From Magnolia sinica (taxonomy: Eukaryota; Streptophyta; Magnoliopsida; Magnoliales; Magnoliaceae), in NCBI RefSeq assembly GCF_029962835.1, contig NC_080586.1:69751001-69815000 (forward strand): a stretch of DNA of 64,000 bases, given 5' to 3'. This document shows positions 1-64,000 of the stretch, piece by piece. Under the pieces are notes generated by a model. That model made no database searches. It had not been told where the DNA came from and worked only from the letters and a program-made list of their open reading frames with translations. Numbering within the stretch: the stretch's first letter is position 1; each line of letters starts with the position of its first letter. The translations under genes and the position numbers were made by a program.

Positions 1-39
1 GAGTCAAGGTAACTGAGGTAACTCAGTTAGTGTACACCC

Positions 40-345
40 CTAGGAAATAGTGGGGATTGAACGCATGCCGTTGAAAACTTCTACAGGCCGTTCTGATCAA
101 GCTGATATTTTGTATTTTGCCTATACCCGACCTTTGACCTTATGAACATGTTGGATGGAAAATAAAGATCATGTGCGCCTTAGAAAGTTTTCAATGGTTG
201 GTGTCATTATCCCGATTGTTTCCTATCGTGTGGTCCACTTGAACTTCGAATCTATCTCATTTTTTGGACTCATGCCTGAAAATGATATGGCAAAATGGAT
301 TGACAGCATGGATAAAACACATACATCACGGTAGGGCCCACAATA
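40..345. repeat. Palindromic GTGGGCC-family MITE copy (partial)
   Basis: The right two thirds of the family are present: GAACGC..CCATTGAAAACTTCT-like, TTTCCTATCGTGTGGTCCAC, then AAAACACATACATCACGG and GGGCCCAC. The left end is missing. Confidence 0.7.
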
Positions 346-1244
346 AGATGATCACCAGGGTGGCATCCTAACGGATAGTTAAAAAACGTACCACTCAACG
401 GCCAGCATTCAATTGTAAAGATCCGTGGATAAAGACGTCCAACCATTGGGATCCACGGAAAAAGACGGATCAACGATGGTAACCATCAGATGGACCGTAC
501 AAATCTTCGAAACATGCAGTTATGTGGGCCATATCTGGCACTCGTCAGGTGAACCGTTTGATCATCCAACAATGCAGTCTGTGGGGCAGGTCCAATGATA
601 TGGATCTCACAAAAGTCTGATACTCTGTTAGGTGTGATGGATAATACGCAGGCACTTGCAGCTTAGAAATTGCGTAGATCCAGTTAAGATCAGAGACAAA
701 AGCAAAGCAACATCATTACAATATATGATAATTCGGTATTATTACACCAAGCATGTATGATAATAATAGATCCAAGCAGTGCTATTTGATACTCTCGTAC
801 TGAATGATGCTTGATACGCTGGCACACTAAATACATACATGTCATATACATATAGCTATTTTAAACCGCTTAAAATGTGGACCCCACTGTAACTAAGTCT
901 CAATCTTGAGATTCAGATAAGTTAAACAATTCTAACCACTGATTCTTCGACACTTAATTACTTAAATAATACGGTTGGATTTTTTTCATTTTTGTCTAAT
1001 AGATAAATTTCCACCCATTACTTTAATAAAACGACTTTGATCTTCTATTTATAAAAGTTTCAAAATAAATAAATATATGTTGACAAGTTTTATTTTGTCC
1101 CGCATGACTTAAAAAAGAAAAGTGCAGCTCATTGTAAGAAAACTCCTTTAAAGATTATGCTTCCAGGTATATGAAGGAGTGCAATTTATGAGTGTCATGA
1201 TCGGGTTCTTACCCTCATGGTTCGGTCCTGGATTAGATTTCAAC
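346..1244. other. Intergenic, no gene seen
   Basis: AT-rich from about 700 on; no coding, RNA or clear repeat structure recognised. Confidence 0.6.
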
Positions 1245-1254
1245 ACTGAGATCA

Positions 1255-1501
1255 AAGGTGTACACGAGTTGAGCCGAGCCGAACTTTGCCCAGCTCGTGC
1301 TCGACTCGGACTACTCAAGTCCCAGATCGTACTCGGTTTGGCTCAACATTCAAGCTCAGAACAGCAGCTCGTGCTCGGCTCCGCTGAGTTCGAGCCAAGT
1401 TTTCGAACTAATAGAGGAGGAAGAGACGGAGGAAGATGGGCCGTCAGCCATGCATCGGTGCAGCCGTGCGGGTAAAGGAGGAGAAGGGAGAGTCAAAGAG
1501 T

Positions 1502-1550
<49 letters not shown>

Positions 1551-1863
1551 AGCTTCGTCAACTGGACTGACAGAGAGGGAAGAAGAGGTGGGGTAGGATT
1601 AGGGTCACGCGGGCAGGATATATTTTGAAAAGGGGGGTAGGGTTTTTTTATTTATTTAAAGGGTATATATACCATGTACCTAGTCGAGCCGAGTTCGAGC
1701 AGTATTCGAGTCGAGCTAGGTCCAGTTCGGACTCGACTCAAAATGTTCCGAGCTTCCAAAAAATGGCTCGACTCGATTCAAACAGAGTTTCAATCCAAGT
1801 CGAGTCGAACTTTTTCGATCCGAGTCGAGCGAGTTACGCTTTTGCTGCTCATGTACAGCTATA
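1255..1863. mobile_element. Mutator-like MITE, GAGCCGAGCTCG-rich family, copy 1
   Basis: Flanked by 10-bp duplications ACTGAGATCA (1245-1254 and 1864-1873). The ends are AAGGTGTACACGAG and the inverted TGTACATGAG. The interior is full of GAGCCGAGTTCGAG words and a (GA)n tract at 1502-1547. Confidence 0.8.
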
Positions 1864-2224
1864 ACTGAGATCATGGGTTTGGGTACTCATGTAGTAGGTG
1901 GGTGAGTATGTGTTAAAACAAAAATATGCTAGAAATATGACATGATGTGACATGACAATGTCACATTTTTTAAAATTTATATTTTTATAAGTTCTTAATG
2001 ATAAAATTTTAAATTTGTACTCAAATAAATGCCAACAAATGGGTTATCATGACTTTTTAATTTTATTTGGTTGGAGGATTTGCTATCTTGAAACCTTGGT
2101 AAACTTCATGTAAATTCTATATGTTTATGTGTCTGAAAATTATGGGGCCAAACATGATGAATATGTCATATTCATGTTGTTAATTTATTCCACAAGTTTA
2201 TTTGAGGGTGTGATTTCAAAAATG

Positions 2225-2632
2225 AGGTAAATATGAGTGGATCACACCACATAAAATGGTGATCCTAATAGACCTTAACTATTGAAAGTTAAAACCTTCC
2301 TAAGACATGCACTTATGTTTATTTGTCATCAAACCAGTTCATAAGGTCATATAAGCACAGATAAAGGGAAAATATAAAAATTAGCTTGATCCAAAACCTA
2401 CGTGGCCCACCAGGAAGTTAACAATGGTAATTGTTCAATTCCCACTGTTTACCATGGTATGGTTCACTCAATCTTTAAAGTGGTCTCATTTTCAGGCTCA
2501 TGCCCTAAAATGAGTGGCAAAATGGACAATATTGTTTACTCCATCTTTAAAGTTGTCTCATTTTCATGCTCATGGCCTAAAATAAGTAGTAAAACAGATA
2601 ATATAACATATACATCATGGTGGGTCCCACAA
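2225..2632. repeat. Palindromic GTGGGCC-family MITE copy
   Basis: Family words run from GGATCACACCACATAAAATGG to CATACATCATGGTGGGTCCC. A segment around CATCTTTAAAGT.GTCTCATTTTC is duplicated inside. Confidence 0.7.
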
Positions 2633-2785
2633 TTTTTGCATCAAAACTCTTTTCCATCATTGTTTTGCGCCAAAACACCACACTTGTCGACATCAACTTT
2701 AGGATGGTTGTCATTACAAATGTAAATAATAATGACTACTTTACCACACATTTATATTGTAATTTAAAAATCAAGCAGGCTTTAA

Positions 2786-3533
2786 GTGGTCGATTAGAGG
2801 GGATTGGAGGGGATTTGAGGGAGTTTCAAATATCCTGGTTGTTTGGCAGCATAAAGTAACTGGGGTTTTCAAATCCAGGTGATTTCCAATTCCCTCTTTG
2901 AGGGGGTCGTAATCAACGGTGAGAGCTTGGATTGCACCTAAAATCATTTCAATAGTTTTTATATTAACAAAAAAAAAAACACGCACACACACCCCACATA
3001 CTCACGTCGTAGTGGAATTTCACCACCTATGGGTACCTGAACCCTTGACCTGGTGTTGAAACTCCTGAGAGTCTACCACCTAAGCAAGAGTAAGGACCCA
3101 AATCATTTCAATAGTTGCATGTGTAACATGTGTGTCATTATACACTATCATTCTATTGGGCACATGGCCTACTAATGATAATCAGCACCGTCCAAACATT
3201 GTCCATGTAAATCAGTACTGTCCAAACATTGTCCATGTAAATCAATGATTAAAAATTGTTGGTTAGTCACTTAAACATGATCTTGTGCTTGTGGCCCATC
3301 TGAGACCTGGAATTTTATCATTTTCGAGCAAAGCATATATTTCAACGGGCTTATCACAACCATTATGTCAAAAATTATATATCTCACTAATTAGATATGT
3401 TAAAGTTGATTTAGTAATTAAATTCAAACCCATGTAAATATAGCATGGATGGGTACTTTTGGATTAAAGTTGATTCACACTCCATGAGGATTGCAAATCC
3501 AGGGGGTCCAAATCCACGCTCCCAAACAGGCCC
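2786..3533. mobile_element. PIF/Harbinger-like MITE with nested SINE
   Basis: The ends are related inverted repeats rich in GGATTTGG and GGGGG words, flanked by TAA at 2783-2785 and 3534-3536. It belongs with the element at 48191-48843: both share a TTTGGCA.CATAAAGTAACTGGGG word and an internal stretch around ATTGTCCATGTAAATCA. Confidence 0.65.
2958..3099 (-). mobile_element. tRNA-derived SINE, copy A
   Basis: The 17-bp duplications AAATCATTTCAATAGTT lie at 2941-2957 and 3100-3116. On the minus strand the body starts GGGTCCTTACTCTTGCTT and ends in a GT-rich, T-rich tail. It is nested in the MITE at 2786-3533. Confidence 0.88.
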
Positions 3534-4153
3534 TAATTCTTTTAACCACTTCTAACCACTATATAAACAAAGAGTGCTTGATTCTTATAAAAATCAAAGC
3601 AGAAATAAAATTAATAGAAGTACAGATTTTGTTTTTTTCATCTCCCGCTTCCTATTAGAAAACCTTAGTCTTGTGTAATTAATTTCCATTATAGATTTTC
3701 AGGTCCAATCTAGTAGATTAGACATGGACTTACACTTTTGAGGTGGGCCTAATGATCCCAAGAAAAGTTCTGTTATCTTGACCATTGCTTTTATGTAGGA
3801 CGAAACTAGTCTTAAAGATAGTGACCTGATTGTACTTTACAGTCTTTCAGTCATTTAAGGCTCATAAAGTCTTACTTACCTAATCAATTGGATCATCTTT
3901 GAAAATACAATTTTATGGTGTGTGTGTGCGCGCGCGCGCGTGTGTATATATATATTCTGTTCTTACACCTCTGCCAAAAGAATCTAAATCCTTTGCTTGT
4001 CACAAATAAAAAAATCTTGTTTTCCTACATTCATTGGTCCATGTCATCACTTATATTATTAGTGATCAAACTGCAACAAATAAAAATTTTCTGTAAGTGA
4101 TAAGCAAAGATCCTAATTCCTCTCCAATAGTATTCACAGCATACATACCCTAA

Positions 4154-4650
4154 TATGATTAGGGGCGTACATCGAGTCAATCTGAGTCAAGTTGGCTAGT
4201 TCAAGCTGGGGCGTACATCGAGTCAATCCGAGTCAAGTTGGCCAGTTCAAGATGAGTTCACTGTTGTAGCATTTTCACGAACACATGGACTGCACCTTCA
4301 AAATCTCACTTTATTTGATACAGCAGCAATGGTTTTACAGGTATGTTATCAAATACCTTCTAAGCAACATAAAAATCAAGAAAAGAAGGGTGTTGGTTCT
4401 ATGTATATACCTCCTTGCCACCCATCACACTTCTTTGAATCATTTCATCAAACACTTGGTGAGCAACATTAATTTCAAAGTAACTGAATCACCGAACTGG
4501 TTCGATTTGAGCTAAAGTTTGATCCATGTCAAGTCGAGCTGGGGCCCGCTCAAACTCATTTTCGAGCTTAAAAAATCAGCTCAACTCGGCTCGAATTCAG
4601 CTTAGAACCGAGTCAAATCGAGCTTTTTCGAGCCAGGTTAAGTACAAATT
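4154..4650. mobile_element. Mutator-like MITE, GAGCCGAGCTCG-rich family, copy 3
   Basis: It has the same interior as the 14650-15179 element and a left end TTAGGGGCGTACATCGAG. A stretch of about 45-50 bp is duplicated in tandem at about 4164-4257. The right end is worn and no target duplication was recognised. Confidence 0.65.
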
Positions 4651-4659
4651 GCCGTTCGG

Positions 4660-5749
4660 TCCACCTTGATGTTTTAATTAGATTCAATCCATCGATCATG
4701 TGCACCCCACAATACTCTCCTTAAACACATAAATATCTGGTCAATTTATATCTGGTCAATTTTAGTAGGCCTCACATAAGGAAAGGTTAGGATGGGAATG
4801 CCCACCAATAAAATCCTTTTTGAAGAATGAAATTAAAATTCAATTGTGCTATTTCAGCAAACAAGTGCCAACGAATCAGATTGGAGGATTATTGAACCGA
4901 TCCTACGTGTGCAATTTTTGGGTGCCTGTGTATCAAGCCGTATACAAAGGCAGAGCATCATATGACCCTCCATGATAGCCAGTGACACCTTTTTGATACT
5001 CTACCACCACAAGAGACTTGATACGCAGTCCCCCAGAAATTTAATTAGTTGAACAATCGTAATCTCCGACCAGTAGGCAACTGCTTTGATGACATCAAAC
5101 CATCAGATATCTTTCATTTTAACCATCCAATATCCACCAATTCAGCAGTTACATTCTCTAGTTTATGATACACCTAAACTCGATCCATCCATTGTATGCC
5201 ACAAGAACAATTTCCCAGCGTCAGAGTATCATCCATCACACTTTGCCAGAGTATCAAAGCATAACATAAATATAAAAAGATAAAAGACGATGAGAGTCTT
5301 GCAATGGATAAGAGGCTTGCAGTCATATATATTATTCTCAGCTTAAGCTTTATAAACACATTGACACATATACCTCTATCTCATAAAAGCAAGAGGCAAG
5401 ATGCCTCTCTTCTCCTATCTCTACCTCTCCTTATATTCAGTAATATAAGTCGTCCACCACCCTTTAATACCCTATATTTTAATTTATAATCTAAGCTAAT
5501 GGATATATCAATAGATATTATATTTTTAATACTATGCCAAACTCAAATTAAAAATTAAAATAAAGCTAAACACCCAACTTATATGTATATGCGCCGGCCG
5601 GGCCGGCGGCGCATATTGTCCGGTGTGCATATGCATATCTGGAATGATCATCAACAACAAACATAGCGAAATATGGCCCACCACACCCACACCCACACAC
5701 CCAAAACCAAGCACAACGGGAAAATTCGCCTCCAGCGGGGACGTCTCAG
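4660..5749. other. Intergenic 3' of HIPP, no gene seen
   Basis: The stretch next to 5750 will hold the HIPP 3' UTR; no clear polyadenylation signal could be fixed. A GC palindrome GCGCCGGCCGGGCCGGCGGCGC sits at about 5591. Confidence 0.5.
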
Positions 5750-7531
5750 TCACATTATGGCACAACCACTAGCATTCTCATCGCTGAAGTAACTATAAGG
5801 AGGCGGAGGCGGCGGTTGGTACTGTGCCGGCATGTAGGCCACCTGCGGTTGCTGGCGGGCATACATCATCGGCTGGAACCGCTCATTCCCATTCTGCCGC
5901 TGCTGCTGCTGCTGCATCATCAATGCCATTAGCTGCTGCTGCTGCTGCTGCTGTTGCTGCTGCTGGTTGTAGAAGGGATTTCCAGGGACGACTTCAGGGC
6001 CGGCGCCCTGGAAGTATCCGCCAGCATTCATTGCCGAAGCTGGCATACCTTGAACAGCTGGGATGTTGCCCATCTGGCCCATGGGAATGTTCATCTGGCT
6101 CATATTTCTTACCCCACCACCAGCCAGATTAAGATCTTGCAAGCCCTGAGCCATGTTATTCATTTGATGGCCCACCTCATTTTTGGCCCCACCTCCCCCT
6201 TTCTTATTACCACCACCACCACCACCACCACCACCACCATTATTGTTTCCAGTGGCATTCTTGTTATTTCCATTGCCACCATTCTTGTTATCCTGTGGCC
6301 CACCATTCTTAGCCCCATTCTTTTGGGGGCCACCACCTCCACCTTGATTTTGATTTCCCCCATTGTTACCACCACCACCCTTCTTCCCACCATTGCCATT
6401 TTTAGCATCATTATTTCCACCATTGCCCTTGGCCTGCACATTTACATTCCCACCCTTGGGGAGCTGCTGTTGAACATTTGGGACCACCCCACCAAGACCA
6501 TTCATGCCTTTCATCTTCTGATGGATCTTCATCAGCTCCTCTTCATCATCGAAACCATCATCATCATCATCATCAAAATCATCAGCATCTAAGTCATCAA
6601 AATCATCACTCCCATAATCGTCAAAATCACCATCATCCTCGAACTTGACAGATTTCTGGTCCTTGAAGGGCAGACCTAAGCCTTTGAATTGGGGTAGCTT
6701 CAAACCTTTAATCTGTTGCTGCAGCTGCTGCTGCTGCTGCTTTGGCTGTTGGGCTTTTTGATCTTTTCCACCCTTTTGAGATTTCCCATCTTTCTGGCCT
6801 TTGCCATTATCGATTTGCATGTTCTGAAACTGGCCTTTGGGCTGGTTGCCTCCACCCTTTGAACCCCATATCTCTGCATGTTTCCCACCCTTCTGCAGCT
6901 TTTTTATTAGGGTAGAAGGGTCAACATCACCTGAAACAGTCACCTTCCCCTGCTCTGCATCTATACTGGTTGTATACACCCCTAAAAACCCATATAAAAA
7001 ATTTTAAAAATTAAAATAATCCATTAAAATATACCCCCTAAAATTGATACTTCCACCCCAACAGGACTAACTTGGTATTAAAAAAAAAAAAAAAGGTTCT
7101 TTTTTTCAGTTCTTTTGATGATGAAGTCAGCCATTTGGAGTGGAAGTAACATTCCAATGGGGTAATTTCTCAAAAAAAAAAAGAGTGAGGAAATACCATC
7201 AATCTTTTGAAGAAGTTTCTTCACCTTCTGCTTACATCCATCACAGTGTATGTGTACCTTAAGAACACAAGTCTACAAAAAAAAAAAAAAAAAGGCAAGA
7301 AAAGTAAAGAAAAAGAAAACCCAAGGAAACCAAAATCAGAACAGACACTAGAAAGGAAAAAACAGAAACAAAAAACAAAAGAAAAGAGGAAAGGAAGAAA
7401 GGAAGAGAAGAATGTTTAAAGGAAAAAACCAAGAAAAGAAAAGGAGGAAAAGAGGAATTAATATGTTTTAGTTAGAAAGAAGCAAACGCAAGATAGGGTA
7501 CCTGAATCTTCAAGAACTCTTCCTTACTCAT
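5750..7531 (-). CDS. HIPP: Heavy-metal-associated isoprenylated plant protein (HIPP), 3 exons
   Basis: Exons, read on the minus strand, are 7502-7531, 7197-7272 and 5750-6981; both introns are GT-AG and the joined frame gives 445 aa. The start [10 protein letters not shown] is the usual first exon of this HIPP subgroup. Exon 2 carries the HMA core with a CDGC metal-binding pair (Cys20, Cys23) followed by KQKVKK. Exon 3 begins [13 protein letters not shown] and completes the HMA fold. After about residue 85 the protein is low-complexity: a Lys/Gln-rich stretch, a strongly acidic Asp-rich block (about 150-186), a Gly/Asn/Lys-rich region with poly-Gly, poly-Gln runs, and a Pro/Tyr-rich tail. It ends in CAIM, a CaaX box, so farnesylation and membrane attachment are expected. 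HIPPs are known as metallochaperone-like or stress-related scaffolds; the exact role here is inferred. The family assignment is firm, the orthologue number is not. Confidence 0.95.
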
Positions 7532-7900
7532 TCCTCCAAATGCAAGCACCAAAATTGCTTACAACAGAGAGAGAGACAGAGATCTGATGAAAGTGGAGAA
7601 GGTGAATCAACGAAAATCCACAAAGAGATCTTTTCCTTGGTGGGTTTTTTTCCAGAGAGAGAGGGGGTTTAAAGGAGACAGACACGACTAAAATGCCGCT
7701 GCTGCCATGTCTAAGCACAGAAACAGGGAGAGGGTTTTGGAGAGAACCAGAGACAGAGAGAAGGTTTTGAAGAGAGCCAGACACAGAGAGTGTGTTTTTG
7801 AGAGAGCCAAATACAGAGTGGGTTTTTAGAGAGAGATTTTTTTACTGGAGAGAGCAAGTTCTAGCCTTCTCTCTTTTGACCATGTTTTCAAGCTTTTTTT
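7532..7900 (-). promoter_or_regulatory. HIPP 5' leader/proximal promoter, pyrimidine-rich
   Basis: Upstream of the HIPP ATG the transcribed strand is strongly CT-rich. It includes three 30-bp tandem units (7728-7757, 7758-7787, 7788-7817) and a partial fourth to 7835. No convincing TATA box was identified. CT-rich leaders are common in plant genes; a regulatory role is inference. Confidence 0.4.
7728..7835. repeat. 30-bp tandem repeat in the HIPP leader
   Basis: Three full 30-bp units and a partial one share the pattern GAG..GGTTTT..AGAGA.CCA.A.ACAGA on the plus strand. Spacing is exact and the units differ at several positions, so this is not a fresh duplication. Confidence 0.8.
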
Positions 7901-9600
7901 TATTTTTATTTTTTGTTTGGTGAGATTGAGGAGGGTGACAAATATCACCGAGATTTGCAAAATATCTCGATATTTTAACGATATTTCAGAAAATCTCGAA
8001 AATTTTATTTTTATTTGCTTTTATATTTTCCGGGTTAGCTTGTTAGCGCACACACATGTTAGTACACACACTCCAAACGAAAATTTTATTGCGGTGTTAT
8101 AGATACATTACCTTGAAAATAGTAAAAACTTGTGTGTATATAAAATAAGTTTAATTTATAATAATTTACAATAGATATTTTTAAATATTTTTACTTATGG
8201 CGATATTTTTCGGTTAATATGGCTAGAAAATTTTTTTTAATCTCTCGAGAAATTCTGGACGATAAATTGACGAGAAGGAGATTTGTGATATGGACTGTTT
8301 GGCTTGGCTTACCTGATAGATTCGGCTTGTGATTATCGGCTCCCAATTTCAAATACTATATCTTCAAGCCGCTAAACGATAATGTCACACGAGCGAACTT
8401 GGTACTCGTGTAAGAGATCAGTGACGTTCATACTGTTTTCCCTCAGGTGTTTGTCTATTATTATAAAAATCAGGATGACTCATTAAGCATGTGAGCCACA
8501 ATTCAATATTGATCTTAGACCGTTGGTAATACCTTTTTAATCATCTGTTAGAAATGATGTGCTATAACTCCAGAGAAAGAATATGAACTGTTGAGACTGT
8601 ATGATGAACGTGATGGATTTGTCATAAATATGCTAGATTGTCATGTGTGGTAGATTTTATTTGTAGCGCTTGGAGATGCTGCGACTGTAATTGAAATTTA
8701 CCCGCATGCTAACCTCCTCAGATCAGGTGAATGAGAATAGTCACGGTAAGAAAGCGAGGTCATTAATAAAAGATTTGCTAGAAGGCATCCCCACGCACTA
8801 CTGTATACAAGTCGAGGGATCTTAGCCGTTAGATCCGTATACTTTTCATGAATTAAACGGTTTACATGATGGTTTCTCAAAGTCTATGAAGGATAAACAG
8901 ATTTATTTTTTAATCGGTTGAATTGCATCAGAACTTTGATTATCCAATGGTTAGTAAACTGTCCATATTTAACGTAAAAGATCAAATGATCAAAAGGTTA
9001 TAATTTCTTGTATATATCTTATCCAAGGCGAGGCTCAACATATGAACGGCTTAGATCATTCAAATAAAACTCCAGATGCAATGGATAAAGTCCCAACTTA
9101 TCCTAAACTGATACATGTGGATATACCACAATATTTCTACCCTTCATCTCCTGGGTCCCACTTTCTATGGGAGATGCTCTGATAATCAGGTATGTCTGAT
9201 GAGAATGTAGGTCGGAAGTGTGTAAATAGTATTGATTTGATTGAGGCCCACCTGATGGACGGCCAGCTCGCACGCGCGTATGGAGAGTGAAGCCAAGTAA
9301 ATGGATATTCGCGCGAGCAGCTGTAGAAGGGTTATAAGAGAGTAGGAAAGGTGAAATGAATCTGTCAGATAAACTCGCTGAACATAGGTGTATATAATAA
9401 AGAGGATATTAATGTCTTTATGTTGGTGTAATTACTAAAATATCTTTTCTTTTTAACACTTTTTACAATAATACCCAAAAGCTCAATTGGCACTTGGCAC
9501 ACATGTGTGAGATCCTCTCCCTGGAAAGTGCTCCTGCGGCACAGGTAGAGAGATCCAGACCCTTCACCAAGCAGGCCACCCCATATGGAGCATGGACCAA
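7901..9600. other. Intergenic upstream of HIPP, no gene seen
   Basis: At 7940-8270 there are recurring CGATATTT / ATATCTCG words of an unplaced AT-rich repeat. The rest shows no structure I can name. Confidence 0.5.
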
Positions 9601-9613
9601 AACCCGCCATTTT

Positions 9614-10040
9614 GGGTGTCGGGCGGGTCGGACGGGGATTGCGTCCTACCCCGGCCCGTCTCTAGCCCCGAACGGGCGGTTCCGTGGGCGGACCCACCGT
9701 GATGCATCTGTTTATCTATGCCGTGAATCCCTTGTATTATGTCATTTTAAGCAAGTATACAAAAATAAGTAAGATCCAACATTCAAGTGGACAACACCGA
9801 ATATGACCCTTGCATTTAATGCAACTGGCATTTAATGTAACCAAGCTTATTATTTTGTGTGGTCCACTTAAGCGTTGGATCTGCCTCATTTTTTTGTTCA
9901 TGCCTTGGAATTATATGTGAAAAGTGATGAACGGCATGGATAAACAGATACATCACGGTGGGCCCGCCCACAGAACCGCCCGTTCGGGGCTAGAGATGGG
10001 CGGGGGCAGGTCGCAATCCGCGTCCGGGCGGGTCACGGGT
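9614..10040. mobile_element. GC-rich inverted-repeat element
   Basis: Left arm 9614-9728 and right arm 9924-10040 are inverted copies containing CCCGAACGGGCGGTTC and GGGCGGGTC words, with about 195 bp between them that belongs to the palindromic GTGGGCC type. Confidence 0.65.
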
Positions 10041-10106
10041 GGAATCGGATTGCGTAGTGTAGAATACAGTACTGAGTCCGTACTGTATATACAGGTAAAA
10101 CCCTGT

Positions 10107-10370
10107 GGGCCCCACCATGATGTATGTGTTTTATCCGCGCCGTTCATTCATTTTTTCAGATCATGTTAGAGCATTTTCTCAAGCAAAGGAAGATTCAAAA
10201 CTAAGTGTACCACACAGGAAATAGTGGGCATCATTATCTCCACTGCTGCTTGTGGTGTGGCCCACTTGAAAATTGAATAGAATTATTTAAGAGCTCATGC
10301 CCTAAAATAATCTTTAAAAAATGAATGAATGGAGTAGATAAAACACATACATCATGATGTGGCTTACAGA
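10107..10370. repeat. Palindromic GTGGGCC-family MITE copy (short)
   Basis: It starts GTGGGCCCCACCATGATGTA and ends ACACATACATCATGATGTGG, a clean inverted pair; the middle is shortened. Confidence 0.75.
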
Positions 10371-10569
10371 GTCTTGCCAGTTATACACACCACCGACACT
10401 AGGCAATCCGAGTCCGTCATGGTATGGAAAATGGACGGACAAAAGAATTCCAAATGTGTCCATTTTCCACGTGTAGGTGGGGCCCACTTGATGGTGAACC
10501 GGCTTGGCAGTTTCCTTGGAGGACATACGCGGTGGGGACTCCAAATGAACGGCATATATCATGCACGCG

Positions 10570-10993
10570 CGTAAACTCTGTTGGGCCCACCGTGAGTGTA
10601 TGTGGTTTATCCACTCCGTCCATCCGTTGTTCTAGCTCAGTTTAGGGGTTGATACCAAAATTGAAGTGTATCCAAACATCAAGTGGGCCACACCAAAATG
10701 AAAAGGAGGGAATAACGATTTCCACCGTCGAAACATTCCTAGGCCCCCACAACATAAGATCACACAGATATGGATGAAGGAAAAACACAAATATCAGCTT
10801 GATCCAAAACTTCCGTAGCTCCTAAGAATTTTTTTTCAATGGTAGAGATTCAATTCACATTGTTTCCTGTGGTGTGGTCTACTTGAGCTCTGGATATACT
10901 TAATGTTTTGGATCAAGCCTAAAATTATATGGTAAAATGGATGGGCGGGATGGTTAAAATATATAAATCACAGTGGGCCCCACAGAGTTTACT
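10570..10993. repeat. Palindromic GTGGGCC-family MITE copy
   Basis: The extended ends AAACTCTGTTGGGCCCACCG and the inverted CAGTGGGCCCCACAGAGTTT enclose the usual interior. Confidence 0.78.
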
Positions 10994-11869
10994 CAGTACC
11001 CAATCAGTCGAGTTGATCAAATCAACCCGAACCGACTGAGTTATTTCCGAGTCTAATATTTATTTTTATTATTATTTTATTATTATTTATTTTTTGAAAA
11101 TGATTGTAATTGAAGCTCATGAGATTTGAATGAAATCTCATAACTAACCATTTGAATCTCTCAATGTCACTTCAGTTTTACAGTTCCTCAAGAAGCAATG
11201 ATCACGTTTCCTGTCCATGTCTTTTAACTTTAAGGTTGGCCGGTATTACAACCTTTGGATCTTGGTCATCTTCTGGAAATCTAGACCGTCTATGTGATGG
11301 GTCTTCTCATGGATGGTACACCCAATAATGAAACTCCAAGATTAGCATATTTTATGGGAGAGTGATCAAACGTCTGTGATCTTCCAATCTTGATAAATTT
11401 TGAGGGTGCCACCATCATCTGTGTATTTCGTAAAATCAACGGTTTGGATCACCGAACATAGACCTACATCAAACGGCTATAGTCCCCCACATATCCTATG
11501 ACTAAAATGCCCTTTAATTTTTTAAGATGGTAAAGTCGAAAATTGTAGAACCTGCATGGGATACATGTATGTGATCTAAAATGGTCTAACAAATGCAACC
11601 CAATGCAATAATCAAATGAGCCAAAAATCCAAATGATTCCTATCATATGGTTGGCCGAAACATTAAAAGAAAACAACAACAATAACAAAACCCAAAAAAA
11701 TTCAAATCCTCGTGGGCTCCACGGTTCTCTATTTACAAATTTTCTAAAGGCAAATAAAAAAACAGAATGCATTAAGCTATTTCTTATTGGAAATTATACA
11801 GATTAATGTATTTCTGTATAATGTGGAAACCGAAAATTGTAAAATAATTTGAAATCGGGACAGGCTGGA

Positions 11870-12910
11870 GCACATCTAAAACGCTGTCCTTAAAGCGTTA
11901 TTTGCCCCTACTCAAGTGAATTGAGTATGCCGATAGGTTACAGGCAAACAGCTTCTAGGATACGACGAGCCTGGTGTGGGTCTGCGTTCAGCAAACACGA
12001 AGGCCCACCAAATGGAACTCAATCACACACTTTTTGGCAGTATTACAGTATAAAAGAAAAATCTCAAAAGAAGAAGAAAAGAAGACAAAAGGTAGTTTCG
12101 ACTTCTGCACAGATCAGTTCAAATCTTCAGCCACTGGTTCAGTTGAACCGTCCTAGACCACACCGCTGGTTTGTTCTTCAAGCTAAGGTTTAAGCCTTGC
12201 TATGTTACTAGAAACACTAGAATATATAAGTGAAGAGGGGCTAGCTGTCTCAGTTCGTATAGGTTTGCTGGAGTGAGTTGAGATGATTTAGAAACCCATC
12301 CAAGTCCTCCTTTTATAGGCTATAGTGGCTAGGGGGTTATGGTCTAGAGACTTAAATTTCATTAAGTCATTTCTGGCTGTTGAAAAACTAGCCGTTTTTT
12401 TACTGTTGTGCATGGGCCATTAATCTGCTGCATACTGACTGTTGTGAGACAACAGCTAGCCGTTTTCTAGCTGTTGGGCTAGCTATGCAGCAGTTACAGC
12501 TGGACCCTGCACTAATGGCTCAGCTGTTACAGTTTCTGTTGCAACAGCTCTTTTCAGTCCCTCTATTTATACTGAGAGATTTCTCTCCCAGTCCTTTAGT
12601 CTCTCTGCTAACCAGTCACCCACCATAGCCACTTAGTCGCACAGCGACTCGCACACGTCTCGCTCCGGTTCGCTCAAGGTCGCTAAGGAGCGACCCTCTG
12701 CGACACGATGCGGACGTACGCCACTACAGCCACACTGCCTCACATGCCCACGCCCTCGCACCGAGCCCGTATCCGAGCCCGAGCACGTGCACGAGACGCA
12801 CTGGAACAAGCAAGGTCCATAATCCACGGACTAGGTAGGTAAATATTATAATACTCCACATTCTTCATATAAATCACAAATTTTTCTCTTCCCTTTTCCA
12901 TGTGGGACTA
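11870..12910 (-). mobile_element. Possible degraded LTR (fossil)
   Basis: On the minus strand a TATA-like CAGTATAAATAGAGGG word sits about 350 bp inside a non-coding block. Repeated TAGCCGTT / AGCTGTTG words and a GTGGGACTATTCCC motif near 12902 recall LTR sequence. No coding part was seen. Weak call. Confidence 0.25.
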
Positions 12911-13161
12911 TTCCCAAAAACCCACAGAAAGGTATTTTTCAAAACAACTTTTTATATATTATATATTATTTTATTATTAAAATATATTTTATTAAAATCA
13001 ATATTTTTTTGTAACATTTCTTCCCTCAAAATGAAATTGACTGCTAATGAATTAACAAGGCATTTTTTTATTAAAATGACAACTATGGTGTGAAATCGTA
13101 TTCCAATCTCTCTACCTAACGGAGCTTATTAAGCCAAAATGTCATCACTTCTGCTTGCATT

Positions 13162-13843
13162 GGGCTCGTTTCGGAGCTGGTAAATGGAGGTAAATGGGGA
13201 ATGAAATTGGAGGTAAAAAATGAATTGAGAGTATATGACTTATTCAATTATGTTTGGACGAGAGTAAATGAAATGCATTTGAAATTCAAATACTGTTTGA
13301 ATAGGACTGAATGAGAGAAATTGAAATACATTAAGATTTTCCAATATATTGGTAGTAACATATATGATATCCTAATCAACATTAATATCCCAAATTAATA
13401 TACATATATGATATTTAATAAAGTGATTGTAATAAGTCCATTGATATATGTGCTTTAGTAAAAAAATGGGAAAAAAAAATTAATATTAAGTGGACCACAA
13501 ACATAAAGATCATAAATAATTGACTTGCCAATATTTGTTAACCATCCATTTAGATTGGAAACCTTTGAATGATTTGAATCATTTTATTAGTACAATTTTA
13601 ATAATATAGCTAATAATTGGATAGTGACACCTCTGTTTAATGACATGACTCTTCATGAGAGCCTAAAAAGCCATTTCATCCCATTTACTTCTAAATTTAT
13701 CTTTTGAGAGAGGATTTCATTTACGGGCTTATTTACTCTTAATTTATTTTATTTTCATGCATTTACTCATACTCAAACAGGCGTCAAGAGTCGTTTACCT
13801 CCAATTCCTTCCATTAACCTTTATTACCCAACCAAATGACCCC
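13162..13843. mobile_element. MITE with GGTAAATGGAGGTAAATGG-type ends
   Basis: The left end GGGCTCGTTTCGGAGCTGG and the inverted right end (TTACCCAACCAAATGACCCC) share the sub-terminal GGTAAA words. The interior is AT-rich. The target duplication is unclear. Confidence 0.6.
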
Positions 13844-13964
13844 TAATTACTAATGAAAAGAATTTCAAATTACCTAAAGCTCTAAATTTTAGGCTGTATT
13901 TTGATAGAGAAAACTAAAAGCCTAAAACGGACAAGGATTCCAGCATAAATGAAAATCTGTAAGT

Positions 13965-14167
13965 CCGTTGTGATTAATGATTATCTTACTTCATTGCTTT
14001 TGGATTTTGATTGAGAGATCTTTAATGCATGGTCCATCTATGTTGGACCACTAAACTTAGGCCCACCGTTGTGATTTATGATTTTCTTACTTTCATTGGT
14101 TTTGGATTTTGATTGAGAGATCTTTAATGCATGGTCCATCTATGTTGGACCACTAAACTTAGGCCCA
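13965..14167. repeat. 101-bp tandem duplication
   Basis: Two copies (13965-14065, 14066-14167) around CCGTTGTGATT..TGATT and GAGAGATCTTTAATGCATGG differ at only a few positions. Confidence 0.9.
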
Positions 14168-14649
14168 CTTGCAGAAATTGAAAGCTAGAATACGAACACT
14201 CAACCAGCTAGGTACAGTACTATTTTCATATGACAAAATTGAATTAGCGTACTCAACAATAATAAAATTGATATTTTAACAGTTATAAATCAAGATCTTC
14301 CTTTTACGAAATTGTAATAGAAATTACTTGATCGATTGGCCAGGTGTCCTTAACTGTGACGAAGCAGCCTAGGTTAGTAATGCAGGACAAACTAACCACT
14401 TACTTTAAAAGCTCAAACTAATAGTGTCGTGAATCAATCCCTTTATCTTATGGCTTAAGCCCCACATAACATGTGTTCCACCTCGCGTGAGCCACCTGCC
14501 TTGTACAGATGAGGCCTACCTCACACAACCCATCCGCCTCATACAAGCCACCCACCCCGAGTGTGCTCCCGCATCCCACGGGCCACCCCACTCGAATCCG
14601 ATGTGAAAATGCCCTTGCATTAGTTAGCCTCTCATGGCTCATGTATCAT

Positions 14650-15179
14650 TAGGGGTGTACATTGAGTCAAACCAACTTGGCCACTAGCTGACCTCAGCTC
14701 GAACTCAACTCGGCTCGGTCCTCAAGCTTGACTGGCCAGCTCGGCTCGGTTCGGTCAGCAGCTCGGGCCAATTCGAGCCGAGTTCGCCATTACAGCATTT
14801 TCACAAATACCTGGACCACACCTTCAAAATCTCACTATATTTGAGATAGCAGCAATGGTTTTACAAGTATTTTATCAAATACTTTCTAAGCAACATAAAA
14901 ATTAACAAAAAAATGGTGTTGGTTTCACATACATACCTTCCTTGCCACCAGCCACAGTTCTTTGAGTCATTTCATCAAATACTTGGTGAGCAACATCAAT
15001 ATCAAAGTAACTGAGTCACTGAACTGGTTCGATTCAAGCTGGGGCCATCTTGAACTCATTTTCGAGCTCAAAAAATCAGCTCGACTCGGCTCGAACTCAG
15101 CTTCGAACTGAGTCGAATCAAGCTTTTTCGAGTTGAGTCGAGCGAGCTAACCGAGCTAGCTCGGTTCGTGTACACATCG
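14650..15179. mobile_element. Mutator-like MITE, GAGCCGAGCTCG-rich family, copy 2
   Basis: Flanked by perfect 9-bp duplications ATGTATCAT (14641-14649 and 15180-15188). It starts TAGGGGTGTACATTGAG and ends CGTGTACACATCG. The interior matches the element at 4154-4650, including the ACCTTCAAAATCTCACT region. Confidence 0.88.
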
Positions 15180-15188
15180 ATGTATCAT

Positions 15189-16127
15189 GCCCGCCCCAAA
15201 GACATCGGGGCATTGAGAGAGGTTGGCAACAGGTGGGTCCAACCATAGCATTTCATGTCCCCTAGCCCAACATAGGGCCTGTAAAATATGACCATCGATA
15301 GCCCAGGCATGATTATAAGTGCCCATCGATAAATGGGCTGGACCAAGGCCTCAGATTTACTCCAGCCATCTTGGGCATGAAGCCGAAAAACCAATTACAA
15401 AACAGGTGAGAGAGACACGAGGATGGGACCGTATGCCTGATCTATCACACCCCCAGCCAAGCCCAGCAAGCCTCGTCTGCAATTCCCACAGGTTCCACCC
15501 AAGCTCATGACTCACGGACAAATACAATAACCTGGGCCTTCGACATTGATAAGCAACAAACGACCACCAGGACCCAAAATAATAAATGTCCAACCAATCA
15601 ATGGCCCACCCTATCCTCCTACCTGCCAAACAAATGATCGTCACACTCATCTCCTGTCAGTGGGAGTTGTTCTGTGATGAAACTGATACTGTCCCTGACA
15701 ACATTATCTTGATAATATAAATTTCATATCCCATCATGGGAAAGGAAAGGTCCACCTTCACATGCGTCGGCCCATGCTAGATTGGATCCAATACATATCA
15801 CAGGATTATCAATTCTTGAAACTCTCTAAATATGATTGCAGATATTTGGCATTAAGATTGTTTTAGATTTATATTTTTAAAAAAATCTAAAACTTTCCAG
15901 TAATCCAAAGTTTCTTGTCCGTTTAATCTTTGAACAAGATGGTCCTCTGCCATAGGTTCTTGATCAGAAATCAACAAAAATTGAAATTGCCTGTATTTAC
16001 ATAAATAAAATATCCAAGAAAGCCATCGTCTGTGGCCTTATTTTTAGTTAACAGTAGTATTGGGGTGAGGATTACAAATATTTAGGACCTGTTTGAGTTT
16101 CTAATTTTCTATGAAATGCAAATATTT

Positions 16128-16170
<43 letters not shown>

Positions 16171-17576
16171 CTCACCTATAAGAAAAAAAAAAAAAAAATC
16201 ATTATCATTTCCAGGCGTTTATTCATGAGACATGAGATGAATGTATCTCATTCAAAACATTTCTTATGCCATAGCAGCTACAAGATGACCATCCAAAGGA
16301 AGACCCCACATTACAAATTTTTAAGTTCTATGTTATCAAGCATATATGATTCTACATAGAGATATAGTCACATACCACCCATGTATGGACTCCACATACA
16401 TGGATGGATTAAATCGAGCAAGCTATGATATCCTGATACATGTATACACTCAACATACATGTCTGACACAATACCAATATTGGTACCAGATACTCTAGGA
16501 TGGTTCCTTTTTTTAATTCTTCTTTTCCTCTGTTAATCTTTAAAAAACATACTGTAAAGACTTCAAACATTAACAATTACATTAGATTTAGCATATTAGA
16601 AAGATTAACAACAATACAGTTTCTAAATGAAAGTAAATAGAATGGATCAAATATTTCCAAGTGAAAATCATACAACTATGGATTCTCTCCTGGAGTGAAA
16701 GCTTTCACATGGATGGCCTGGCTAATAACTATCTCATGTTTTACAATCTTAAAAAGCAGAACTTTGCACTTCCAAACAGCTAAGGGGTCAGTGGACCATT
16801 TATTTATTTATTTCCATGTGGCTAAGATACTTTTGCTTTCTTTCTAGCTAGACTCTTGATGTGTTTTCAATGGCTCCATCAATACGGGCCGGTCAGCAAG
16901 AAGTCCATCTCGGTCTTTGTATTTGTGCCAGTCCATTTCTGAAAATTCGTTCAATAAGGTAACATTGGAGTTCAGGGAGGCCAGCTGGGGGACTGGAATT
17001 TTGGTAGAGTCTTGTGCAAGGGACGTGCTGGCCTCTGGGGTTGCCTGTTCTGCTCCTGTTGTTTTTTTTATTTGCTGTAACTTTTGCTTTATCCTGGAAG
17101 ATGATGAGAGGATCCTCAGATAAAATCATCATAGCTAAGAAAGACAAAAAGGAAAAAAATAATAAAAAATCATAAAACTAAAACAAATGGCATGTTACAA
17201 ATGTGATGGCAAGATCCATATCCACATTTGTGTCCTGAACTTTTTGAGAAATAGTGAGTTGCATCCCCCTGTTTCAACTACATGTCTGTATCAGTACCTG
17301 GCTCTCTGGGCATCATGGGAAGAACAGGACATAATTGAATGATGAGCGGAGAAAATATCACCGTACTACATGTAGGACATAGCATGGGTGTGATGAACAT
17401 TTCCAATGAAATTATACAATAAAATTCAAATACAAATAAGATTGAAAAGCAAAAAAGCAACTAAGAACCTAACTTGTAGAAGAATGCGTACAAAAATACA
17501 AGAGCTATATGCAAACCCAATACAGATATGAATACAAAGGCATCATATCAGCACACCAGACATGAAAGACAGTCTC
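15189..17576. other. Intergenic 3' of the LUL gene, no gene seen
   Basis: Holds the (GT)20 tract and AT-rich DNA. The LUL 3' UTR should lie just below 17577; its end could not be fixed. Confidence 0.5.
16129..16168. repeat. (GT)20 microsatellite
   Basis: A GT run of 40 bp between the HIPP and LUL genes, followed closely by an A-rich run at about 16181-16198. Confidence 0.98.
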
Positions 17577-20500
17577 TCAATGATCTTCCTTTTTCGCCTT
17601 GATCTCTATGAGTTGCTCAACAGGCTGGCGACATATGGGACACTTATTTGACTGAAGCCTCAGCACTTTTGCACATTCACTGCACATACACTGTAAACAC
17701 AGCACCAGTGCCAAAGTTGAGAAACTGAAGATTGAGATGAGAAGAAAGTGAAACATGGAGTGGTGAGAAGAAAGCGCAAGGACCTGGAACCTGCAAGTCC
17801 CAAACCCGATCAGCCCAGGTCCAGGATCTCTAGGACCCAACCCATTGACAGCTCTAATCCAGTGTGACAGATCAAACAGCCTGGATTAGTCTGTCTATCC
17901 CTTCTTATGAGTTGTACCTTTTGATCAAGAAAAGGTAGGCTCTAAAATTTCAAGTTTCATAAAATGATTTGATACAGTGAGGCTTTGACGTAACTTACCA
18001 TGCATACTATTGAGCTGTTTGTGGGCCCGGCGTGATTTGTGTGTGGCATGCCAACCGGCCATCAGGTTTGCCCCACCTTGAAGATAAGCTGCGCCAAAAA
18101 TCAGGCTGATCTGAAACTCAAGTGTGCCACAACTATTGGAAACAATATAAAGATGTGACCAAAACCTCCAAATCAAGTAGTGAGGCCCACCTGAGTTTTG
18201 GATCAGCCTGATTTTTTGGGTGTCACCATCTTAGTGGGGCACTCCTTATGAATGTGTTGTATGGCACATATGCCCCAAGGTGCCCCACACGATTTAATAT
18301 TTTTCTATGCTGGTCATTGTTCCCTGTGTTGTGGCCCACCTGAGATCTGGTTTGGCCTGATTTTGGGGTCAGGGCCAAACAAAGGGCACACCTGATGAAC
18401 CGGATGGATTTCAGACAGAAATCACAATGAGCCCCACACGGCCAACATCTAGGCAAATCAAACAAGGGCGACTCAGTATATCTCTCCCCATTGAATGGGT
18501 TGGCCCTTGTGAAGCAATACAGGGCTAGTCACCCCCTCTATAATGGTTTCAATGGGGGTGTAATGGATTGTCCAGGACCGAAACCAGCAACTACGGGAAG
18601 TAGAGCGGTCAAGGGGTTGGGCCTAAGATTGTCTTAGGCCAGGATTTTGAATTGTTTGGGCTCGGCCTATTCAACTTTTTGCATTTGCTAGCCCCAGCTG
18701 GAGGCCCAGGCCCAGACCCCCCATTGACAGCCCTAATTGTACTATACAGATCATTTTTTCAAAAGAAAAGGTTTTGTTAATATTGCTCAGCAAGAATTAC
18801 AGGAACCTGTTTGGGCTTTCAACAGCTCGTGTTCAGGTCAGGTCTTGGTGTCACAATCCAAGGGGTCGGTTTTTGTATCATGTCAGGTTCAAATCCTGGT
18901 ACTATGCTTGATGTCCCAATCTGATCAGACTCAGGTACGCATCTGGTCTTCGATAGGGCTGTCAAAGGGTACCAAGACCCGTGGGTACCCAATAGACTGA
19001 CCTGATTTTGACAGGCCCATGTCCACTCGGACCATTTTGGACCCGGTTAAGAAACAGGTGGTCAGATTTGGATCGGGTATGGGTTGAATCTGGTTATTTT
19101 TAATAGTAATATTATATTATATTAAAATATATAAATTATTCTAGTAATGAATGTGATTTGCTAAGCACATGTAAGAGAGCACCTTTACAACACACGTCAA
19201 AGTGGCACACACATGTGATGTGATCAATCCATCAATCTGACCACATAAATGCCCTTATGTGATGTGGACCTTACCCAAACCCAACTTTGAACCAAGACCC
19301 AATGGGTACTCAAACCCAATCAGATTTGGAATCGGGTCCTAAAAAACAAGATTTGAACCTGAATTTGAGAATGGAAGTCACCACATCCAAATATCAAGGA
19401 CATATAATCCTAACTGCTGAATTTGAGAAAAAATGTGGACAGGTCAAGAAAACATTTTTACAACTATCTTTTCATTCTGTCAAATTCCAACAGTTGGGAT
19501 GCTTTTTCTTGGATATGGCAACATCCATGGTGGGTCCTTCCAAATGGGCAGCACAGATCTTGAAAACTTGTGCTTCAAGAAAGAGAAGAGAATAAGAGGG
19601 CTTTGATTCTCACCACATGTCGACAAGGCAACACGGCTGTATCCTTTGGCTCAGACAGGCAAATAACACATTCTTTACCAGGATCACTGTCATCGAACTC
19701 TGCTTCTGATGGGTTAACCATGCCGAAAAGCTCACGTAGCTCATAGCGGACACCATCGAACCGCAATATCTGCTTGATTACCTTCACTTGGAATGGTTCA
19801 TTATGCTTCTTCTCAATGACAGCTTGAGTAATTTGAGCATGAGTGGGGGGAGACTGAGCAAGCTGTTCATCTGTGGGGAAAGATGGTGATGAACATGCTT
19901 CAGCAGAAATGACAAGTGGGTAGACATCATCCGGTGCTGGTTTCAAAAGATCATCCAACGCGAAGAATCCTAGATCAATGCCAGTTCCTGAAGGTTGACG
20001 TAGTTTCTGACCTAAACCTTTTTGGAAAGGTATTCTCACTGGAGTGATATCAGGATACTGAGGAGAGAAGCTACAATTTGTCCCTTCCTTTGCAAAGTAA
20101 TAGATGGTGATACTGTTGTGAAAAATAGAAAGTTATTATTAGGAATTAACTAATCAAACATCAGGTAGCTGTTTAGATTTTAAGTAGTTGTATACTACAA
20201 TCAGTTCCCAACATGTTTACTGCTTAGTTCATTCCTTTCTCTTTTCTAAAATGTACCGTGCTGACTAGAGAAAATGACATGTTGCTCGTGACTCACCCGA
20301 CACAACCCATTTTTCACTAAAACTGATTCTAAAAGCCTGAAGACTCTCCTTATGCAAAAAGGACTCAACTCGGCCAAGTTTTTTTGGACATGGTGACTCT
20401 CAGTTGAAAACAAATCATCCAAGTAATCGATTTTATTCTGTTGAGAAAACTCAACACAATCAAATCATCCTTGTTGAATCATGAATCGACAAGTTTACCA

Positions 20501-23500
20501 ATTAAAATGATTCTTGCAAGTCAACAACTTTAAGGCCCTGTTTGGTTGCCACTTTAAAAATGAGTTCATCTCATTTTAATTAACAATAATTACGTACTAG
20601 AGATTTTGGCAAGGCTCCATTTGGCATGCATTTGTAGCCTTATGTGGATAGAGTAAACTTGATGTGGTTGTTTTTTGTTAATTTATGATTATTATTACTA
20701 TGACGATAATCCATGTTTAGTGTTTGGCAATAACAATACTATCAGTGTGATGTGAGAAACAATAATAATAATAATAATAAGATGGCCCCATACACAACCC
20801 TAGCGGACATGTGGAGAAACTGACCTCCTGGCCTAGAAGACACATGATGTAGGATCTAGCAGGTCACCAGACTCACCACCCCATGGGCCACATTCTGAGA
20901 TGGTCATATTTAGTGTTTGGCAACAACAGTAACTATTAGTGTGATGAGATAATAATAATAATAATAATAAGATGCGCGTGCCACCACCCCATGGATGTGA
21001 TAAAGAGGAGGAGGAGGCGCATGTCAGCATCCCATGGACCACACATTCTGAGATGAGAATGAAATTTTATTTGGAAAAAAGAGCCTGAAATCTACAGGTG
21101 AGAAAACAACCAGCCACAAAACCTAGCAACACCAACAATTTACTACTATTTACAAGCCAAGGAAAATACCAAAAAAAAAAAAAAAAAAAAAACAACAACA
21201 ACAACAACAACCTAACAATCCAGAAGCCCACTCCAATATCTTTGATTTTGCCCTCCTAAAAGTCTTCAAAGCTGACCGCGTAGGTTCCTAATGCAACGAT
21301 TATTCTATTCTCCCCATATACAATATGAGTCGAATCTTAAGCAAAACAATTTGAATCCCTTTTTTATATGAATCCTATGATTCTATGATTTTATTTTATT
21401 TTTTGTTTGAAAGATAATTCTATGATTTGAGTCCTACGATTTATGATTCAAATTACTTGTTCTCTTTTATTTTAAGCTTCACTTGGCTTTCATTTTATGT
21501 TTTTAAATTGGTGGGGATTTTAAGAGTCATTTAGAAAAGGTAAATTATTTTGTTTTGTTCGTTATAGGAGATTAAATGATATAAATTCTCTTCAACGTTA
21601 AATCATGGAGCTCCTTTTTTATGATTTCTTACTTCTTAACTAGTCAAAACACCAAATTGATGTATAACTTATCTGGAATGTTTTTATGGATGGTTACAAC
21701 CATATTGACTTGTATGTATTGTGCAATGATGGTTAGAAATCAAATTATCTTTTTCATCGGTCTACAGAATCAAATGCCGCTTTTCGAATGTGATTCTACG
21801 TTCAAGAAAGGTAATGAGAACATAATTTATTGAAGGGTCATTGTATGTTTTTCAAGGGAAATGTCTTGAAAGACAAAAAACGAAGGAAAGATGAGTCCTT
21901 TAACACTATCATGACATGGTATTACAAGGTGTATATTGATTGATGGCAACGGGATCATTGATGGTTTATTTTATTTTTTTTCTAATTTATTTATTTTTTC
22001 ATATTTTTTTAACTTTAAAAATCTTATGATTTCCGATACGATTTTCAATTCGATATGATTCAACTCCCATGATGATTCGCGATACGATAACATTTTTGAC
22101 AACATTGCTCAACATTAGTATAAATAAGATATTTTTTCCATAATCACAACAATTAATTGATGATCCAAATCATTCAATTTTAGAGTTTTGAGTACAAGCC
22201 ATTGAAAATTTTATTTTCATTGCTCCAAGTTAATCCAGAGATGTTGGTGGTCACAATCATCTGTTCAGCATAGGTATCTTATCATGGTCTATTTCATATA
22301 GACTCCACGACCTGGACGGTTCTGATCATCGGAAAACTCATGGCACAGGTGGGCAGCGACACACTATTGTATGACGCTCCACCAAAGAGGCAAAATTAAT
22401 TCTATGAAAAATTCCCCTCTCCCTTTCGGATCCTCTGCAGCGTTTGTATAACGAGCACATTCTACGGTGATTAACCGTGGAACCATTGATGATTCCAAGG
22501 CATCCAACCTGTCCAAAAGGGTCTCCCAGCCATGAAATCAGCAGGCCTAAAAGATTAGGCATGTGGGCCACAACGTGAATCTAAGGTTTTCGGGTGGATG
22601 TCCATTGTTTTCCATGATGTAGACATGTAGCCCACCATTCTGTTTTTACACAATCCAAACTGCTCATCAAGTGAGTCCAACCATGATGTTTGGATTTCCT
22701 AAAAACCAGGCCTCTACAATCATCAAGTAGGCCACACCATAGAAAACAGTGGACAACCATCCAAAAACCTCCTAAGTTAAGCGGTATCCCACATGATGGT
22801 TGGATTGGTCTGATTTTTAAACATCTTGCTTTCATGGTTGGGCAACCTTTTTGAAGGGGTTAGATGCCGCACATAAAAAGCATTTTTGGCCCCATCTACA
22901 ACACCAATAGAATAATGAATGTTGCAGTGGATCCTGCCTCCTTTTTCAAAATAGTTGTGCTCCAAGTTTTTCTCAGAACCCAGCTATGCGCAACGAGATT
23001 TTCCCTTGCTAAAAAGGGCGCAAAAGTAGTGTTGTTTAAATAGTGTAGCTATTCAATTTGCATAGGCTGTTTCTGTGACAAATGCAAAATAGCTTCTTCG
23101 TTCTTACCCAAATATTGTTATGATCTGCACCAAACAGGTCATTGAGGATTAAAAATAATCCTGATAACCCAGATTTTGTATAAGAGTGTCTTTGGTTGCA
23201 CCAAATATCGTGAAATTGCACCAAATTAGTTTGATTAATCATGATATTTGGTGCAACCAAAGGCACCATAAACTATGATCTCCAATACATAATTATTGTT
23301 AACTAAAATGAGATAAAATCATTTTAAGAGGCAACCAAACGGGGCCAAGTTGTTAAAGACTTTTATTTAAAATCTTATGCAATTCTTGAGGTTTGAATCT
23401 CTACTGTATGATTCAAGTTTGAGTCTCAACTCATAAAGTAACAGTTCTGTTGGTTAAGGCTTTAACGACAAGAAAACTTGGACAATGATACACAAGATGA

Positions 23501-24416
23501 GACCAATTTCAGCAATTGTAATGATTTAGGATACTGAGAGATTAGCATCAAAATGAAACAACTGGTAAATATTGTTGGGAGTTTCAGAAATGTAACGTAG
23601 ATTTTTCTTTTAATGAAAAAGACCCAAGTACTTGAAACTTCTCAAACGACGAAAAAAAATTCTTAATTTTGGACAATGAAAAAGGCAAAAATGAACTAAA
23701 TAAGGTCCCGAGGGTTACTTGTGAATTTCACTATGTAAGGAAAAAATAACATGAAATGAACACCTGTGTCTGTGTGTGTATTCATGAATTTATTTTTATG
23801 AACTTTACTCTCACATTAATGTCTGCTTATTTTTATCAAATAAGAAAAAATTCTGATTCATGTGTCGACTCACCCAAGCGAAAATTTCCCAGTAGGATGA
23901 GTCAAGTGCGAGTCTTGAGTTTTCAAGCCTTGCAGTAAACCCACGCAAGTCAAGCATTATATTGGTGTAACCCACAACCTATTGCAGTAAACCCATGCAA
24001 GTCAAGCATTATATTGGTGTAACCCACAACCTATACATGTTCAAGTCCCAAGCTTCTCACACTAGAAAGGAAAAAGGAAAAAAAAAACATGAAAACACTG
24101 AAGTTGACGATTATCATGCCCTGATCATGAGAACAAGGGACTGAGAGTGAGATGCTAATCACATTGGGTCTAATGGAGGGTTTTATTACTGGTGTATCTA
24201 CCTTCCTCCCATGTTATGGGTTGGATATGAGGGGGTTATTCAGATGACACTGACCTGGTCATTTCGCTTTAGGGATTGGATGCCCAAAGGCATGTCATAG
24301 TCTACTCATAATTAATCCCTATGACAGTGAATTATTCCTTGCCCCTAAGCTAAAGGGAACTTGGTAAACCTTGTGTATTAAATGAGATAAGAGACGGGGT
24401 GCCTCGGTTAGTGGGA

Positions 24417-24469
<53 letters not shown>

Positions 24470-27400
24470 AATCACCTTGATTTAGAGAGCATGCTAGAGG
24501 ATGTTCATGTTAGAACAATCTCTATGTTCATGCTAGATGGGATGACTCTGAATTCACCTGTGTGGATGTGCAACTTCTCACTCATGATGGTGTCTCAGAA
24601 ATCCAATTGCTCTTGTCACTCTTATGGTAACGTTATCTGGTTCTGCATGAGAAACGCAAGTTGGTTGCATGATTATCCAAGTGTGCAGAAAGCACACTTT
24701 ATACTCTCATGGATCATGGGAGTTCTTAAATGAACTAGAAGTTGTCAAATGATCGGTACATGATCATGGTTCAAAAGGATTCTAAATGCATGATAACCAT
24801 GGAATAGATGTTTTACATAATATAGTCCTATACTATGATGGAACTACACATGGTAGACAGCGTAGGAAATACCATTAGAAAGACTCAAAGGACTTTCATG
24901 GAAGGACCAGTATGACACCTTAATCCTCTTAGTTGTTATTCTGAAGTCCTATTTGATGCATGCGCTTAAGGGTCTTAAGCATGATTGGTTGTAAGTCATG
25001 AGAGATTATTGGAGTTGTGTCTGAGAAAACCAAAGTGAATCTTATCCATTTATGACATGGATGGTATCCGGTAATATTGATAATCTTGATCATAAATCAT
25101 GATGACCATGCGTCCGAGATGGACAAGTTACAATGCCATAAATAATATATGGGAGTACCTTGAATATACATGAGCATGGGTTAAAGGAAAGAGATTCCTC
25201 TGGCTGTCATTGGGAACTTGAGAATGGACACAACGATCAATGACCATGGGATAGTTGTGGGCCATGGATCTTAGTACCCTGTTGTTCCACAACCACCTAG
25301 TGGGTTATAGGATGGACCTAATGTTATTGCTATTGTTATTATGTGGTTATCCTGTGCAAGGGGAATGATGAGTCAACATGGAATGGAAGGCATCCATCAT
25401 TGGGCACGATGACAAGTCAATGTGACTTCGCCATACCCCACATAGGAGTGTGAGTGTGCCATGGGAATACTCCTAGTATTGGACCTGTTGGACACTTGCG
25501 CATTGGTGGATCAAGTTCAAGTCTCTAGACTGGAAGGCCTATTATGTATGGACTATGATCGACTTGAGGATATACCGAATCTAACTAATCTTAAACGTAA
25601 GGATGTGTGAGTTCAAGGTCTTGATTACATGTGCTTTGACTCACTTTACAAGGTCATCATGTGGCCAACAAAAGTGGGTGCAATTGAGCCCATCCATTAA
25701 GGTTTGATTGAGGCTCACATAGTCCAACAAGGGATCCACTAGTTTCCCAAGAACGAACTTATGACTTAAATCTTGGAGATCAGATGTTCATGAAGTGGTT
25801 TTTCCATTGGGCCTAGCTTTCAAAAGGTTTTAAAAGGTTTTATGGATGTTTTCAACATTGTCCATTAAACTTTTATTAATTGTTAAGAAGTTTTTTATCA
25901 CACTTGATAATGATCTGATGGTTTAGACCTATGGTTCCATCACTTGATCTACATGGGCATAAGATCAATGGTGGATGGCCGTGACAGTGGAGGGATTGGA
26001 TTAAATGTGATACATGGTTAAGGCAAGATTACAAAAGATTACAATGTAATAGGGCATATGGACGACTATAAGGCTGTAAAGTACCATAATCGGTGTATTC
26101 CTATAATCGGTGTCTTCTTGAAGTCCTCATGTATAGATCATGTCCTAAAGGGTGAGGTAGAGATAGAGAGCCTTGGGACACACACACACACACACACACA
26201 CATCATGTCCTAAAGGGAGAGGTAGAGATAAAGAGAGCCTTGGGACACCCACACACACACCCACCCACCCACACACGGCTCTGTGCATTTTTGTTGGCCC
26301 TGCTCCAACGGCAGATGGGTTGGCTCTCTACCTTGTCCTTCATCTAATATAGAATGGGGAGAGACCTAGTTGAAGGAACGGCATCGACAAAATCCATGGT
26401 CTCTTAGCAGCTTGATTAGGTAAATCCTAGCCATATGATTTGTGATTTTCTTTCCTAAAAGCTTGAGAATATCTACGAGGGGGTCCATAGGGCTGTAAAA
26501 TCTAAAATCTGGATTTTTGAATATTTTTATTTTAAGTTGCATTTCGAAAAATCCTAACAACTGCTCTTTGAATTAGAGTTGGCTGGAGGAAGTGGAGATG
26601 CGCCTCTAGAGTTTGATGTGATCACCACAAACCAATCAAACTAAAGGGCGATGTTGAGATGGAAGAGTGAAAAGATAAGGATAGAATTAGAAGTGAATGC
26701 CTTCGAGGGGAACTTAGGAGTATCACACATAGGCTTTAAGATGAGGGTAAGTAGACTCAAATGGTTTAGACAATGAACTTGGGAGTTGATTCAAGTTGAT
26801 AGCTCTCTAAGGGCAAGAGGAAGGCTGAAAAATACATGGGCGGAGGAAATAGGAAAATTGTTTGACAATCTATGGTTTAACAGAGGATATGGTCCTTGAT
26901 AGAGTGGAACGGCATAACTTGATTCGTGTGGCTAGCATCAATTAGTTTTCTATTCTTCTTTTTTTAAGAATGACAAAAAATAATAATAATAATAAAATAA
27001 AATTATTTAGAAGGCCTGAGGAAGCAAAAGCTAGGCAAGAAAAAATATTTCAGAAAGCCCAAATAGATTACAACCCAAAAGAGCTAGATATATTACAATC
27101 ATTTATGGCTTCCAAAAGAAAAGCCCATCCTACCTACCACAAGGCTAGGAGAACAACATGGCAAACCACCTCACCTTCCTTCCCAACCCCTCCACCATGT
27201 CAGGCCCACAAAGGATCAACAACATTGCTCATCCTAACCAACAAGGTGTTTATGCATAAGACGCAAATGTTGGGGATGACCATGGATCTCTTTTGGAGGT
27301 TATCTATTGTCAGGACCCTTTTCCTCCCCACCAGCCAAACGGAAAATATGGCTTTTGGAGGGGTCACATAGTGCTAGAAGAAGAATGTGTGACTCGGCTT

Positions 27401-30400
27401 CTCAACTGACCCATTTTTCCAAAGTAGCTAATAGAAGGATTGGACCAAGAACTAGCCAGAATTACGAGCATGCCACACCATCAAATCCATAGCTTTAATG
27501 ATAAGGTGGAAGAGCTGCAACCGATCAAACAAACGGATGAACTCATCCATTTTCTCATCTAGTAAGTTCCTTCTACATGGAGGCGATCAAGCCATCAAGG
27601 TGCCGCAAATGGTGAGGCACTGAGCTACTATGACCTCCCTATTGAGCGGCAAACGAGCCAACCTTGGGAATACATCCTGCAAAGCTCTGCCCCACACTAA
27701 ACATCCTCCAAAAAACGAACTCTCCTCCCATCCCCAATCAAGAAAGAGATTCCTTCTCTAAATTTCGAGGTCAGTGAGGCGATTGTCTTCTAAGTGCCAA
27801 AAGCCCTGTAGAGAGAAGACTCCTTCACACTGCATCCCCTATCTTGAGTACCAAGCTTAGGGCTTGTTTGATTTTTCAAGTCATTGGTAAATACCATGTA
27901 AATAGGTAATAATTATTTCCTCTAGTATTTACATCACTCTTCCCAATGTTTGATTTAACCATTGCTTTTTTGATGCAAAAATCAAGACCGCCACAACATA
28001 TTTGTGGGTCCCACCGTGATGCATGTCGCTTATCCACACCGTTCATCTATTATGCCTAATGAATTTATGGCATGAGCCAGAAAATGAGGCATATCCAAAG
28101 CTTAAGTGGACCACACCATGGGAAAAGGGGAATCGAACACTTACCATTAAAAAACTGTTAAGGGACATTGTTTCTTTTGGTGTGGGCCATTTGAGTTTTG
28201 GATCTTCCTCATTTTTCGGCTCATGCCTCAAAATGTTGTAGTAAAACGGATGGACGGAATGGATATATATACATCACCTTGGAATCCACAAATTTAAACT
28301 AGCTCTTTTGAACTGGTTTCCAAGGTAGAAATTTCCATGGATTTTCAAACGAGTGAAATGGTAATAATTACTCATTTCAAGCGTATTTACACAAGCTTTG
28401 AAAAATCAAACACGCCCTTACTTGTTATGATCTCTCACCACAACCTCCCTTCTTTGATGCCGAACCACCATAGCCACTTGCGTAGGAGGGCTAGGTTCAT
28501 GGTTCGTAACTCCCTTATGTCCACTCCACCTTCATAGTTCATACACAGGCTTCCACACCTCCCACTTCAAGAGAAATATCTACTTCTCTTCTACCCCCTT
28601 TCACAAAAAGTCTCTCAAAGCTTCTCTAACCTATCCAAGAGACTATGGGCAACTGAAAAAAGACATGAAGTATATCAACATATTAGAGAAAGCAGCCTTT
28701 ATTAGGGTCAAATGGCCTCCCAGAGAAAGATGTTGACTTTTCTACCTAAAAATTTTCCTCTTGATCACCTTGTCCCAAAAGTACTTGGCTTCCCAATAAA
28801 CAATAGAAGGACTAGATAGGAAGAGGGAAGAGATCCAACCTTATGTCCAAACACCCTAGCCAACCTTGAAATCTCAATTCTATCCATACAAATACCTAGC
28901 ATCTCACTTTTGTTAATATTAACCTTCAAACGTGAAACTGCATCGAAGCATCGGACAACTTTGTGCAAGTTGTCCACCATATCTGTATTGGTGTCACAAA
29001 AGAGAATGCTAGCATCAATAAATTGAAGATGAGAGACATGAACGCCCACATTCGCCACCCTAAATCTGCTAATGAGGTTGACTTCTTGACCTTTGTCGAT
29101 CATTTGCTAAAGAGATTCTGCGATATCTAGGAATAAATAATGAGAAGAGAGTCCTCCTACTCGAGACCCCTCATCACCCTAAAAAAAATAAAAAATAAAA
29201 AATAAAAAATAAAAAATAAAAATAAAAATCCTTTCAGAGACCCAATAACTAGAACAGGAAAAAGAAGCCAATAGAACACTCTTAGATCCAATTCCTCCAC
29301 ATATGCATGTATCATATCTTGTCCTATAGATATCAAGGAATTCCCAATGCAAGTGGTCGTAGGCCCTCTCAATGTCCAACTTGCAAACAATCCTTGCCTT
29401 TCCTTCTATGTGCCTGGAGCCAATGCACTCATAGGCGATGAGGGCTCTATCCAGTATTTGCCTACTTACCACAAAGGTCCCCTAGTTCTCCGAAATTATG
29501 CTAGCTATAACCGCCCTAAATCTCATAATAAGGATCTTGGCTAGGGCCTTGTATGGACCCCCGATGAGGCTAACGGGTTTGTAGTCTTTTAAACTCTCCG
29601 CCCTTTCAACCTTAAGAATAGTTGCAATGAATAACACCCCCTAATTCGGAAGACAGTTGCCCCTTCTCGAAAAACAGAACCCGCATATGCATTCGACAGG
29701 CAACTGAAGCCCAGGTTATCTCACCAAGGTCGTTCCCACCCCTCCTTGGAAAGCAAATCCCCTTCATTACTTGATGATATCATCACAAACATGTGACCTC
29801 TCTTCTAATCTGATGCCATCCACCACTGAGTTGCCAATTTTGTTGTTTCTTGCTCTTACATTAGCTATGTTGTAGAAGAACTGCGTGTTCTTATCTCCTT
29901 CTTCGACCATACCACTCTCGAACGTTGTCTCCACTTGATTTCCTCCTAGAGTCAGTTCAAGTACTTGATTTCCACCCCTCCTTGGAAAGCAAATCTCCTT
30001 CATTACTTGATGATATCATCACAACCATGTGACCTCTCTTCTAATCTGATGCCATCCACCACTGAGTTGCCAATTTTGTTGTTTCTTGCTCTTGCATTAG
30101 CTATGTTGTAGAAGAACTGCGTGTTCTTATCTCCTTCTTCGACCATACCACTCTCGAACGTTGTCTCCACTTGATTTCCTCCTAGAGTCAGTTCAAGTAC
30201 TTGATTTCCTCCTTGAGTCGGTTCGAGTACTCTATGGATAGCTTTGTGCGCCTCTTTTTATCATTTTCTAACAGCTCTCCCCCATCCTCCATGACATCCA
30301 AGGCATGGATTTCCGCAAGGAGATTACCCAGATCAACCTCACGAGCCCCAAAGACCTCCCTTTTCCAAATTTTCAACTTTTCTTTTAACAAATTGAGCTT

Positions 30401-33400
30401 CTTGCACTAGCCTTGCAACTCCCTCGACTTTCATCCACATAAGTTAGAACCATGGTTCTAAATATGGTATTGACCGCCGTATCTGCCTCGCGGAAAAACG
30501 ATACAATATGACGTCGCGTATTGGAATCGGGGTTGTATCGACCTGTATCGGTCATAATTTTTTTAAAGCAAAAAAAAAAGGAAAAAATATCATAAATAGG
30601 AAAAAATGAGATATTCACAAATCTATCATTTTTTGTGTCTTGACCATGTATTCAATGGTGTACCAGACCATTTTTTGATGAGAATGTTGTCTGTCGATTT
30701 AACTTGCTGAAGGTCAACTAAATGGGCCCTAATTGAACACACATTAAACATGATTTGGTGAACAATAGCCTATTACATTGGAAATGCAACAAAAAGAAGA
30801 TGAAAATATAAAAAATTAAGTGAAGGTTTACCCTTCTTTCCGATTTTTCCCATAATGGTCCACTTCGCTTCGATTTGTCGAATCACATTCAAATCATTTG
30901 TTTTGATCATAAAACAGGTCTAAATCTAGCCTAAAATGAGATTTTAAGATTCTTCTATGGTTTAAATGAAAAGAAGACGGGGAGACATGAGTGAATTTTT
31001 GGGGAAAAAAAAATAATAATTCAAATTTGGGGTTTTATGGGCGTATCGACCGATATGGGCCAATACGGTCCAATCGATTCCTATACGACCGATACAGCCC
31101 CATATTGCGTATTGTATCAAGCCAATACAGACACGATACGCCTGTATCGGCCGATACGATACCGATTTTCAAAACTATAGTTAGAACACAAATGGTTTAA
31201 GACCCTAGCTCCTCATCTACCTCGAGAACAATTGGGCAAGATGATCTAAAACTGGTCTTGAGCGACCCTTTAACTAACCTAGAAGGAATCTCTCTAGCTA
31301 GTCTGAGGAAACTAGAATCATGTCAAATCGCAACATAACAATTTCATTCTGCCCGTTTGTCCACGTAAATCTGGCCCCACACATCAGTAAGTCTACCTTT
31401 TCATACGTTTGTATCCATTTGTCTATGTAAATCTGGCCCCACACATTAGTAAGTCTACCTTTTCATACATTTGTATCCAGTTGGCCAAGTCTTTCATGCT
31501 TCTAACAATACAAGTACCGTTACACTTCTCGTTGATGATATGATGATGTTGAAATCCCCACTAATGCACCACAGCACCCTTCATTTTTCTAGAATGCTGC
31601 TTAATTCCTCCCAAAAACATGTCCTCATATCAAATTTGGATGGCCCATAAAATACAATTAACACCTATCTGAAACCCGTTGAGATCTCCCTTCGCACCAC
31701 TAAAATGGAAAAAAACCCCGCACTAACAATCCTCTTTTCTTCACAGGACACAGGTCGAAGTTCCAAGCCACCATAATGCTGCTAGACAAACCCACTCCAT
31801 CCAGAGACCCACCCCTAGATACAAAGGCCTTGGCTCCTCTTCGACCTCCAGAACAATTGGGCAAGATGATCCGAAACTAGTCTTGGGAGACTCTTTAACT
31901 AACCTAGCAAGAAGCTCTCTAGCATGTTCGAGAAACTAGAATCCTGTCAAGATGCGACATAACAATTTCATTATGCGTGTTTGTCCAAGTAAATCTGGCC
32001 CCACACATAAGTCTACCTTTATATCCAATTGGCGAAGTCTTTCATGCTTCTAGTGATACGAGTACCATTAGACTTCTCGTTGATGAATTTGATGATGTTG
32101 GAGTCCCTGCTAATGCACCACAGCACCCTTCACTTTTCTGGAACGCTGCTTAATTCCTCTCAGAACCTTGTCCTCTAGTCAGATTTGCATGGCCCATAAA
32201 CTACGATTAACACCTATTTGAAACCCGTTGAGATCTCCCTAAGCACCACTAAAACAGAAAAATCCCCGCACTAACAATCCTCTTTTCTCCACACGCCGAA
32301 GTTTCAAGCCACCACAATGCCCCTAGACGAGCCCATTGCATCCAAAGACCCACCCATGGATACAAAGGCACCAATTCCTCATCGACCTCCAGAACAATTG
32401 GGCAAGATGATCCGAAACCGGTCTCCTTTAATTGACCTAGCAGAAATCTCTCTAGCCAGTCCGAGGAAACTAGAATCCTATCACGACGCGACACATAACA
32501 ACTTCATTCTACCCGTTTGTCCAAGTAAATCTGGCCCCACACATAAGTCTACCTTTTCATGCCCCACAATGCCCCCACTAATGCACCATGGCACCCTTCA
32601 CTTTTCTAGAATGTTTCTTAATTCCTCCCAGAACCTTGTCCTCTCATCAGACTTGCATGGCCCATAAACTACAATTAACACCAATCTGAAACCCCCTGAC
32701 ATCTCCCTGAGCACCACTAAAACAGAAAAATCCATGCACTAACAATCCTCTTTTCTCCACACATCGAAGTTTCAAGCCACCGCAATGCCCCCAGATGAGC
32801 CCACTGCATCCAGAGACCCACCCCTGGATACAAAGGCACCAGCTCCTCATCGACCTCCAGAACAATTGAGCAGGATGATCTGAAACTGGCCTTGGGAGAC
32901 CCTTTAATTGACCTAGCAGGAATCTCTCTAGCCGGTCCGAGGAAACTACAATCCTGTCAAGACAGGACATAACAACTTCATTCTGCCCGTTTGTCCAAGT
33001 AAATCTGGCCTTGGGAGACCCTTTAACTTACCTAGCAGGAATCTCTATATGTCTGAGTTTTTCTTTGCTACCACCAAATCCTTGCCTACATCAGGACCCA
33101 CCTCCTTCACAAAGTTCACCACTAATTCCTTTGCAATTTTATGTTCTACATCGGGAGCTTGTGGAGATTCAGCGATGTTTAGATAAGGTGTAACTAAAAG
33201 CATTGCTTCGACCTTCTCAGCACTTCTCTCCTTCTCTGGCTCGATAACAAGGCCCCGCGGGGCGAACACATCTCGCCTCCTTAATAAAAGGCCTCTCCCC
33301 CCACATGTGGAGACTAGAGAGTCTTGGCAAATCAGGGGAGGGTACCAGACCCATCACACAATTCGGGGTTGGCACAAGCGAGAGCTCTTCTCAAAACTCA

Positions 33401-36011
33401 GGTTGGACACGTGTCAATACCACCACCTCCACTGGCCCAGCTACCACACCATCATCAGTCGACTCCTACCACATGTCACCTCCGCCATCCCACACCTATC
33501 GAAGCCTCCACATGACTCCCTCTCCTCAACCCTTCATGCACTTGATGCCCAAGCCTCGACCCGTCTCTATACAGAGGCCCAAGCCCCAATCTGAGCCTCC
33601 ACGATTGTCCCTATGCAAGGCACATCCTGGACACATGTTGACAAACCTAACTCTTTCCTGTCAACACTTACTGCCAAATAGCCGGTGAGAGAGACACGTC
33701 TCACTGCCTCTACTCACCAACAGAAGCTACTCCACTTGTCAAAGCGAAGGGAGCCACCTATCCACCAACCCTCTTCCCACTAACCAGGTTCTCGCATGTT
33801 ACCCCCCAACTTTCGGTGCTCCATTGGTCCACCTCACAAGTACTCCTCTCCTCGTTCCTCCTCCTCCCCTCCTTGACTAAGAAGCTTCTTTCTCTTCCAT
33901 TCCACTCCCCATCCACTGGGCAGTCAACACCCCCCATACCTCCTCCCTCTCCACCCTATGCATCATTCGTACCTCGCTGACAACGATCAAGATAGCCCTT
34001 GGATCAACCACAACCCTTTTCTTCCTAATACAGATCCACGCTGCATTAATCTCTTCTCCAACCTTCGTCCCCTCATCAACGGCTAACACTTCTCCCACGC
34101 ATGATTCGATTGCCACAAAGACTTCTTTAAAACACAATTCCTGCAAGAACCCCCAAGTTAGGAACCACACTTCTCTGTCGAAGTGGGAGCTCTCTTCCCA
34201 CTTTCTAATCGATATTACTAGTGCATGATTGAAGACAAGCCCAAACATTACAATCTGATTGAGATTAGTCTCCAGCTTGACAGAAATCTAGACTCCATTT
34301 GCTCCTAGAGGTTTGATCATGTGATCGCCCTCCACCGGCCTGCAAAAGCTTTCAACCATGTGTTTATCTGAGAGACCAAAGCTCCTTCCCTCATCTCCTC
34401 TACAAGAGACCATTGAAGCACTGTCCAAGCATTAGCCACCACTACAAGATCTACTCAGACCGTCATACTAGCCTTAGAAGCTGCCTTCCACACCCGCTTT
34501 CCCTTATCCACCCTATTCTCCTCCATATAGCCCATCCTCCCCCCCTTCACTCTAATTTTGCTCATATCTATTCCCTGCAAATGCATCCTTAAAACATTCA
34601 GAGTTCTCCCCCCATATGCCTCCTCACTTCTGTAACCCGAGCTAGACTCTCCCCTTTCTACTCCTCTCACTTTTCCCTTCCCCTCGTTTTTCTTTGCTCC
34701 TGTTCACCTTTTCATGGTTTCCTCCCTGTTAACTACATCTAGCGGTCTAGCCCATAGTGAGCCCTTTGCACCGCCATCTTCTTCCCCCGAAGCTCTCACC
34801 ATTAAGCACCTCCACTGCCTCGCACAGCTCCTCTTCCCTTTTCATCCTTACGAAAGCAAAACCATGGGGAGTGTCAGCCCCAATTAGTCGGCATAAGGCT
34901 TAGATGATGACAATGATGATTTAGAATGTAGAGATTTACACTCTAATTTATGCAATAGCATGCAATTAATATAATATGATACATATCTAATCTATAATAA
35001 CATTCATTATTTCATATACAAATCAATCTAATGTAAAATAACACTGCATATATTTAGTGAATGTATTAGAGTGACACACATTATTCAACCCCTGGTGTAC
35101 CACATATTGGAGGAAGTAGAGAACAGCAAACCATTCTCATACCAACATAACAGCAACCTGGATTAGGGTTGAACTCTATGGAAGAATTATCAAGCAATTG
35201 GGAATCTTCTGGTTGAGGTATGCAGGTTTTGCTGTCAGTGTTTTCAGCTTCTTTCATATGTGGGGGTTCTGTATTGCTCCCTCCTTCCTCTCAATTTCAA
35301 GAATCAGATAAACTAATCACCATCACATAGAATTTCATTCATGTCAAAAAACAATAGAAAGACCAAGAAGAAAAAGAGAAGAGAGAGACTTTCCCTCCCT
35401 CAATTTCAAGAATCAGATAAAACTCATCACGACCACCTACAATTTCATTCATGCCAGAAAAAAATCGAAAGACCAATAAGAAAAAGAGAAAAGAGAGAAA
35501 CCCAAAAGCCCAAAAACACATACCTCCCATCAACCACAGCATCGAACGTGAACGAAACCAAATGCGAATCCGGATTCCGCTCATCCACCTCAAGCCGGAT
35601 CGTCTCCTTATGCAGGTTGACGACATTCCTCACTGTCGTCGCCTTCTGATGCTCCACGTAAGGTGGCGGAGGGAACGGGGCAACCGCCTGCGAAGAAGAA
35701 GAAGGGCGGAACTGGGACCGACCGTTGTTAGGGTAGTAAGGGTAATTCAAACGAGGGATGGGAGGAGGAGCATAAGAAGAATGATTTGAGAAAGGGGAGT
35801 ACTGGGAATAGACGGTGTGCGTAGGATAAGGGTTTGGAAGAGGGAAAGGGTGTGAAGGATAAGGAGCGTTGGCTGCGAAAGCGAAGGAAGGAGGAGGTGG
35901 AAGTGGACGAGGAATAGGAGGTGGAAGTGGAGAGAGAGATTGGGAAGGAGTGGAAGGAGGTGGATGAGGGTGGTCTTCTCTTCTTCTTCTATTGCTTGAG
36001 GACTGACCCAT
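17577..36011 (-). CDS. LUL: RING E3 ubiquitin ligase, LOG2/LUL (MGRN1-like) family, 3 exons
   Basis: Exons are 35524-36011, 19614-20112 and 17577-17690 (488, 499 and 114 nt). All junctions are GT-AG and the phases match: AG from exon 1 plus T from exon 2 makes Ser163. The product is 366 aa, close to the roughly 390 aa of Arabidopsis LOG2/LUL proteins. The start MGQSSS fits an N-myristoylation site (Gly2, Ser6), so I prefer it to the in-frame ATG at 36032. Residues 10-125 are Pro-rich. Then comes the DAR2 region ([49 protein letters not shown]). A C3HC4 RING follows: Cys311, Cys314, Cys326, His328, Cys332, Cys335, Cys346, Cys349. Intron 2 splits the RING after Val329, a position usually Met. 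Known family members ubiquitinate membrane-associated targets such as the amino-acid exporter GDU1; the target here is unknown. Confidence 0.93.
17691..19613 (-). other. Second intron of the LUL gene (1.9 kb)
   Basis: The donor follows the codon for Val329 and the acceptor precedes Cys330. The intron holds a palindromic-family repeat at about 18010-18440 and a GGGTACCCA-rich repeat at about 18950-19330. I see no separate gene in it. Confidence 0.85.
18010..18440. repeat. Palindromic GTGGGCC-related repeat, divergent subtype
   Basis: GGGCCCGGCGTGATTTGTGT opens it and CACAATGAGCCCCACACGG closes it, with GGCCCACCTGAG and TTGGATCAGCCTGATTTTT inside. It lies in LUL intron 2. Confidence 0.55.
20534..23346. 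mobile_element. 2.8-kb element with about 58-bp inverted ends
   Basis: The left end GGCCCTGTTTGGTTGCC continues to TAACAATAATTA (20592); the right end (about 23290-23346) is its inverted match ending CAACCAAACGGGGCC. Two (AAT)n-bearing segments at 20715-20790 and 20910-20975 are duplicates. No transposase was recognised and no clear target duplication was found, so hAT or Harbinger cannot be decided. Confidence 0.65.
22560..22965. repeat. Palindromic GTGGGCC-related repeat, divergent subtype
   Basis: Family-like words (GTGGGCCACAACGTGAATCT, AAGTAGGCCACACCATAGAA) lie inside the 2.8-kb element of LUL intron 1. Confidence 0.45.
23930..24033. repeat. 52-bp tandem duplication in LUL intron 1
   Basis: Two copies of a unit starting TTGCAGTAAACCCA are identical except for about one base. 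Confidence 0.9.
24419..24466. repeat. (AT)24 microsatellite
   Basis: An uninterrupted AT run of 48 bp within LUL intron 1. Confidence 0.98.
26130..26275. repeat. Duplicated (CA)n-bearing segment
   Basis: CATGTCCTAAAGGG..GAGGTAGAGAT..GAGAGCCTTGGGACAC occurs twice in tandem, each ending in a CA-rich run. Located in LUL intron 1. Confidence 0.85.
26740..26930 (+). mobile_element. Short LINE 3' remnant, opposite orientation
   Basis: Translation gives RLKWFRQ and [14 protein letters not shown], resembling the RLRWFGH...RGRPKKTW tail of plant LINEs. It is short and isolated, so the call is tentative. Confidence 0.4.
27860..28417. mobile_element. PIF/Harbinger-type MITE nested in a LINE
   Basis: The inverted ends GGGCTTGTTTGATTTTTCAA and GGGCGTGTTTGATTTTTCAA match at 19 of 20 bases, with TTA target duplications at 27857-27859 and 28418-28420. 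Inside is a copy of the palindromic GTGGGCC repeat (about 28000-28275). LINE 3' coding sequence resumes on both sides. Confidence 0.85.
29736..30207 (-). repeat. 236-bp tandem duplication in the LINE
   Basis: Copies at 29736-29971 and 29972-30207 differ at only a few positions that I can see, so this duplication is much younger than the LINE insertion. Confidence 0.88.
30451..31178. mobile_element. Mutator-like MITE, GTATCGGCC family, nested in a LINE
   Basis: Flanked by 9-bp duplications AGTTAGAAC (30442-30450 and 31179-31187). The ends are imperfect inverted repeats of the form yATrGTTyTrAAwAT followed by many GTATCGGCCGATAC words. The host LINE continues on both sides. The interior is AT-rich and non-coding. 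Confidence 0.82.
31204..33050 (-). repeat. Tandemly multiplied LINE endonuclease segment (4 units)
   Basis: Four diverged units begin at about 31220, 31845, 32386 and 32854 with CTCCAGAACAATTGGGCAAG-like words and run through AAATCTGGCCCCACACAT. Start-to-start distances are about 625, 541 and 468 bp, so units have lost internal sequence. A further partial unit of about 112 bp offset repeats at 32895/33009. Confidence 0.85.
35290..35505. repeat. Tandem duplication of about 110 bp just inside LUL intron 1
   Basis: Two copies starting CTCAATTTCAAGAATCAGAT lie 20-230 bp downstream of the exon 1 donor on the minus strand. The donor itself is not duplicated. Confidence 0.8.
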
Positions 36012-36239
36012 TCTCTTTTTTGGTCTATGCAAGAGAGAGGGAAGGACTTCTTTTGTGAAGAAGGAAGGAGGTGGGATGGATTTGAGAGAGAGAGAGAGAG
36101 GCAGAGACCTTCTGGAAGAAGGCGCCTCTTCCTCGGAGCAGGGACACGCTTGCGTGTAGGGGTGGCAATGGGCCGCCGAACCCGACCCAAGAGAGATGGA
36201 CCGGACCTAGGCCTCAAATGGTCCAATCTCAAGTAGGCA

Positions 36240-36530
36240 AGGGCATGCAAGGCCCTGTGGGCCCCACCTTGATGTGTTTTAATTACATCGACACCGTCCA
36301 TACTTTTTGAAAGATCTTTTTGATCTTTTCAAAAGGATGGATGGAAAATAAAAATTCTGGTGGCTCCCAAGAAGTCTTTAATGGTGGGTATTCATTCAAC
36401 ATTGTTTCCTTTGGTGTGGTATACCTGAGATTTGTATATGCTTCATTTTTTGGGACCATGCCCTAAAATGAGTAGTCTAAATGGATGGACGGCGTGGATA
36501 TAAGCAATATACATCAGGGTAGGCCGATCC
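36240..36530. repeat. Palindromic GTGGGCC-family MITE copy near the LUL 5' end
   Basis: It opens with CTGTGGGCCCCACCTTGATG and closes with AATATACATCAGGGTAGGCC, about 230 bp upstream of the LUL start codon, so it may overlap promoter DNA. Confidence 0.75.
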
Positions 36531-36899
36531 ATCGCGTGTTGGCCCGCCAGCTACCAAAAGAACTAAACACTACGGCCCCTTGAGGGGTGGGTGGATATGC
36601 TAGCTGCTAGCTGATTGGTCACTGGACCCAATTCCTATGGATCTGAACTTGAACCGTATCAAAATTCAAGGGGTCATGCAACAACACATATTGCTGCATT
36701 GGATTCAAACCTTTTGGATTTGAACTTGGGACCCTGTATCTCAATATCCCGTTTTAGAGATTCTCCACGGTGTGAGCTTATTAGAACTAGATGAGTCATG
36801 GCCAAAACGTTAACAATTCTTAGAACTACGTTTCAAATAATCCATCTAACGTGTATACAAAAATATGATAATTATTTATACTTAGGAAAAAATCTACAA

Positions 36900-37200
36900 T
36901 ATTGGATACTGTGATATTTATTGTTATAGTATATTAGATAGATCCACCTTTTACTAAACCCAAACCCTGGCACAATCTCTCATGTTTCTTTATCTTTTTC
37001 TATTCCCTTGATTATTAATAAAAATATATATGTTATAATTTTTCAATATAGTTTTTTGGATTTAACATGATATTAGAGCACCGATTTTGATCTACCATGT
37101 TCCACATCTATTGTGACCGCTTCCAATCCACCTTTTACTAAACCCAAACCTGGCACAATCTCTCATCTTTCTTTATCTTTTTCTGCCTTTTACTCCAATG
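36900..37200 (+). mobile_element. Possible LTR end and primer-binding site (fossil)
   Basis: A degraded match to the initiator-Met primer-binding site (TGATATTAGAGCA near 37078) follows AT-rich LTR-like sequence. A short stretch around ACCCAAACC.TGGCACAATC is duplicated on either side. No coding part was recognised; old copia-type debris is likely. Confidence 0.3.
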
Positions 37201-38464
37201 CTGTTGTTGCACCGTTGCTGCTACATTAACCTTTTTTTTTCCCTGTTAGCTTGTTAGTACACCCCACTGACAATTCACACTTCACTGTTAGCCACCCCCA
37301 CTAGGGATCGATGAGCTATGCATTAGGGTGTTGCTACATCAACCCTCTACACCCCTGTTACTCTAACTCACCGGCCCTACCCTCGAAACCCTGTTGTTAC
37401 CATGCCACTGCCAAGACACCCCTATCCATGACCCACCGGTCCTAATCAACAACTTTGATTCTCGTTGTTCTTGACAACATTACTTAATTGTTCTTGACAA
37501 CATTACTTAATTTGGCTATGATACAGTATTAAACCATATAAACTAATTTGTAAAAAAAATTAACTCATATTTTTTTCGTTAAGAATTAGAAGAATATATA
37601 GAAGAAATTAAAGATCTCTAAACCTAAAAATTTCCAACAAATACATATTAACAAAAGTGGCAGTATCCTAATCTATTTAATATACTTTAATGTCTTTAAT
37701 ATTGAAATTGTTTTGAGTAAAGATCATCTATAGTGATCCTTGTGAAACCAACAGCTTAGATTACCAAACATAGCCCTCACAAATTCCTGCCCAAATGAGT
37801 CACTTGGGTTAACATCACCCAATGCAGGGATGTATTAATGAATTGTAGAATGACTCGTTTGAGTCAACCCAAAGTTAACTTCAATCTACACATGCTTTTA
37901 AGGTTCATGGTATTTGATGGATGTCCCAGTCATACATTACTCATGCAAGTCTCAAAAAATCATGCATTGGAGAGAAAAGGGTGGAGAAGCAATTGTAAAT
38001 AGGGCAGATAATAAGGCTTTATATGCACATATTTTTAACTTGCACATTCGACACATGCTACTAATTTTTAACCATTCATTTAAAAACAAAAACTGCTACA
38101 AGATAAGTCATCATCTCAAAATAACATTGTTTGAAAAATCCCTAACATGAAGGAATGGACAAATGTAGGGATACTCACACCAGAAATTAGTTGGGCTTGA
38201 CTTCCAGGCCTTGGCTTGGATCTAATTTTCCTGACCCTCGGGAGGATAATATATTAGGGGGGCATATTAGCCGCTCTCAAGATACGAACATAAGACCTTC
38301 CTCTCTAATACTATGTCAAACAATCATTTACTCTAAAAGCTTATGCTATCAAAGTATGATATATCAATGTATATCAAAGGACTTTATCACACCAACATAG
38401 CGGGCGATGCCCCGTACTATTGCCATGAGCATCAAAGGTTTATTCTACCTTAAAAATAAAATAA

Positions 38465-38465
<1 letters not shown>

Positions 38466-38500
<35 letters not shown>
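38466..38500. repeat. (AAT)n microsatellite
   Basis: A simple AAT run between the LUL and PhzF-like genes. Confidence 0.95.
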
Positions 38501-38501
<1 letters not shown>

Positions 38502-38577
38502 GGTTGATGAATGTTACATGGATTCACTATAAATTACTCAAATGCCTTATATTTATTTTAAAAGATTTCTTGTGTCC

Positions 38578-39060
38578 TTGGAGAGAAATGCTCCAATGCT
38601 CCTGGAGTACTACCTCAGTTGCTTAGACTGTCCAATCTATTGATCTGAACTATCTTTTTAGAACATATTTCATCCACTATTATGCAAAAATCACAATGAT
38701 TCGATGATCTAGACCGTCTTTTATTTGGCCTTATTTTCTTTTATCAAAGCTATGGATAGGATGGCTATGAAAGTGGTTGCTTAGAATCATATTCCCTCAC
38801 TAATTGGCCCTAGCAAATAGATGGACGGATTCAATTGATTGGACCTATTTTGTGTAGACAATCATGACCGTCTGTAATAAAGGTCATTGATAAATGGTTA
38901 ATATTTGTTGGGTTAGTGTGATGTTTGCAAGGTAGTTCATGAACTGCGTGTTGGACATAATGAATGGTCAGGATCAATGGATAGGATTGTTTAAATGTTC
39001 CAATACAACTAGGAGCACTATAACTTACAATTCTTTAAGAGCATTGGAGCATTTTTCACT
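38578..39060. mobile_element. Short inverted-repeat element (AATGCTCCAATGCTC ends)
   Basis: Left AAATGCTCCAATGCTC (about 38586) pairs with right GAGCATTGGAGCATTT (about 39040). No coding sequence is visible. The superfamily is unknown. Confidence 0.5.
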
Positions 39061-39174
39061 GTATGGCTGGGGTGTTTGATTTTTAAATCACATGTGTAAA
39101 TACCTATAAAGGTTATCAGTATTTGTGTCATTGACTGACCGTAAAACCAAGGTAGAAAATGGATCACGAACAAA

Positions 39175-39605
39175 ACTCTGGGGGCCCACTGTTATGTATG
39201 TGTATGATCCATGCTGTCTATTTGTTTTACTTGCTCATATTAGGGCATGATCTAAAAAATGAAGTAGATCCAAAGAAAAAGTGGACCACACCACAGGAAA
39301 CAGAGGTAACTGTACGCCTACCATTGAAAACTTCTCAAAGGACTATAGAAGTTTTCGATCAAGCTGATGTTTGTGTATTCCTTCATCCATATCTGTGTGA
39401 CCTTATGAATGGGTTGGATGACAGATACACATCCCTATGGGCCCTAAGTAGGTTGTAAGCTTCAATGGTGGATCTCATTTTGGGCACTATTTCCTGTTGT
39501 GTGGCTTCTTGATCTTATAATCTGCCTCATTGTTTCCGTTCATACTCTAAAATGAGTTAGTAAAACAGATGGACGGTGTGGATCAAACACATACATCATG
39601 GGGTC
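39175..39605. repeat. Palindromic GTGGGCC-family MITE copy, full length
   Basis: AACTCTGGGGGCCCACTGTT to CACATACATCATGGGGTCCC, with the whole interior, including TTTTCGATCAAGCTGATGTT and TTTCCTGTTGTGTGGC. Confidence 0.8.
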
Positions 39606-39827
39606 CCATAGAAATTAGACCAACTAAGCCCAAATATCTCCCAGATTGGAAGATCTCATAAACCAACGTTACGTCTCTTTCTGGTCCTGATGTGGACTTT
39701 TCGTATCTCTTATAAGCCATTTGCCTGTAATATAACAGTAGAAAGGTCTAGATTCTAGATTGTCTTCCGAGGAGAATTATGAGGAATACTCTATCCACCG
39801 TTGACACAACATACTAATGATCTGGGG

Positions 39828-40298
39828 GGCGGATTAGGTGTGGCCCTTAGCGGGGGGCCTACCTTGACGTATGTATTCTATATCCACGCTGTCCATCCAT
39901 TTTTACAGATCATTTTAGGGCATGAGCCCAAAAATGAAGCAGATCCAATCCTCAGTTGGACCACACCGTAGGAAAGAGGGGTGATTTACCATTAATGGGC
40001 CACTGAAGTTTTGGATCAAGCTGATATTTGGTTTTTTCCTTTTCATGCAGGTTTTTGTAACCTTATCAACGGTTTGGATGGCAAATAAACATTATAGAAA
40101 CATTATAATGGGCCCTGGGAAGTTTTTAATGTCAAGGCGTTCAATTACCACTATTCCCTATAGTTTGGTCCACTTGAGATTTGGTTCTTCTTTATTTTTG
40201 GGATCATGCTCAAAGACGATCTGGTGAGACAAATGGACAGCATGGATATATAATACATACATCAAGGTGGGCCCCATGGTAAGGGCAGCTAATCCGCT
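39828..40298. repeat. Palindromic GTGGGCC-family MITE copy, full length
   Basis: The inverted ends extend to GCGGATTAGGTG on the left and CAGCTAATCCGC on the right, then CTTGACGTATGTATTCTATA against ATACATACATCAAGG. This is the best-preserved copy for defining the termini. Confidence 0.82.
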
Positions 40299-41644
40299 TG
40301 GCCGCGGCTTGGACCTACCAGCTTGGCCCATAGTCTGGGGTTGGGCCTTGCGTCCATGGCCCATTCTATTTTTTACAATCTTGAATGCAGACTGTTGGTT
40401 TCATTCCTCTAAAATATCCATTTTTGTGCACTCATGGCCCACTTGATGTACGTAGATTAGGAACAATCTAGTGGGAAATAAGGATTTTATCAATTTTCAT
40501 GCCGGGCCAGGTCGGGCACAAGCTCAATCAGTTTGTTGGGCCAGGATTGAGCCTGCTATGCCCATCCCAGGCTTGGATAGAGTTCAGGCCTTGGTAGGAC
40601 ACTGATCTAAGGATGAGGAACTTCGGGTCCGGGAGATATTTTAGTAATATCTCATCCAGCGAAGGGGCCATGAGACCTACATGGTAGTGGTAGATCATGG
40701 GACTATGCCCTTTTCATTAAGACTATTATTTCTCTTAAACACATTGTCATGAACCTGAACCCCTTCATTTTACTTTCGGCGCCCATTTGTATTATTGGAA
40801 GAGAAAAGAAAAGAAAATGCCTTTTCATGTTGTTTTACCATGTCTGGATAGCAAACAAGATATTGGATTTTATAATGCAATTATTATCCAAACACTATAG
40901 TTAAATTTTTACAAATAAATATAAAGTGATTTTTGTGAGAGCTTTACTTGAATTTCTTTTTATTATCTGCACGAGACCCCAAAATGAAATTCATGCTCAT
41001 GGAAAATCTTGAAAAATCATTATTGAATAATCATTACAATATTCTATTCTTTTCTTTTCTTTTCCTACCATCCTTGTTTGGATGCAAGGAAACTATGGAA
41101 ACTCGGGGAAATGGAAAAGGTTTTCCATTGATGAGGACTTCTATGTTTGTTTCGGTAACAAAGAAAATAGTAGTTTCTACAAAGCAATTATTAGCTTTTT
41201 CCATAGTCAAAGTTCTCTAACATAAAATGCAAAATGATTGTTGTCTAATAAATAAGAAATTTCAACTTTCTATTCAAACAAGACTCCTTGCAATGGAATC
41301 TATGTATTTATCATATGTGTGAAAATAATCACTGAATAATTATTACTTTTTCTTTTTTCTTGAATTCGATATCCATACATGATTGTTCAAACAACTGTCT
41401 TTTAGAAAACCAAACAAAGATGACAAAAGAACAGGAGTTCAAAAGAGAGTGCCTCACATGGCCCACTGTAGTCATCCTTGCTATTGTACAACTTAATAAG
41501 TTCACACAATGAAAATAACGATGGGTCAGCTCGCCAAAAATGGTGAGAGGGTGGCCACTCCCTTCCCATCCTGTTGGCAACTACGTTCCTTTCCCTGCCG
41601 ACCTGACGAGCCGACCAGTGGCACATGGTAAACACCCTTCAAAA

Positions 41645-41771
41645 CTATACCAAAAGAGAACCCAATGCAATAGTAATGGCTTTGCCTCGAATCAACACCC
41701 TCTCCTTGTTCTCCTCCACATGGAGGTCCAATCTTCCACCCCTTGGAGATGCCTGGTTCCATTGACATAGT

Positions 41772-41814
<43 letters not shown>

Positions 41815-42301
41815 ACTTTGTAGGAAGCTTCCCACGAGGTCGAGCTCTATGGGCGCCACCATGATGTGTGACAAGCATCCATCCCATTAATCAAATTCAC
41901 CCTCATGGGCCTAAAAATCAGGCCAATCCATGATTTACGTGGGCCATACCACATAGAATGGTTGAGAGTAGATGCCCGCCCATTGAAACCTTCCTGATTA
42001 CATATAGGGCCCAATGAGATGTGGCTTAGACATCCAATCCATCCACCGTGCGCGTCCCACTTGGATGAGGGGTCACACTAATTTTAGGCCATTCCAAAAC
42101 TGAGGTGGTACCCTCCAAGTGCTTTTAGATGTTTTTGGCATGATTTTTCATGATTTCATATGGTTTGGCCCACCTAAGTTCTGTATACAGCTGATTTTTT
42201 GCACGAGGGGACCTACCAAATGCACCGTGTGGATGTCCATCACATGTCACGGTGGGGCCGACAGAGCTCAACCTCATGGGAGGCTCCCATGAGCTTGACC
42301 T

Positions 42302-42369
<68 letters not shown>

Positions 42370-45300
42370 CATGTAGGCGACTAGATTGCGCTTTCCCAGC
42401 TTTTTACTCCAGTAGGGTGCCAAGGCACAATTTGCCATCCCACAAACATGATCCTGAAATATGATTAAAAGGCAACCAAAATGTGTATAAGAGAGAAAAC
42501 TAACCAAGATGTATTTATGAAACCTTCCCACCCACGTGCACCCACGCATGAAAATATAGAAAATGTGTGTGAGATATGAGCTTTCTGTTTTGTGGGCTAC
42601 ATTGTTTATATCTTTTTCTTAACAAATTAGGCCAATTCACACCTCAGGCGGACGACAGCATACAAGATATATGGACAGAGAATTTGTACTTCAACCATCA
42701 GTTTACTTTGCACATCGTTAGCTATTTGTGGATGGTTAGGGCTCCAAACGCATGTAGTTATATAGTAAACCCTGTGTTTATATTACATTGTTTCTAATAA
42801 GATCGAATGATTCAAACTACTTTACTAATAAGGTTAGCATGGATTATATTGTTGATTTCATTTTGGTTGAGAGTAGTTGGTTTTTATGGTGTAATCAATG
42901 GCGCAGGGAGGGACATGATGAGGTCGATCACCCTCTTCCTCAAGAGATAACTACTCTGAATCCACGGAGCTCTCTGGACTGCTTACAGAGCTTCCTTGAA
43001 TCCACGAGGGATAAAAGAAAGAATAATTCCTAATAAATTCGAAATAATTTGATTGATGATAAAAAAAAATGAAATTACAACTTTTTTTAAAATAAGGATC
43101 TCAAACCTAGGACGGAGATTTAGACTTAGACTCCAACTCAAACACCCTAAAAACATGACTTACTATTTATAGACAACCTCTATTCTTACTAGATTCATGG
43201 TTTTCGGCCAAACATAGTAAGTGTCCAATTAGGCCTAACCATGTTATTCTCCTAATTTTTCTAAGCCATTTTCATGTTGGGCACGACTTCTACAACTCAA
43301 AGGGTCAAAAGTTACACTCGAACTAAAACTTACTATTTATAGTAAAAATGAAACTAAATGCGACTTTTGACCGTCGATCTGATGGAATCTCGCAAATCCA
43401 GCATGTGCAACCCAGCATAGCGGGTTGGTTGGCTTAAGTAGGTTCTCCTACCCCAAAATCATATCTAATATGTCAAAAAAATCGTCCCGGTTTGCAAGAT
43501 ACGACTAATTTAAGGTTTTAACGGTCCAAATTGTTTCCGCCTCCAATTGGGCCTTATCTGGTCCATCTTTGCCATGAAAGTATCTGCAACCCACTCTACA
43601 TCATCAACTAATAGATCATTTTGGTTCAGAATAGCAAATGTTATGGCGTAACAAACCCAATAGAAAGTTAGAAACACATATTGTAAAATGATAAAACCAC
43701 TTTGAAGGGTTTTCCAAAGATATAGAACCAAAAAATTCAAGTATTGATCTCTCTTCACAAAGAAAACAAGTTTATATTGTAAATTGATACAACCACTTTG
43801 AAGGGATTTCCAAAGATATAGAAATAAAAAATTCAAGTATTGGTCTCTCTTCACCAAAAAAAAAAAAAAAAGTTCCAGTATGATTCTCTTAATTTTGTAT
43901 GTTTGGTATTTCCATAAATAGAGATGATAAAGTAATTCAATCCCTTAAATACATCTGGAAGACAGATTTTATATCAAAGACCTCAGGGAATTAACATACA
44001 TCCATGGCGTTCAAGTATCAAGCTTGGAGAGTGGTGTTTTTCTTCCACAAAGAAAATATGCATTTGAAGTATTATCAACTACTGTCACCCAAAAGTGGTG
44101 TTTTTTCATCAACCCAAATCATGATTTACCATGTGATATGAATAGAGAAAATGTTGAAGCTACTGCATATAAAAGGGTCTTCCAAGTTAATGTATCTAAC
44201 AATCAGTAAACCAGATATCTTTAGGAGAAGGATCACTTGAGGAGAGAAAATATGAAATGGGGGCATTAGATGAGTCCCACAAATCCCTTGGATTCTTCTT
44301 CTTCATCATCTTCTTCAAAATGACAGATGACGCTTATCTTAGATCAAAACCGTACTGAAGATTGATGGTTGGGTATTGGGTTTTCAAGGCCAAAGAGATT
44401 GAAGCTTTTAAGGCATGCCAAGTCAACACAACTTGCCGAGAAGACAATCGCGATTTCAGTCTTTTGCAGGGGAACTGAAGATCTTTGTTCATCAGCTCGA
44501 TGGGTCCGATAATGGAAGATTTTCAATCTTCAGTTTGAGGGGGAGTGTAAAAGTTAGTAGAAGTCAGTAATGTTAAGTATTTGCAAGTAGTTTTGGACAC
44601 TTTTAGCAAAGGCCACCCAAAGTGAGTGTAGTTTTCAGTCTCCATGGATACTCTTTTTCATTTAGAGTCATGCACAAGAAACATTAGTTGAGAATTGAGA
44701 TTGTTTTGTTGTATGCCTTAATCATTATTGTATTAGACTTTGTACGGCCCATCAGACCATCATTTACATGTGTACATATTTATTCATTGGATTATACTGA
44801 GATTTTCTAATGTTTGAGTTTATATATATATATGGATGTGATCGTTTCGTGATAACGCATATAAAAAGATATTCAGATTGGCTATCACAATTATCTGTGG
44901 CCAATACTCGTTGATCAAAAGCTTGGTCCACTTCTTGCACTACATAGACCATTGTGCAAGTAAGCATAACGGAAGTGATGAATGTTAATGTGCATCTACA
45001 TATTAGACGTACCTCTGCCGTGATTTACGAGATGATCAGGATGAAATCTCACATAGATCAGCACGATTTGCTCCTTACCCAACAAGATCGTGTAAGCCTA
45101 TGTATTGCAGCTAGGATAGATCATTGTTTGATCAGATAGATCCCATGTGATGATCGCCTAGACGATGAACACTGATCATTCACGATGTGTGAATTGAGCC
45201 ACATGTGTTACGAGACCAATTACCTACAAGCGACAGATCGATTCCAGTCTAGTCGTTGTGTGAGTATGCTAGTTCTCTGGGTGGCTCTTGTATCCTTATT

Positions 45301-48300
45301 ATTCAACGCTACATGATAAGGATGTGATGAAGTGTCATTACTTTGGTGTGCACTATCAAGGCTATGTGCATGGATTCAGCTGGGTCAAAAGCACATTAGG
45401 AAAACAACCATCAAGATCAGGTCGTCAAGATGAGTTAGAAGAAGATTGTAGGTGATCATACGGTGGTGGTGATGCACATGAGACTTACCTAATTCGCTGG
45501 ATCAAATGGATGGTTGGATTTTGCTGTGAACTTTTTTTGAAAAACTATTTATATATTTATATATTGATATTTTCAACAGGTTTTTAATCGATTAATTTCA
45601 CAAAGATATTAGGGTTAGTCTCTAATTGAGATTTCTTTAAAACGAAAGTCTATAAACATAGGTGATAGGCTTTGGTCTGAGACACTTCCCTCTCTCCTCT
45701 CAAGCCTTGGCTCTAGGGAAATTCCTTCCTTCCTAGAAACCTTAGTCCACAAAATTTAAAAATCCCATAGTGTGTATATTTTTCTCTTCTCTTGTGGTTA
45801 AAAATCTACATCTTTATTGGATTTTCCTCATCTCCATTCATGTTTTCGTATAGCTAAGAAGACGATCGTGGATATGCATTCGAGGTAATTTTGTTCTTAG
45901 AATTTTTTTTTTTTTTAAATCTTCCTCTTCATTTTTTTTTTTCACATATAGGTGTAGCAAATTCAATACAATGAAAATATCAGCAAGACAATGGATTAGA
46001 AATTAGCATAACTATATAAAAAGGGCATTGTCTAACTTAAATAGGTTCACATTTCCTTCGTATATAATTTTTTGTTGTTTTTTGGGATGGTGTCGCAATA
46101 TGAGTTATTAATGGTGAGGGTACATGGATACTAACCCCACACGTCCGTGTGGATTGGTTCACTTGAGCGACGCAACTCGCAAATCCAAGTATAAATATCT
46201 GTTCTACTTCTAAACATATCTGAAAATATAAAGTGCATGTAGGAATTATCAACTCAAGGACTATATTCAAAATAGATGTATCTATTTGATAATAGCCTGG
46301 CGTGTTTGGATTACTGGGAGTAAACCAGGGGGTAGGAATGGGAAAGTAAAAGTGTGATATAACTATAAGTAAATGGTAAATTGACAGTAGCACTAGACGA
46401 ATGAATGCTTTGCACGCGTTTGTTCGCTACAAAAGAACTCTTGGAAAATGTTTTTCCTCTGCATTTTCCTATGTTTGGGTTTCAATTTTCCAAGTGAAAT
46501 ATTTTTTCCCTCCAATCTTATAAATTTAAAACGTCATATCAAAGGAAAACCTATTTTGCTACCAATATTGGTTTAAGAAAAAAAAAACATTCCCCTCCCT
46601 TGCTAAGGAAAAGAAATTAATTTCCTTCTTTTTATGGTTTTTACATCAAGGGAAAACTATTTGCTTCCTTCAATCCCCATACACCTTGACATATATACAA
46701 GAAGACTACGTATTATCTTAATAGAATCTACTCTAATCCATTATACTGTTAAGATGGTGGATGGATGTTGGGTCCTTATCCTTGCCTCGGTGGTGGATTC
46801 CCAGGAGTTTCAACACGAGGTATGGGGTTCGAGTACCCATAGGTGGTGAAATCCCACTACTGCGTGGGTGAGTGTGTTAAAAAGAAGAAGAAGATAGTGG
46901 ATGGATGCATGTGTGTAGTCTCTTAACATAGACTATTTTCTCACACTAAGTGGGATTAAAATTTCTCTCTAGATGTAGTAGTGACATTGGAATTCATGGA
47001 GGGATTCTTCATGCATGATTGCAAACCTCAAATACAAGCTCTATATATAAGGTTCTTCAGCTCTATCCTACATGCCAATGTAGTATTACCTCATTAATAC
47101 CCAACTTTGGACAAAAGAAGCGAGTGATAAAATCAAATCCCGTTCCACCTTCTGCAAGCCCTGTCATGATAACCCCATTTCCGTCACAATTTCGTAGCTC
47201 ATCAAACTGTGGTTGTACATCTGCAACAGCCTTTCCTGATGAGAGCACCACCTATCAAAATAAAATAACTTTCATTTTCAGAATACAAATGACACAGTAT
47301 ATCCATTCTCCACAACTGACCTCAAACTATTCCAACTGAACTTGTGTGCACCATCAAAATGTTTTCATTCAGGCCAGCACTCCATATAGGTGGGGCCCAC
47401 CTATCACTTATCCATACTATTCATCTGGTAAGCTATGCACAAAACTACCCCACTGGTCAATCACCAACCATCTGATAACTGCCTAGCAAATGAATGGTTA
47501 AGAAGAATATAGCTGTACTGCTCCATATGTGGACTCTTATGATGGCTGGGTTTGTCCCATGGAGTAGATTTTTGGTCCATTCCTCATCCATGGTTGGTTT
47601 CGCCACATAAAATATCTCAACTGCTGAAAGATGGGCCCCACATCAACAGAATGCTCTGATTCTTCATAAACAAAAACAAGAAATTAAGCTGTTTAATTGA
47701 ATTCCTTATCATTGTAAAGTTATATTTCTAATCTGTAAGATAATTATTTATCTATCTAGGAAAGAGTAGGTACAATTGCATAGCCGTGAGTAGTTTTCAT
47801 CATATCGATCACCAAAGCACCGTTCAGTGTTCTCGGAATCGACGGAATCTCCATAGAGTTGCATTCAATCACTGCTATGGTAGGAAAATTCAATTCAATA
47901 GAAAAGCTTTTGTCCACTTCATGGTTTGAAGGCCTTGAGATGCTGTCTAATAGCCGAAATCCATTGACCCTTTTGGCAGTGAGAAGCCCAGCTTTTGTGA
48001 GGTACTCGATTTGATCTGTTCCAGCCAAACCAGAAGTAAAAAGAAAATGCGAAGCTGCTAAGGTTCCATGACCGCAAGGTTTGATCTGCGAATTCAAAGG
48101 ATGCGAAGTGATTTGAAAAACAGTATATCAAATAGACGAGAGAAAATTCATAGCATTTAACTAACTAAAGGCAACGACATGTAGCCTTTAGGGGTCGTTT
48201 GGCACCATGGATTTGGGGGGTTTGAGGGGATTTGAGTTCAAATCCCCTGATATGTTTGGCACCATAAAGTAACTGGGGGTTTCAAATTAAGGGGGTTTCA

Positions 48301-50640
48301 AATCCCTTCAAAGAGGGGGTTTGAAATCCAAGGTGAAAGCTTGGATTACATCTAAAATCCTTCCAAGAATTGCATGTGTAACATGTGTGTCGCTAGGCTA
48401 TTAATCTATTGGGCACATTGGCCCTCCGATGATATCCCAAAACAATCATATTATCAATTGCAACATTATAATTACTTTAATTCAATGGTTTGCGCCGTCC
48501 AAACATTGTCCATGTAAATCAATGGTTAAAATCCGTTGGTTAGTGACTCGGAAGTGATCTTGTGCTTGTGACCCATCTGAGACTAGGAATTTCATCATTT
48601 TCGGGCAAAGTATATATTTCAACGGGCTTATTACAACCATCATGTCAAACATTACATACATATACTACTTTCAAAACAAAACAAAAAAAAAAAGAAGTTG
48701 ATTTAGTACTTAAATTCAAACTCCTGCAAATCTACTATGCATAGCTACTTTTGGATTATAGCGAATTCTGAATCCAGGGTGCGAAACACAACAGGAGGAT
48801 TTCAAATCCAGGGGGTTCCAAATCCACACTACCACAACAGTCAATGCTGGATGTGGACCATTCATCTGTTGGGACCTACTACAGATGGTTCATGTGCCAA
48901 AAAGAAAAAGAAAAAAAGACCTGCTGTTCAGTGGGAATTTACCCACCAAATGTAAACTGTTGGTTGAACTTTCTTCTAATTGATCATTTAAAATCATCAA
49001 GTCCATCAACCAATAGCTAAGATCATCTAAACAGTGTAATTTGGGGTCTAGGCCCCATCAACGGTAGGGCCCAAAAGAAGAATGGTCAAGATCTACTACA
49101 TATCTGTACCATGCATGCATTTAGTGCATGATAATAATACCTTGGACAACAAGAATTGATGATAAATGATCAAGGGCTCTTAAAACACTAAGTTACAGTG
49201 CTCCGAGTTGCACCAGGACACTTGGATGGTCCAATTGATTGATCCAAACCGTCCATTAGTTGCACAACACAATCCATGGTATAACAAGAAAGAATCACAC
49301 AAATCAGATTATCCAATCTATCAGTAAGTTGGACATACATTATATCAATGGCCCCCATCTATTTTATATGCTACTGATTGGCTACTAGGGATTGTTTTAT
49401 TGGTGTGTTTTTCACAGCTTAGCTTATGGAAATGTATACTTCACATAATGGACAATTCTCATCCATCGATTGGATGGTCCAACTATCACACCAAGGGCTT
49501 GTTTAGAAACCACCAAATAAGTTACTTTCTCAACTTACAGCAGTAGATAAATAACTTATTTAAGATAAGTAAGTTTGGTTTATGATGAATTATAAGTAAC
49601 TTTTCTATTTAAAATCATTTAATCACTTTAGTTTAATAAGTAGAAACCAAGATAAACTACTTAAGGGATAAGTAGTTTATCTTAAGTAACTTAGGATCCA
49701 AACGCCCCCTAAATGTAATGAGGTTCTCTCATAGCACTGTATCATTTCTCATAATCAATAGCATTGGACGGTAACGATCGCACGCACGCACGCTGCACAC
49801 ACACACATAAGATAATATCTCAAGTCTTAAGTTATGGTTTACCCAGTAGATAATGTCCAACCTTTTAAGTCAATGCGACATCCAACCCAAATGATCCCCA
49901 TCTACCATAGAAAACAATGTCTGATTATGAGTGTGGTCCACTCAATGAGTGGATGTGGTTGATTTTTTTTTTTAAGCCAATCCTCATGGTGGGGCCAAAT
50001 CTATTGGACGGATTGGATGTTGCATGCAAGTGAAAGGTTGGAAGTTATCTGCTGGGTCGACCATAAATTGTGGTCCAGCCGGTGGTCCACCGTAAATTTT
50101 TTGTTTTAGGCTTGATTGTACATTTCTCGCTGCGGTGTGTCCCACCTTAGTTTTGGATCGAGACGATTCCTGGGATCTACAATTAAAATGAGGAGAGACA
50201 CAAGATGCACGGTTTGGATTCCACATATACATCACTGGTGGGCCCCACACGGCTCAAACCTATGGTAATTACCATACTTTCTGCGTAACTAAATAAACGA
50301 ACCTCTGCAACAGGAGTGAACCATCTGAGTTGGAATCTCGAACTCGGGCCTCCACTCAGCGAGTCACGATCCTCCGACTCAGCTGCACCGACCCGAGTCA
50401 AGAACGCGGTCGCAGGGGCGTTGAATTCTCTTGCGACAGATTGCAGCCACTCATCATCATCAAATCTCTCCTTTTCTTCCAACAGACACACTGCGGCCGG
50501 GTTACCCTTGAACGCCGTATCAGTGAAAGCGTCGATCTGATCGAGAAATCAACGGTTGTGATTGAAAGTAATACTCGCGACGAATACAGAAAAAGGAAAG
50601 AGCGATTTACCATTGCATATTGGATTGGTTTTTTCGTCAT
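41645..50640 (-). CDS. PhzF-like (phenazine biosynthesis-like) isomerase-fold protein, 6 exons
   Basis: Exons are 50611-50640, 50303-50536, 47774-48085, 47090-47251, 42370-42453 and 41645-41752. All introns are GT-AG in phase 0, giving 309 aa, close to the Arabidopsis At4g02860-type proteins. Landmarks are DAFTDTAFKGNPAAV (residues 12-26), RWFTPVAE ending exon 2, CGHGTLAA in exon 3, GFDFITRFFCPKLGINE in exon 4, CALAPYW in exon 5 and the final strand VLIRGKAITIALGSLLV. The family has a two-lobed diaminopimelate-epimerase fold; plant members have no settled function. The usual catalytic Glu (SET motif) is Ala52 here and the usual Ser of DPxxGSAH is Met, while the CGH His and the Asp remain. The gene may therefore be catalytically altered or inactive, yet splice sites and frame are intact. 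An in-frame ATG at 50724 would add 28 residues. Confidence 0.88.
41775..41812. repeat. (GA)19 microsatellite
   Basis: Intron 5 of the PhzF-like gene, about 22 bp before the exon 6 acceptor on the minus strand; it may act as part of the pyrimidine tract. Confidence 0.97.
41848..42262. repeat. Palindromic GTGGGCC-related repeat in PhzF-like intron 5
   Basis: GGGCGCCACCATGATGTGTG on the left and CATCACATGTCACGGTGGGG on the right are inverted. (GA)n tracts lie on both outer sides, at 41775-41812 and 42305-42366. Confidence 0.65.
42305..42366. repeat. (GA)31 microsatellite adjoining an exon
   Basis: A 62-bp GA run begins 3 bp inside intron 5 of the PhzF-like gene, directly after the exon 5 donor. 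In the transcript it is a CU-rich run right at the 5' splice site. Confidence 0.97.
43150..43510. mobile_element. LTR-derived segment (fossil)
   Basis: Non-coding sequence with words usual in plant LTR elements. It shares CTCCTACCCCAAAATCATAT with both arms of the foldback element. Family and boundaries are undetermined. Confidence 0.3.
43690..43855. repeat. Tandem duplication of about 100 bp in PhzF-like intron 4
   Basis: Two copies around ACCACTTTGAAGGG and AAAAATTCAAGTATTG.TCTC; the apparent open frame across them is a product of the duplication. Confidence 0.8.
44020..44900 (+). mobile_element. Old Ty1/copia fragment: 3' coding remnant, polypurine tract and LTR start
   Basis: Fossil. 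A copia-type reverse-transcriptase/RNase H remnant is followed by a polypurine tract at about 44533-44545 and an LTR that appears to begin TGTAAAAG at 44546. The distal LTR boundary was not found. It is broken in several places and looks old. It lies in intron 4 of the PhzF-like gene, antisense to it. Confidence 0.55.
45000..46700. other. Unassigned part of PhzF-like intron 4
   Basis: No coding or repeat signature recognised; poly-T runs near 45905-45950. Confidence 0.4.
46768..46890 (+). mobile_element. tRNA-derived SINE, copy B
   Basis: Flanked by AAGATGGTGGATGGATG (46751-46767) and AAGATAGTGGATGGATG (46891-46907), one mismatch in 17. It carries the best box B, GGGTTCGAGTACCC, and the family word CCCATAGGTGGTGAAAT. 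It lies in intron 4 of the PhzF-like gene, antisense to it. Confidence 0.88.
47388..47645. repeat. Palindromic GTGGGCC-related repeat in PhzF-like intron 3
   Basis: It opens with TAGGTGGGGCCCACCTATCA and closes near AAGATGGGCCCCACATCAAC. The interior is diverged from the main family. It lies between exons 4 and 3. Confidence 0.5.
48191..48843. mobile_element. PIF/Harbinger-like MITE, second copy
   Basis: The left end is GGGGTCGTTTGGCACCATGG after TTA; the right end is an imperfect inverted match (TCCAAATCCACACTACCACA). It lies in intron 2 of the PhzF-like gene, just upstream of exon 3. The right boundary is approximate. Confidence 0.65.
49495..49709. mobile_element. Small MITE, 215 bp
   Basis: Inverted ends GGGCTTGTTTAGAAACC and GGATCCAAACGCCCCC enclose palindromic AAATAAGTTACTT / AAGTAACTTAG words. 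It lies in intron 2 of the PhzF-like gene. Confidence 0.65.
49985..50252. repeat. Palindromic GTGGGCC-family MITE copy in PhzF-like intron 2
   Basis: CATGGTGGGGCCAAATCTAT to ATACATCACTGGTGGGCCCC, ending about 50 bp from the 3' edge of exon 2. Confidence 0.65.
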
Positions 50641-52543
50641 TTTTGAAGCTTCGCCGGATTGAATTTTAGAAAAAGACAAAATTAGCCCGTTTGAGTTGAA
50701 GGAAGCCGGCATAAGACCATACAAGGCAGAGGGAGAGAGGAATAATATGATACGTGACCCGAGTTTGGGACAGTATACACGAGTCCACTTATGGGAATGT
50801 GGGTCCCACCATCCATTGTTCGGTAATCCAGACCATTGGCATGTTGGGTCTCACCATCGATTGGGAATTTGGCAAACGATCACTGATGGGAAGCATTCAG
50901 ACACCGATATTCGGACTTCTTTCAGTTGAATGTAAACCGTTGTTTCTTGACTGTATCCATGTGGGGCACACATCTAAAGTTTGAAACTGTCCATCTACGG
51001 TGAGAAAAACAAGTAGAAAGGTTTGTATTTCTGAAAAATGGGCCCCACTTGTTAGAATTCAACACTAGTGTATACCGTACAGAACGATAACCGGCACGTA
51101 CCATACAAACCCCACATGCAATGAACTTGGAGAAATTTACGACTGTGGACCCCACCTTTTATCCCGTGGTTTTTACGAGACAATACAAACTTAATATACG
51201 CACTTGGACCTCCTCGTACGGACACCGAATTTGAGGACGAAAATACCCCTGCCTTCCTCTGGCTGGCGTGCAGAGACGAGCGCTGACGGACCTGGATGTC
51301 TGTGAGAAATCCTCTGTGATGTTTGTGAGAAGTCCGGCGATGGGAACTCAGGTGGGGCCCACTGTGATGTTTGTGAGAAATCCTCCCCGTCTAAGTTCAT
51401 TCATAGGATCACAAAGACCTGGATGAAGAGGAAAAACAAATTTCATAATGATCCAAAACTTCTGTAACTCCTAAAAGAGTTTCAATGGTAGACGTTCAAT
51501 TCCCCACTACCTTTTAGAGTGTGGTCCACTTGATAGTTAGATCTATCTTATTTTTCATCTCAAGCCTTAATATGAGCTCACCAAATAGATGGACGGTTTG
51601 GATATAACACAAACCTCATGATTGGACCCACAGAAGTGATACAGCGAAAAAAAAGAAGAGAACAGAGTGCCACGGCACTGCCGCGGGTTTTGCGGCAGTG
51701 CCGCCGAACCTACCGCCGAACCGGCGGTAGTGCCGCGGCAGTTTGGGCTTTTAAATAAAAAAAAAAATTAAGGGGAGAACTTTTTCTCCCTTACATTTTT
51801 CTCTAATACATAATTATGTAAATATGTATATGTAAGTATATAAAAATATTTTTCTATCTTTTAATTCATTTCTTTGTCTATTTATTTAACAAGCATATCT
51901 CCTAGGCTAGAATGATTTACTTAACGTACCACATATGATTTTGGGGTAGGAGAAGCTAATTTAGCCAACAAACATAGTTATTTTCCAAGATCTATAAGGA
52001 GTTCCTCAAGCACTATTACACTACCATAAAGAGAAATATCAGTACAGAGTATACAACTAATGCAACAGCTACCTAAGGATAGCCTATCATGCTTAAAAGG
52101 CTAAATAGATCACCATACATGTTAAAAGGGCTCATATGACATAGTCTGAAATGTATCCTCAGACATGTTTATAGAATGGAAGTTCCATGGAAGCTTTATT
52201 CATGTATTCTCAGCCCTGCATTTGGCCCTTGAGTTAAATTTCCAGAAATTGCTATTCTAATGGATTCTACAATTGGTTAAAACAATTAGAACAATGGGAG
52301 TTATTATTTGAGGTGTAAACTCAGGTAACAAAAAGCTTCTCAGTTGGGTTTCTTTCTCAAGGTCCTTCCAAACACCGAGTGAATTTGGAAAGTGACCACA
52401 ACTACATATTCAACCAAATGCTAAGGTTTGCACATAACTAGCATTTCCAAGTTAGGTTTGTGTAGTTCAAACGCCAGCTAATGACATGAACGATTTGTGG
52501 CATTCAAGCTGCAACGAAGGAATCCATACCAGTTTCAAGCTCT

Positions 52544-53181
52544 TTGAAAATGAGCGGGGCAAACATGAAAATGAGCGGGGCAAACATGAAAATGAGCGGG
52601 GCAAGCATGAAAGGGAGCGGGGCAAGTATGAAATTCAGCGAGGCAAACATAAAAAATGAGGGGGGCAAGCATGAAAATGAGCAGGGCAAGCATGAAAATG
52701 AGCGGGGCAAGCATGAAAATGAGCGGGGCAAACATGAAAAGAGCGACGCAAGCATGAAATTCAACGGGCAAACATAAAATTCAAGATCTAAAGCAATTGT
52801 CAAGCATTAAATTCTATGTGCATTGAACTTGATCAACGAGCATAACGAGACAAACTGAAAATACAGTGGGACAAAATATAAAGTTCATTTTATCATCCAC
52901 CAAAATTATAAAGTATGCTATACATCCACCCATGCACTTCTGGTAAATATGAAGTATGAGCGGGGCAAACTAGAAAAACAGCAGGGCAAACTGAAGTATG
53001 AGCGGGGCAAACTGAAATATGAGCGGGGCAAACTAGAAAAATAGCGGGGCAAACTGAAGTATGAGCGGGGCAAACTAGAAAAACAGCGGGGCAAACTGAA
53101 ATATGAGCGAGGCAAACTAGAAAATCAGCGGGGGAAACATGAAAATCAGCGGGGGAACTAGAAAATCTGCGAGGGAAACAT
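52544..53181. repeat. 21-bp minisatellite, left arm part 1
   Basis: The tandem unit resembles AAAATGAGCGGGGCAAGCATG and, further in, GAAGTATGAGCGGGGCAAACT. The period is 21 bp, a multiple of three, so frames stay open without implying a protein. Confidence 0.9.
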
Positions 53182-54465
53182 GAGAAAGTGGTTGGGGATG
53201 ATATTCATAAGGCAGTGTGTTTCTTCATGGAAGGAGGTCAGATGCATAGAGCGTTTACGGCATCATTGATCAGTCTTCTCCCAAAGAATCCGGCCGCTAA
53301 AGGGTTTGTAGACTACCGGCCGATTAACCTTTGCAATGTTATTTACAAAATCTTCTCAAAGATCCTAGCTTCCTGCTTGAGTAAGATCCTTCCTAGGCTT
53401 ATTTCCATGGAGCAAGGGGCTTTTGTGAAAGGCAGGTCTATTACAGAGAATGTTGCTATGACGCTTGAGGCAATGCGCAACAATGACTGGAAAGCTAGAG
53501 GCGGCAATCTCATTCTCAAGCTTGACCTTGAGAAAGCCTATGATAGGGTGGATTGGATTTTTCTCAAGAAGGTGATGAGGCGATTTGGTTTTAGTGACAG
53601 ATGGATTTCCTAGATGGAAGCATGCTAATGAAATTCTGGTTCTCAGTCCTTTTCAATGGGGAGCCTACGGTGAAGTTAAACGTTGATGGCTAGGCTCTGT
53701 TAGATCCTCTCATGTGTAGTGTACAGGTTGTTTTCCCATTTTTTGGGCTTTCAGTGTTTGGGGAGGCCGTGGCAGGTGATCCTCCTGATTGGCTTCCCTG
53801 ATCTTGGTATGGGATGCCTCTCTCATATGGTGCTAGAAAAATACAGCTTGTGATCCAATTGGGTGAGACAACTGGCCAGACAAGGTCCTTGTCGTAGTTT
53901 GTTGTTGAGAAGCCGCTGCCTCCTTCGTCCTCTGTTTCAGTCTTTGCTTCAGTCTATCTTCTCTACTTCTTCTAGTGGATGCTGCCTATGTGTTGTTGTG
54001 GTGGGCCTTCCCTTGGAGGTGTTGTCGCTAAGGTTGGTTTAGGGTCTTGGATGTGAGATCATAGCAGCAGACTATGGTCTATGGTCAGAAGTTGGGAGGG
54101 CTGGATGGGAAGGTGTGGCCTGCTTGAGTCAGTGGTATAGGCAGCTGGTTGGTTTGTATAAGTGGAATATTGTAGGTAGGGAGAGTGGTCGCTTCAGCCC
54201 ATGGGATTTTAAGAAGGTCGAAGAGTGGAGGAGTCGAATTTGCCTCCTTGTTGTTAGTGAGTGAGGTGGTGTCTTCCTGGTAGTGTTTATGCCCATTGAG
54301 GGGCAGCTTGGCACGTTTTTTCTCGTTTCTCTTTCTCTTAATAGCAGATATGATAGGCGAGGCCCGATGTTTTTTGTGGAGCCCACCCGAAAATGTTCCT
54401 TGTACATCGTTTATTCATTTATTAAAAGTTTTAGGGGCATCGCCTTCCTTTAAAAAAAAAAAAAC
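53182..54465 (+). mobile_element. L1-type LINE fragment inserted in the minisatellite
   Basis: About 53188-53613 encodes reverse-transcriptase motifs: FVDYRPINLCNVIYKI, QGAFVKGRSITENV and LKLDLEKAYDRVDW. The frame stops just after this. The remaining 3' part carries a short RNase-H-like word (KLNVDG), suggesting internal deletion, and ends in a poly-A run at 54453-54465. The copy is 5'-truncated and dead. Minisatellite units flank both sides, so target duplications cannot be separated from array sequence. Confidence 0.85.
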
Positions 54466-54640
54466 GGGGGAAACATGAAAATCAGAGGGGAAGCTACAAA
54501 ATCAGCGGGGGAAACATGATAATGAGCGGGGCAAGCATGAAAAATGAGCGGGGCAATCATGAAAATGAGCGGGGCAGGCATGAAAATGAGCGGGGCAAAC
54601 TAGAAAATCAATGGAGCAAACTTGAAAATGAGAGAAAATT
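54466..54640. repeat. 21-bp minisatellite, left arm part 2
   Basis: The same 21-bp unit resumes directly after the poly-A of the inserted LINE, showing that one array was split by the insertion. Confidence 0.85.
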
Positions 54641-54644
54641 CACC

Positions 54645-54965
54645 AGAGAGAGAGAGAGAAGAGGGTTTCATCAACTAAAAATCGAAGATAGAGAAGAAAA
54701 ATCCCTCAATTTTGATAGAAAATAAAAACAAATCAAAGCTCATATAAAGAAAATACCTGGAAAACGCCAACAGAGAGATAGAGAAGAGGGTTTGGGGCTT
54801 CTGGGCTTTGAGGCACAGCAAGAGGGAGAACAAGAGTTGAGGGTTTGGGGCGAGAGAACGGTTTGGGATTTGAGGTCAAGCACGGATTATGAGAGACCTT
54901 TGGAGGAAGTTCAGATGCTAGGTAGGGTCCACTGTGATGTTTGTGAGGAATCCACATCGTCTATC
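54645..54965 (-). other. Possible captured gene leader, left arm copy
   Basis: Read on the minus strand this is a CT-rich stretch with CCCAAACCC words that ends in CGTTTTCCAG followed by GTATTTTC, a good splice-donor context. It looks like the 5' leader or first exon of a host gene. The copy at 55722-56050 is the same sequence inverted. No protein domain is recognised. Confidence 0.4.
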
Positions 54966-55520
54966 TATGATTTGGACTGGTCTGTTCAGTCTCATTCCGG
55001 AAAGAGTAGTATAAAAAATTTCAATAGGATAATCTTAATGTTCTGATTAGTGGTATAAAATTATGTAATGGTCAACGTTCAACTAAAGAAGTGTCTAAGG
55101 TTTGAGGGTAGCAACTTTAAAATCTATGTGAGTTTGGGGTGCTGTCACAGTTAGATCCATCAAACTTGCATAGTTGGGCATGGACCTTATGATTCCTTTT
55201 GGAAAAATTGGTAAATCCTCAAGTGGGCTCAGTTAAAAGAGTCCATATTTGCAGCTTGGATTAATGTTCTACAACGGGCTTTCCATGCTAGCATTCCAAG
55301 ATATAGGGATCATGGTTTTGTGAACTTGTCGGTGGGTAGCTTGTTGTAATTGAGTTTGTGTATCATGGATTTGTTATATTGACGAGGGAAGAAAAAGACT
55401 AAAGAGAGCATGTCATGAAAAATGAGGTTTCTTTCCAACAGTTGCATATAGGTGTTTGTAAAATCTTAAAAGAGAGATAAGGGCCTCCTAGTATGACTCT
55501 TGGTATACAGATAATTTTGT

Positions 55521-55640
55521 CACTACACCAAAATTGCGAATTTAGAACGGTTCTATCTTTGATTTAGGAATGGTTTTAAGCTGTTCTAAATTTGGAACTG
55601 TTATAAACCATTCTAAATATAGAAAAAGGGACGGTGTGGA
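55521..55640. mobile_element. CACTA-type transposon terminus (fragment)
   Basis: The sequence starts CACTACACCAAAATTGCG and continues with inverted sub-terminal words built on TTCTAAATT and AACGGTTCTA, as CACTA ends do. The opposite terminus was not found; it lies in the unpaired centre of the foldback element. Confidence 0.55.
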
Positions 55641-55721
55641 TTTCTCATCTCTTGTGTAGCCCACTTTGAGTTTTGGATCCACCTCATGTTTGGTCTCATG
55701 TCCTAAAATGATCTCTCAAAA

Positions 55722-56050
55722 TGGATGGACGATGTGGATTCCTCACAAACATCACAGTGGGCCCCACCTAGCATCCCAACTTCCTCCAAAGGTCTCTCAT
55801 AATCCGTGCTCGACCTCCAATCCCAAACCGTTCTCTCGCCCCAAACCCTCAACTCTTGTTCTCCCTCTCGCTGTGCCTCAAAGCCCCGAAGCCCCAAACC
55901 CTCTTCTCTCTCTCTGTTGGCGTTTTCCAGGTATTTTCTTCACATGAGCTTTGATTTATTTTCATTTTCTCTTGAAATTGAGGGATTTTTCTTCGCTATC
56001 TTCGATTTTCAGCTTATGAATTTTCTCTCATTTTCAGCCGAGTGTAGGAG
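55722..56050 (+). other. Possible captured gene leader, right arm copy
   Basis: Inverted partner of 54645-54965. It keeps the same CT-rich leader and the donor-like CCAG/GTATTTTC junction at about 55930, which suggests the segment was present when the arms formed. Confidence 0.4.
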
Positions 56051-56094
56051 ATCATTACTCTTAAAGAAAAGATGTTCAAAGTTCCAAATTCATC

Positions 56095-57150
56095 AACGAA
56101 ATCAGATAGTTCGCCCCGCTCATATTCTAGTTCCCCTCTATTTTTCTTGTTTGCCCTCATATTTCAATTTGCCATTTTGTTTTTCTAGTTTGCCTCGATC
56201 ATATTTTAGTTTGCTCGCTATTTTTCTAGTTTGCCCGATGATTTTCTAGTTTGCCTTGCTCATATTTTAGTTTACCTAGTTTGTTTTTCTAGTTTGTCTT
56301 TGTTTTTCATGTTTCCCCAGTTGATTTCCTAATTTGCCTCACTGATTTCATGTTTCCCCCGTTGATTTTCTAGTTTGCCTCGTTGTTTTTCTAGTTTGCC
56401 CGCTCATTTTTCTAGTTTACCCTACTGCTTTTCATGTTTCCCCTGATTTTCTAGTTTGCCCCACTTGCTTTTCATGTTTCCCTCACTGATTTAGTTTTCC
56501 CCCATGATTTTCTAGTTTGCCCCTTTGATTTTCTAGTTTCCCAGTTGATTTTCTAGTTTGCCCATTGTTTTCTAGTTTGCCCCATTGCTTTTCATGTTTC
56601 TCCTTGATTTTCTAGTTTGCCTCTTTGCTTGGTAATTTGTCCCGTTGATTTTCTAATTTGCCCTGCTCATATTTCAGATTGCTCATTGCTTTTCTAGTTT
56701 GCCCATTGCTTTTCATGTTTCCCATTGATTTTCTAGTTTGCTTCGTTGATTTTTCAGTTTTTCCCGTTGATTTTCTAGTTTGCCGCTCATATTTCGATTT
56801 GCCCCACTCATATTTCAGTTTGCTCTGCTATTTTTCTTTGTCCTTGCTCATATTTGAGTTTGCCTCGCGATTTTCTAATGTTGCCCGCTCGATATTTCAA
56901 TTTGCCCATTGTTTTCTAGTTTGCCCCGCTGCTTTTCATGTTTCCCATTGATTTTCTAGTTTACCTGCTTTTCTAGTTTGCCCCGCTCATTTTCATGCTT
57001 ACCCCGCTAATTTTCATGCTTGCCCCGCTCATTTTCATGCTTGCCCCGCTAATTTTCATGCTTGCCTTCTCATTTTCATGTTTGCCCCGTTGAATTTCAT
57101 GTTTGCTCCGCTTATTTTCATGTTTGCCCCGCTGAATCTCATGCTTGCCT
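56095..57150. repeat. 21-bp minisatellite, right arm, inverted
   Basis: The same unit appears as its reverse complement (TTTCATGTTTGCCCCGCTGA-like words). It is more diverged and longer than the left array, with variants ending in TTTCTAGTTTGCC. It faces the left array across the element centre. Confidence 0.88.
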
Positions 57151-57213
57151 TGCTAAATTAGCTTCTCCTACCCCAAAATCATATATAGTACGTTAAGCAA
57201 ATCATTCTAGTTT

Positions 57214-57348
57214 GGATCCTTACTCTTGCTCGGGTGGTAGACTCTTAGGAGTTTCAATACCCGGTCAAGCATTCAAGTATCCATAGGTGGTGAAATTCCA
57301 CTAGTGTGAGTGTGTGGGGGTGCGTGTGCGTGTGTAAAAAAAAAAAAA
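57214..57348 (+). mobile_element. tRNA-derived SINE, copy C
   Basis: The 16-bp duplications CAAATCATTCTAGTTT lie at 57198-57213 and 57349-57364. The body begins GGATCCTTACTCTTGCTC, has a box-A-like TTGCTCGGGTGGTAG and a box-B-like region 40 bp on, and ends in GT-rich then poly-A sequence. It interrupts the right arm of the foldback element. Confidence 0.88.
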
Positions 57349-58249
57349 CAAATCATTCTAGTTTAGGAGATATGCTTGTTGAATACATGGACAAAGAAAT
57401 GAATTAAAAGATAAAAAAATATTTTTATATACTTATATATACATATTTATATAATTATGTATTAGAGGAAAATACAGAAAAATATTGTTGTTCAATGCCA
57501 TTAACAGTTGTTTAATGCCATCGGAAAAATACGGAAATCTCACGTGTTTGAAGTCTTTCTCTTTTTTTTATGTGTTGCTTTTGTGGGTCCCATCATGAGG
57601 TCTGTGTTATATCCAAACCGTCCATCTATTTGGCGAGCTCATATTAAGGCTTGAGACGAAAAATAAGATAGATCTAACTATCAAGTGGACCACACTGTAA
57701 AAGGCAGTGGGGAATTGAACGTCTACCATTGAAACCCTTTCAGGGGTTACAGAAGTTTTGGATCATTATGAAATTTGTTTTCCTCTTCATCTAGGTCTTT
57801 GTGACCCTATGAATGAACTTAGACGGGGAGGATTTCTCGCAAACATCACAGTGGGCTCCACCTAAGTTTCTAATGGTTGACGCTCACTCAACACTGTTTC
57901 CTGTAATGTGGTACACTTGAGACTTGGATATACCTCATTTTTGGTCTCATGGCATAAAATGATCTGGAAAAATATATGGACTGCATGGATGAAAAGCAAA
58001 CATCATGGTGGGGCCCACATACTACTGACGATTCGCCATTGGCGGGTGGCAGGAGGCTTACCCAATCCGTTTCCCTGAAAAGCAGGGGTATTTTCGTCCT
58101 GGAATTTATCGTCCGTACGAAGAGGTCTAAATGCGTATGTTAAGTTTGTATTGTGTCAAGAATATCCAATGGATAAAAGGTGGGGCCCACAGTCGTAAAT
58201 TTCTCATGAACTTGGGAGCGGATTGGGTGGGATCCCGGACTCAATCAAG

Positions 58250-58556
58250 ACGGTGCGGCCCTTACCATGGGGCCCACCTTGATGTATGTATTCTGCATCC
58301 ACGCCGTCCATCTGTTTCCCAGATTATTTTAGGAAATTATCCCAAAAATGAAGCAGAATCAATTATCAAGAGATTGGATGGGCCCCAGGAAATTTTAATG
58401 GTAGGGCGTTCAATCATCACTGTTTCCTATGTTATGGTACACCTGATAATTGGATCAACTTAATTGTTTGGATAATGCCTTAAAATGATCTGGAAGACAG
58501 ATGAACGGTGTGGATACAGAATACATACATCAAGGTGGGCCTCACAGTAAGGGCCG
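58250..58556. repeat. Palindromic GTGGGCC-family MITE copy
   Basis: GCGGCCCTTACCATGGGGCC on the left pairs with CCTCACAGTAAGGGCCGC on the right; the interior is short. Confidence 0.78.
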
Positions 58557-58679
58557 CACGCGTGTGAATATAAATCTGACTGTTTACCCAAAAAAAAAAA
58601 AATCATGTCTGATGGAAAAAAGGGTATATTTAATGCTATGACTGCGTCGCGCCGCAACCACTGCAACTTTTGGTAGTAC

Positions 58680-59075
58680 CGTGCTTACGTGGATCCACCC
58701 TAATATGTGTCATATCCGCACTGCCAAACATTTTTTTAAAGATAATTTTAAGGCATTAATTCGGAAAAGCGTTGGATCCAAAGCTGCTACAAAAATAAAT
58801 GGAGACAGTGATATTCACCGTTGAATCTCTTTTAGGGCTCAGCATGATGTTTATATGCCATCCAACTTATTCGTAAAGTCACGCATGAATGTAGGCAAAA
58901 AAACAAATATAAGCTTGATTCAAAATATTTGGGCACTAAGAAGTTTCCAATAGCAAGCATTTAATCCTCATTGTTTTTTCTAACCTATTTTTTTAGATCA
59001 TGTCTTAAAATAATCTCAAAAAATGAATGGGTGACATGGACATAACACATATATCATAGTGGGTCCCTGGAACTT
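58680..59075. repeat. Palindromic GTGGGCC-family MITE copy, worn
   Basis: Family words such as CACCGTTGAATCTCTTTTAG and ACATATATCATAGTGGGTCC remain; the ends are diverged. Confidence 0.55.
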
Positions 59076-59299
59076 TGCCACATCAACACACATCCCACGT
59101 CGGTGGTGTGTATCGTGCCACACAATTCGCTTTCCCAATCCAATTGAGTGATTTTGAGATGCCCTGTTCTACGGAGGCCGTGAGATTAAAAAAATTAGCT
59201 TGAATAGAAACTCAGGTGCCCCACATCACCGGTAACAGTTGGATCTTGGAAGGGAGAGGGAAGCGAATTTGAAAGTGACCCTGCCACTAGCCAATAGTA

Positions 59300-59500
59300 G
59301 TCAGTGCTCTGTAGGCCCTACCATAATGTATGTGTTTCATCCATAGTGTCCATCCATTTTTCCATATCATTCTATGGTATGAGTCTAAAAAAAAGGTAGA
59401 TTCAAATGTCAAGTAAACCACGTCACAAGAAATAATGTTTTTTGAACACTCACCATTAAAAACTTCTTAAGGGCCACAAAAATTTTAGACCAAGCTGATA
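59300..59500. repeat. Palindromic GTGGGCC-family MITE copy, left half
   Basis: CTGTAGGCCCTACCATAATG through CACCATTAAAAACTTCTTAA; the right half is absent. Confidence 0.6.
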
Positions 59501-59519
59501 CCGCCGTTATATAATGAGT

Positions 59520-61750
59520 CATTATTCGGATCACATGATTTGTTGCAGCACGTGGCGGCTCATCATCGGTGTTCCTTAATCCAAATTAAGGTATCAACAC
59601 GGTACGGGTCGTCACCCAACACCAAATATGACACAATTAATTTAGGGTGTGGGCTTGTCACCCAAAACTAAATCAATACAAAAGAAATTAGCTCGTCACC
59701 CAATTCCACTCACACCCGGTCGTTCGAATGGTGCTCTGGCATGGAACCATTGACCGGGTAATTTGACGGGGGGCCGTTCGAACAATATACTATCACCTTT
59801 ATCAATGCTCATTGGTCACTATGTGGAAGCTCGTCACCTCAGCATAGGCCGACAGCTCGAACACGATGTCCCATACCACAACGCTCGGCTCATGAGTCTT
59901 TGTGAGATCGTAACATACTAATGGTTATGAGTAAACTAAATCAATGATAATGGTGGTATCACAGATTCTATTGAATGTTATACAATCATCAAGCATAAGA
60001 TTGATTGAGCTTGCATTAGAAAGATGTGATCGACTACAGAGGACCCCGAACAAATCGACATTGGGTGCAAAGTGTCCCATGTAGCCTCAACTACTGTTGA
60101 TCGTCCGTGTTCAACTTCGGTCGGCCATATAACCTTAGGATAGCATCCTTAAAGCGGACTATCCACATATTTAAATAATTTTTAAAGCTCAATCCACCAT
60201 AACAATACAATTCAATCATATTAGCATTTCTAAGCATTTGACATCGAAGAATTCTAATATTAAGAGTTTTATATCATTCAAGCATTTCATTGAGCATATT
60301 ATCAACCATATAGCAAACAACACATTTAGTTATTCTAAAATGCCATGTAAAAGCTTGAGGGTAGATTTTCACTATAGAATCAAAATTATTGACTTGAATG
60401 CACCCTAGCAACAAGAATTTGGGGAAAACACTCTAAACCTAAATTAAAGTACAAAACTATCATTAATGATGTATATTTAATCCTAATTAAATGTTAAACA
60501 ATGAATTATGACATAATTAACTCGATTAGAATGATCCTTCAACTCATTTCGACGAATCGGGACATAAAATCGGTGCACAACCGAAACCCTAATCGAGTTG
60601 AGTCCTATTACGGCTCCCACAAGAGTATGGACACTCCAATCGATAATTGTGACTCAAAACCCTAGCATTATAGTTTGCGAGAATCGACGAAAACAAAAGG
60701 GGGTTTCTAACCCTAATGGCTTAAGAATGCAAGAAACAAAAGAAATAGGTATAAGGATAACTAGGAAACCTCTTACTTAGCAAGGGGTGGAGAATCTGAC
60801 CCGAAATCTTCGGATTTCATCTATGGAAGACATGAAACCGGGCATAAAGATGAGATCTTACAAGATTTGATAAGCACGGCGATCAGACGACGAGATGTAG
60901 CACCGGGTTCTACCATTTCTCCCTTCCCTCTCTTTCTCTCATTGGCTTTGGAAAAATTCGTAAGGGAAGAGAGGAAGTCCAAATGAGGCCCTTTTATATA
61001 TCCAAAAGCGATGAAAATGGCCTCAATGGCCCTTTATTTATTATACTAACCCTGTAGTGGGTTGTTTCCAACCAATGGGACCCATAGGGAGGTGTATGGG
61101 TCAATCTAAGCTATGGGATAAGTGTCCCACTAGGCGATTTATGTTTGAATATAACCATCTGATGATCGGACATGCCGATCAACAGGGAAAGCCCTAACCT
61201 ATATCGACGATCACTAAGCGTCGATCGGATTTATAACTATACACATGTGAGAGAGTAATAATCTCGATTGGTGCCCTAAATTTGGTTATTATCTAACGGT
61301 CTGAAAGCCACAACTTTGGTAAAGACCGGATACAAATAATTAACTAATTTCCTAATTAATTTTAAAAATATTCACACATCTCATGCACTGACCTTACGAG
61401 TTCAAGTTGAGCGATTCGAGATGCAATCTCGGCTCGATATCCAATGATGGATGTCAAGTCAATTAAGACGAACGTCTTTATATAGTCTCGGGTTTAATTG
61501 CTCATTAACGAGCGGTTTAAGACTTATTTAGTTAATAAGGGTATTTTTGAAATGAAATTGGTGGCAAGATTTCTTGTATACGGAAACTAGAGTTTGGAAT
61601 AGCTAAGTTCATAGTGCAGCTTATTCGTAATTAGCGGAAACAATGATTTGGCTCTAACCACCCTAATCAATAACCCTAATTCAACTATACTAGAAACTAC
61701 TCAAATTAATAAAATATACTAAAAATAGAAAATTCAAATTTAACTACACA
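59520..61750. other. Unassigned non-coding block, possibly LTR-derived
   Basis: No gene is visible. Early words such as CTCGTCACCCAA recur and the minus strand has a TATATAAAAGGGCC word near 61000, as in an LTR promoter, but no second LTR, primer site or coding part was found. Confidence 0.25.
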
Positions 61751-62285
61751 GGATTATTTCTGACATCATTAAATGCAATTCCTAAGAAGATACCGAACAC
61801 AAAAACTCTAAGATGAAAAGATATGCACGATCCATCGCCAACGTGCAATTGCAGAAATTTTCAGTTTCAATAGGTCTATTTCATATAATATTTTTGACAC
61901 TTTTAGCTACTAAATTATTTTTATTATTTTTTTTTAGTAATTCATCATCAAGTCTATTTTATCCGTACCAAATTTCATCTCATTTTGAGTTCTAGAAAAA
62001 TTTCAAAAATTACGGAAGTATCAACTGTATGAAACCAACAATTTTAATACAGTTTCCAAAACGTCCTAAAATTAACCCCCTTTAAGTTTTTATTTATTTA
62101 TTTATTTTTATATGAAATTAGACTCATCAAATTTCAATTTATCTTTTAAATCACTTCAATTGGAGTTATAAAATAAAAAATATGAATTTTTGAAGTCAAT
62201 TAATCGAAACTGTCAGTTGCTGAACACTGCTGCAATGCTGAACAGAGGAGTGGCGGTGGCACCGCCGGGGACCGTCTAGAAACTT

Positions 62286-62308
62286 ATTATTATTATTATT
62301 ATTATTGC
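62286..62308. repeat. (TTA)n microsatellite
   Basis: A short TTA run next to a GC-rich word GGCACCGCCGGGG. Confidence 0.95.
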
Positions 62309-62574
62309 AGTGGCACTGCTAGAGTTGACTCAAGTTCTAAAAATTTTAAATTTCAACTCTTTTAGATAAATTTGTTAGGCCCCACATCACTCATTTTGAT
62401 TCTAAATACACGTGAATGCATGCACAAATATGCACTTAAATTGACAAATCAAAAGTTTACATAAAATGAGATGAAACAACAAATGGACGACAAGGATAAA
62501 AGACATACATAATGGTAGATCTCACAAAGCAGTGTCCAGTGAGTAGGCAATATCCATCCGTATGTTTAACGCTG

Positions 62575-62720
62575 AGAAATTTACGACTGTACGACCCATT
62601 TATGGCCCATTTAGGAGACTAAGCCCACCTCATTTTCCCTTGCGAGAATACGCCCCAGCTGTACGGACACCTTTCCAAAGGTCGAAAATGCCCCTCCTTT
62701 TCCTTCAAGCGGATAGGTGG
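62575..62720 (+). mobile_element. Second terminus of the foldback Mutator-like family
   Basis: GAGAAATTTACGACTGT is identical to the terminus of the 51130-58205 element, followed by matching blocks CTGTACGGACACC and GAAAATGCCCCT. The element would run rightwards. No opposite end occurs before 64000, so it is either truncated or leaves the window. Confidence 0.6.
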
Positions 62721-63309
62721 TGCTCGACACTCCTTGAAAAAAATCCTAGCTTTTTTTCCTTTTTTCTCTCTCTGATCGTTCATCCTACCCGTAGATTACC
62801 AATTTCTGATCACTTCTCCCCCCTGTGACTGTCCACTGAAGCAGTAAAACCCTTCTTTTACCGCTTCCTTCTTTCCCCTTTATCTGGTCGAGAATACACA
62901 CCTCACAGACGTCCTTTTCGACTTTTTTGAGCCTAAGATAAGACAAAATATGGTCCCCCTAACTAAGAAGCCTCGAATGGCAGGCATATTGAAATCCCTG
63001 CTTTCGTTTTTTCGACCCCACTGTATATTTTACTATATATGCGCACCGTCCACAATCCATTTTCAATTTTTAAAAATATTAAGCTTTGTTTGGGTGGACC
63101 CCACTGTATATTATAGTATATATGCGCACGGTCCCCAATCCAATTTCATTTTTTAAAAATGCTTAATGGTATGGCATGTCCTGATAAATGAGCGAAATCA
63201 GGACTGAAATGGCCCACATTGAGAGTTGTTTAAACAAAGAATGAAATTAGATATGAAACTAAATGAAGAGCATGAAAGTGACTGAGCACCGACTGAGTTA
63301 ACAGACCGA

Positions 63310-63560
63310 GGACCCACTGAGTTTTATTTGTCATCCAACCTGTTGATTAGATCACAGAGACTTGGATGAAGGATTAACATAAATATCAGCTTCATTCAAA
63401 ACTTCTATGACCCCCAAGAAGTGGTGGTTGTTTCCTGTGGTGTGGTCCACCTGAGATTTGGATCTGACTCATTTTTTAGTTCATGCCATAAAATGATCTG
63501 GCAAATGGATGCACGGTGTAGATAAAACACATACATCATGGTGAGGCCCACAGAACACCT
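63310..63560. repeat. Palindromic GTGGGCC-family MITE copy, right part
   Basis: TTTCCTGTGGTGTGGTCCAC to ACACATACATCATGGTGAGG; the left part is abbreviated. Confidence 0.7.
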
Positions 63561-63589
63561 ACTAGCTATCGGCTGCGTCAGTAGGCCAT

Positions 63590-64000
63590 CCATGTCCCAG
63601 CAACTTCTTATGTTGAAGCACTTTAGCAATGAATTTATAGAGACTCCCAATAAGAAACCACTTCAGCACACTCCTTTGTAATCAACATAACAAAAGTCAC
63701 TCCAGCCGATTTACTGATGAACCCATTTTCAAAGCAGTCTCTGAGTGCCACCATGAGATTGTCTTTCATGATTTCTCAACAGTGTCGGGACTCGGGAGAA
63801 TAGAATCGGAAACCCATCTGGACCCAGGGGCGATCACCTTTGGCTTGGAATATAACTTCTTTGACTTCCTCCTCGAAGAATCTTTCAAGAATATTAGCTT
63901 GATCCTCTTATATAACCTTGAATTGTAATCCTTCCAGCAGATGCCCGCGAGGAAAGTCTTCCAAGAAAAGATCTTTAAAATAATTACAGAAACAAGCACA
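63590..64000 (-). mobile_element. LINE reverse-transcriptase fragment at the window edge
   Basis: On the minus strand the words LERFFEEEVKEVIFQAKGD and ENGFISKSAGVTFVMLITKE match the region before and within RT domain 1 of plant L1 LINEs. One frame change separates GDR from the PGPDGF-like part, and a stop is present. It continues beyond the window. Confidence 0.7.

Follow-up and report, generated by a model that had tools for sequence, protein, structure and literature searches.

A foldback Mutator-like element in Magnolia sinica, very probably a non-autonomous member of a family moved by the transposase of its relatives

Arms built of minisatellites or other tandem repeats are described as a hallmark of foldback transposons (PMC3169594, PMC4079207). 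In the Mutator/Foldback family Tm1 of root-knot nematodes, composite inverted arms with a tandem motif are described as bounded mostly by 9-bp duplications, and transposase-less elements are found alongside others with a putative transposase (PMC3169594). Among plants, the FARE foldbacks of Arabidopsis (Windsor and Waddell 2000), which have long palindromic ends, are now classed as Mutator-like elements (MULEs), and a MULE transposase has been reported (PMC4486113, PMC3169594). VANC proteins are described as binding short motifs that are densely arrayed in tandem, all pointing the same way, in the non-coding parts of their MULEs, and some VANC genes (KIU) have a Ulp1 domain (PMC5735166, PMC10398659, PMC13317346). 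In this study, we analysed a window of 64,000 nucleotides (the whole stretch of DNA, positions 69,751,001 to 69,815,000 of NC_080586.1) from Magnolia sinica. It holds an element that resembles Tm1 and FARE in these respects. We hold with high confidence that this is a non-autonomous foldback-type MULE, probably moved by the transposase of its relatives, and that its family numbers several hundred termini or more in this genome.

The element spans 51130-58205 (7,076 bp), its outermost letters are GAGAAATTT ... AAATTTCTC, and it is bounded by perfect 9-bp duplications. Its features are as follows.

51121-51129, unstranded: left 9-bp target-site duplication ATGAACTTG, perfect copy
51130-51255, plus: left terminal inverted repeat, block A; 84% to 58079-58205
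51345-51656, plus: block B, left arm; 93% to 57560-57868
51795-51965, plus: block C and inner edge, left arm; the inner edge (51919-51965) has an inverted match from 57156
51992-52544, plus: subfamily-specific insert of about 553 bp, in some copies only
52545-52780, plus: 21-bp minisatellite, first left array (TRF)
52959-53179, plus: 21/42-bp minisatellite, second left array (TRF)
53187-54463, plus: LINE fragment in the left minisatellite (RVT_1, E=3.8e-16; approximate edges)
54465-54632, plus: 21-bp minisatellite, third left array (TRF)
54667-54968, plus: block D, left; 92% to 55721-56020
54969-55720, unstranded: centre, 752 bp, recurring genome-wide
55721-56020, minus: block D, right, inverted match; a candidate GT...AG intron (55931-56037) starts in it when read outward
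56125-57151, minus: 21-bp minisatellite, right arm (TRF)
57214-57348, unstranded: SINE-like insert with poly-A; direct repeats CAAATCATTCTAGTTT at 57198-57213 and 57349-57364
57350-57473, minus: block C, right arm, inverted match
57560-57868, minus: block B, right arm, inverted match
58079-58205, minus: right terminal inverted repeat, block A, inverted match; its 20-mer has copies genome-wide
58206-58214, unstranded: right 9-bp target-site duplication ATGAACTTG, perfect copy

Of the 7,076 bp, 4,116 lie in inverted matches, a few of which pair sequences of a single arm; the same measure in seven equally long control windows was 371, 1041, 72, 581, 0, 880 and 24 bp. The terminal pair A matches at 84% over 127 bp with a longest perfect run of 19 bp, pair B at 93%, and pair C (51795-51918/57350-57473) at 93% over 124 bp. 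Further inwards, the left minisatellites (52545-53179 and 54465-54632) pair in inverted orientation with the right array, and pair D, with a perfect run of 50 bp, encloses the centre. Overall, the arms have diverged by 7-16%. The 42% of the element that has no inverted match is made up chiefly of 51966-52543, the LINE piece, the SINE-like insert of the right arm and the greater part of the centre. When all 12 open reading frames (ORFs) of at least 90 amino acids in the element were searched against profiles, only the reverse transcriptase of the LINE (RVT_1) was found and no transposase. Absence of a MURA-type transposase inside the element is expected of a non-autonomous member. An Rfam search of the window gave no match reaching the gathering score. 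The long composite arms of several domains with tandem repeats are those of a foldback element, the 127-bp terminal inverted repeats with further inverted blocks inside them are those of a TIR-MULE, and the perfect 9-bp duplication is that of a MULE.

These results bear out the core of a sequence-only reading of this DNA, which had proposed a foldback Mutator-like element without transposase, bordered by perfect 9-bp duplications and with inverted block pairs running from its ends almost to a 750-bp centre; inverted diagonals do extend beyond the outer 120 bp. Other parts of that reading need correction. The termini that it called identical are so over the outermost 19 bp and only alike further in, "nearly all arm" overstated a share of 58%, and the minisatellite arms that it considered unusual belong to the usual description of foldbacks, in which composite arms carry tandem repeats (PMC3169594, PMC4079207). 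In a search for the empty site, none of 41 match rows crossed the joined flanks (40 of 3,467 candidates were scored, and the right flank is a common repeat).

A family of such elements had also been predicted, and it exists. The terminal 19-mer has 600 exact copies in the genome (reversed control, 0) and the right-type terminal 20-mer has 43 (control, 0). A search with the left block A scored 40 places including itself, nearly all of them 94-98% identical over the first ~162 bp and one 87%. For the centre, 40 of 978 candidates were scored, itself included, and the remainder matched at 93-98%; for block D, 40 of 300 were scored, the window's two included, and the remainder matched at 89-94%. 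At 20 loci retrieved around other centres the block order is kept, with variations, as far as the sequences reach. Among seven further loci with readable ends, the 9-bp duplications are perfect at four (L030, L032, L033 and L038) and match at 8 of 9 positions at three (L027, L021 and L023), where L021 and L023 are a single insertion seen twice. In addition, among the 100 of 600 termini listed, which span C1 to C3:42.8 Mb, there are 18 facing neighbour pairs within 15 kb against 0.12 by chance, and 2 away-facing pairs. Termini, duplications, shared insertions and the family itself are directly shown by these comparisons. Across 22 copies, the centres differ pairwise by a median of 4.3%, with a ts/tv of 4.7, and this divergence suggests that the copies are fairly young. 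The candidate intron in block D was rejected as a sign of function because the columns at its splice sites, at 0.93, 0.97 and 1.0, are no better than the block average (0.94).

The insertions shared among copies also bear on the ancestry of the two arms. The LINE piece consists of a reverse transcriptase part and a 3' end with poly-A; this 3' end is common to most matching loci, while the 5' ends differ. With respect to the capture criterion for Pack-MULEs, the piece is not a host gene. Most of the ~553-bp insert is matched at 28 of 40 scored places (itself among them, and one with just 82% identity), and at the other 12 the match is limited to its first 193 bp; a diverged match at C13:917431-918359 could be its source. 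The SINE-like insert is present in the outer right arm of 20 of 21 copies and in the outer left arm of 0 of 15, as counted by eye with L021/L023 entered twice though one insertion, and with L039-L041 (L040 and L041 permit no orientation) and inner C blocks left aside. The outer right arm of L029 lacks the piece. Several inner C blocks also carry the insert, and the outermost C blocks of L039 obey the rule. For block A, left and right ends of the same element are 81.6% identical (n 9), versus 91.3% between left ends and 92.9% between right ends. In phylogenetic trees, left and right copies separate with support of 100/99 for A and 97/89 for D; identities and trees cover loci with a centre (that is, excluding L039-L041) and block matches of at least 70% of the block. 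On the contrary side, the left B of the window's subfamily clusters with right B, and C is more alike within an element (92.2%) than when the left C of one element is compared with the right C of another (91.1%). The left and right arms therefore have mostly separate ancestry, although they are not wholly apart. Because left ends and right ends group in clades of their own and the SINE-like marker is side-specific, the palindrome has been inherited rather than rebuilt in each copy. Ongoing homogenisation of the arms as a rule is ruled out by the identities and the trees, and on this evidence the arms are inherited with some exchange.

The history that we propose is as follows. The palindromic body would have arisen once, or in few ancestors; the left arm would then have gained the LINE piece and the right arm the SINE-like piece, and the whole would have been copied as a unit. 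Transposase from longer relatives with the same termini would act at the outer inverted repeats, and the element would be cut out and inserted at a 9-bp staggered cut, giving the 9-bp duplication. Minisatellites and nested block copies differ among copies, presumably through slippage and unequal exchange.

Candidate autonomous relatives were sought among the best 150 matches per domain and 100 of the 600 termini. We looked at PF10551 first, which gave no link, then at PF03108, then at Ulp1 and last at the minisatellite dimer, and the p-values should be weighed accordingly; chance figures assume random placement on the chromosomes and do not correct for any tendency of MULEs to favour common regions. 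As a partner marker, PF10551 (the core domain of MULE transposases) was dropped: of its 23 best matches in the stretch covered by the terminus list, 0 lie close to an exact terminus. For PF03108 (MuDR DNA-binding), 3 of the 25 matches listed have an exact terminus no more than 15 kb away (chance 0.19, p 0.0009), and on C1 0 of 17 do. Ulp1 lies near exact termini in 8 of the 31 matches listed, against 0.23 by chance (0 of 20,000 draws). At C3:3326507-3348917, PF03108 and Ulp1 stand convergently between adjacent facing termini, as judged by position only. Both domains are also present at C2:79064037-79088106, yet a second plus-strand terminus (79071530) stands between the two, which could therefore come from separate elements. 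Genome-wide, 32 of 34 PF03108-Ulp1 pairs less than 30 kb apart are convergent (among the best 150 + 150 matches), and most are not tied to family termini. Nested insertion of one MULE into another could mimic the co-location of a domain with a terminus. The single transposase neighbourhood that was read, that of L042 with a 780-aa MULE-type ORF, was rejected: its 9.4 kb held no similar ends and only short matches to those blocks that contain widespread repeats. Judging from these domain positions, the element is probably moved by longer relatives that encode a transposase and possibly also a protease.

Each arm holds a 21-bp array (TRF), and one explanation, which we regard as rather doubtful, is that the minisatellites are tandem targets of a VANC/KIU-kind anti-silencing protein from Ulp1-bearing relatives, by which foldbacks would be demethylated in trans and could move. 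The unit AGCGGGGCAAAC-NN-GAAAA-NN would then be the predicted target of a Ulp1-domain VANC/KIU-like protein, and its dense copies in both arms might let foldbacks spread, a prediction that we offer tentatively. It is consistent with the described VANC motif arrays and the Ulp1 domain of KIU (PMC5735166, PMC10398659, PMC13317346). Exact dimers of the unit containing AGCGGGGCAAAC number 1,107 in the genome (0 for the reversed control). Of the 100 dimers listed, all on C1, 75 have a family terminus no more than 15 kb away, corresponding to 22 of 34 clusters. On C1, 4 of 13 Ulp1 matches fall within 10 kb of a listed dimer (chance 0.08; 0 of 20,000). However, PF03108 matches on C1 near a listed dimer number 0 of 15, and tandem arm repeats are also described in foldbacks of other superfamilies, such as Galileo (PMC4079207). 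Moreover, the unit is conserved without a distinct binding core (AGCGGGGCAAAC columns 0.72-0.99, GAAAA 0.88-0.97, variation only at the junctions; computed from 12 of 24 stretches), and its CpG shows decay, with C changed to T in 16% and G to A in 16%, which, together with the ts/tv of the centres, is expected if the copies are methylated. A coding role of the minisatellite was rejected: long ORFs cross the arrays because the unit is 21 bp, and these ORFs (up to 419 aa, in L037) match no Pfam family, while unit length varies. Matches below the Pfam cut-off in ORFs of other copies were set aside as low-complexity noise.

A main role as hairpin RNA, in which transcripts of D and the centre would fold into a ~300-bp stem and feed small-RNA silencing of relatives, appears unlikely to us. 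The inverted D blocks (302 bp, 92%, with the 50-bp run) would suit such a stem, and Mu killer of maize, an inverted MuDR derivative, is a proposed silencing parallel (PMC3440606), but the arms are 7-16% diverged, and the searched ORFs of the window copy include no transposase coding sequence, so a hairpin could target shared non-coding parts only. The foldback form is known in several superfamilies, e.g., Galileo in the P superfamily (PMC3169594), and a MULE transposase for the family is suggested by domain positions rather than by direct reading; nevertheless, the 9-bp duplications and the co-location of PF03108/Ulp1 speak against an origin in a different superfamily, which is very improbable. 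As for a local inverted duplication or nesting of unrelated repeats with no single mobile unit, the LINE and SINE-like pieces inside the element and the repetitive right flank could give that impression, yet other loci have a similar order, duplications at both ends and insertions in common, and the chance that it is correct is close to nil.

As a mobile MULE family, these elements form a large and, as it appears, fairly young foldback family in a magnoliid, with many alignable copies, a SINE-like marker that tells the arms apart and candidate autonomous partners at known positions. The origin and persistence of foldback arms, and the reason for their minisatellites, thereby become testable in one genome. 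If the arrays were anti-silencing targets, the minisatellite question would be tied to the known arms race over transposon-DNA methylation, trans-acting anti-silencing by MULEs would be extended from Arabidopsis to magnolias, and the minisatellite arms of foldbacks would gain a function.

Compared by description with the magnolia element, Tm1 is an animal family with a ~14-bp motif and one copy of 1,080 bp (PMC3169594), and FARE has a eudicot host, its likeness to the magnolia family likewise being one of description (PMC4486113, PMC3169594). Tetris of Drosophila virilis is also a non-autonomous foldback with tandem repeats in its arms, for which the account of the element gives no autonomous partner as found; in contrast, its repeats are ~220 bp long and seeded satellite DNA (PMC4079207). 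KAONASHI (KI) MULEs and KIU-carrying VANDALs combine a transposase DNA-binding domain with a reverse-oriented Ulp1, as the presumed relatives of our element may also do, but KI-MULEs are described as non-TIR (PMC2528002, PMC13317346); the magnolia family has 127-bp inverted ends, and the element is therefore not classed as a KI-MULE. Finally, MULEs with multiple long TIRs resemble it in that amplified elements carry their terminal blocks in additional copies, although those TIRs are described as mostly tandem, whereas the magnolia element carries nested inverted blocks together with minisatellites (PMC3310237).

The element at 51130-58205 is a real, well-formed foldback Mutator-like element (MULE). 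It is bracketed by perfect 9-bp duplications, ATGAACTTG, and both of its ends read GAGAAATTTACGACTGTGG, in inverted orientation to each other. In a self-comparison, 4,116 of its 7,076 bp lay under inverted matches, against 0 to 1,041 bp in seven equally long control windows taken elsewhere in the sequence. The sequence-only reading, which described a foldback with 9-bp duplications and nested inverted pairs, was thus right, but its statement that the element is nearly all arm went too far, because inverted matches make up only 58% of the length. The paired blocks (A outermost, D next to the centre) and the main unmatched parts are as follows.

Inverted pairs and main unmatched parts of the element
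Inverted pair A, the ends, 84% alike
Inverted pair B, 93% alike
Inverted pair C, 93% alike
Inverted pair formed by the minisatellites of both arms
Inverted pair D, 92% alike, enclosing the 752-nt centre
51966-52543, outside the inverted matches
53197-54452, outside the inverted matches, LINE piece
54969-55561, outside the inverted matches, most of the centre
57211-57349, outside the inverted matches, SINE-like insert

No transposase was found in the element, as had been claimed: all 12 stop-to-stop ORFs of at least 90 aa were searched, and the sole match was the LINE reverse transcriptase piece. A 553-bp insert (51992-52544) has a diverged two-piece match (82% and 89%) at C13:917431-918359, possibly its source. 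Read outward from the centre, block D contains pyrimidine-rich stretches and a candidate GT...AG intron, and in this it resembles a 5' leader. The AG was kept in all 13 alignments reaching that site, and the candidate donor had G in 93% and T in 97% of 29 copies against a block average of 94%, so that the case for a leader with an intron is weak.

A search of the Magnolia sinica assembly (1,838,573,281 bases in 127 contigs) revealed 600 exact copies of the terminal 19-mer and none of its reversed control; 502 continue with ACC, as at the left end of the window element, and 43 with G, as at its right end. Among the 100 matches listed of these 600, 18 neighbouring pairs faced each other within 15 kb, where 0.12 were expected by chance, and 2 faced away. 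The centre was scored at 40 places of 978 candidates, the others matching the window copy at 93-98%. Around 20 other centres, compared only as far as each stretch reaches, the order A-B-C, LINE, D-centre-D', C'-B'-A' recurs with variations, D being absent on one side in several and extra inner blocks present in others. Both ends with their flanks could be read in seven of the loci compared; the 9-bp duplications were perfect in 4 and 8/9 in 3, and two of these 3 are a single insertion doubled by an inverted segmental duplication on C15. The predicted family with 9-bp duplications and the same arm order was therefore found, the order with variations. The two instances of the C15 insertion (L021 at 4.909 Mb, L023 at 4.756 Mb), each with its neighbouring element, lie some 150 kb from each other and are inverted relative to one another; the insertion is placed right at the end of a related element.

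Three stretches between terminal pairs 10.5-11.1 kb apart have the arms and minisatellites of the family without such a centre. In these 10.5-11 kb elements (L039:2265-4100, also L040 and L041), another core of about 1.8 kb with small ORFs, common to all three, replaces D-centre-D'. Elsewhere, a long mTERF ORF (L020:7881-9653, E 5e-34) begins about 0.3 kb past the end of a family copy. The family is new and its kind already known: it is undescribed in the literature found on foldback MULEs, Ulp1 MULEs, Magnoliaceae MULEs, VANC (VANDAL anti-silencing protein) targets and FARE (the last via citing papers), and the words MULE and Mutator are absent from the main text of the genome paper (PMC10999834).

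If conversion kept the arms alike, the closest match of an arm should be the opposite arm of its own copy. As a rule for block A this was rejected: the two ends of one element were 81.6% alike (n=9), whereas between elements left-left identity was 91.3%, right-right 92.9% and left-right 81.8%. Left copies stood apart from right in the trees of A (support 100/99) and D (97/89, the bootstrap not fully settled). Separation was less clear-cut for B (88.9% within elements; left-left 91.7%, right-right 92.6%), C (92.2% within; 94.7%, 92.7%, and 91.1% left-right) and D (92.1% within; 93.3%, 94.3%). In the subfamily that contains the window element and L021/L023, the left B groups with right B, which we read as one exchange. 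In 20 of 21 copies (L029 being the sole exception) the outer right C block carries a SINE-like insert, which has poly-A and is flanked by direct repeats; 0 of 15 outer left C blocks carry it. In most loci that match the LINE piece its 3' end is retained, while the 5' ends differ. The identities, the trees and the shared SINE-like and LINE pieces indicate that the palindrome is older than the spread of the family and that the arms have undergone some exchange. The median difference among centres is 4.3% (ts/tv 4.7, 22 copies), and judged by divergence alone the spread would be fairly recent.

The right flank (58206-58450) is part of a widespread repeat (3,467 candidates, 40 scored), and matches to it begin within or just past the 9-bp duplication, which puts the element on the boundary of that repeat. 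No match among the 40 scored spans the joined flanks as an empty site would, and the scored matches include no other hit to the left flank. Two ORFs show the window to be partly genic.

ORFs with domain matches in the window
5750-7000, - strand, heavy-metal-associated domain, at the Pfam cut-off
19575-20129, - strand, RING-type finger, just under the Pfam cut-off

Minisatellite arms had been called unusual; this did not stand, since composite arms with tandem repeats are general for foldback elements in the accessible text of PMC3169594 and PMC4079207, and the minisatellites alone need no function. They nevertheless give a testable idea about arm function. Arabidopsis VANDAL MULE proteins bind short motifs, tandem in non-coding element parts, and undo silencing (PMC5735166, PMC10398659, accessible parts), and the arrays here might be putative targets of a protein from Ulp1-bearing relatives, a speculative reading that we consider rather unlikely. 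The 21-bp unit is (G/C)AGCGGGGCAAAC(AT/TA)GAAAAT. Exact dimers of it number 1,107 genome-wide (control 0), and 75 of the 100 listed, or 22 of 34 clusters, have an exact family terminus no farther than 15 kb away. Among the dimers listed on C1, 4 of 13 Ulp1 matches were within 10 kb of a dimer (0.08 by chance), and none for PF03108 (MuDR DNA-binding domain, 0/15) or PF10551 (MULE transposase core, 0/12). These proximities fit the anti-silencing idea without proving it; against it, in 12 of 24 stretches GAAAA columns (0.88-0.97) were kept as well as AGCGGGGCAAAC columns (0.72-0.99), so that conservation singles out no binding core. The CpG of the unit has partly decayed to TG/CA (16% each, same stretches), which points to methylation of the arrays in the past.

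For the family as a whole, the best explanation, in which we have high confidence, is a non-autonomous foldback MULE family moved by a transposase predicted from longer relatives with the same termini; a foldback of another transposon superfamily appears highly improbable. Of 25 PF03108 matches in the region with listed termini (C1 to C3:42.8 Mb), 3 had an exact terminus no more than 15 kb away, against 0.19 by chance (p 0.0009), and none of these 3 is one of the 17 matches on C1. Outside that region, on C4 and C11, two further matches are 9-11 kb away from copies of D or of the centre. In the region with listed termini, none of 23 PF10551 matches was near an exact terminus. The link is stronger for Ulp1 (PF02902), with 8 of 31 matches near termini in the same region (chance 0.23, 0 of 20,000 draws). 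Going by their positions, PF03108 and Ulp1 are convergent between adjacent facing termini at C3:3326507-3348917; C2:79064037-79088106 also has both, but is ambiguous because a second + terminus at 79071530 separates them. Nested insertion could also lie behind this co-location of domains with termini. The neighbourhood of one MULE-type ORF was rejected as a partner, as no ends of the family type occur in the 9.4 kb covered there. Separately, 15 PF03108 matches cluster in about 0.5 Mb at C5:104687089-105198382, every one of them on the + strand and with a long open frame.

Among the best 150 matches of each domain genome-wide, 32 of 34 PF03108-Ulp1 pairs closer than 30 kb were convergent. KAONASHI MULEs have an Ulp1 domain in reverse orientation, and VANDALs have Ulp1-bearing VANC genes (KIU), according to the accessible parts of PMC2528002 and PMC13317346. 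Those elements are called non-TIR there; unlike them, the Magnolia sinica family has inverted ends.
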